Shown: positions 1 through 33,600 of the stretch, one piece after another | Position numbering within the stretch: the stretch's first letter is position 1 | Layout of the letters: the number at the start of each line of letters is the position of its first letter | DNA from: Ruminococcus sp. | GTDB taxonomy: Bacteria; Bacillota; Clostridia; Oscillospirales; Ruminococcaceae | DNA: 33,600 bases | Direction: 5' to 3' | NCBI GenBank assembly: GCA_017517145.1 | Contig: JAFXAJ010000033.1 | Location: forward strand, 1 to 33,600 | The notes under the pieces: generated by a model | Database searches by the model: none | What the model was told of the DNA's origin: nothing | The model's input: the letters and a program-made list of their open reading frames with translations, nothing else | Made by a program: the position numbers and the translations under genes

Positions 1-65
1 ATTTTTCTGCCGGTGTGTTCGTTATACCCTGTTTTCAACAGTTTTGCACTTTTTCAATTTTTATA

Positions 66-112
66 TTTAAAAAAAGTCCGAGTGGACCGTTTCCATGGCC
101 CACTCGGACTTT
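66..112 (-). terminator. Rho-independent terminator of the HAD phosphatase gene
   Basis: An 11-bp perfect stem (AGTCCGAGTGG at 75-85 with its complement at 100-110) is followed, in the minus direction, by a run of T residues (plus-strand A tract 69-75). It lies 27 bp past the stop of the HAD gene. The T/A tracts on both sides could let it work in both directions. Positions 1-65 hold no gene that I can see. Confidence 0.85.
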
Positions 113-138
113 TGGTTTCACTTTTTTTACAGCGCCTT

Positions 139-927
139 TTATATCAGCCCAAAATGCTCCAGTGCATTATATATACCGTCGTTTTCAACTGATGTTGTAA
201 TGTACGATACATAAGGATATATCTCCTCTGCGCCGCCCATGGCTATACTGTTCGGTACTGCTCTGAACATAGGCAGGTCGTTCATGCTGTCGCCTATAGC
301 ATAGGCATTTTCAAGAGGAATCCCCAATCTGTCCAGCACAATTTTTATAGCCGTTGCCTTTGAAAATCCCAGCGGTACATTCTCGTAAAGTCCTCCGCCA
401 CGATTGATTATCTCGAAATTTTTTCCAGCTTCACAACGAAACAGCTCCATATCACATCCATCGTTCTCCCACACAATGAACTTGTCAAATGTGAAATTCT
501 CGTCATCAACCTGACCGTCAACTAAAATGCCTTCCTCTACAAATGTTCGGAGAAACCACTGTAATTCGGAATTTTCGGGAGTATATCTGTCAAAAAAGTA
601 TCCTTCTGTATACTCATACACAGGTGTAAGTCCTGTTTTGCGTATCATCTCCGCTGTACTTCTGCAAAACTCCTCGCTAAGCCGATTGCGAAGAATCACT
701 TCGCCGTTCATCTCTATATATGTTCCGCAGCCGCAGATAAGTCCGTCAAAACCAAGTGAACGGACTTTTTTATTTACATTGAATTCCGTTCTGCCTGTGT
801 TGATAAACGTATAACAGCCATTTTCCCTCGCTCTTGCTATAGCTTCACGAGTGCTTTCAGGAATTATTACGCTGTTTGTTCCCGTTGTAATCGTTCCGTC
901 AATGTCAAAAAATATCGCTTTTTTCAT
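139..927 (-). CDS. Cof-type HAD-superfamily phosphatase
   Basis: Predicted cytosolic sugar-phosphate or nucleotide-type phosphatase of the Cof/YbiV branch of the HAD superfamily. Motif I is DIDGT near the N-terminus (first Asp is the family nucleophile, second the acid/base). Motif IV is GDSMNDLPMF near residue 215. A C2-type cap lies between them, and about 262 aa is normal for the family. I chose the ATG at 927 (MKKAIFF) over the upstream codon at 945 because GGAGAGG sits about 5 nt before it. The gene follows the GH9 cellulase on the same strand, but a terminator separates them, so it may depend on read-through or a weak promoter that I cannot identify. The substrate cannot be read from sequence; this family is promiscuous. 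Confidence 0.85.
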   Translation of the reverse strand: MKKAIFFDIDGTITTGTNSVIIPESTREAIARARENGCYTFINTGRTEFNVNKKVRSLGFDGLICGCGTYIEMNGEVILRNRLSEEFCRSTAEMIRKTGLTPVYEYTEGYFFDRYTPENSELQWFLRTFVEEGILVDGQVDDENFTFDKFIVWENDGCDMELFRCEAGKNFEIINRGGGLYENVPLGFSKATAIKIVLDRLGIPLENAYAIGDSMNDLPMFRAVPNSIAMGGAEEIYPYVSYITTSVENDGIYNALEHFGLI

Positions 928-942
928 ACTTTCCTCTCCAAT

Positions 943-975
943 CAAAATAAAAGGGCGGATAATCCTCCGCCCTTT
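943..975 (-). terminator. Rho-independent terminator of the GH9 cellulase gene
   Basis: A 10-bp perfect stem AAAGGGCGGA/TCCGCCCTTT (950-959 with 966-975) begins 9 bp past the GH9 stop codon. On the minus strand it continues into TTATTTTG. It sits directly upstream of the HAD ribosome-binding site, so it should strongly reduce co-transcription of the two genes. Confidence 0.85.
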
Positions 976-983
976 GTGAAGTT

Positions 984-3803
984 TTATTTAACAGTTTCGG
1001 GTAACTTTGCAATAATCTCTGCGTCAAGCTTCTGAATTGAAAGTGCATCAGCAGCTGTTACACCGTCACCGACATTGCAGCAGTCAGCGTTAATCTCACC
1101 CTGTGCAGAAAGTGCATATTCATCAGAATTTCCGATAGCCTGGAGAATTGCTGTTGAATCGGCAATTGTTACCTTTCCGTCACAATTTGCATCTCCGTAG
1201 AGAACCTTTCCGGAAGGAGCTGCGGGAGTTGTTGTAGGCTTCTGTGTGGAAGGCTGTGAAGGTGCGTCCTCAGGCTTTGTGCCGTCAGGCTCAACACCCC
1301 AGATAAGCTTGTCATCAGCATAAAGTGTAATTTTTTCTGTAATTGCAGCTGCGTCGTTATCATCTTCGAAGCTTACAAGGTCAGCGTAGCTGTAGTCGTT
1401 TGTGGAATCCCATACTGTATCGAATGTTTCGGGATGCATCTTGTTGAGCAGACCGAACTGATATACACGGCTGCCGTAGAAATCACAGTTCAACCATGAA
1501 ATCTCAATATAGTATGTACCCTTGTCGTCATACTTGACAGGAGCTGAAATATGAGCCTCATTCTTACCGTCAGTAAAGCTCTTTTCCTGGTCGTAGTCGA
1601 TACGTGTCTCGATAAAGCTTATATCCTCGCCCTTTTCAAGCTGTTCGCCGATATTGAAGTAATATCTTGCTTTGAGGTTGCTCTCGAATTTAGGAGGATT
1701 TACTGTTCTGTTGTGAACAACAATTTTAATCTGGATACCTGCGTCTGTCTCCTGAGACTTACCGCCTGAGATATAAAGACCTGTGGGGAGAGGATTGCCG
1801 TCTTCATCTACCTGATCATAGCCGATAGCATTTTCTGACATATCAAAATCAGGCTTGAGGTAGTTATCCTTCTCATGCTCCTTGCCCTCTGCACCATAGA
1901 AGTGGTAAAGTCCTGCAAGGTCACCGCAGAAACCTGCATTATAGTCGTCTGTAACTTCGTTGTAGATGTAGTCCTTTGTAATATCGCTGTGGAAATCCTT
2001 CAGATCAGGTCCGCCTACAAGTGCTCCCCAGAGAGTATGTACCTGAACAACAGGATCTTCCATGCTCTGTGTAGGTGAACAGTGGGATGAACGGTGGTGA
2101 GGCTGTGATGCAAAGTTTGTGCCGTATCCTACCTCATAAGCATAACCCATGGGATTGTTTCCGAGGATATATGCCATCTGAGCCTTTGCCCATTCAGCAA
2201 AAGTCATATCGCCTGTCTCCTTAGCATAAACCATAGCCTGAAGACCTGCTGCTGTGTTGTAACGTGCAGAACCGTAACCTGATACTACTGCCCAGCCCTT
2301 AGGAGATTTTGCAATAAAGTCGCTGCTTGTCTCACTGTCGGGAAGGTCAGGAATCTGGTCATAAGTCATGGGAGTATTCCAGAGATGGTCGTCCATACCA
2401 AAATACTTGTGAGTACGTACAGGCTCATATCCCCAGTCGGAAGTATCTGTAGCCTTTGAAGTACCAGACCAGAATTCGAGGTTATATCTGAAAATGTACC
2501 AGTCACGAGCTGTATTTGTAACAGGAGCAAGCTTTGCAAATACGCCGCCCCATACTGTATCCCAGCAATGAACCCAGATATTCTGCCAGCAGTTACCTGT
2601 GTCTGTGATAATACGCTTCATATATCCTGTGTAGGGATGTGCACCCATTTCGCCTGTGATAGACTCATCAACAGCTATAATATCCATGATGTACTTGTCG
2701 TAAGCTGCCTGCTTCTGTGTTTCATCTTCTGCAACGCTTGCATAGTAGAGCCATACAGCAGCCCATGCCAGTTCATCGTAGTCGTAGCTTGAAGTATAGA
2801 AGCCGCCGTCATAACCAAGGCTCTTTGCGGTAGGAACCATACCGGGCTCCCAGTCCTCAATATGAGTTTCAACAGCAAATTCATAAAGAGCCTTTGCATA
2901 TTTCAGGCTCTTTGCAGCATATTCAGGGTCAGTATCCTTGAAGTTGAGGTAGTTTACAGCAAGTGAAGCTGCCGCACCTGCAGCCTGATCGGAAGCAGGC
3001 ATTTCTCTTGTTGCAAAGTATGCAGGGCGCTTAACGCCGCATGATGATGATGCAACATAAGTTCCGTCAACCTGAAGCTCAGGAGGACACCAGTAGTTAT
3101 GGTCGTTGTTACCTTCACCAACCTGATAACAGTATGCAATTACCTCATCTTCATCGTTCATGAAAGTAACCTTCATGAAGTAATCATTTGCCCAGCGGAG
3201 CTCGTCTTCAACGTGCTTGTCAAGACCGAGGTCAGCATAAGCATCACGGAATTCGTAATATCCCCAGCCTACGGTTGAAGCTGAATAGGAAAAGGGAAGT
3301 CCGAATTTTACGTGGTCACCTGCGTCATGCCAGCCGCCTGTAAGGTCAAGAGTTCCGTTGCCGTCGGGATCGAGGAATTCTTTATTCTCCTCAATAAACT
3401 TAGTTGTCATATTAACGCCGACGTAGAGATCTTCGTCCTCACTTGCACCGCCGTCGCCTTCGCCGTCATAGTTGCCGAGACCGTTATCCTCGCCGTCATC
3501 AGGACCGCTTACGCCGACATTTACTTTAGGCATGGGATTCATGGGAACGAGAGGAATTTCTGCATCCTTGATGTGGCAGTCGTCACGCCATGAATAATAG
3601 CCGTCTTCACCGACTTCATCGCCGCACTTGTTTGCATCATAGAAACAGAGTGCAAGCTGGAGAGCTTCGGCATAGTTGTAGTAGTTATTCGGTTCATCAG
3701 GAGTAATTACAGCGGCATTTGAAGTCACTGCACTTCCTGAAAGAAGGACGGTTGCAGCTGAAATAACAGCAGCCGTCTTTTTTAAAAACTTTGACTTTTT
3801 CAT
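984..3803 (-). CDS. Secreted GH9 endoglucanase with CBM3c and dockerin (cellulosomal)
   Basis: Extracellular cellulase, 939 aa. A signal peptide occupies residues 1-31 (KKSKFLKK, hydrophobic stretch, cleavage near SNAAV). The GH9 catalytic domain spans about 42-645, with GGWHDAGDHVKFG at 156-168 (Asp160 and Asp163, the family's catalytic-base aspartates), PHHRSSH at 568-574, and NEV with the acid Glu616 followed by YNAGF. A CBM3c-like module at about 675-838 gives the processive-endoglucanase (theme B) architecture. A Pro/Thr linker follows (841-866), then a type I-like dockerin (870-929) that would bind a scaffoldin cohesin. About 70 acidic, Gly-rich residues (82-152) interrupt the usual spacing between SWR and the DAGD motif. 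The start has GGAAAGG 8 nt upstream. The gene is probably monocistronic, with its own terminator. The GH9-CBM3c-dockerin assignment is firm; exact substrate preference (cellulose over other beta-glucans) is inferred from the family. Confidence 0.96.
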   Translation of the reverse strand: MKKSKFLKKTAAVISAATVLLSGSAVTSNAAVITPDEPNNYYNYAEALQLALCFYDANKCGDEVGEDGYYSWRDDCHIKDAEIPLVPMNPMPKVNVGVSGPDDGEDNGLGNYDGEGDGGASEDEDLYVGVNMTTKFIEENKEFLDPDGNGTLDLTGGWHDAGDHVKFGLPFSYSASTVGWGYYEFRDAYADLGLDKHVEDELRWANDYFMKVTFMNDEDEVIAYCYQVGEGNNDHNYWCPPELQVDGTYVASSSCGVKRPAYFATREMPASDQAAGAAASLAVNYLNFKDTDPEYAAKSLKYAKALYEFAVETHIEDWEPGMVPTAKSLGYDGGFYTSSYDYDELAWAAVWLYYASVAEDETQKQAAYDKYIMDIIAVDESITGEMGAHPYTGYMKRIITDTGNCWQNIWVHCWDTVWGGVFAKLAPVTNTARDWYIFRYNLEFWSGTSKATDTSDWGYEPVRTHKYFGMDDHLWNTPMTYDQIPDLPDSETSSDFIAKSPKGWAVVSGYGSARYNTAAGLQAMVYAKETGDMTFAEWAKAQMAYILGNNPMGYAYEVGYGTNFASQPHHRSSHCSPTQSMEDPVVQVHTLWGALVGGPDLKDFHSDITKDYIYNEVTDDYNAGFCGDLAGLYHFYGAEGKEHEKDNYLKPDFDMSENAIGYDQVDEDGNPLPTGLYISGGKSQETDAGIQIKIVVHNRTVNPPKFESNLKARYYFNIGEQLEKGEDISFIETRIDYDQEKSFTDGKNEAHISAPVKYDDKGTYYIEISWLNCDFYGSRVYQFGLLNKMHPETFDTVWDSTNDYSYADLVSFEDDNDAAAITEKITLYADDKLIWGVEPDGTKPEDAPSQPSTQKPTTTPAAPSGKVLYGDANCDGKVTIADSTAILQAIGNSDEYALSAQGEINADCCNVGDGVTAADALSIQKLDAEIIAKLPETVK

Positions 3804-3907
3804 ATCAATTTCCTTTCCGGGTGAGGGAAAAACCCGATTATTTATGAAAGTCCATAGGACTTATCAACAGATAACATAATATGAAAACAAAAATTGGAAA
3901 ACCGGAA
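3804..3907 (-). promoter_or_regulatory. GH9 5' leader with a short palindrome; promoter not resolved
   Basis: This 104-bp gap lies between the YerC-like gene and the cellulase. It contains a 6-bp inverted repeat, AAGTCC-ATA-GGACTT, at 3848-3862, and a second CGGGT/ACCCG hairpin next to the ribosome-binding site. I see no convincing -35/-10 pair, so transcription may start from an activator-dependent promoter or from upstream. The palindrome is a candidate operator only. Confidence 0.3.
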
Positions 3908-4207
3908 TCAGAGGAGTCCTTTTTCCTTTAACTTTGTGAAAACAATATTGTAGCCATCATTTCCGTCCTGAAGCGAACGGTTAACACGGCTGATAGTAGC
4001 TGTACTTGCGCCGGTTTCCGAGACGATGCTGTTATACACACGATGCTCGTCAAGAAGTCTTGCAACATGGAAACGCTGAGCAAAGGATTTCAGCTCAATT
4101 GTTGTGCAGAGGTCAACGAAGAATTTATAGCACTCGTCAACACTTTCAAGTGTGAGTATTGCTTCAAAAAGCTTATCCATGTTTTCGGATTTTATTTTTT
4201 CATTCAT
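3908..4207 (-). CDS. YerC/YecD-family TrpR-like DNA-binding protein
   Basis: Small cytosolic regulator of the TrpR-related YerC/YecD family, 99 aa. The helix-turn-helix region is near residues 58-85 (SETGASTATISRVNRSL), preceded by the family's helical part (FFVDLCTTIELKSFAQRF). The start at 4207 is chosen because GGAG lies 9 nt upstream and the family begins with a short N-terminus; the longer frame to 4291 has no supporting site. It is transcribed toward the GH9 gene, but function cannot be inferred from that. Family members are usually of unknown target; binding of tryptophan is not implied by the similarity. Confidence 0.85.
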   Translation of the reverse strand: MNEKIKSENMDKLFEAILTLESVDECYKFFVDLCTTIELKSFAQRFHVARLLDEHRVYNSIVSETGASTATISRVNRSLQDGNDGYNIVFTKLKEKGLL

Positions 4208-4251
4208 ATATAGTAACTCCAATCTGCATAAAGCAAAACTTTCTACTATAT

Positions 4252-4280
4252 ATTTTACCACATTAGTGTGAAAAAGTAAA
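4252..4280 (-). promoter_or_regulatory. Probable sigma-A promoter of the YerC-like gene
   Basis: Read on the minus strand: TTTACT at 4280-4275, a 17-bp spacer, and TAAAAT at 4257-4252, about 45 bp before the chosen start codon. Consensus match is moderate. Confidence 0.5.
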
Positions 4281-4520
4281 GGGGTTTCCAAATATTTTTC
4301 ATATTTTTTACAAAACTTCTAAAGAAATTACTCTAAGTTTATCATATCACAATTTAAGCAATTTGTAAAGAGAAAAAAGCAACACGCATCAAATTCGTGA
4401 TTATTCACAAATGAACCGATACTTTTTAAATATATAAAAGCAATATTGCTTAAACGCACTTTCATATTATTTGTATTAATTAAACAATAATTAACTAATA
4501 CTTAAAACATTATACCACAC
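4281..4520. other. AT-rich intergenic stretch without a gene
   Basis: About 240 bp between the YerC-like promoter and the rnpB terminator contain no coding frame with a ribosome-binding site. The one notable item is a perfect 14-bp palindrome, AAGCAATATTGCTT, at 4438-4451, which could be a protein-binding site. Confidence 0.5.
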
Positions 4521-4545
4521 AAAAAAGGAGAGCTGTTAGCTCTCC
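4521..4545 (-). terminator. Rho-independent terminator of RNase P RNA gene
   Basis: Stem GGAGAGCT/AGCTCTCC (4527-4534 with 4538-4545) has a 3-nt loop and is followed on the minus strand by six T residues (plus-strand A tract 4521-4526). It starts 6 bp beyond the 3' end of rnpB. Confidence 0.9.
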
Positions 4546-4550
4546 AATGT

Positions 4551-4888
4551 GACCAGACCGATAAGCCGGGTTCTGTCGTGTGCAGCAATTTATCTACGCT
4601 TATAGTCGCCCATAAGCTGAAGCCGTCATTACTTTGTATCCGCCGAGCCGGCGTTGAGATACAAAGCACCAATAGACGTTGCATCGGATAGGGTTTACAT
4701 GGCAGCGCAGTCTCCTGCGCTCCGGTGAGCTCTTACCTCGCCTTTCCACCCTTACCGCAAAAGCGGCGGTATATCTCTGTTGCACTTGCCCTAAGGTCGC
4801 CCTCGGCTGCTGTTAGCAGCTATCCTGCTCTGTGATGCCCGGACTTTCCTCGTAAACTTTAACGTTTCCGCTGCTGCATAGTCTGCTC
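4551..4888 (-). ncRNA. rnpB: RNase P RNA (M1-like)
   Basis: Catalytic RNA that trims the 5' leader of pre-tRNAs. The minus strand shows the universally conserved GAGGAAAGTCCGGGC block near the 5' end, an internal GAGGGCGACC-type stretch with GGTAAGGGTGGAAAGG, and the 3' signature ACAGAACCCGGCTTA. The two ends (GAGCAGAC at 4888-4881 and GTCTGGTC at 4558-4551) pair as helix P1 with one mismatch. The length of about 338 nt is typical. It has its own consensus promoter and terminator, so it is an independent transcript. Exact ends are inferred from P1 and the promoter. Confidence 0.96.
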
Positions 4889-4895
4889 AACTGTT

Positions 4896-4924
4896 ATTAT
4901 ATCATTTTTTGAAAATTTTGTCAA
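4896..4924 (-). promoter_or_regulatory. Consensus sigma-A promoter of rnpB
   Basis: Minus strand TTGACA (4924-4919), exactly 17 bp, TATAAT (4901-4896). The predicted transcription start, about 7-8 bp downstream, coincides with the 5' end of the P1 helix at 4888. Confidence 0.95.
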
Positions 4925-4949
4925 TAATTTTGCTGAAAATTCTATTACA

Positions 4950-5113
4950 GGGGTTCTCTAAAAACCGGAACACGAGCGAAATTCCGTATATGACAAATAT
5001 CAGTTGCAAGGCGGCAAACCGCAGTAATACTTGATGTATTGCAAGGTTTGACAATGCAGCAAATGGTATTTGTTATAGGAAGTTCGCCATGAGGGAGGTT
5101 TTTAGAGGTTCCC
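4950..5113. mobile_element. 164-bp MITE-like element, copy A, with 4-bp target duplication TACA
   Basis: Copy A of a non-coding element that recurs at 8822-8985; by eye the two 164-bp copies agree at about four of five positions without a gap. The ends are inverted repeats (start GGGGTTCTCTAAAAACC, end complementary to GGGAACCTCTAAAAACC). The interior is itself a long imperfect palindrome centred near 5033 (for example CAAAC/GTTTG and AATAC/GTATT). It is flanked by TACA at 4946-4949 and again at 5114-5117. It inserted at the end of rsmA, whose stop codon spans the right junction. No ORF is present, so movement would need a transposase supplied elsewhere. Confidence 0.8.
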
Positions 5114-5961
5114 TACATAAGCTTTCTCGCAACGGCTGTCAGCTCATCCATTGTAAGAGCTTCCACACGTACTGACTGGGATATTCCAAGGTCAGAAAGT
5201 GCAGAATATACGTCATCTTTGGCAATTCCAAGCATTGATGAAAGAGAATTTGCAAAGGTTTTCCTGCGCTGTGAAAAACCTGCCTTGACCATGCGGAAAA
5301 AGAATTTTTCTTCATCTCCTGAAAGTCTGCGCTCCTTGTCAAGGTCAATACGAATTACGGCGGAATCCACATTAGGCGACGGCATGAAGCTGCCGCGTGA
5401 AACCCCGAAAAGCTGTTTTACTGTACCGTAATAGTTAACCCCTACTGTTATTGCTCCCGATTCACGGCTTCCAACTTTGGCACAAAGCCGCTGTGCAGCC
5501 TCTTTCTGCACCATTACCGTTATCGAATCAATAGGCAGATTACTTTCCAGCAGCAGCATAATTACAGGAGATGTTATATAATAGGGCAGATTGGCGCATA
5601 CTGCCGTTCTCAGACCTGCAAAATCCTCAGAAATAATCTTATGCAAATCGGCTTTCATAACATCTTCGTTGTATATTTTAATGTTGTCAAAATCTTTCAG
5701 CGTCTCCTCAAGAACAGGCATAAGCCGTGTGTCGATTTCAACAGCGGACACTTTTTCCGCACGCAGAGCAAGCTCCTTCGTCAGAACACCGATACCCGTA
5801 CCAATTTCGAGAACTCCATATCCCTCACGGGCATTGCCCATTTCCGCTATTTTAGGACATACATCAGGATTTATAAGGAAATTCTGTCCAAGTCCCTTTG
5901 AAAAATTAAAACCGTGACGGCTCAGAATATCCTTCACCGTGCTTATATTAGTTAAATTCAT
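5113..5961 (-). CDS. rsmA: 16S rRNA dimethyladenosine transferase RsmA (KsgA)
   Basis: Dimethylates two adjacent adenosines in the terminal hairpin of 16S rRNA using S-adenosylmethionine, during late 30S maturation. Visible motifs are LGQNFL near the N-terminus, the SAM-binding VLEIGTGIGVLT near residue 48 and the target-adenine loop NLPYYITSP near residue 125; about 282 aa is normal. The start at 5961 is preferred over 5967 because AAGGAG is only 1 nt from the first ATG and 7 nt from the second. The gene overlaps the preceding flavoprotein by 14 bp, implying translational coupling. Its TAG stop is formed at the junction with repeat copy A; the reconstructed pre-insertion stop is TAA at the same place, so the protein is unaffected. 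Confidence 0.96.
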   Translation of the reverse strand: MNLTNISTVKDILSRHGFNFSKGLGQNFLINPDVCPKIAEMGNAREGYGVLEIGTGIGVLTKELALRAEKVSAVEIDTRLMPVLEETLKDFDNIKIYNEDVMKADLHKIISEDFAGLRTAVCANLPYYITSPVIMLLLESNLPIDSITVMVQKEAAQRLCAKVGSRESGAITVGVNYYGTVKQLFGVSRGSFMPSPNVDSAVIRIDLDKERRLSGDEEKFFFRMVKAGFSQRRKTFANSLSSMLGIAKDDVYSALSDLGISQSVRVEALTMDELTAVARKLM

Positions 5962-7555
5962 TATCATTCTCCTTAATCAGCGCTTCTATGACCGCTTCTG
6001 CGCATTTCATACCGTCAACCGCCGCAGAAATGATTCCTCCTGCATATCCTGCACCCTCACCGCATGGAAAAAATCCGCCGACAGACAGGGATTGCAGTTT
6101 TTCATCCCTGTTTATACGCACAGGGGAACTGCTTCTGCTTTCCACACCTGTGAGAATTGCGTCCTTATCGTCAAAACCCTTGATTTTTCGTCCCATTTCC
6201 ACAATTCCGTCTTTAAGGGAACGGCATACAAAATCGGGAAGATACTCCTGCGGCATGGCAAATTTCACATTCGGGCGATAACTCGGCTTGACTCTGCCGA
6301 AATCTTCCGACAGCTGATTTTCAAGAAAATCTCCCACAAGTATAACCGGTGCAGAATAATCCGAACCGCCTGCTATGAAGGCTTTTTCCTCTATTTCACG
6401 CTGAAAATACATTCCTGCAAGAGGATGTTTACTGCCGAAATCCTGCGGTGTCACATTCACCAGAAGCGCACTGTTGGAATTTTCGCCGTCACGGGCAAAA
6501 CAGCTCATGCCGTTGACTGCAAGCCGTCCTGTTTCGGAGGATGCCGCAACTACCTCCCCTCCCGGACACATACAGAACGTGTACAGCGACCGTCCGTCAG
6601 GAAGATGAACCGCAAGCTTGTAATCCGCAGCTTTCAGCGCAGGATTACCTGCAAACTCACCGTACATCGCCTTATCAATATCCTTACGCAAATGCTCGAT
6701 ACGCACTCCCACTGCAAAACTTTTCTGCGACATATCGACATTTTGGTTGTATAGCATTTCAAATACATCCCTTGCACTATGACCTGTAGCAAGAATAAGA
6801 TTATCCGTTTCAATGGTATGACTGCCGTTGCTGTCAGTATACGAAACCGATGAAATACAGCCGTTTTCCGTAGTATATCCATCAAATTTCGCACCAAAAC
6901 GGACATCTCCGCCAAGCTCGATAACACGTTTTCGCAGATTTTTCACTGTATCACGGAGCTTGTCCGTACCTATATGCGGTTTAGCGAGATAAAGTATCTC
7001 CTCAGGCGCACCAAATTCCACAAACCAGCGGAGAATTACGGAAATACGCTTGTCCTTTATGCCTGTTGTCAGCTTGCCGTCAGAAAATGTACCTGCTCCG
7101 CCTTCTCCGAACTGAACATTTGATTCCGGATTAAGACTGCCGCCATTCTGAAATTCCTCAACTGCTTTCACACGGCTGTCAACATCCTGTCCACGTTCCA
7201 GAACAATCGGCTTAGCGCCTGCCATAGCAAGTACAAGGGCTGCAAACATTCCGGCAGGGCCGAATCCCACCACTACGGGAGTTTTTCCCGCTTTGACCTG
7301 CGGCACTTTATAGACATATTCCTCAACAGAAACGGCATTTTTAAGCTGTTTCAGAAGCCTTTTTTCATCTTTTGCTTCAATGTCAATGGAGATTATAAAA
7401 TGAACATCGCTTTTTCGTCTTGCGTCTACGGATTTTTTCGACAGCTTCACGGAAATCAGCGATTTTTCGGGAACTTTCAACTGTCCCGTACACAATCCCC
7501 TGAGATTGCCGAAATCAAAGCCAAGGGGCACTTTTATGTTGCTGACACGAATCAT
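5948..7555 (-). CDS. COG2509-type FAD-dependent dehydrogenase
   Basis: Large cytosolic flavoprotein of about 535 aa in the widespread but poorly characterised COG2509 family. Residues 1-85 form an N-terminal domain with a ferredoxin-like pattern. The FAD-binding Rossmann motif VVVGFGPAGMFAAL follows near residue 95, then FGEGGAGTFSDGKLTT, an ATGHSARD motif near the middle, and a C-terminal CGEGAGYAGGIISAAVDG FAD-contact motif. The start at 7555 is supported by AAAGGAG 7 nt upstream; the longer frame to 7621 lies inside the preceding gene. It overlaps that gene by 4 bp (ATGA) and rsmA by 14 bp. The physiological substrate is unknown for the family. Confidence 0.9.
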   Translation of the reverse strand: MIRVSNIKVPLGFDFGNLRGLCTGQLKVPEKSLISVKLSKKSVDARRKSDVHFIISIDIEAKDEKRLLKQLKNAVSVEEYVYKVPQVKAGKTPVVVGFGPAGMFAALVLAMAGAKPIVLERGQDVDSRVKAVEEFQNGGSLNPESNVQFGEGGAGTFSDGKLTTGIKDKRISVILRWFVEFGAPEEILYLAKPHIGTDKLRDTVKNLRKRVIELGGDVRFGAKFDGYTTENGCISSVSYTDSNGSHTIETDNLILATGHSARDVFEMLYNQNVDMSQKSFAVGVRIEHLRKDIDKAMYGEFAGNPALKAADYKLAVHLPDGRSLYTFCMCPGGEVVAASSETGRLAVNGMSCFARDGENSNSALLVNVTPQDFGSKHPLAGMYFQREIEEKAFIAGGSDYSAPVILVGDFLENQLSEDFGRVKPSYRPNVKFAMPQEYLPDFVCRSLKDGIVEMGRKIKGFDDKDAILTGVESRSSSPVRINRDEKLQSLSVGGFFPCGEGAGYAGGIISAAVDGMKCAEAVIEALIKENDNEFN

Positions 7556-8793
7556 TTTCCTGCTCCTTTCAAGGATTTTCCGCAGCTTCCGCCTGCAAGC
7601 ATACCCGACGACCACGCCCATTGCAGATTATAGCCGCCGCAGTCACCTGCTGTATCAAGAATCTCACCGCACAGGTAGATTCCTTTATGAAGCCGTGATT
7701 GCAGATTGCCGTCAACACAGGAAGCGTGAATTCCGCCCATAGTTGACTGGGAATTCTGCCACGGAGAACAGCCGCAGACCTCAAATTCAAGAGATTTTAT
7801 ACGGTTTAAAACGGATTGTATGCCGCTGTTGCTCAGGGTTGATATTCTATCGGTCAGAGGATTTTCTATAGAATTTTTAACTATGTACACCGCAAGATTT
7901 TTTACAAATATTCCCGTCAGAAGCTCTTCAAGAGGAAGATTCCCACGGCTTTTTCTGATATTTTCAAGATAATTTTTCAGTTCGTCCCATGACATATCAG
8001 GGAGAAAATCAGCTTTAAGGCTCAGTTTTCCCTCATATTCCGCAAAAAGATAAGCGAGATTGAAAACGCAGATTCCCGAAATGTTATTTTCATTGAACTG
8101 CATTTCTCCCCTTTCGGTGCGGAGTATTCTGCCGCCGCTGACAGCGGAAATCTCACCTTTGACACGGACGCCTTTCAACCCCTTGAGTTTATCGGGATTC
8201 ACCCTCAGAGGAGCGACAGCAGGACATATTTTTGAAGTTTTATATCCCATATTTTTAAGCAGACGCATGATTCCGCCGTCTGTTCCGAAAGATGGTGCGG
8301 CATAACCTCCTGCGGCTATTATCACTCTTTTGCAGTGGATATTCTCATCACCGCAAATCAGCGTATATCCGTTATTTTCAGGGATTATTCCTGTGATCTC
8401 ACAGCCGCATATCTCCTTGATTCCAAGTTCATCAAGCTTCATACGCATAGCGTTTACAATGGTATTGGAACTATTGCTGCGGGGATAAATTCCGCCCTCT
8501 CTGCCCTCGCTGCCGCTGACGCACAGCACACCGAGATAATCCGTAAAAAAAGACGTATAATCAGGCATATTTCCGATTATATCCACAGCTCTGACAGAGC
8601 CGTGATAGTTATATTCAGAAATTTTTTTATTGCTGAGGTTGCATTTTCCGTTTCCCGACGCTATAATTTTCTTGCCTGTTCGGGGCAGCTTTTCAATTAT
8701 TGTCACATCTGCCCTGCGATTGGCTTCTTTTGCGGCAATAGCGGCAGTAATTCCAGAAGCTCCGCCGCCGATTACAGCTATATCTGTTTTCAT
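7552..8793 (-). CDS. BaiN/HI0933-family NAD(P)/FAD-dependent oxidoreductase
   Basis: Cytosolic flavoprotein of 413 aa. The N-terminal dinucleotide fold IAVIGGGASGITAAI is followed by the family signature TGKKIIASGNGKCNLSN near residue 42. The C-terminal FAD motif is YLCGEILDTAGDCGGYNLQWA, typical of the HI0933/BaiN group. Despite the BaiN name, most members are not bile-acid enzymes and the substrate is unknown. The start at 8793 has AGGAGG about 8 nt upstream. It overlaps the next gene by 4 bp, so the two flavoproteins are likely translated together. Upstream, repeat copy B separates it from the metallophosphoesterase with which it was once overlapping. Confidence 0.92.
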   Translation of the reverse strand: MKTDIAVIGGGASGITAAIAAKEANRRADVTIIEKLPRTGKKIIASGNGKCNLSNKKISEYNYHGSVRAVDIIGNMPDYTSFFTDYLGVLCVSGSEGREGGIYPRSNSSNTIVNAMRMKLDELGIKEICGCEITGIIPENNGYTLICGDENIHCKRVIIAAGGYAAPSFGTDGGIMRLLKNMGYKTSKICPAVAPLRVNPDKLKGLKGVRVKGEISAVSGGRILRTERGEMQFNENNISGICVFNLAYLFAEYEGKLSLKADFLPDMSWDELKNYLENIRKSRGNLPLEELLTGIFVKNLAVYIVKNSIENPLTDRISTLSNSGIQSVLNRIKSLEFEVCGCSPWQNSQSTMGGIHASCVDGNLQSRLHKGIYLCGEILDTAGDCGGYNLQWAWSSGMLAGGSCGKSLKGAGK

Positions 8794-8821
8794 TGTTTTT
8801 CCTCCTGCGGATATATCTCAA

Positions 8822-8985
8822 GGGCATCTCTAAAAGCCGTAACACGAGCAGAATTTCGCACATGACAAGCATTAGTTGCAAGGCGACAAACCGCAGTAAT
8901 ACATGATGTATTGCAAGGCTTTACAACGCAGCAAATAATGTTTGTCATAGAAATTCAGTCGTGAGGGAGGTTTTTAGAGGTGACC
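8822..8985. mobile_element. 164-bp MITE-like element, copy B, with 4-bp target duplication TCAA
   Basis: Same length and structure as copy A at 4950-5113, with inverted ends around CTCTAAAA.CC / GGTTTTTAGAG. It is flanked by TCAA at 8818-8821 and 8986-8989. The internal palindrome is also kept (TGACAAGCATTAG on the left, the related AATGTTTGTCA on the right). The element provides the last 9 codons and the stop of the metallophosphoesterase. No transposase frame is present. Confidence 0.8.
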
Positions 8986-9833
8986 TCAATAGATACTATT
9001 TCCGGACGATTCATAAAACGTACAGGGGCAGGAGAATCTCCTATACCCGACGTAATAAACATACTTCCCCCGTCATAGTCATACCAGCCCTTGTCGTACA
9101 GCGGAAGGCTGTTTTCTCTCAATGTGGGAAGTTTTATTCTGTTCTGCGTGTCATACACAGGTCCTATGAACGGCAGTCTGAACATTCCCCCGTGAGTATC
9201 GGCACAAAGAGTAAGGTCTGCGCCGAAAGCTGCAAATTTCTCAAAATTCGGGAGATGTGCAAGGAGAATATTATAGCTGTCCTCATACAGAGTATATTCT
9301 TTTCTCAGGTCAAAAGTAGACGTATAGTGAACGTTGTCTATGCCTATAATGCGAATATTATTGCCGTTTATAACAACATTTTTTTCGCCGTAGCAGAGAA
9401 CATTCACTCCTTTTTCTTCAAGGGAACTGAGATATTCTGCGGAATTATCATGCTCACCCGGAACAAAATAAACGTCATATTCCGCTGCAATATCCGCCAT
9501 AAAATCAACAGCCATATTTACTTGAGATTCAGTGCTGTTTCTGCTGTGCATATCCCCCAGCACCATAACAGCATCAGGAGAAGTTTTGCCGATAGAATCA
9601 AGTACAGTCTTTCTTGGAACGCTGAAATTATGAATATGGTAATCGCTGAGTACCGTAATATTGACGGGATTGCTTATCTTAGGGGATTTTATTTCCTCCG
9701 AAACTGTTTTCAGTGTATAGTTGTTAATCCACCAAACAAAGAGAATGACTGCCGGTATCAGAAATTTTTTTCCTTTTATCTTCGGTGAATTTTCTGCTTT
9801 ACGGCGAGTTTTATTCGGTTTACTTTCCGCCAT
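8955..9833 (-). CDS. Membrane-anchored metallophosphoesterase
   Basis: Calcineurin-like phosphoesterase of 292 aa, with a cytosolic Lys/Arg-rich N-terminus and one transmembrane helix (about residues 22-42); the catalytic domain is probably outside. Metal motifs in order are SDYHIH (63-68), GDMH (93-96), GEHD (126-129, where most relatives have GNHD/E), LAHLP (191-195) and ADTHGG (211-216, usually GHTHGG). Relatives include YkuE-like envelope phosphohydrolases. The start at 9833 has GGAGG 6 nt upstream and overlaps the mscS stop by 14 bp. The last 9 residues (VTSKNLPHD) are encoded by inserted repeat copy B; reconstruction gives an original end of IYPQEEKQ overlapping the next start codon. 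The substrate is not known. Confidence 0.88.
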   Translation of the reverse strand: MAESKPNKTRRKAENSPKIKGKKFLIPAVILFVWWINNYTLKTVSEEIKSPKISNPVNITVLSDYHIHNFSVPRKTVLDSIGKTSPDAVMVLGDMHSRNSTESQVNMAVDFMADIAAEYDVYFVPGEHDNSAEYLSSLEEKGVNVLCYGEKNVVINGNNIRIIGIDNVHYTSTFDLRKEYTLYEDSYNILLAHLPNFEKFAAFGADLTLCADTHGGMFRLPFIGPVYDTQNRIKLPTLRENSLPLYDKGWYDYDGGSMFITSGIGDSPAPVRFMNRPEIVSIEVTSKNLPHD

Positions 9834-10710
9834 TTTCATCCTCCACAATGTGTATATCAAGCTGATTATAGGGAATATCTATACCAGTTCTATCAAAAAT
9901 CTGCTTTACAGTTTCATTAAGACGGTAGCGTACTTCGCTGTAATCGTCATTCTTTACCCACACACGCACATCAAGAGATATTGCGCTTTCCTTGTGGGCA
10001 CCCATTCTCACCACAGGGGCAGGTTCACTGAGTATAAGTTCTTCCTCCGCAACTGCTGTCATTACAAGAGAACGTGCCACGTGATAATCAGCGTTGTAGT
10101 CAATATCAAATGTCATATCTACACGCCTTGTGGGAGTTTCCGTGTAATTTATAAGCCTTGCAGAGGTTACGTTTCCGTTTGGAATGAGTATTGTCTTGCC
10201 GTCAAAAGTGCTAAGCTTAGTGTAAAGTACACCTATTGCCTCAACAACACCCACTGTACCGTCAAGCTCAACAGTATCACCTGCGGAAAACGGCTTTGAA
10301 AAGAGAATTATAAATCCTCCGCAGAGATTCGTAAGACAATTCTGCAAGGCAAGGCTGGCTGCAAGTCCTGCCGCACCGAGTATGGTTATAACCGAGGACA
10401 TGGGCACATTCAGCACTGACAGCGCCATTATCACTACAATTCCATAAAGGACTATGCGTATAACAGAAACAATAAAGCTTCTTGCAGCATTGTCCATATT
10501 TGAACGTTTCATTGCCTTTGAGATAATACGGCTTATGATACGTGATAGAATTATGCCGATTACAAGCACTATTACCGCAATTATAAGCAGCGGCAGCATA
10601 TTTTTGAAATATTCCGTCACATCATTAAAAAAACCTGACGCTTTTTCAACGTGCTCCTGTATGACTTCCTGCACCTGTACTGCGGTAGTTTCCTGTATAT
10701 TTTCTTCCAT
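9820..10710 (-). CDS. mscS: Small-conductance mechanosensitive channel MscS
   Basis: Heptameric inner-membrane channel that opens under tension to release solutes during hypo-osmotic shock. In 296 aa there are three hydrophobic segments (about 37-60, 78-100, 105-135). The third carries the small-residue Ala/Gly-rich pore helix (ITILGAAGLAASLALQ) followed by LTNLCGGFIILFSKPFSAGD. The beta domain follows (VGVVEAIGVLYTKLSTFDG, IPNGNV), then an alpha/beta C-terminal domain. It is the first gene of a compact minus-strand operon ending with rsmA, with a consensus promoter just upstream. The ribosome-binding site is weaker and further away (AAAGGA about 13 nt before the ATG) than its neighbours'. 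Confidence 0.95.
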   Translation of the reverse strand: MEENIQETTAVQVQEVIQEHVEKASGFFNDVTEYFKNMLPLLIIAVIVLVIGIILSRIISRIISKAMKRSNMDNAARSFIVSVIRIVLYGIVVIMALSVLNVPMSSVITILGAAGLAASLALQNCLTNLCGGFIILFSKPFSAGDTVELDGTVGVVEAIGVLYTKLSTFDGKTILIPNGNVTSARLINYTETPTRRVDMTFDIDYNADYHVARSLVMTAVAEEELILSEPAPVVRMGAHKESAISLDVRVWVKNDDYSEVRYRLNETVKQIFDRTGIDIPYNQLDIHIVEDENGGK

Positions 10711-10746
10711 AGCCCTATCTTTCCTTTCATTAACTTATACATACCT

Positions 10747-10775
10747 ATTATAACAGATTTCACAGCTTTAGTCAA
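10747..10775 (-). promoter_or_regulatory. Sigma-A promoter of the mscS-rsmA operon
   Basis: Minus strand TTGACT (10775-10770), 17-bp spacer, TATAAT (10752-10747). It is the only strong promoter visible upstream of the five-gene operon. Confidence 0.9.
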
Positions 10776-10822
10776 TCTAAGATTTTTATGCAAAATTTAA
10801 TATATTTAAGCTGAAAAAACTA

Positions 10823-10851
10823 TTGAAATCAAAAGAAAAATGATGTATAAT
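10823..10851 (+). promoter_or_regulatory. Sigma-A promoter of the CE2 esterase gene
   Basis: TTGAAA (10823-10828), 17-bp spacer, TATAAT (10846-10851). It gives a leader of about 65 nt containing an imperfect hairpin (GGGATTAGG at 10863-10871 against CCGATTCCC) before GGAGGAG. It is divergent from the mscS promoter, with about 47 bp between the two -35 boxes. Confidence 0.88.
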
Positions 10852-10924
10852 GAATGTAGTTATGGGATTAGGTCTTTAGGCAGTCCGATTCCCACGGAAA
10901 ACATGAAAAACGGAGGAGTTTAAA

Positions 10925-12646
10925 ATGAAAAAGAAAAAATTTGTCACCTCGGCAGTATCCTTTATTTCCGCCCTCGCAGTATCAGGCACTGCTGTCTGGG
11001 CAGCCGCAAATTATACAGCTGATGACTTAAAAAAGCTTGGAAGCGCACTTCTGGGCGAATCTGACTTCACAGAAGGTCAAGACCTTACAGGGGATAATGT
11101 CATTGATGTGTATGACCTTATTACTATGCGTGAATCATTTAAGTCAACAGGAGAATTTGCCGAACAGATTATTAACATTACAGAAAAAAATGTCAAATAC
11201 ATAGGAAGAAATATTTACGATGAAAATAATGTGGCATGGCTCGTTCAGAGCGGTTCTGCCGTTGAATTTGCTGTAAATGCAAAATCTGCCGAAATTACTA
11301 TAAACGGCGACGGAAATACAGAAAGCGATGAAAAATACCGCCCCAGATACGCTGTTATTGTTGACGGAGAAATTATCCTCGATGAACTTCTCAGCGTAAA
11401 AGAAAAAACAGTACAGCTCTTTGAGGGCACTTCCCCCAGAACTGCTGTGGTAAAGGTTATTCATCTTTCCGAAGCAAATAACGGAGCTGTGGGCGTAAGC
11501 AAGCTTAAAGTTGATTCTGACGCTGCCGTTCCTGCTGTTCCCACTGCCAAAAAAGACCTTTCAATTGAGTTTATAGGCGATTCCATTACCTGCGCTTACG
11601 GCGTTGAAGGAAAAGACCAGTACGAAGGCTTTATGACTTCTACAGAAAATTTCATGAAATCCTACGCTTATCTCACCGCAAAACAGCTTGACGCTGACTA
11701 CAGCGCCGTATGCTACAGCGGTCACGGTATCGTCTCCGGCTACAGTTCAAGCGGTGACGCTGTTACAGACAGCCTTGTTCCCGATTATTACGACTATGTG
11801 GGAAAATACGGCAGCTACAAAGTTCCGTGGGATTTTGCTTCCCATGAAAATGACGTTGTAGTTATAAATCTCGGCACAAACGATAATACCTACGCTTCAA
11901 AGGACTACGAAACAAGAGGTGTGGAATATGCCGAAAAGTACACTGAATTCCTCACACATATCCATGAAGTCAACCCCGACGCTTATATAATATGCACCGT
12001 TGGTACTATGGGATGCACTGAAATGTATCCTTATATCGAAATGGCTGTCGAAAGCTTTAAGAAATCTTCGGGATACGACAGAATCATGTCCTATCAGTCG
12101 GCTACACATACTCAGGCTGACGGCATGGGCTCTGACTGGCATCCCTCCGAGAAAACCCAGCAGAACAGTGCTTATGTCCTCGCTGACAAAATCTGTCAGG
12201 CTCTTGGTATGGAATCCGACCAGATAGGCATTGATGTTGCTTCCGAAGCTGTTTTCAGTTCCGAATACAAGGACGATGCAAATATGTCCGCTTATTTCTC
12301 CGACTGGGATCGTTCATACCATGTCACCACTGTAAGAGGCGGTACTTCAAAGGAATCAATTCAGGCTTTTGTAAGCGGAATTGACATTAAAAAGGACGGA
12401 AAATACAACCTCACTTTCAAACTTGAAACAAGTGACGGCGTGGAAATTCCCTTTGTTATCCGCAGCAAGTCAACCGGCGAAATTCTCCTTGAAGATACAA
12501 TAACAGGCACGGGCTCAAAATTTGCTTATGAAAAGGAATTTATTTCTCCTGCTGCCGCTGCTGATGCGGAAATGGTATTCTCTCTCGGAGGCGTTGATAA
12601 TCTGAGACTGAGTCTTTATGAAGTCAAAGCTGTAAAAATAGGATAA
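10925..12646 (+). CDS. Secreted CE2-type SGNH esterase with N-terminal half dockerin
   Basis: Extracellular carbohydrate (probably acetyl-xylan or acetyl-glucomannan) esterase, 573 aa. A signal peptide spans residues 1-27. Residues 31-72 look like a dockerin that has lost its first calcium loop: helix ADDLKKLGSALLG, then a full second repeat DLTGDNVIDVYDLITMRESF. A beta-sandwich domain (85-200) and an SGNH hydrolase domain (212-430) follow in the CE2 order, with GDSIT (Ser220), SGHG block II, GTND (317-320) and SDWHPS (Asp404, His406). The C-terminal 120 residues form a likely carbohydrate-binding beta-sandwich. The start has GGAGGAG at good spacing. No clear terminator follows. Esterase class is well supported; the natural ester is inferred. 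Confidence 0.9.
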   Translation: MKKKKFVTSAVSFISALAVSGTAVWAAANYTADDLKKLGSALLGESDFTEGQDLTGDNVIDVYDLITMRESFKSTGEFAEQIINITEKNVKYIGRNIYDENNVAWLVQSGSAVEFAVNAKSAEITINGDGNTESDEKYRPRYAVIVDGEIILDELLSVKEKTVQLFEGTSPRTAVVKVIHLSEANNGAVGVSKLKVDSDAAVPAVPTAKKDLSIEFIGDSITCAYGVEGKDQYEGFMTSTENFMKSYAYLTAKQLDADYSAVCYSGHGIVSGYSSSGDAVTDSLVPDYYDYVGKYGSYKVPWDFASHENDVVVINLGTNDNTYASKDYETRGVEYAEKYTEFLTHIHEVNPDAYIICTVGTMGCTEMYPYIEMAVESFKKSSGYDRIMSYQSATHTQADGMGSDWHPSEKTQQNSAYVLADKICQALGMESDQIGIDVASEAVFSSEYKDDANMSAYFSDWDRSYHVTTVRGGTSKESIQAFVSGIDIKKDGKYNLTFKLETSDGVEIPFVIRSKSTGEILLEDTITGTGSKFAYEKEFISPAAAADAEMVFSLGGVDNLRLSLYEVKAVKIG

Positions 12647-12676
12647 TTTCTTTTCAAATGTACCATTAATAATGAC

Positions 12677-12705
12677 TTGACAAATATTGTAAAATAATAT
12701 ATAAT
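12677..12705 (+). promoter_or_regulatory. Sigma-A promoter upstream of the acidic surface protein gene
   Basis: TTGACA (12677-12682), 17-bp spacer, TATAAT (12700-12705), 31 bp after the CE2 stop. It likely drives the next three genes. Confidence 0.92.
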
Positions 12706-12730
12706 AGTAGACGAAAGGCGGTGATACATT

Positions 12731-13258
12731 ATGTATAAAGATAAAATTATTGCTCTGGGCTGCGGAGTTATTGCCTTAATGCTGGTTCTTATGACAGGGA
12801 AAAGCTGTACGAATACCGATAAAAAACCTGCAAAATCCACATCGGCAACTGCTGCTCCAACTGAAAGTTTTGAAGTCATTACTCCTGACCTGGGTTTTAT
12901 AGAAAACGAAATATACAATGAACCAAAGGTACAATATGATGAGTTCGGCAGACCTATAAGAGCTACTGAACCGCCGCCGACAGAAGTTCCCGCCGAAGTT
13001 TTTGGTGGAGAAATCTCCGGAGAAAACGGAGAAAATATTGAAGTTCCCACAGATGAGGACGGAAATATTATTGAAACTACCGAAAATATCGAAACAACAG
13101 AGGAAACAGAAGCTTCCGACGAAAATGTACCGACCGAAGCGATTACTCAGAAATTCACCGTACCGCCCGGATTCGGCGGCAATGACCACAAAAAATATGA
13201 CGACGATGGAAACGAACAGGCAACAGTTCCCCCTGATTTCTATATTGAAATCGGATAA
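12731..13258 (+). CDS. Membrane-anchored acidic Glu/Thr/Pro-rich protein of unknown function
   Basis: A 175-aa protein with an N-terminal hydrophobic segment (about 6-23, MYKDKIIALGCGVIALML) followed by a low-complexity exported part rich in Glu, Thr, Pro and Gly (for example ETTENIETTEETEASDE), which looks like a wall-spanning spacer. The segment MTGKSC resembles a lipobox only loosely, so lipoprotein processing is doubtful. A recognisable domain is absent. The start is supported by AAAGGCGGTGA and by the promoter 26 bp upstream. The cyclophilin gene follows after 21 bp with its own GGAGG. Confidence 0.7.
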   Translation: MYKDKIIALGCGVIALMLVLMTGKSCTNTDKKPAKSTSATAAPTESFEVITPDLGFIENEIYNEPKVQYDEFGRPIRATEPPPTEVPAEVFGGEISGENGENIEVPTDEDGNIIETTENIETTEETEASDENVPTEAITQKFTVPPGFGGNDHKKYDDDGNEQATVPPDFYIEIG

Positions 13259-13279
13259 TAAATATGGAGGTTTTATAAA

Positions 13280-13750
13280 ATGATAGTAATTGAAATGGAA
13301 AACGGAAAGAAGATTAAACTTGAGCTTTACCCCGATATTGCTCCTATATCCTGCAGCAATTTTGAAAGACTTGTTAAGGAAGGTTTCTACGACGGACTTA
13401 CTTTCCACCGTGTTATCTCAGGATTTATGATTCAGGGCGGATGCCCCAACGGTACAGGTACAGGCGGTCCCGGCTGGCACATTAAGGGCGAATTTGCTGC
13501 AAACGGCATAAATAATCCCCTCAACCACACAAGAGGAGTTCTCTCTATGGCTCGTGCACAGAACCCCGATTCCGCAGGCTCACAGTTCTTTATCATGCAT
13601 CAGGACGCTCCCTATCTTGACGGTCAGTATGCCGCTTTCGGTAAGGTTGTAGAGGGTATGGATGTGGTTGATGAAATCGCAGCTCAGGCTACAAATTATG
13701 CCGACTGCCCTCTTGCTCCCCAGATTATGAAAAAGGTTACTATCGAATAA
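13280..13750 (+). CDS. Cyclophilin-type peptidyl-prolyl cis-trans isomerase
   Basis: Cytosolic proline isomerase of 156 aa assisting protein folding. No signal peptide is present. Conserved cyclophilin motifs are FHRVISGFMIQGGCP (about 47-61), the bacterial GTGTGGPGW insertion, GVLSMARAQNPDSAGSQFFI and an LDGQYAAFGKV C-terminal block; Arg in FHRV and Phe/Gln in FMIQGG and QFF are active-site residues. GGAGG stands about 10 nt before the ATG. It is 9 bp upstream of the endonuclease IV gene, presumably in one transcript. Confidence 0.95.
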   Translation: MIVIEMENGKKIKLELYPDIAPISCSNFERLVKEGFYDGLTFHRVISGFMIQGGCPNGTGTGGPGWHIKGEFAANGINNPLNHTRGVLSMARAQNPDSAGSQFFIMHQDAPYLDGQYAAFGKVVEGMDVVDEIAAQATNYADCPLAPQIMKKVTIE

Positions 13751-13759
13751 GGTACTGCT

Positions 13760-14593
13760 ATGCTTTACATCGGTTGTCACCTTTCCTACTCCAAGGGCTA
13801 TGAAGCTATGGGCAGACAGGCTCTTGATATTGACGCAAATACATTTGCCTTCTTCACACGAAATCCCCGTGGAGGTTCTGCAAAGACTATTGATGAAGCT
13901 GATGCGGCAGCTCTCCGTCAGATTCTCGAAAATAATAAATTCGGCAAGCTTGTGGCTCATGCTCCCTATACCATGAATGCCTGTGCTGCTGATGAAAATA
14001 TCCGCCGCTTTGCAAGAGAAGCGATGACTGACGACCTGCTCCGCATGGAAGCTGCTCCCAACAACTACTACAATTTCCACCCCGGTTCTCATGTAAAACA
14101 GGGCGTTGATGTGGGGACAGAGCTTATCCGTGAACAGCTTAACACGTGCCTTACAGAACACCAGACTACTACAGTCCTTCTTGAAACTATGGCTGGAAAA
14201 GGCTCTGAAATGGGACGTTCCTTCGAGGAACTTCGTGCCATAATTGACGGTGTAGAATTACAGGAAAAGCTTGGTGTATGTCTTGATACCTGCCATGTCT
14301 GGGACGGCGGCTATGATATTGTGAATAATCTTGACGGTGTTCTGGAAGAATTTGACCGTATAATCGGACTTGAACGCCTTAAAGCGATTCACCTTAACGA
14401 CAGCTTGAACCCTCTTGGCTGCCATAAGGACAGACACGCAAAAATCGGCGAAGGACAGATAGGTGCAGACGCTCTTATACGTGTTATAAATCATCCGCAG
14501 CTTAAAAATCTGCCATTTATACTTGAAACGCCCAACGATATTGAGGGTTACGCAAGGGAAATCAAATTCTTGCGTGAAAATTACAGCGAATAA
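13760..14593 (+). CDS. nfo: Endonuclease IV (AP endonuclease family 2)
   Basis: Zinc-dependent apurinic/apyrimidinic endonuclease for base-excision repair, 277 aa. Metal-ligand motifs of the TIM barrel are all visible: GCHLSYSKG at the N-terminus, [57 protein letters not shown] and the terminal ILETP. Translation probably starts at the ATG 7 nt after AAGG, which overlaps the cyclophilin stop region, suggesting coupling. The gene ends in a terminator region shared with the convergent pduL-like gene. Confidence 0.95.
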
Positions 14594-14597
14594 ACAA

Positions 14598-14617
14598 AGG
14601 CACCCGAAAGGGTGCCT
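14598..14617 (+). terminator. GC-rich hairpin after the endonuclease IV gene
   Basis: AGGCACCC-GAAA-GGGTGCCT, a perfect 8-bp stem with a tetraloop, starts 5 bp after the stop. No T tract follows, so on its own it may act as an mRNA 3' stabiliser rather than a terminator. Confidence 0.6.
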
Positions 14618-14640
14618 CAGTCTGTCGAAAAAATTACAAC

Positions 14641-14695
14641 AAGATATTTTTTTAGGGGACGCTCTCTCTTGTAGAGCGTCCCCTAAAAATATCTT
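14641..14695. terminator. Long bidirectional terminator hairpin between convergent genes
   Basis: About 23 bp of near-perfect inverted repeat (14641-14665 with 14673-14695) surround a 7-nt loop. The core is AGGGGACGCTCT/AGAGCGTCCCCT with A- and T-rich flanks on each side, so it can end transcription of the endonuclease gene (plus) and the PduL gene (minus). The leading part belongs to a repeated sequence also seen at 32187-32231. Confidence 0.8.
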
Positions 14696-14705
14696 TATGT
14701 ATTTA

Positions 14706-15287
14706 TTAGTCAATTACAGCAATTTCACCGTAAAGCTCACGGCCTGCACCGATTGCATTGGATTCGTCTGTATCAATGTGCATTGCTCTTGCGTAGCTGG
14801 GTGATACACGGCATACTACATCACCGAGAATTGCGCTTCTCTCAGGTGTGCTTACCTTAACCCATACAATCTGCTTATCTGTTACGCCGAGCTCCTCAGC
14901 ATCAGCGGGTGTAAGGTGGATATGACGCTTAGCCACAATAACGCCTTCGCTGATTTCAACTTCACCGCAGGGACCTACAACCTTACAAGCACCTGAACCG
15001 GCAATGTCAGCAGACTCTCTGATAGGAGCAGCTATACCGATAGAACGTGCGTCTGTAGCAGAAAGCTCAACCTGTGTCTCAGGGCGAACAGGTCCGAGGA
15101 TTGAAACGCCTGCAAGCTCCTTCTTAGGTCCTACGATAGTAACTCTCTCCTCACAAGCAAACTGACCGGGCTGTGAAAGGTCCTTCTTCTTTGTAAGCTC
15201 ATGTCCCTTGCCGAAAAGGATTTCAAGGTGCTCCTGTGTTACATGGATGTGTCTTGCTGATGTTTCAACAATAAAATTCTTTGCCAT
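14706..15287 (-). CDS. PduL-type phosphate acyltransferase
   Basis: Interconverts acyl-CoA and acyl phosphate (acetyl or propionyl). Together with an acetate or propionate kinase it would give ATP; no kinase gene is in view. The 193-aa protein has the PduL fold of two related halves, each with a zinc-binding motif: ARHIHVTQEH near residue 11 and KRHIHLTPAD near residue 128. No extra N-terminal encapsulation peptide precedes the first motif (the protein begins MAKNFIVETSARHIH). The start at 15287 has GGAGG 9 nt upstream; the longer frame to 15332 lies in the leader. It is monocistronic with its own promoter, and no microcompartment genes are adjacent, so a housekeeping acetate-forming role is more likely than propanediol use. 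Confidence 0.9.
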   Translation of the reverse strand: MAKNFIVETSARHIHVTQEHLEILFGKGHELTKKKDLSQPGQFACEERVTIVGPKKELAGVSILGPVRPETQVELSATDARSIGIAAPIRESADIAGSGACKVVGPCGEVEISEGVIVAKRHIHLTPADAEELGVTDKQIVWVKVSTPERSAILGDVVCRVSPSYARAMHIDTDESNAIGAGRELYGEIAVID

Positions 15288-15337
15288 TGTTTTATACCTC
15301 CATAAATTCCCTGATGGGATTAAATTTACCATATTAT

Positions 15338-15366
15338 ATTTTACACCATTTCGACAAAAAGGTCAA
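15338..15366 (-). promoter_or_regulatory. Sigma-A promoter of the PduL gene
   Basis: Minus strand TTGACC (15366-15361), 17-bp spacer, TAAAAT (15343-15338). Confidence 0.8.
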
Positions 15367-15404
15367 GGCATTAAACGATTTTAATGTTAGTATTTTCTAA
15401 CTAT

Positions 15405-15440
15405 TTTTTAAAATAATCTCCCTGTCCTTCAACAGGGAGA
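15405..15440 (-). terminator. Terminator of the tRNA-Arg gene
   Basis: Stem TCTCCCTGT/ACAGGGAGA (15417-15425 with 15432-15440), 6-nt loop, followed in the minus direction by ATTATTTTAAAAAA. It lies 6 bp past the tRNA 3' end. Confidence 0.75.
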
Positions 15441-15446
15441 AATAAG

Positions 15447-15520
<74 letters not shown>

Positions 15521-15557
15521 ATACGGCATATTCGGTTTTTCCGAAATCTGCCATATT

Positions 15558-15586
15558 ATTATATCATTTTTTAAGTGGAATTGCAA
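15558..15586 (-). promoter_or_regulatory. Probable sigma-A promoter of the tRNA-Arg gene
   Basis: Minus strand TTGCAA (15586-15581), 17-bp spacer, TATAAT (15563-15558), giving a 5' leader of about 30 nt that contains a small TTCGG/CCGAA hairpin before the tRNA. Confidence 0.75.
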
Positions 15587-15611
15587 TAGCTGCGGAATAT
15601 TTTTATAATAT

Positions 15612-16118
15612 TTAATTAAAATCTTCACTGCACACCACAATAAGATTCCATGTTTTTACATCAACTGCGCCGTTGGCTTCAAGTCCGCATATCTTCTGCA
15701 ATTTCATAACAGCGGCGGCTGTTTCATCATTATACTCTCCGTTAACCGTCACCGTTTCAAGATTATCATATTTTCTGCTTAATTCCAGCAGAAGTGACTG
15801 TATCAGCCTAACCGTCACTCCATTACATCCGACACGGCATATATAATCCGCAGAAGGGAAAACAGGCAGCTTTCTTGGTTCTGCACCCATCAACCGCAGA
15901 TATTCCTTAACTATTCCGTCCCATGTATCTGCGTCAGTTTTTCCTGTTTCGGGAAGTTTGTTTTCTTTCTGAAAACGGCGGACAGCTTCGGCAGTTTCGC
16001 TGCCGTATATGCCGTCAGGAATTACCGAGGGTATATCTCCCCTGCTAATTTCTATTCCGTGGAGATACCTCTGAAGCTCTGTTATATGCGATTTTTTCTG
16101 TTCATCTGTGTATGGCAT
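15612..16118 (-). CDS. Protein with two peptidoglycan-binding (PG_binding_1) domains
   Basis: A 168-aa protein made almost entirely of two PG_binding_1 modules. The first lies at about 10-70 (IPDGIYGSETAEAVRRFQKENKLPETGKTD), the second at about 95-165 (VNGEYNDETAAAVMKLQKICGLEANGAVD). Each has the usual pattern of repeated helices ending in TW(D/N). Neither a signal peptide nor a catalytic domain is present, so if it meets peptidoglycan it is either exported by an unusual route or incorporated into a spore layer by the mother cell. The start at 16118 has GGAGG 6 nt upstream and follows the upstream stop by 2 bp. Third gene of a three-gene operon. Confidence 0.8.
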   Translation of the reverse strand: MPYTDEQKKSHITELQRYLHGIEISRGDIPSVIPDGIYGSETAEAVRRFQKENKLPETGKTDADTWDGIVKEYLRLMGAEPRKLPVFPSADYICRVGCNGVTVRLIQSLLLELSRKYDNLETVTVNGEYNDETAAAVMKLQKICGLEANGAVDVKTWNLIVVCSEDFN

Positions 16119-16120
16119 AA

Positions 16121-17515
16121 TCAACCTCCAATTATATATCCGGGATTCTGATATGGTCTTTTATCAAAGCCGAAACGCAGGTCTGAATAAACGCCTGCTA
16201 TGGCATCCCATGTGACTCCGCCTACAACTCCTGTGGGATTTATGCCGAACTGCTGCTGAAAAGCTGTTACCGACTGTTTTGTAAGATTTCCGAAATAGCC
16301 TGTATTGCTTACCGCAGGTATATTCGGGTATGTCTGATTTATGTACGTCAGATATTCCTGAAGAATACGCACATAGTCATTTCTTACTCCCTCACGGAGA
16401 ACTGTTCCGGGATAAAGCACAACAGACACATACTCAGGACGGACTGCTTCAACAATTCCCCTGTATGCACGGTATAAGTCGTTTTTCGTTGCCCTGTCAA
16501 GCCGTCCCGTCTGGGGAATCCCGAATACACGCTGGAAAGATTTCAGGGATTCCTCAGTTTCTTCCCCGAAATAGCCTGTGATTTCCACCGGCTGAACCGC
16601 TGCATAATATGCGCCAATAACGGTGAGATAATATTGCAGATTACGTACAACATTTCCTTCTGAACCTATGGTTACATTTTCGTCAAACTGGGGTGCAACC
16701 TCCTCCCAGCGGACTCCCTCGGAATCAAGCTCTGCAAGGCGCTTTACGCTTGTATAGATGTACAAAATCCTGTACCATGTGGCTTTGTCAACAATTCCTG
16801 TTACATCAAGGTCAAATACCGACTGAAATACTCTGACAGCCGACTCTGTAGCTGCGCCGAATATGCCGTCTGCCTGCGGAATCTTAGGAATTGCAGGGTA
16901 ATTACGTGAAATTCTGTTGAGAAAAACCTGCAGGGATTTCACATCATTGCTTGCTGAACCGATGCTCAGAGGTATTCCCGGATATGAGGGCATTGCCGAC
17001 TGAACAGGGGCATCTTTCACGATATTTATATCATCTCCATAGTAATACTGCAATATCTCATAAGGCGTAAATCCGTTATTTGCAAGGTCAACAGTTCCCC
17101 ACTGTGACAAACCGTCGCAGGTTGATGTTGTACCGTTGCAGAAAGCTGTGAACATAGGCTCAATTGCTCCCTGCCGCTGAACGTAATCATCAAACAGCTC
17201 ATCTACAATATAACCGATATTGCTGAAATACTCCCTGTTATTAATGAATTTCTGGTCGTACTGAGTGCTTGAAGTAATATCAAAGTCATAGCCTCTTGAC
17301 CTGTACCATTCAGTGTAGATACGGTTAAGGGCAAAGCTTACAATGGCGTAAATATTTGCTCTCAGCGCACTGTCGCTCCATGTAGGAAAAATCTCACTTG
17401 ACGCTACATTCTTTATATATGACGGAAAATCCACTGTGACATTTGGTGCAGGTGAATCAGGCGAACCAAGATGAACCGTTATGGTACTGGGTATATAAGG
17501 TGTTCCTGTAAGCAT
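16121..17515 (-). CDS. SpoIID-like domain protein with three peptidoglycan-binding domains
   Basis: A 464-aa protein. Residues about 26-175 resemble the SpoIID/LytB lytic-transglycosylase fold: IKNVASSEIFPTW contains the Glu that corresponds to the catalytic one of SpoIID, followed by ALRANIYAIVSFALNRIY and DGLSQWGTVDLANNGFTPYEILQYYY. Three PG_binding_1 modules follow (about 188-262, 286-360, 378-452). No signal peptide is present. In clostridia similar proteins are often labelled spore cortex-lytic proteins, from memory of database annotation rather than experiment. GGAGG supports the 17515 start. The product probably cleaves or anchors to modified spore or cell-wall glycan; no activity can be claimed from sequence. 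Confidence 0.78.
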   Translation of the reverse strand: MLTGTPYIPSTITVHLGSPDSPAPNVTVDFPSYIKNVASSEIFPTWSDSALRANIYAIVSFALNRIYTEWYRSRGYDFDITSSTQYDQKFINNREYFSNIGYIVDELFDDYVQRQGAIEPMFTAFCNGTTSTCDGLSQWGTVDLANNGFTPYEILQYYYGDDINIVKDAPVQSAMPSYPGIPLSIGSASNDVKSLQVFLNRISRNYPAIPKIPQADGIFGAATESAVRVFQSVFDLDVTGIVDKATWYRILYIYTSVKRLAELDSEGVRWEEVAPQFDENVTIGSEGNVVRNLQYYLTVIGAYYAAVQPVEITGYFGEETEESLKSFQRVFGIPQTGRLDRATKNDLYRAYRGIVEAVRPEYVSVVLYPGTVLREGVRNDYVRILQEYLTYINQTYPNIPAVSNTGYFGNLTKQSVTAFQQQFGINPTGVVGGVTWDAIAGVYSDLRFGFDKRPYQNPGYIIGG

Positions 17516-17526
17516 AAAAATCCTCC

Positions 17527-18234
17527 TCAGCCATTGAAATATGTCATGGTTTCTTCATTGCTGTCCGAGCCTATCGGGAGAGGAATCATATTGAAATTCT
17601 GAACCGAAGTTATCCCCGAAAAAACAGGCACATCAATACTTCTGGCATTGAAAAATCCACGTGCTTTCACATTTATATCAAAGAGACTGTAGGGGCGCAC
17701 ATCAGTATATGGAGTCTGGGAATATATCTTATCAGGGGCAGGAACTTCAATTCCTGTAACAGTGCCGCTGATGTCGGTAATTCCTGCCGCTGCCAGCAGA
17801 CGTTTTCCATTCTCCAGAGCAGTTACAACTACAGATGCGCCGACTATGGGCGTTGATTCGTTTCCTGTCCGCACGTTAACGAGTATAAAGCCAGTTGAAT
17901 CGCCCAGTTCTGTCTCCGTAAGCTGTTCAGGCTGTTCGAGCTGCTCAATATCGGGCAAATCGGCATAATTGATGATTCTTTCCAGTTCGGCATCCTCGTC
18001 ATCTTGTGTGTATGGGTAGTAGCTTGTGTCATGCTCTGCATCTGCATAGTCCGTTTCGTCATATTCTTCTGTAGGCTCATTTTCTGCATCCTCCTGCTCC
18101 TCTTTGAGCGTTGTATTTTCATTTTCTGTATTATTTTCAGGGATTTCGGGAGTTTTCTCCTCCTGTTCCGTTTTTCCTTTGCTGTAAAGCTTCATCATTT
18201 CTTTTTTATAGGCTTCAATGTCCTTAATATCCAT
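17527..18234 (-). CDS. Acidic protein with a carboxypeptidase-regulatory-like (CnaB/transthyretin-type) domain
   Basis: First gene of the operon, 235 aa, no signal peptide. Residues 15-105 are low-complexity and very acidic (Glu/Asp/Asn/Thr). Residues about 112-225 have a beta-sandwich pattern typical of carboxypeptidase-regulatory-like domains: TGFILVNVRTGNESTPIVGASVVV, then GITDISGTV and a NVKARGF strand. The start at 18234 has GGAGG 6 nt upstream, and the gap to the next gene is 11 bp. I see no sigma-A promoter upstream; a CATATACT box at 18270-18263 (minus) resembles a sporulation-sigma -10 element but lacks a clear -35. Role unknown; context suggests a partner of the SpoIID-like protein. 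Confidence 0.7.
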   Translation of the reverse strand: MDIKDIEAYKKEMMKLYSKGKTEQEEKTPEIPENNTENENTTLKEEQEDAENEPTEEYDETDYADAEHDTSYYPYTQDDEDAELERIINYADLPDIEQLEQPEQLTETELGDSTGFILVNVRTGNESTPIVGASVVVTALENGKRLLAAAGITDISGTVTGIEVPAPDKIYSQTPYTDVRPYSLFDINVKARGFFNARSIDVPVFSGITSVQNFNMIPLPIGSDSNEETMTYFNG

Positions 18235-18372
18235 AATGCACCTCCAATTGTTACTGCAATTCAGTATATGCGGGAGATTTTGTTAAAATTCATTATTTAA
18301 AAGAAAATTTCCAACAGTATATATAATCTATATATATATATCAATAACATATCACACAATATCGGAAATCTC

Positions 18373-18401
18373 TTGACTTATACTAAAACTTTCTGTATAA
18401 T
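18373..18401 (+). promoter_or_regulatory. Sigma-A promoter of the dockerin protein gene
   Basis: TTGACT (18373-18378), 17-bp spacer, TATAAT (18396-18401), 48 bp before the start codon. Confidence 0.9.
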
Positions 18402-18448
18402 AAAGATAGGGAGGGATTTCCCGAAAATATACCGAAAGGGTGAGATTT

Positions 18449-19855
18449 ATGTTAAAAAGAAAATTCAGAAGCATTGCCGCCTTGACAAGTGCAGTTCTTT
18501 TTATAAATGCAGGAATATGCACTTTCACCGCCACAGCCGTAGAAACAACTTCACCTGTTATTGAAAGTACAGAAAATATTTCTGACGAAATATATTTCGC
18601 CACACTTTCAGGAGTTTTTTCTACCGAAGTTGGTGCTTATGCAGGAACAGAATTGGTAGGCTACACCTTAGACAGATTTTACGAAATAGGAGAATCCCCG
18701 ATTGAATTTCAGATTGAAGATGAAACAGTTGCCGAAATAACACAGATACAGGGTACAATTGTCAATATCAAGGGAATTTCAACAGGCGAAACAACTCTCA
18801 CAGCAAATTTACCAAATGGAAAAACATTATCAATAGAAGTTATAGTTTCTGAACCAATTTGTACTACAACTACAGCTATATTCTGCCCTTACCCAACACT
18901 TACAACTACCTCAGTTGTTGAAGAAAACACAACACTAAAAGAATTCTTTGTGTATGTCGGAACTTACGGCGACGGACTTCCGCAGTTCCGTTATCTGCAT
19001 CAAAAATCTGACGGCAGTTATACTGCCGACAAGGTGATATGGGAGAATGCTCCGACAGATATTGCCTATGGCGATATTTTCGTTGCTGACGGTGAAATAA
19101 ATCTGACAAAGGTTTACCCTGCCGCTGATAATCCGGTATATGCTCATGCGTACCACTATACAATTGACGAAGATGCAGTATTGAACAGCTACGGCAAATG
19201 TACTGATATAATGGAGAAAAAGAATCTGACTGTTACAAGCACAACTTACGACGGTTCATCGCACTGGAGCATACGTTATAAGGATGACAATGATAAAGAG
19301 TATTATTATGGTCTGAGCGTACTCGCCTCTAATCTTGAAGTTGATCCCCTTGATTGCGAGGTAGGCGATGTATATACATTTGCTTTATATAACGATTATA
19401 TGGTAATTCCGCTTTCAGAGCATAATATCGAAGAAAATGCCGTAATGACAGTTGAAATCACAGAAATCGACGGTGATACTTTGTTTGTAAGACAATCCGG
19501 AAATTCCGGAGATTTAATGACTTTATCTGTAAAATACCTTGACAGTAATATTCAGCCGACAGTAGGTATGAAACTTGAAGTGACATATTCCGGCGGCATA
19601 CTTGAAACTTATCCTGCCCAATTTGGCAATATAAAGAAGGTTTCTGCAATTTCTGATTATACATCAGTAGCCGGCGATGCAAACGGCGACGGTGAATTCA
19701 CAATTGCGGATATGGTTACAGTACAGAGATCAATTATGGGCAGAAAAACAGCAATTCTCTCAGATTGCAAAGCGGCTGACCTTTACGAGGACGGCAAAAT
19801 TGACGTATACGATTTCATTCTTATGAGAAAGAACATTATTGAAAAATCGAAATAA
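18449..19855 (+). CDS. Secreted dockerin-bearing protein of unknown function
   Basis: A 468-aa exported protein. A signal peptide occupies about 1-30. A bacterial Ig-like (BIG2-type) domain is likely at 48-133 (DETVAEITQIQGTIVNIKGISTG pattern), then a Thr-rich linker with TTTT runs (139-163). About 240 residues (165-400) match no family I recognise. A C-terminal dockerin (408-463) has two calcium loops, GDANGDGEFTIAD and DLYEDGKIDVYDF. I chose ATG 18449 because AAAGGG precedes it by 8 nt; the GTG at 18440 lies within that site. It is monocistronic with its own promoter and terminator. It could be a cellulosome accessory or cell-surface protein; no catalytic motif is apparent. Confidence 0.85.
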   Translation: MLKRKFRSIAALTSAVLFINAGICTFTATAVETTSPVIESTENISDEIYFATLSGVFSTEVGAYAGTELVGYTLDRFYEIGESPIEFQIEDETVAEITQIQGTIVNIKGISTGETTLTANLPNGKTLSIEVIVSEPICTTTTAIFCPYPTLTTTSVVEENTTLKEFFVYVGTYGDGLPQFRYLHQKSDGSYTADKVIWENAPTDIAYGDIFVADGEINLTKVYPAADNPVYAHAYHYTIDEDAVLNSYGKCTDIMEKKNLTVTSTTYDGSSHWSIRYKDDNDKEYYYGLSVLASNLEVDPLDCEVGDVYTFALYNDYMVIPLSEHNIEENAVMTVEITEIDGDTLFVRQSGNSGDLMTLSVKYLDSNIQPTVGMKLEVTYSGGILETYPAQFGNIKKVSAISDYTSVAGDANGDGEFTIADMVTVQRSIMGRKTAILSDCKAADLYEDGKIDVYDFILMRKNIIEKSK

Positions 19856-19865
19856 TACCTGTCAT

Positions 19866-19904
19866 GCAGTACCGTATAAAAGCGGTACTGCTTTTTATTT
19901 TTTT
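19866..19904 (+). terminator. Rho-independent terminator after the dockerin protein gene
   Basis: Stem GCAGTACCG/CGGTACTGC (19866-19874 with 19883-19891) is followed by TTTTTATTTTTTT. Confidence 0.93.
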
Positions 19905-19905
19905 C

Positions 19906-19934
19906 TTGACAGCCGTATTTAAATATGGTAAAAT
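19906..19934 (+). promoter_or_regulatory. Sigma-A promoter of the maf gene
   Basis: TTGACA (19906-19911), 17-bp spacer, TAAAAT (19929-19934), directly after the preceding terminator's T tract. Confidence 0.9.
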
Positions 19935-19964
19935 TAATATGCAATAACTTTTAAGGAGTATGCT

Positions 19965-20522
19965 ATGGATATTATTCTTGCTTCGGCTTCTCCAAGACGG
20001 CGTGAACTTATGGGAATAATTACTCCCGATTTCACAGCCGTTTCCATTGACGCCGATGAAACTCTCCCCGACAATATAAACCCTCTGACTGCTTCGGAGT
20101 ATCTCGCTGAAATAAAAGCTTCAGCCGCTGCGGAGAAATTCCCCGACAGCATTGTTATCGGCTGTGACACAACGGTTATATGCGGCGGCGAAATTCTTGG
20201 TAAGCCAAAAAATAAAGAGGAATGTCGGCGTTTTATGAATATGCTTTCGGGACGAACTCATCAGGTAGCAACAGGCTGCTGCATTATCGCAAAGAACAGA
20301 AAAACTTCCTTCACTGAGATAACCGAAGTAACTTTCCGTCAGCTTTCCGCCAAAGAAATAGAGGAATATATCTCAACGGACGAACCCTACGACAAGGCAG
20401 GAGGCTACGGTATACAGGGAAAAGCTTCACTGCTTATTGAAAAAATCAACGGCGATTATTTCAACGTAGTGGGACTTCCTGTTTCCCGTCTTAACCAAGC
20501 TTTAATTTTATACAAGGAGTAA
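19965..20522 (+). CDS. maf: Maf-family nucleoside triphosphate pyrophosphatase
   Basis: House-cleaning enzyme that hydrolyses non-canonical or excess nucleotides (dTTP/UTP or methylated bases) to monophosphates; also linked to septum formation. The 185-aa sequence has the N-terminal phosphate-binding motif ASASPRRRELM, the catalytic GCDTTV region near residue 66, GKPKNKEEC and YDKAGGYGIQG near residue 146, the arrangement of the dTTP/UTP-type (YhdE) members. AAGGAG stands 7 nt before the ATG. It is followed after 6 bp by the DUF1015 gene, in one transcript. Confidence 0.93.
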   Translation: MDIILASASPRRRELMGIITPDFTAVSIDADETLPDNINPLTASEYLAEIKASAAAEKFPDSIVIGCDTTVICGGEILGKPKNKEECRRFMNMLSGRTHQVATGCCIIAKNRKTSFTEITEVTFRQLSAKEIEEYISTDEPYDKAGGYGIQGKASLLIEKINGDYFNVVGLPVSRLNQALILYKE

Positions 20523-20528
20523 ATATAT

Positions 20529-21791
20529 ATGAAACAGACTGCATTTCACAACGGCAATATCCTCGTTCCAAATTCCTCTGTGGATATGGAAAAATGGGCG
20601 GTTATCGCCTGCGACCAATACACCAGTGAGCCTGAATACTGGGACAGGGTAAAGGCTGAAACAAATGGCGCACCTTCTGCCCTCGACCTCATTCTTCCTG
20701 AGCTTTATCTGGAAGAAAATGACGTAGAACAGCGTATTGACGCTATTCACGAAGCAATGGACAAGTGCCTTGACAGCAACCTTTTCACTGAGTATAAGGA
20801 TGCTATGATTTACGTTGAGCGTGTACAGAGCAACGGTATTGTCCGTAAAGGTCTTATCGGTACTATCGACCTTGAAGAATACGACTTTTCCAAAGGAAGC
20901 ACATCCGAGGTTCGTGCCACAGAAGCAACTGTTATCGAGCGTATTCCTCCCCGTATAAAAGTACGTCAGGGAGCATCTCTTGAACTTCCTCATATTATGA
21001 TTCTCATTGATGACCCCGACGAAACTGTTATCGAGGCTGTCAATAAGGATTCCATGACAAAGCTTTACGACACAAAGCTTATGCAGAACGGCGGAAGCAT
21101 CAGCGGCTATCTCGTTGACGAAGCTGCACAGAGCAAAATAAATGAAGCTCTTGCTGCTCTTGGCGACGCTGGTACATTCAACAAAAAGTATAATCTTACA
21201 GATTCACCTGTTCTGCTTTACGCTATGGGTGACGGAAATCATTCACTTGCAACTGCAAAGGAGTTTTACGAGCAGCTTAAAAAAGCAAATCCCGATAAGG
21301 ATATGTCAAATCATCCTGCTCGTTACGCTCTTGCAGAAATTGTAAATCTCCATAGCGACGCACTTAAATTTGAAGCTATTTACCGTCTTGTATACGATGT
21401 TGACTGCGATAAGCTCATTTCAGGTTTGACCGATGCACTTGCACTTTCAGAAACTCCCGCTGACCAGTGGGTTGAGGTTGTCTGCGGCGGCAAAGAGCAG
21501 AAACTCTACATCCACAACACAACTTCAAATCTTTCTGTTGGTTCTCTCCAGAATTACCTTGACGGATATATCAAGGAAAATGGCGGAAAAATCGACTATA
21601 TTCACGGTATTGAAAATGTAAAGGCTCTTGCTGAAAAGCACAGTGGAATTGCTTTCATTCTCCCTGATATGGACAAATCACAGCTTTTCCCCACGGTTAT
21701 AAAGGACGGCGCACTTCCCAGAAAAACATTTTCTATGGGACACGCAGACGACAAGCGTTTCTACATCGAAGCAAGAAAAATTTCCGAATAA
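20529..21791 (+). CDS. DUF1015 family protein
   Basis: A 420-aa cytosolic protein of a widespread family without assigned biochemical function. Hallmarks are WAVIACDQYTSEPEYW near residue 23, an ERVQSNGIVRKGLIG segment, RATEATVIERIPPR, and GDGNHSLATAKEFYEQLK near residue 236, the most conserved block. The length is normal. AAGGAG precedes the start at good spacing, 6 bp after maf. The gene ends in a strong terminator. Family members are sometimes described as HTH-containing or kinase-like, but I see no support here for a specific activity. Confidence 0.9.
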   Translation: MKQTAFHNGNILVPNSSVDMEKWAVIACDQYTSEPEYWDRVKAETNGAPSALDLILPELYLEENDVEQRIDAIHEAMDKCLDSNLFTEYKDAMIYVERVQSNGIVRKGLIGTIDLEEYDFSKGSTSEVRATEATVIERIPPRIKVRQGASLELPHIMILIDDPDETVIEAVNKDSMTKLYDTKLMQNGGSISGYLVDEAAQSKINEALAALGDAGTFNKKYNLTDSPVLLYAMGDGNHSLATAKEFYEQLKKANPDKDMSNHPARYALAEIVNLHSDALKFEAIYRLVYDVDCDKLISGLTDALALSETPADQWVEVVCGGKEQKLYIHNTTSNLSVGSLQNYLDGYIKENGGKIDYIHGIENVKALAEKHSGIAFILPDMDKSQLFPTVIKDGALPRKTFSMGHADDKRFYIEARKISE

Positions 21792-21806
21792 ATTTTTACA
21801 AATAGT

Positions 21807-21840
21807 ATACACCGTACCATTATGGTACGGTGTATTTTTT
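21807..21840 (+). terminator. Rho-independent terminator after the DUF1015 gene
   Basis: A 13-bp inverted repeat (ATACACCGTACCA with its complement, 21807-21835) is followed by TTTTTT. Its end touches the stop codon of the convergent 78-aa gene. Confidence 0.92.
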
Positions 21841-22075
21841 AAATAAACGACGCAAGACAGACCTTTTCGCTGACAACAACTACTTTTGTTTCATAGGAAT
21901 ATTTGCTCAGATTAAGTCTTTCGTACTCCATTTCTACTGCTCTCATAGTAGGAAATACCCTCGTGTTAAGTTTATCATCACAAAGGTAAGCGCCTGTACC
22001 TGTGTTGCGAATGACGTAACTCAGTCTGAATTTCTGAATATGGTGGGGATGACGGTCAATATTTTTTCTGTTCAT
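21839..22075 (-). CDS. Small basic protein of unknown function, divergent from the S24 regulator
   Basis: A 78-aa protein (HPHHIQKFRLSYVIRNTG near the start, mixed alpha/beta pattern, no membrane segment). I do not recognise the family. It is a real gene by its GGAGG 8 nt before ATG, a consensus promoter 46 bp upstream, and a convergent terminator at its end. It is transcribed away from the S24 repressor gene, and both promoters carry the same 15-bp sequence, so it is probably repressed by that regulator. That arrangement is typical of phage or mobile-element control regions. Confidence 0.7.
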   Translation of the reverse strand: MNRKNIDRHPHHIQKFRLSYVIRNTGTGAYLCDDKLNTRVFPTMRAVEMEYERLNLSKYSYETKVVVVSEKVCLASFI

Positions 22076-22105
22076 GGTTTTTACCTCCGTTATTTTTGTG
22101 GAATT

Positions 22106-22142
22106 TTCTTCAACAACTATATTATATCACACTGTTGAAGAA
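22106..22142. promoter_or_regulatory. Perfect 10-bp inverted repeat around the -10 box (candidate operator)
   Basis: TTCTTCAACA (22106-22115) and TGTTGAAGAA (22133-22142) are exact complements 17 bp apart. They enclose the -10 box (22121-22126) of the minus-strand promoter. A dimeric repressor bound here would block that promoter. Confidence 0.6.
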
Positions 22143-22149
22143 ATGTCAA
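22121..22149 (-). promoter_or_regulatory. Sigma-A promoter of the 78-aa gene
   Basis: Minus strand TTGACA (22149-22144), 17-bp spacer, TATAAT (22126-22121). The -35 box is part of AAAATCCTGTTGACA (22158-22144), which recurs exactly at 22271-22285 in the divergent promoter. Confidence 0.93.
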
Positions 22150-22279
22150 CAGGATTTTTAAAATTTTATTTCGAAACACAATATTTTATCTATTCATCAC
22201 AAATTCCCTAAATTTTCCACACTCAAAATCTGCTTATTGCTGAATTTTAATATATATGTTGAAAACTTATAAAATCCTG

Positions 22280-22308
22280 TTGACAAATATGAAACAGCAT
22301 GTTATAAT
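22280..22308 (+). promoter_or_regulatory. Sigma-A promoter of the S24-type regulator
   Basis: TTGACA (22280-22285), 17-bp spacer, TATAAT (22303-22308). Shares the 15-bp AAAATCCTGTTGACA with the opposite promoter. Extra TGTTGAA-type half sites lie at 22257-22263 and, inverted, at 22327-22333, suggesting autoregulation. Confidence 0.93.
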
Positions 22309-22350
22309 AAAGAAAAGCTCTTAAAATTCAACAAGCAAAGGAGTGTTTTT

Positions 22351-22995
22351 ATGGCAGATATTGGTGCTATCATAAAAAAACGACGAATCGAGCTGAATAT
22401 GACTCAGGATGAACTTGCCGAAAAAACAGGCTACAAAACAAGATCGTCCATTAATAAAATTGAAAAGGGCTGCAATGACCTCCCACGCAGCAAAATGGAG
22501 CTTTTTGCAAAGGCTCTCAACGTTCCGCAAGCTTACTTTCTCAGTGATGATTCTCTGGAAATGACTCTGGAACAGCTGTGCGAAAAATACGATAATATCC
22601 GCCCGATCAGTATGAAACGCTTTCCCTTGTTGGGGGAAATTGCCTGCGGTGAGCCTATTTTTGCCAGCGAGGACAAAAGCAGCTATGTTATGGCTGATAT
22701 GGATATATCCGCTGATTTCTGCCTACGTGCCAAGGGCGACAGCATGATAAACGCACGTATACACGACGGAGATCTTGTCTTTATCCGTGAAATGCCCATG
22801 GTTGATAACGGCGATATAGCCGCTGTTATTATTGACGATGAGGCTACACTGAAAAAGGTTTACTATTACCCCGAAAAGGGAAAACTTGTGCTTTTTCCAG
22901 AAAATCCGAGCTATGAGCCTTTTGTTTTTACCGGCGAGGAACTTAATTCAATCCGTATTCTTGGAAAAGCTGTTTATTTTATGAGTTCACTTTAA
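22351..22995 (+). CDS. XRE-HTH / S24 peptidase (LexA-like) repressor
   Basis: DNA-binding repressor with self-cleavage domain, 214 aa. The HTH spans about 6-60 (IKKRRIELNMTQDELAEKTGYKTRSSINKIEKG). The S24 domain spans about 93-212, with predicted cleavage at Cys99-Gly100 (GEIACGEP), nucleophile Ser131 in GDSMINARIHDGD and catalytic Lys168 in ATLKKV. By analogy with LexA and phage CI repressors, RecA-stimulated autocleavage under DNA damage would lift repression. GGAG precedes the start. It lies divergent to the 78-aa gene and convergent to a lysis-gene cassette, so it is likely a former prophage repressor. Whether it controls the lysis genes is not shown by the sequence. Confidence 0.9.
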   Translation: MADIGAIIKKRRIELNMTQDELAEKTGYKTRSSINKIEKGCNDLPRSKMELFAKALNVPQAYFLSDDSLEMTLEQLCEKYDNIRPISMKRFPLLGEIACGEPIFASEDKSSYVMADMDISADFCLRAKGDSMINARIHDGDLVFIREMPMVDNGDIAAVIIDDEATLKKVYYYPEKGKLVLFPENPSYEPFVFTGEELNSIRILGKAVYFMSSL

Positions 22996-23019
22996 AAATT
23001 TATTGAAGGAAATGTTAAT

Positions 23020-23052
23020 GGGACGCTCTGTTAAGCGTCCCTTAAATTTTTT
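23020..23052 (+). terminator. Terminator after the S24 regulator gene
   Basis: GGGACGCT-CTGTTA-AGCGTCCC (23020-23041) is followed by TTAAATTTTTT. The stem core resembles the GGGGACGCT hairpins at 14655 and 32223. It ends at the stop codon of the convergent endolysin gene. Confidence 0.85.
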
Positions 23053-23602
23053 ACAGCTTTTCAAGCGTAAATTTGTACTTTACGCCGTCAATTTCTACCG
23101 TACCCGTCTTTGTCTTATTTTCAACCTTTTCCACGCCGTAATACTCATAAAAATCCGTACACACACTGGACGATGTTCCGCCGGGAACTGCTTCATCGCC
23201 ATACCATTTGCTGCCTGTACGTGTATCCACGTGAACAGCCGTATAACTTTTGTCAATATTGGCTATGCCTCCAAAACCAATGTCCTGCGCCGCACAGCAT
23301 ACATCTCCCGAATATATCATATTTCCCGATTTGTCGTAGCAGACTATATCCGCCGCCATACCCTTCGTGTGCATTCCACCACCTGTTCCGCCTACCCTGC
23401 GGTCATGCTCCGAACAGCGATACCCCGAATTTACCACAATCTGCGAGCAGTTGAGCCTTTCTCTCAGCTGCTCTAATTTTTCAATCAAAGCCGTGTCAAG
23501 CAGCGTATTATGATTTTTTCCGCATTTACAGCGCATTTCACTCAGATTAAAATGGTCGCTGAGTTTCAGTGATTTTTTATCATAAGTTTTAATCATCTTC
23601 AT
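23051..23602 (-). CDS. M15 peptidase, phage endolysin-type (D-Ala-D-Ala carboxypeptidase-like)
   Basis: Zinc peptidase predicted to cleave peptidoglycan stem peptides, 183 aa. Residues 8-27 carry KLSDHFNLSEMRCKCG, typical of the Peptidase_M15_3 family. The metal ligands are His78 and Asp85 in the GGMHTKGMAADI motif and His124 in AVHVDT. A C-terminal extension of about 45 residues ends in a short beta-rich segment (TVEIDGVKYKFTLEKL). No signal peptide is present, consistent with holin-dependent release. The ATG at 23602 has AAGG 6 nt upstream and overlaps the 31-aa ORF by 14 bp; the GTG at 23617 is less likely. Last gene of the lysis cassette. Confidence 0.85.
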   Translation of the reverse strand: MKMIKTYDKKSLKLSDHFNLSEMRCKCGKNHNTLLDTALIEKLEQLRERLNCSQIVVNSGYRCSEHDRRVGGTGGGMHTKGMAADIVCYDKSGNMIYSGDVCCAAQDIGFGGIANIDKSYTAVHVDTRTGSKWYGDEAVPGGTSSSVCTDFYEYYGVEKVENKTKTGTVEIDGVKYKFTLEKL

Positions 23603-23684
23603 CACACACCTTTTCACCCATATATGATGCCTGTTCCTCAGGAGTCATTTCACGGACTTCGCCGTTTATATCAACCTTTGCCAT
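23589..23684 (-). CDS. 31-aa acidic protein in the lysis cassette
   Basis: Small frame MAKVDINGEVREMTPEEQ... ending in a DEDD tail. It is preceded by AGAGGTG 6 nt before the ATG and overlaps the endolysin start by 14 bp. Very short acidic proteins of this kind are frequent next to phage tail and lysis genes, but I cannot assign it to a family. Expression is inferred from the ribosome-binding site and coupling. Confidence 0.55.
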   Translation of the reverse strand: MAKVDINGEVREMTPEEQASYMGEKVCDEDD

Positions 23685-23697
23685 GCTATTCACCTCT

Positions 23698-24177
23698 TTA
23701 TCTTACAGCATATATGCTGAATGTCGTTCCTACAGGAAAATAATTCGTTGAAGGGTCTGTAAATGCCGATACCGTATGTATTTTTTCTATTGCCTGTGTC
23801 GTGTCAATTACACGCACCGAAGGAGCAACTCTTTCCGTTTCTGTCTTGGCATATATACTTCTCGTTTCAAGAAATCCGCTGTCTACTGCACCTTTTACAC
23901 AATTTACAGTTTCATTGTCCTTGCATATCATATCAGCTCGCCATCCCACGGTATAGTCGGAATTTATATTGATTCTTGCAGGAGCAGTCTGAGATGCTTT
24001 AGGCACTTTAAGCACTAATACCACCTTTCTGAAATTGTAAGGAGTCCCGTCAGGTTCGGCATTGCGTTTTATAAGTGCCACATCGCTTGCAGATACTGTG
24101 ATTTTTTCAATCAGTTCAAACTTCCCCTGCATATTTTCTGAAAGCTGAGCTGCCATAAATACTTCATGCAGATTCAT
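23698..24177 (-). CDS. Phage tail-region-type protein of unknown function
   Basis: A 159-aa protein without signal or membrane segment. Residues 25-70 and 90-159 have alternating beta-strand patterns (KFELIEKITVSASDVALIKR; NFRKVVLVLKVPKA; FPVGTTFSIYAVR), like distal tail or receptor-binding accessory proteins. I do not recognise a named family. The start at 24177 has GGAG 7 nt upstream, and the gap to the preceding gene is 4 bp. The phage assignment rests mainly on position among holin, XhlA-like and endolysin genes. Confidence 0.6.
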   Translation of the reverse strand: MNLHEVFMAAQLSENMQGKFELIEKITVSASDVALIKRNAEPDGTPYNFRKVVLVLKVPKASQTAPARININSDYTVGWRADMICKDNETVNCVKGAVDSGFLETRSIYAKTETERVAPSVRVIDTTQAIEKIHTVSAFTDPSTNYFPVGTTFSIYAVR

Positions 24178-24181
24178 TTAC

Positions 24182-24412
24182 TCACTCCTTTACAATATTA
24201 CCCGAACAGTCAACCCATTTGCCGCTTCCTGTGAGTATAACGAGTTTACCCTCCGTAATAATAAGCGCTGTTGAGCCCTGATGAAGCTTTTTTCCGCTGA
24301 TTCCCGTAACCGCAGGAAGCTCCGCTGCAGTGTCAACGTCAATTTCAGCTCTCACAACAGTTCTTCCCGCACTGTACTTGATATGCTCCTCATTTCTAAT
24401 TGTCAAAGCCAT
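24182..24412 (-). CDS. Small protein of the lysis cassette, unknown function
   Basis: 76 aa, beginning MALTIRNEEHIKYSAG, with strands RTVVRAEIDV and TALIITEGKLVILTGSGKWVDC that suggest a small beta-rich phage structural protein. AGAGG lies about 9 nt before the ATG. The gaps to its neighbours are 3-4 bp, so it is co-translated. No recognised domain. Confidence 0.6.
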   Translation of the reverse strand: MALTIRNEEHIKYSAGRTVVRAEIDVDTAAELPAVTGISGKKLHQGSTALIITEGKLVILTGSGKWVDCSGNIVKE

Positions 24413-24415
24413 AAA

Positions 24416-24622
24416 TTATACCTCTCTTTTCTCGTATTTTCCGCAGACATTTTCAGCTGCTATGCTGTTTTTCTGGTACTGCACGCCAAAATAAAACGCA
24501 ATTATCGTTGTAAATACTGTCAGAAACTGTTCCGATGAAATCTGCCCTCTTACTGCAAGTATACCGAAAATCAGCGTCATTGACAGGGTGACAATACTTT
24601 TTACATCAATGAGTTTTACCAT
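24416..24622 (-). CDS. Holin-like membrane protein
   Basis: 68 aa with two hydrophobic segments (about 9-27 SIVTLSMTLIFGILAVRG and 32-49 FLTVFTTIIAFYFGVQY) and a charged C-terminal tail (KYEKREV), the size and topology of small phage holins. I chose the ATG at 24622, because it overlaps the end of the XhlA-like gene by 17 bp and begins right before the conserved part; the longer frame to 24733 lies inside that gene. The ribosome-binding site is weak (AAAGAGAG), so translation may rely on coupling. A holin would let the endolysin reach the wall. Confidence 0.65.
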   Translation of the reverse strand: MVKLIDVKSIVTLSMTLIFGILAVRGQISSEQFLTVFTTIIAFYFGVQYQKNSIAAENVCGKYEKREV

Positions 24623-24842
24623 TCTCTCTTTCACGCTCGATAACCTCCAGCCGTCTTGTGAGCTCCTCCATTTTTTCATTGATAATGGGGATTTTCTCTG
24701 CGAAATTATTATGTTTGTCCACCTTTTTTTCAAGCTGCTCTATGCGGTAATTCGTCAGCTTTGAGCTTACAATAATACCGCACAGTGAACCAATAAGCGT
24801 TCCCACCAGCGATATTAATGCAACTATAATTGTACTTGTAAT
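24606..24842 (-). CDS. XhlA-like coiled-coil membrane protein with no canonical start codon
   Basis: A hydrophobic N-terminal segment (TSTIIVALISLVGTLIGSL, then GIIVSS) is followed by a coiled coil (IEQLEKKVDKHNNFAEKI...MEELTRRLEVIERE), the layout of XhlA/haemolysin-type proteins that accompany phage holins. A good ribosome-binding site, AAAGGAG (24858-24852), stands 9 nt before ATT (24842-24840). The alternatives are ATA two codons earlier or GTG at 24806, the latter cutting through the membrane helix without a ribosome-binding site. I give the ATT as the likely boundary. Either translation uses a rare start, or a start-codon mutation has weakened the first gene of the cassette. Confidence 0.55.
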   Translation of the reverse strand: MTSTIIVALISLVGTLIGSLCGIIVSSKLTNYRIEQLEKKVDKHNNFAEKIPIINEKMEELTRRLEVIERERENGKTH

Positions 24843-25107
24843 TTTTATCAGCTCCTTTCCGAGGGCGGAATAATCCTTCCCATCATATTCACAAACCCTC
24901 TCTATAAAAGGGCTGAAACGGCGCTTTTTTCAACGGAAAACCATTGATTATTGAAAAATAATTATAAAATTCTACTTTTTGCACAATAGTAAACACTGTA
25001 TTTTGTTCATAAACTACATATTATTATTCATATTAACAAAATTTTCCCTTCACGAATATTATAAAAAAGCGGCAACGATGCCGCAAATCCGTGAAAGGAG
25101 AATTTTT
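24843..25107. other. Intergenic region between the lysis cassette and cotJ, with a 6-bp hairpin
   Basis: No complete gene. On the minus strand GCGGCA-ACGA-TGCCGC (25069-25084) is followed by TTTTTTATAAT, a good intrinsic terminator oriented against cotJA, and it also lies in the cotJA leader. For the plus strand a CATATTAA box near 25038-25045 with an upstream CATAAA could be a sporulation-sigma promoter for cotJ, at low confidence. No sigma-A promoter is evident for the lysis cassette. Confidence 0.4.
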
Positions 25108-25368
25108 ATGAATATTAACATCTATGACGAGATGAACAGCGTATTCAGAGAGCGTGAAAACAGTTTCCGCAGACCGAATCCCGATACGCTTCCTCGTCCT
25201 GATTATAACGGTGATATGTCTGCTTTCCCCTCAGATACTCCCCTCGCAATGGCGTATGTACCCTTCCAGAAATGGGGCGATACCAAATCTCCCGAAGATG
25301 CGCTGGAATGCGGCACTCTGTTCAGCGATCTTGTTTATCCCTTTGAAAGAGGAGGTAACAGAAGATGA
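25108..25368 (+). CDS. cotJA: Spore coat-associated protein CotJA
   Basis: 86 aa. The conserved core is SDTPLAMAYVPFQKWGDTKSPEDALECGTLFSDLVYPFERG, the signature of CotJA, which is made in the mother cell and deposited in the spore coat with CotJB and CotJC. The start at 25108 (MNINIYDEMNSVF) has AAAGGAG 8 nt upstream; the longer upstream frame runs through the leader hairpin. It overlaps cotJB by 4 bp (ATGA). Confidence 0.92.
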   Translation: MNINIYDEMNSVFRERENSFRRPNPDTLPRPDYNGDMSAFPSDTPLAMAYVPFQKWGDTKSPEDALECGTLFSDLVYPFERGGNRR

Positions 25369-25610
25369 ACAATAAAGCTATGCTTATGAAAAAAATCAAA
25401 CAGCTGGATTTCACCTTAAAAGAACTCAATCTTTATCTCGATACTCATCCCAACTGCCGCCGTGCTCTGGCTATGTTCCAGAAATACAGGACGCTCCGTG
25501 AAACAGCTATGAACGATTATATAAAAAATTACGGACCTATTACCCCTGAACAATCAGAAAATACTCAGCGCTGGGACTGGATTGACAGCCCTTTTCCTTG
25601 GGAGGTGTGA
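25365..25610 (+). CDS. cotJB: Spore coat protein CotJB
   Basis: 81 aa with the CotJB pattern: KKIKQLDFTLKELNLYLDTHPNCRRALAMFQKY...RETAMNDYIKNYGPITPE and the terminal WDWIDSPFPWEV. It overlaps cotJA by 4 bp, and a GGAGG at its 3' end leads into the cotJC remnant. In related organisms it works with CotJA and CotJC in the spore coat. Confidence 0.93.
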   Translation: MNNKAMLMKKIKQLDFTLKELNLYLDTHPNCRRALAMFQKYRTLRETAMNDYIKNYGPITPEQSENTQRWDWIDSPFPWEV

Positions 25611-25613
25611 TTT

Positions 25614-25658
25614 ATGTGGCAGTATGAGAAAAAATTATCGTATCTTTGTTGTACATAA
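25614..25658 (+). pseudogene. cotJC: cotJC remnant, first 14 codons only
   Basis: Right after cotJB and a GGAGG, an ATG opens the frame MWQYEKKLSYLCCT and then stops. CotJC proteins begin with a nearly identical MWxYEKKLQYP, followed by roughly 175 further residues of a manganese-catalase-like protein. Those are missing: 19 bp later comes the terminator of the opposite operon. This is best explained by deletion of the rest of cotJC. Confidence 0.75.
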
Positions 25659-25676
25659 GGTTTTTATTTTGGACTT

Positions 25677-25720
25677 AAAAAATAAGGCAATATCCCACAA
25701 TGTTTGCGAGATATTGCCTT
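25677..25720 (-). terminator. Rho-independent terminator of the ligase-MaoC-HD operon
   Basis: An 11-bp stem AAGGCAATATC/GATATTGCCTT (25684-25694 with 25710-25720) is followed in the minus direction by ATTTTTTAAG. Confidence 0.88.
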
Positions 25721-25732
25721 ACTGATTTCATA

Positions 25733-26173
25733 TCAGTTTTCTTTTAAAATCTCCAGTGCCTTATTATACTTTTCATCCCATTTTGCAAGCTTTTCAGCAG
25801 TGACAACGGAACTGTCAACAATTCTGCTTCTGTCCATATTGTGTGCTAAATCAGCAAACTTAACCTTTTTCGCAGTGGGATTACCCTTTATTCTGCGGAC
25901 ATATTCAAAATAGTCCGTTCCTTTCTCGTGGGTAAGAAGCTTTAACGCTTCGATTACCTCCTGCGGAAACTCCTTTGCCAGTTCGTCAAGAGTGACTTCC
26001 GTATCCTCAGCTACGTCGTGGAGCAGGGCAACACAGCAGGAAATCTCATCGTCCATTTGCTCTGCTAAATGATATGGGTGGAATACGTATGGCATACCAT
26101 TGCAGTCAGTCTGCCCGTGATGTGCCGTATATGCGATTTGCATTGCTTTGTAGGTTAGCTTTGTGTATATCAT
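25733..26173 (-). CDS. HD-domain phosphohydrolase (SpoT/MESH1-like)
   Basis: 146-aa stand-alone HD hydrolase. The motifs are AHHGQTDCNGMPYVFHP (first His and the RxxxxPYxxHP-like block), LLHDVAEDTEVTLDEL (the HD pair and ED) and FADLAHNMDRSRI near residue 101, as in small (p)ppGpp hydrolases. Hence a possible role in alarmone or nucleotide turnover, but single-domain members may act on other substrates. The start at 26173 has GGGAG 6 nt upstream and follows the MaoC stop by 11 bp. Last gene of the T-box-led operon. Confidence 0.82.
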   Translation of the reverse strand: MIYTKLTYKAMQIAYTAHHGQTDCNGMPYVFHPYHLAEQMDDEISCCVALLHDVAEDTEVTLDELAKEFPQEVIEALKLLTHEKGTDYFEYVRRIKGNPTAKKVKFADLAHNMDRSRIVDSSVVTAEKLAKWDEKYNKALEILKEN

Positions 26174-26184
26174 AATTACTCCCT

Positions 26185-26619
26185 TTATTTTTCTTCTCTG
26201 CATTTCACAATTGCTTCGGTAACATTAGTCAGCACAACTTCGCCGTTCTGATTTTTCACCTCGATTGTAATTTCAGCAAGACCATTTCTGGCATTTCTCT
26301 TTTCAAGATTTGTGATAATTGCCTTTCCTGTTAAAACATCTTCGGCAAAAACTGGCTTTAGCCATTCGATTTTTGTGGATTTGCCTGCTAAAAGTTCCTC
26401 ACCGAAGAAATCTACTTCCAGATATTTCGCCCATACTGCCATAAAGGACATAACACCGGGTGCAATAAGTTTGCCGAAAGGAGTGGTTTTAGCGTATTCC
26501 TCGTCAGTGTGCAAAGGAACATTGTCATATTCATTGGCAAAAGCCAACATCTTTTCTTTATCAATGACGACAGGAGCAGGTTCTGCCGTCATTCCGATTT
26601 TCAAATCATCAAAATACAT
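26185..26619 (-). CDS. MaoC-like hot-dog dehydratase/hydratase
   Basis: 144 aa of the MaoC/FabZ hot-dog superfamily. The hydratase segment is FANEYDNVPLHTDEEYAKTTPFGKLIAPGVM, with Asp and His in the D-x-x-P-x-H position, followed by W/F-rich strands and TNVTEAIVKC. It would act on enoyl- or hydroxyacyl-thioesters, which suits its position 10 bp downstream of an acyl-CoA ligase. The start at 26619 has AAAGGTGA 5 nt upstream; the longer frame lies in the ligase gene end. Substrate unknown. Confidence 0.85.
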   Translation of the reverse strand: MYFDDLKIGMTAEPAPVVIDKEKMLAFANEYDNVPLHTDEEYAKTTPFGKLIAPGVMSFMAVWAKYLEVDFFGEELLAGKSTKIEWLKPVFAEDVLTGKAIITNLEKRNARNGLAEITIEVKNQNGEVVLTNVTEAIVKCREEK

Positions 26620-26629
26620 TGTATCACCT

Positions 26630-28954
26630 TTATTTCTGTGCATCCTGTGCTCTGATTTCAGAACGGCGGATTTTTCCGCTGCCTACTGTCTTAGGAAGGC
26701 TGTCTCTGAATTCAACAACTCTGGGATATTTATAAGGAGCAGTATGTTCCTTGACATAAGTCTGGATTTCCTTTTTCAGCTCATCTGTACCCTCTGTTCC
26801 GTTTGTAAGAACGATTGTAGCCTTTACAACCTGACCTCTGATTTCGTCGGGAACGCCTGTAACAGCACATTCAAGAACATAAGGGAGCTCCATGATTACG
26901 CTTTCAATTTCAAAGGGTCCGATACGGTAGCCTGATGACTTGATAAGATCATCAACTCTGCCCACATACCAGAAATAACCGTCCTCGTCCATTCTTGCGG
27001 TATCACCTGTATGATACCAACCGTCATGCCATGCTTCTCTTGTGCTTTCCTCATTTCTGTAATAGCTCATAAACAGACCGCATGGCTTTGTATCGCCAAC
27101 TCTGATACAAATTTCACCTGTTTCGCCGTCTCCTGCTTCTGTTCCGTCAGGGTTGAGAATATGAACATCATAAAGGGGATTTGGTCTGCCCATACTGCCC
27201 GGCTTTGCTTCCATTCCCACAAAGTTTGCAACGGAAAGTGTTGTTTCTGTCTGACCGAATCCCTCCATAAGAGAAATTCCCGTAGCTTTCTTAAACTGAT
27301 AGAACACCTCCGGATTGAGAGCTTCACCTGCAATTGTGGCATATTTAAGGCTTGAAAGGTCATATTTTGACAGATCTTCCTTTATGAAGAAACGATACAT
27401 TGTAGGAGGTGCGCAGAATGTTGTGATATTGTATTTCTTGAACATTGGGAGAATATCATCAGCGTGGAAACGCTCGAAATCGTAAACGAAAACTGCTGTT
27501 TCGCACATCCACTGACCATAAAGCTTACCCCACAATGCCTTGCCCCAGCCTGTATCGGAAATTGTAAAATGAATTCCGTTAGGGTCAACATTGTGCCAGT
27601 ATCTTGCTGTGGTGTAGTGCCCAAGAGGATATTTGAAATCATGCATAGCGATTTTGGGATAGCCTGTTGTTCCCGATGTGAAGAACATAAGCATAGGTTC
27701 ACTTCCGCAGGCTGTTTCCTCTGTTCTGGGGAATTCGTTTGAAAATGCAGGAAGCTCTGCGTTGAAGTCGTTCCAGCCATCTCTTGACTTTCCTACGATT
27801 ATTCTTGTTTTAAGTGAAGGACAATTCGGTGCGGCAAGGTCAACTTCATCAGCTACATTTCCGTCAGATGTGCAGACAATTGCAGAGATTTCAGCAGCGT
27901 CAAAACGATATTCAAAATCGTGCTTTACAAGCTGATTTGAAGCGGGAATAACAATTGCACCAAGTCTGTGAAGCGCAAGTATAGAGAACCAGAACTGATA
28001 ATGTCTTTTCAGAACAAGCATTACCTTATCTCCCTTTTTAATACCAAGAGATTTGAAGTAATTTGCTGTCTGGCAGGAATATTCTTTTATATCCTTGAAT
28101 GTGAAGAATCTTTCGCTCTTGTCCTCTGCAACGTGAACCATAGCGATTTTATCAGGAGCTTTTTCAGCCATAGCGTCAACAATGTCATAAGCAAAGTTGA
28201 AACTTTCCTCATTCTGGAAATTTACAGAAGAAAGTGTGCCTGTTTCGTCTGTTTCGCAGGTTACGAATTTATCTGCAACTGGATGAACAATGCCTGCCTT
28301 ATCAAAATTTGTATGGGTAAATTCCTTTACAGTATTTTTCATTTCAGGAACTTCAGCAACGCCATTAGGTTTTATAACAACAGCATATATTTCGCAATCT
28401 TCGCCGCCGAGAGCAATTTCATCGTGGGGAATAGAGCTGTCAAAGAAAATGCTGTCGCCCTCATAAAGAGTTTCAATGTGATTTCCAATAACTTTACGTA
28501 GAGTACCCTTGAGAACAATATCCATTTCCTGTCCTGCATGGCTTGAAAAATGACGGGGTCTTGTCAGAGCCTCCTCTGAATATGGAATTACAACGTGATA
28601 CGGCTCAATCATCTTGTTCTTGAATTTATGTGCAAGGCGGTTGTAACTTAGTCCTTCACGTCTTGTAATTGGCTTGCCCTTGCCTTTTCTTGTTACGGTA
28701 TATTCAGTAAGCTCAGGACCTTTACCCTCCATTAATTCAGAAATATCAACACCGAAAGCAGCGGCACATTTGTAGATAAAAGTGAAGCTGAAATCAGTTT
28801 CGCCCTTTTCCATTTTCTTGTATTCATCAACGGAAAGACCTGTTTTAGAAGCCATAGTTTCAAAGGAAATTCCCATATCCTCACGGAGAGTACGGATACG
28901 CTGCGCAACCTCACGGATGCTCTGCTCTGTTTCTGTTAAATTGCTATTTGACAT
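26630..28954 (-). CDS. HTH-cupin-acyl-CoA ligase fusion (MACS-type AMP-forming synthetase)
   Basis: 774 aa in three parts. An XRE-type helix-turn-helix spans 14-72 (IRTLREDMGISFETMASKTGLSVDEYKKMEKGE). A cupin barrel spans about 105-200 (HSSH-like SSHAGQEMDIVLKG, IPHDEIALGG). A complete AMP-forming acyl-CoA synthetase spans about 245-770, with phosphate loop FFTSGTTGYPK (424-434), GFGQTE (565-570), YHTGD (647-651), hinge GRVDDLIKSSGYRIGP (665-680) and catalytic Lys761 in SGKIRR. The ligase part is most like medium-chain/branched acyl-CoA synthetases. It begins with AAAGGGG before ATG and is led by a T-box. I infer activation of a short branched or aromatic acid, with an attached ligand-sensing DNA-binding head; the acid cannot be read off. 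Confidence 0.9.
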   Translation of the reverse strand: MSNSNLTETEQSIREVAQRIRTLREDMGISFETMASKTGLSVDEYKKMEKGETDFSFTFIYKCAAAFGVDISELMEGKGPELTEYTVTRKGKGKPITRREGLSYNRLAHKFKNKMIEPYHVVIPYSEEALTRPRHFSSHAGQEMDIVLKGTLRKVIGNHIETLYEGDSIFFDSSIPHDEIALGGEDCEIYAVVIKPNGVAEVPEMKNTVKEFTHTNFDKAGIVHPVADKFVTCETDETGTLSSVNFQNEESFNFAYDIVDAMAEKAPDKIAMVHVAEDKSERFFTFKDIKEYSCQTANYFKSLGIKKGDKVMLVLKRHYQFWFSILALHRLGAIVIPASNQLVKHDFEYRFDAAEISAIVCTSDGNVADEVDLAAPNCPSLKTRIIVGKSRDGWNDFNAELPAFSNEFPRTEETACGSEPMLMFFTSGTTGYPKIAMHDFKYPLGHYTTARYWHNVDPNGIHFTISDTGWGKALWGKLYGQWMCETAVFVYDFERFHADDILPMFKKYNITTFCAPPTMYRFFIKEDLSKYDLSSLKYATIAGEALNPEVFYQFKKATGISLMEGFGQTETTLSVANFVGMEAKPGSMGRPNPLYDVHILNPDGTEAGDGETGEICIRVGDTKPCGLFMSYYRNEESTREAWHDGWYHTGDTARMDEDGYFWYVGRVDDLIKSSGYRIGPFEIESVIMELPYVLECAVTGVPDEIRGQVVKATIVLTNGTEGTDELKKEIQTYVKEHTAPYKYPRVVEFRDSLPKTVGSGKIRRSEIRAQDAQK

Positions 28955-28961
28955 AATAAAT

Positions 28962-28987
28962 GCCCCTTTCGATTAATTTTCTGGGGC
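28962..28987 (-). promoter_or_regulatory. Candidate Shine-Dalgarno-sequestering hairpin
   Basis: On the transcript TGCCCC (plus 28983-28988) can pair with GGGGCA (28961-28966), which contains the Shine-Dalgarno of the ligase gene. The same GCCCC can instead pair with GGGGC of the T-box terminator 3' arm (plus 28999-29003). The two pairings exclude each other, so translation could be tied to the T-box state. Confidence 0.45.
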
Positions 28988-28990
28988 AAT

Positions 28991-29278
28991 AAAAAAACGC
29001 CCCAAAGTAAATTACTTTGAGACGAGCTGTAAACCCGCGGTACCACTCAAATTGCGTGCAGTTTTACTGCACACCACTTTCAGACTCGCCCTCACTTTAA
29101 AGGGATAAGCCCTATGCATTTACGCAGCCTCACGGAAAAGCTTACTATTAGGGAAACCCGAAAATTCAGCCTTTCAACTCAGAAGGGATAAACTCTGCTA
29201 ATGTCTGCCGTCTCACACCTACCGCCGGCTCTCTGAAAAACATTTTTCTCAAAGTTCGTGTCTTCGTCTTTGTCATTT
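28991..29278 (-). promoter_or_regulatory. T-box riboswitch leader
   Basis: The minus strand carries the hallmark GTGGTACCGCGG (29046-29035). The antiterminator stem TTTGAG/CTCAAA encloses it. A competing terminator GTCTCAAAGTA/TACTTTGGGGC (28998-29022) is followed by seven T. Upstream, stem I has AGAGAGCCGG and GGTAGGTGTGAG distal motifs. In the specifier region (about 29192-29185) the triplet ATC at 29189-29187 is followed by 5 nt and TGAG, the spacing I recall for a glyQ T-box, so Ile is my first choice. TTT (Phe) or TAT (Tyr), one or two bases away, cannot be excluded. It would let uncharged tRNA switch on the ligase operon. Confidence 0.93.
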
Positions 29279-29284
29279 GAGAAT

Positions 29285-29313
29285 ATTATATCACCGCAAA
29301 AAGCATTTGTCAA
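29285..29313 (-). promoter_or_regulatory. Sigma-A promoter of the T-box-led operon
   Basis: Minus strand TTGACA (29313-29308), 17-bp spacer, TATAAT (29290-29285). Confidence 0.94.
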
Positions 29314-29384
29314 GTACTTTTAAAAATAAAAATTATAAATTTTATAATACGGAACTTGTAATTTATTTTAACGGCATGATAAGA

Positions 29385-29427
29385 CAATACCGCACAGAGA
29401 ATATATCTGTATTTCTATGCGGTATTG
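29385..29427 (-). terminator. Hairpin after the GH30 gene
   Basis: A 10-bp stem CAATACCGCA/TGCGGTATTG (29385-29394 with 29418-29427), with further inner pairing ACAGA/CTGT, starts 11 bp past the GH30 stop. Only a weak T-rich tract follows, so termination may be partial. Its ACCGCACAGAG arm is also found at 32166-32176. Confidence 0.6.
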
Positions 29428-29438
29428 CTTTACAAAGA

Positions 29439-32030
29439 TTATTGAGCGACTAAAAGCTCACGCATTTCGCAGAAATCAAAAACGTCAATGATACCGTCAT
29501 CGCATAAATCAGCAGATTTCCAGTCGGTGAGAGTTGCATCGGGCACATTCAGCAGCCATTTCTGAAGCATTACTGCATCAGCAATGGTGAAGCTTCCGTC
29601 CTTGTTTACATCGCCTATTACAGCAGCTGCGCCTGCTGATTCGCCGTATATCTTAATTTCTGCAATATTGCAGCAGTAGACATCATCGTCATTCCAGATA
29701 TTCTGAGGAGCACCGTCGGGAACAATATAGCGGACATATCTTGCAGTTGTACTGCCGCTGAATTCCTTGATATACTGCATTGCAAAGGCTGGCTGTTTTG
29801 AAATTGTATGAATTGTTGTCCAGTTTTTGCCGTCCTGTGAAATCTGGAACATACTGTCAGGACAACGGTATTCATAGCCCTTTCTGGGGGTATATCCAAT
29901 AGCTGTTATATTATATAAACCGCCTAAATCTGCCTGAACATACCCATTTCCCACTCCGTCAAAATAAGTGTCAGCGTCGCCGTCAAATACTTTTGAATGG
30001 TCATTGGCTGAGTTGTTCCATGGATTGCTGCCGCTTGTTTTTACAGGCTTGATTTCTGTCATAACTGCCGCAGCATTCGGCTTGCCATAAAGCTCAATTT
30101 CAGCTATGTTACAGCAGTAAACACTGTCCTTGTTCCACTGGTTAGCAGGTGCACCCTCCGGAACGATATAACGTATATATCGGGCAGATGTTCCGTTAAC
30201 GCTTGTGATATACTGCATACCTCCGCTTGGTTTGTTTGCTATGATATATACAGTATCCCAGCTTTTACCGTCCTGTGAAATCTGGAACATACTGTCGGCA
30301 CAGCGGTATTCATATTCGCTTCGGGGAGCATATCCGATAGCGGAAATGTCGTACACAGAGCCTAAATCTACCTGAACATAGCCGTTTCCAACGCCGTCAA
30401 AATAAGTTGCTGTTTTACCGTCGAATGCCTTATAGCAGTCATTTTCAGAGTTGTTCCAAGCATTACTGCCGCTTATCATATCATTTGTGATATTTATTTT
30501 ATTTTCCAGAGCCTTGCCGCCGCTTACCCCGTCAATAATAAACGTTGAAATAGAGTTTGCAGGGAGTGACACGCTGAGGCTTCCTCCGCTTGTTTTTACA
30601 GTGCCTGCATTTGCCCAGTTTTCAGTTGCACTGGTGCGGATAATCTGTGCTGATTCGCCTGTTTTGTCAAATCCAGAAAGATCGAAATACATATCCTTTG
30701 AATTGCCAGAGGTGTTGTACGCAACGATTACAAGCTGCTGATTTTCCTTATCATAAGCAGCAAGAGTTGTACGGGAGGATTTGAGCATAGTCATTCCCGG
30801 ACGGATATAACGGGTATACTGTCCGAAGCCGTAATATTTTTTCGTAAGGATAATATCATTTTTGTCATGGTCAGCAACAGCGACACCCCAGAATCCGCCG
30901 TTTATATTCGGCATTCCGCTGTCTTTGTTGCCATTGTATCCGTTTTTGGAAATGTGGTTGTCAATTACCTGCCACATAATCCATGCTGAAGAATTGAGCT
31001 CGTTCATATCAAGGGTAATTCTGTCTGCAAGCCACAGTGCAGAGCCCATTTGTCCTGCATTTGTGCCCGCAGTACCACTTCCGTCAACTTCGCTCATCCA
31101 GAGATTTTTGTCATCTCTTAAAGCCAGATTTTTCAATTCTGAACGCTTGCTTCCGCTGTATGAGTGGGTATCAATTCGCCCTATTGCCTTTTTTGCATCG
31201 GCTGAAAATTTGTTATATGAAGAAATCTGCACATCAATAGAGGTTTCATCGCTGCCGCTGAGAATGACATCACCGAGCCCTCTTTTATCCATGGATTTTT
31301 GCAATTCAAGGATAATGTTTGATTCCGAAGCTCCTTGGTCAAAGTGACAACCCTCCTGCTTTTTGCTGTATGCCGACCAGTAATCCGAGTACGGTTCATT
31401 CAGGGGAGTTACGCTCTGGACATCCACACCCCATTCAGTTTCATAATGGTAGCATACCTCTGCAAGATATTCAGCAAAATCGTCATAGTAATCATCTTTA
31501 AGGTTGTTTTTATTTGCATCTTTTGCGCCGCTGCTGCATCCGCTGTTTGTCATATAGTACGGAGGAGAGTTGGAGAACATTTCAACAATCATATCATCCC
31601 CTGCCGCCTCAATGGATTTTATAAGTACATTTCTCTGATTCTGGTCAGCACTCCAGTCGTAGGTAACTTTGCCGTTGTTGTATTTGGTGTACCCCGGCAT
31701 ATTGGAATCGGTACGTGTAATATGGGTATGTGTTGGGTCGTCGCCTCCTCCGATGTTAAATCTGGCGATATTAAGCCTCAGCCCGTCATCACCATAGAAC
31801 AGGTCAGCAGCTTTCTGAGAAAGGGAATCAGAATAGCCGATACGATTTGCCCACCAGCAGAGAGATGTTCCCCAGCCCTCAAACACACCGTCGTTGATTT
31901 CGTACACGTTGTAGGGTGATACCACTACATTTTCCGCCGCCTGCGCATCTTTAGAGAGATTACAGGCAAGGGAGCCTGTAATCAGTGCAGCCATAAGAAA
32001 AGCCGCAGATTTTTTAAAAGATCTTAGCAT
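29439..32030 (-). CDS. Secreted GH30 hydrolase with two CBM32-like modules and dockerin (endo-beta-1,6-galactanase-like)
   Basis: 863-aa exported cellulosomal enzyme. A signal peptide spans 1-32. The GH30 catalytic domain plus its beta side domain spans about 35-503: GWGTSLCWWANRIG (52-65), NIGGGDDP, acid/base Glu212 in TPLNEPY, nucleophile Glu314 in WMSEVDGSG. The GWGTSL.WWA and NIGGGD signatures point to subfamily 5 enzymes that cut beta-1,6-galactan of arabinogalactan proteins. Two tandem discoidin/CBM32-like modules (511-649 and 659-796) are followed by a dockerin at 805-861 with loops GDVNKDGSFTIAD and DLCDDGIIDVFDF. AAAGGAGG 8 nt before the ATG supports the start. It is monocistronic with its own promoter. 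The substrate is inferred from the subfamily-like motifs. Confidence 0.93.
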   Translation of the reverse strand: MLRSFKKSAAFLMAALITGSLACNLSKDAQAAENVVVSPYNVYEINDGVFEGWGTSLCWWANRIGYSDSLSQKAADLFYGDDGLRLNIARFNIGGGDDPTHTHITRTDSNMPGYTKYNNGKVTYDWSADQNQRNVLIKSIEAAGDDMIVEMFSNSPPYYMTNSGCSSGAKDANKNNLKDDYYDDFAEYLAEVCYHYETEWGVDVQSVTPLNEPYSDYWSAYSKKQEGCHFDQGASESNIILELQKSMDKRGLGDVILSGSDETSIDVQISSYNKFSADAKKAIGRIDTHSYSGSKRSELKNLALRDDKNLWMSEVDGSGTAGTNAGQMGSALWLADRITLDMNELNSSAWIMWQVIDNHISKNGYNGNKDSGMPNINGGFWGVAVADHDKNDIILTKKYYGFGQYTRYIRPGMTMLKSSRTTLAAYDKENQQLVIVAYNTSGNSKDMYFDLSGFDKTGESAQIIRTSATENWANAGTVKTSGGSLSVSLPANSISTFIIDGVSGGKALENKINITNDMISGSNAWNNSENDCYKAFDGKTATYFDGVGNGYVQVDLGSVYDISAIGYAPRSEYEYRCADSMFQISQDGKSWDTVYIIANKPSGGMQYITSVNGTSARYIRYIVPEGAPANQWNKDSVYCCNIAEIELYGKPNAAAVMTEIKPVKTSGSNPWNNSANDHSKVFDGDADTYFDGVGNGYVQADLGGLYNITAIGYTPRKGYEYRCPDSMFQISQDGKNWTTIHTISKQPAFAMQYIKEFSGSTTARYVRYIVPDGAPQNIWNDDDVYCCNIAEIKIYGESAGAAAVIGDVNKDGSFTIADAVMLQKWLLNVPDATLTDWKSADLCDDGIIDVFDFCEMRELLVAQ
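29643..30500. repeat. Tandem duplication encoding two CBM32-like modules
   Basis: The segments at 30084-30500 and 29643-30056 encode modules about 139 residues long that share long identical stretches (for example MFQISQDGK, VYCCNIAEI, DGVGNGYVQ). Nucleotide similarity is also high, as in the shared TCCTGTGAAATCTGGAACAT. This points to a fairly recent internal duplication. Confidence 0.85.
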
Positions 32031-32086
32031 TTTTAAGTCCTCCTTTAATATATTTTTCGCTTAATAAACCGTACTATCTATCTATT

Positions 32087-32115
32087 ATTTTATCAGATTT
32101 AATCTTAAATGTCAA
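32087..32115 (-). promoter_or_regulatory. Sigma-A promoter of the GH30 gene
   Basis: Minus strand TTGACA (32115-32110), 17-bp spacer, TAAAAT (32092-32087). The leader contains a short TAGATAGATAG tetranucleotide repeat (plus 32075-32085). Confidence 0.9.
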
Positions 32116-32165
32116 TGTTTTTTTCAAATTTTCCATTAGCATATTTGCATTTTATAGTAATAAAT

Positions 32166-32237
32166 ACCGCACAGAGGTTGTGCGGTCAGTCTGTAGAAAA
32201 AATTAAAGAAAAATATTTTTAAGGGGACGCTGTCCCC
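32166..32237. repeat. Dispersed repeat: hairpin + CAGTCTGT-A tract + GGGGACGCT
   Basis: After the hairpin ACCGCACA/TGTGCGGT (32166-32186) comes CAGTCTGTAGAAAAAATTA...ATATTTTTAAGGGGACGCT (32187-32231). This matches 14618-14663, where the same segment also follows a GC hairpin. Here it ends in GGGGAC-GCT-GTCCCC. The stretch to 32324 has no gene; it holds another small palindrome, CCAGAGGCTCTGCCTTTGG-like, at about 32245-32263. Confidence 0.65.
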
Positions 32238-32324
32238 CACCCTGCCAGAGGCTCTGCCTTTGGAATCCCACCCTAATATGGTCATCATCAAATATAATTA
32301 TAATATCCATGTTGTACATATATC

Positions 32325-33600
32325 TTATAAAAAATCGGCATTCAAAACAAGGTCGGAATCCGTTTTATTTCTGCTCATTCTTTTGGTTTTATGGTAGTAC
32401 AGCTTTTTTACAACTGTGTGGAGCAGTTTGTTTTTTTCTTCCGGGTTGGAATCCGCAAAGCTTTCAATGACATATTCAAGCCGTCTGATAGCTTCATCTG
32501 CTGTAAGCTGCGGAGTTTTTTGTTCGCTGTCAATCTCCTTTATTGCCGCTTCAAGAGCGTGTATTTTTTCATTGACTATTTTTGAACGTTCAAGAAAAAT
32601 ATTTGTATCGTAAATCTCCTGCTCTAACAGGTCATACAGCTTAGAAAGCTGACGTTTTGATTTTTCAAGCTCTGCAGTCAGCGGAGACTTTTTGTCGGGT
32701 TCATTTTTAAACTCTGTTTTACCGCTTCTTTTCAGCTTATCAAGCTGCTTTATACGATAGCGGAAAGCCGAAATTACTGCTTCGTCAACAGTTTCAACCG
32801 CAGAGCTTACAATCCTCCCACGACATTCTCTATGAGTGCACAGCATATACTCGTGACCGCTGCTTGCAATTACTCTGCGTCTTAACTGATGTCCGCAGTT
32901 TTTACAATAGAGAATATTGTGATAATAGTTAAGCAGTGTATCATTAAGGTGAAGCTGTGCGGCAGGATTTGTTTTTTTCTTCTCCTGAACAGCATTGAAG
33001 ATTTCCTCGCTGACTATAGGCTCATGGAGTCCATTGTACAGCGTATCACCGTTTGATTTGGTTTTCCAGCCTACTTTTCCGCAGTACAATGGATTTGCAA
33101 GCATTTTTTTGATACTCGGATATTCCCAGTACTGACTTTTCTGCGGACTGATTCCCATGCGATTAAGCTCGTTTGCAATGTATTTTGCACCGTGACCGTC
33201 AAGGTAAAGCTTATATATCAGCCTGACTATTTCGGCTTCCTCAGGAACTATTTCAAGAGTATGAACTTTTGGTTCAGGATTGATTTTTCTGTAACCGTAA
33301 GGAGCTGTGGTGCTTATGTAATTCCCCTCTTTTACGGAGGCAAGTCTGCCAGCCTGCATACGCCGGTTGATTGTCTTGTACTCACGTCGGCTCATAAACA
33401 GCGAAAATTCAAAATATTCCTCATCAAATTCATTGTCGGGGTCATAAGTTTTTGTCGGCGTAACAATCTTTGTTGAGGAATCACGAAACGCCTGAGCAAC
33501 TATGCCTTGGTCTATAGTATCGCCTCTTGCAAGACGTTCTATTTCAACTACAAGTACTCCTGCATATTTGCCCTGGGTCACATCTGAAAGCAATGCCTGC
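32325..33600 (-). CDS. Large serine recombinase, N-terminus beyond the window edge
   Basis: Site-specific DNA recombinase; at least 424 residues are visible and the frame remains open at the right edge, so the first part with the catalytic serine is not seen. Visible are the end of the resolvase domain (ERLARGDTIDQGIVAQAF, EFSLFMSRREYKTINRRMQAGRLASVKEGNYISTTAPYGY), the recombinase domain (LANPLYCGKVGWKT), a zinc ribbon with two Cys pairs (CKNCGHQLRRRV...CTHRECRG) and a C-terminal coiled coil with LLHTVVKKLYYHK. Large serine recombinases integrate phages and conjugative elements or invert DNA. The gene points into this window, so its element, if any, may lie to the right. Confidence 0.9.
   Translation of the reverse strand, partial: QALLSDVTQGKYAGVLVVEIERLARGDTIDQGIVAQAFRDSSTKIVTPTKTYDPDNEFDEEYFEFSLFMSRREYKTINRRMQAGRLASVKEGNYISTTAPYGYRKINPEPKVHTLEIVPEEAEIVRLIYKLYLDGHGAKYIANELNRMGISPQKSQYWEYPSIKKMLANPLYCGKVGWKTKSNGDTLYNGLHEPIVSEEIFNAVQEKKKTNPAAQLHLNDTLLNYYHNILYCKNCGHQLRRRVIASSGHEYMLCTHRECRGRIVSSAVETVDEAVISAFRYRIKQLDKLKRSGKTEFKNEPDKKSPLTAELEKSKRQLSKLYDLLEQEIYDTNIFLERSKIVNEKIHALEAAIKEIDSEQKTPQLTADEAIRRLEYVIESFADSNPEEKNKLLHTVVKKLYYHKTKRMSRNKTDSDLVLNADFL

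Follow-up and report, generated by a model that had tools for sequence, protein, structure and literature searches.

What is a T-box doing in front of the gene for an acyl-CoA ligase? Leaders of this kind usually precede genes for tRNA synthetases, transporters or classical ilv functions, unlike the one considered here, which precedes a ligase predicted to serve reductive synthesis. It lies on the minus strand of a 33,600-nucleotide stretch of Ruminococcus sp. DNA (GenBank assembly GCA_017517145.1, contig JAFXAJ010000033.1), hereafter the window. It has long been known that anaerobes of the rumen make amino acids out of branched short-chain acids, and an earlier note on this DNA had proposed that, given an ATC specifier, uncharged tRNA-Ile would induce the activation of 2-methylbutyrate. 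Comparison with related leaders, proteins and genomes supports that reading, and we consider it very probable that a tRNA-Ile-sensing attenuation T-box controls a ligase which activates 2-methylbutyrate for reductive carboxylation to isoleucine.

The Rfam T-box family RF00230 was matched by cmscan at 29279-29015(-), over model positions 1-219, with 101.3 bits against a gathering score of 93 (E 1.8e-21). At 29313-29285(-) there is a sigma-70-type promoter, TTGACA-17-TATAAT, which agrees with the consensus at 12 of 12 positions and has TG before the second hexamer, the call being a consensus match rather than a mapped start. The T-box core, TGGTACCGCG with its UGGU bulge, lies at 29036-29045(-) and is conserved across an alignment of homologous leaders; by the T-box pairing rule, this bulge would pair with the ACCA end of the tRNA. 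An intrinsic terminator, with a 12-pair stem followed by TTTTTTT, occupies 29024-28998(-), and its 5' arm overlaps the 3' end of the T-box at 29015, as expected of a terminator that overlaps the antiterminator. Taken together, these elements make up what appears to be a complete attenuation leader on the minus strand, from 29313 to the ATG of the ligase at 28954, and it shares with other RF00230 T-boxes the specifier loop, the TGGTACC core and the terminator overlapping the 3' end. The claim that a T-box stands ahead of the ligase is borne out by the Rfam match, the consensus promoter and the terminator; we give little weight to the fold of the whole leader RNA (z -2.29). Homologous leaders do not all reach the gathering score, which is attained by 7 of 12 ligase leaders from 10 loci, and four leaders in loci L131 and L132 score 84-88. 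The window's own assembly (G000, 80% complete) holds eight T-box matches, five of them over the cut-off.

The identity of the specifier codon decides which amino acid the leader would sense, and the earlier note had named both ATC (Ile) and TTT (Phe), to be settled by comparison with the Rfam model. In the Rfam alignment, AUC falls in the specifier position of the stem I internal loop at 29189-29187(-), exactly where the note had placed ATC, and homologous leaders agree. When the window leader was aligned freely (MAFFT, mean column identity 48%) with 28 others, chosen from those with a readable 5' motif, the A, T and C columns were invariant in 29 of 29 rows, and the columns flanking them, namely the one after and the two before, varied. 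The TTT reading is excluded because its columns vary among the leaders; the note's alternative of phenylacetate and Phe is lost at this leader, although it has a parallel at PaaK-like genes whose leaders read TTC, to which we return below. Read by rule, the leaders ahead of homologous ligases give ATC in 72 of 82 cases (a set that includes five leaders of split HTH-cupin genes), GTA in four and other triplets in three, with three too short; among the three other-triplet leaders, L047 and L065 contain ATC by eye and L049 looks disrupted. An ATC leader also precedes the ligase of Ruminococcus flavefaciens SAb67 (L044), which is 73% identical to that of the window. The parser ignores the triplet in scoring but demands a paired stem, and because of this demand its stems are not proof of covariation. 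Applied as a control to the seven other T-boxes of the assembly, where gene names are our reading of translations, the rule returned the expected codon in three (AAC at asnS, CTC at leuA and GTA on the valS contig). Three low-scoring ones gave wrong or unclear readings, and two of these can be read by eye as TTC in the pheS leader and TGG in the trpB leader. The last, a sub-cut-off T-box on contig C126 (31241-31442(-), L006), reads ACC (Thr) by rule and precedes a 141-aa frame. A leader in a related locus (L112:5571-5829(+)) carries an apparent partial duplication of the specifier-loop stretch.

The gene that follows, at 26630-28954(-) with its start ATG at 28954, encodes a 774-aa protein with the Pfam domains HTH, cupin, AMP-binding and AMP-binding_C. 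Its nearest PDB chain is 3ETC, that of the acyl-CoA synthetase MacsMa from Methanosarcina acetivorans, with 655 bits (the next chain has 354), which is also the first Foldseek match at 51% identity; by its AMP-binding domains and its closeness to MacsMa it is an AMP-forming ligase of the Macs type. The likeness (about 51% identity) extends across the ligase domain, the alignment beginning at residue 249 of the window protein, whereas the HTH-cupin part has no counterpart in MacsMa. According to the accessible part of PMC10455477, 2-methylbutyrate is the preferred substrate of MacsMa and Trp259 a critical residue, in keeping with the note's suggestion that some MACS-family synthetases favour this acid. 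W453, one of the two putative pocket positions considered here, is the counterpart of Trp259 if the numbering of the PDB chain is shifted by one residue, and it is Trp in all 143 labelled sequences (38 Val, 86 Ile and 19 without a T-box). The best NCBIfam model is the MbcS equivalog NF047394, with 439.7 against a cut-off of 850, and we rejected filing the ligase as MbcS on that score. The two are alike in this best match and in predicted substrate; they differ in that the window ligase falls below the equivalog cut-off and in that the 2-methylbutyryl-CoA synthetase MbcS of S. aureus, which uses 2-methylbutyrate and isobutyrate, serves fatty-acid synthesis (PMC10026030, accessible part). A second HTH-cupin-ligase in the same assembly (C12:34995-37283(+), L136) is 65% identical to that of the window, and the HTH-cupin part (about residues 1-200), which is fused here, is a separate gene under the T-box in some relatives.

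Two further genes lie downstream on the same strand: a MaoC-like gene (26185-26643(-), Pfam MaoC_dehydratas) that overlaps the 3' end of the ligase gene, and an HD-domain gene, RelA/SpoT hydrolase-like (25733-26203(-), Pfam HD_4, 28.8 against 27.2 bits), that overlaps the MaoC-like gene. The operon named in the earlier note is plausible on the basis of these overlapping genes. Relatives of the MaoC-like gene occur near the ligase in five other loci, and directly downstream on the same strand in L065 and L107. In L040 (8340-9782(+)) and eight other loci, a protein with an ACT domain and a metallo-beta-lactamase fold is encoded directly 3' of the ligase on the same strand.

Two such ligases stand in tandem in some genomes. 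A search of 394 genomes of the order with the second copy as query gave a match at E 1e-250 or better in 137, and of 30 loci fetched from these (L145-L174, including the query's own gene) 25 read GTA and two GTC, one reads GTA by eye (L156), one is cut (L161) and one has no core (L171); none reads ATC. In a FastTree of 163 ligases (156 of them different), the 38 rows with a Val codon fall in a single clade of 41 with support 100, the other three being two without a core and one unread; among all 163 rows, 27 lack a T-box core, four are cut and eight are unread or misread. This Val clade is sister to the tandem Ile copies. The window ligase lies elsewhere in the tree, adjoining a clade of 23, mostly without T-boxes, that holds the assembly's second copy and 19 of the 27 coreless ligases, and in which L064 reads ATC. 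Wherever it can be read, the specifier follows the clade of its ligase, and within the Val clade GTA and GTC differ only synonymously.

One residue of the ligase domain also follows this division. All 41 rows of the Val clade have Ala at residue 471, and 120 of the 122 others have Gly there, among them every one of the 86 ATC rows; L028 and L032, which depart from this pattern, are both without a core. In an alignment with an acetyl-CoA synthetase, position 471 falls on the Val of its GWVTG motif, a residue which we take to line the acetate pocket of Salmonella Acs (we found no paper giving its numbering there), and it is probably an acyl-pocket position judging from the alignment. In the AlphaFold model of the ligase the mean pLDDT is 78.9 but residues 468-471 are under 50, and the placement of G471 in the pocket rests, because the model is weak there, on the GWVTG alignment and on the pocket role of that Val in Salmonella Acs. 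Of 745 columns just one, column 99, is fully disjoint, and it lies outside the ligase domain; since several more columns also differ strongly, residue 471 is a candidate rather than proof.

The genes that accompany the ligases in more distant relatives, as opposed to the window genome, suggest what the acyl-CoA might be used for. We chose 20 tandem loci from genomes with two high-scoring ligases before looking for a 2-oxoacid:ferredoxin oxidoreductase of the VOR type, a 2-ketoisovalerate:ferredoxin oxidoreductase, and in 20 of 20 the two ligases, LigA and LigB, are followed on one strand by genes for an ATPase, a ferredoxin, VorB, VorA and VorC, in some loci with IlvE or a nitrilase-like gene between these core genes; IlvE is present in 18 of 20. 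The LigA specifier is ATC in 17 of the 20, the leaders left unread being those of L183 (whose fetched sequence stops within LigA), L188 (which has no core) and L194, and the LigB specifier is GTA or GTC in 19, L188 being the one unread. Three clusters found earlier have the same core: L131 (with IlvE) and L132 read ATC and GTA, and in L133 there was no T-box match; in L188, no T-box was found at the ligases by motif. The VorB of L115 scores 541.5 against a cut-off of 399 with the 3-methyl-2-oxobutanoate (VorB) model, and the ligases of that locus are 62% and 57% identical to that of the window. A further T-box, reading CTC (Leu), is present in five of the 23 clusters (L182, L183, L185, L187 and L132) and is followed by a leuA-like gene in four, the contig ending in L187; in L132, the product of this leuA-like gene carries the domains HMGL-like and LeuA_dimer. 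Most CTC T-boxes stand ahead of a divergent leuA-like gene within the ligase cluster or next to it, and near 1.6 kb in L058 and L069 there are others whose specifier can be read by eye.

From these pieces a mechanism can be proposed. Uncharged tRNA-Ile would base-pair with the leader twice, at the ATC specifier and, by way of its ACCA end, at the UGGU bulge; the bound tRNA would stabilise the antiterminator and RNA polymerase would read into the ligase gene, read-through of the leader being triggered by a fall in charged tRNA-Ile. The ligase would use ATP and CoA to convert 2-methylbutyrate, and perhaps isobutyrate too, to the acyl-CoA (2-methylbutyryl-CoA in the first case), which the VOR encoded on contig C79 of the window genome would carboxylate with reduced ferredoxin and CO2, and IlvE would transaminate the product to isoleucine, bypassing IlvC and IlvD. 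The response to tRNA, the substrate, the direction of the oxidoreductase and the role of an unlinked VOR are what we infer; the biosynthetic direction is suggested because genes induced by shortage of an amino acid should build it rather than degrade it. The predicted chemistry is the same as that of the rumen route from 2-methylbutyrate to isoleucine (Robinson and Allison, 1969, as cited in the accessible part of PMC2812497), but the present case links that chemistry to particular genes and to a leader of the tRNA-sensing kind.

The distribution of these genes was compared in 80 chosen genomes, 30 with a ligase of this family, 26 with none or weak matches and 24 in between. VorB was over its cut-off in 29 of 30, 4 of 26 and 18 of 24 of these groups respectively (the one ligase-bearing genome without VorB being G048), ilvE was found in 27, 17 and 22, and ilvC in 12, 16 and 17. 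Among genomes lacking ilvC, VorB was present in 17 of 18 with the ligase, none of 10 with none or weak matches and 6 of 7 in between. Absence of ilvC by itself was not significantly associated with the ligase (18 of 30 against 10 of 26, p 0.18). In 74 further chosen genomes of the order, with ligase matches taken at E 1e-250 and two candidates scored per genome, ilvC was present in 3 of 31 two-ligase and 19 of 43 one-ligase genomes (p 0.0017, a value that ignores relatedness); some of the single-ligase matches are nearest to the Val type. In the window genome itself, VorB scores 544.4 bits on contig C79, where VorA-like and ATPase-like frames stand alongside by our reading; the sequence surrounding this VOR gave no T-box match. 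The genome has two partial ilvE matches, below the cut-off and on other contigs, and ligase, VOR and IlvE do not form one cluster in it. Neither ilvC nor ilvD was matched there, the lack of ilvC being uncertain because the assembly is 80% complete; a 98% complete relative, G077, has a 91% identical partial ligase running off its contig, so that its leader (L010) lies past the contig end, and has neither ilvC nor ilvD over the cut-off.

Could the ligase instead serve lipids? It might mainly supply 2-methylbutyryl-CoA as the primer of anteiso membrane fatty acids, with isoleucine secondary, and an Ile T-box would suit this role because isoleucine is normally the source of 2-methylbutyryl-CoA. 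S. aureus MbcS does just this with 2-methylbutyrate and isobutyrate, as the accessible part of PMC10026030 has it, and its model, though scored far under the cut-off, is the best NCBIfam match of the window ligase; moreover, the VOR and ilvE matches of the window genome are on contigs other than that of the ligase. However, relatives cluster their ligases with VOR, and mostly with ilvE, under both Ile and Val T-boxes, some of these clusters have a Leu T-box before a leuA-like gene, and VorB accompanies the ligase across the genomes tested; we regard the lipid role as unlikely.

Isoleucine synthesis through 2-methylbutyrate is also to be weighed against synthesis through propionate, in which propionyl-CoA made by the ligase would be carboxylated, and the resulting 2-oxobutyrate would lead to isoleucine by the ordinary pathway, and this too would account for an Ile T-box. 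The steps after 2-oxobutyrate require IlvC and IlvD, however, and these are absent from many of the genomes in question, and the Val-specifier paralogues of the same cluster would be left unexplained. We therefore find the propionate route very improbable, even though MacsMa does adenylate propionate (PMC10455477, accessible part). That the T-box is a relic of copying, barely connected as a regulator with the chemistry of the ligase, might be argued from the cores missing from 27 of 163 ligases, mostly in one clade, and from clusters L133 and L188, but readable specifiers track the ligase clade down to the synonymous GTA/GTC difference among the Val copies, and we give this idea almost no credence.

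Isoleucine and valine may not be the only amino acids handled in this way. In the 30 best PaaK-like loci of 197 genomes, a T-box core lies within 300 nt at 16. The specifier there is TTC (Phe) in 14, a different triplet in one and unreadable in one; the other 14 loci, including the copy in the window genome, have no core. Here too an acid-activating ligase carries a specifier matching the amino acid expected, although the PaaK-like genes belong to another ligase subfamily with an aromatic substrate, and one such protein of the relatives scores 530.2, below the PaaK NCBIfam cut-off of 646.3. To judge from these leaders, the control of acid-activating ligases by T-boxes seems to be a recurrent arrangement, found with Ile, Val and Phe specifiers. 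The T-box loop can be read by eye as GAA-TTC (Phe) ahead of the PaaK-like genes L069:11782-13218(+), L108:12803-14243(+) and L101:5744-4329(-), with an ACT-domain gene next in L069 and L101.

More widely, and with somewhat better than even confidence, we propose that T-boxes of anaerobic gut Clostridia act as starvation sensors for a strategy of 'salvage and re-carboxylate', in which ligases under tRNA-Ile, tRNA-Val and tRNA-Phe control would activate 2-methylbutyrate, isobutyrate and phenylacetate, respectively. The Ile and Val branches would share a ferredoxin-VOR-IlvE operon that replaces IlvC and IlvD, the Val branch having arisen by duplication, a switch of specifier from ATC to GTA and the change of Gly471 to Ala, which would enlarge the residue by a methyl group to face a substrate that has one carbon fewer; such a system could be the genetic basis of the classical rumen requirement for branched volatile fatty acids. 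If true, the branched-acid chemistry of the rumen would gain a named family of ligases, a candidate operon and a switch that senses tRNA. Specifier codons could then be used to predict ligase substrates (Ile, Val and Phe), and bacteria relying on isoacids made by their neighbours could be recognised by the operon, a matter of interest for feeding ruminants with isoacids. Each part belongs to a known kind, and their combination was not found in the literature searched: we found no paper tying a T-box to an acyl-CoA ligase or to VOR, most subscription papers lying outside that literature, and 'acyl-CoA' occurs 0 times in the main texts of PMC2494555, PMC3766115 and PMC2965389. Away from the ligase locus, the window also carries a bacterial class A RNase P RNA at 4889-4546(-) that was matched with 272.3 bits.
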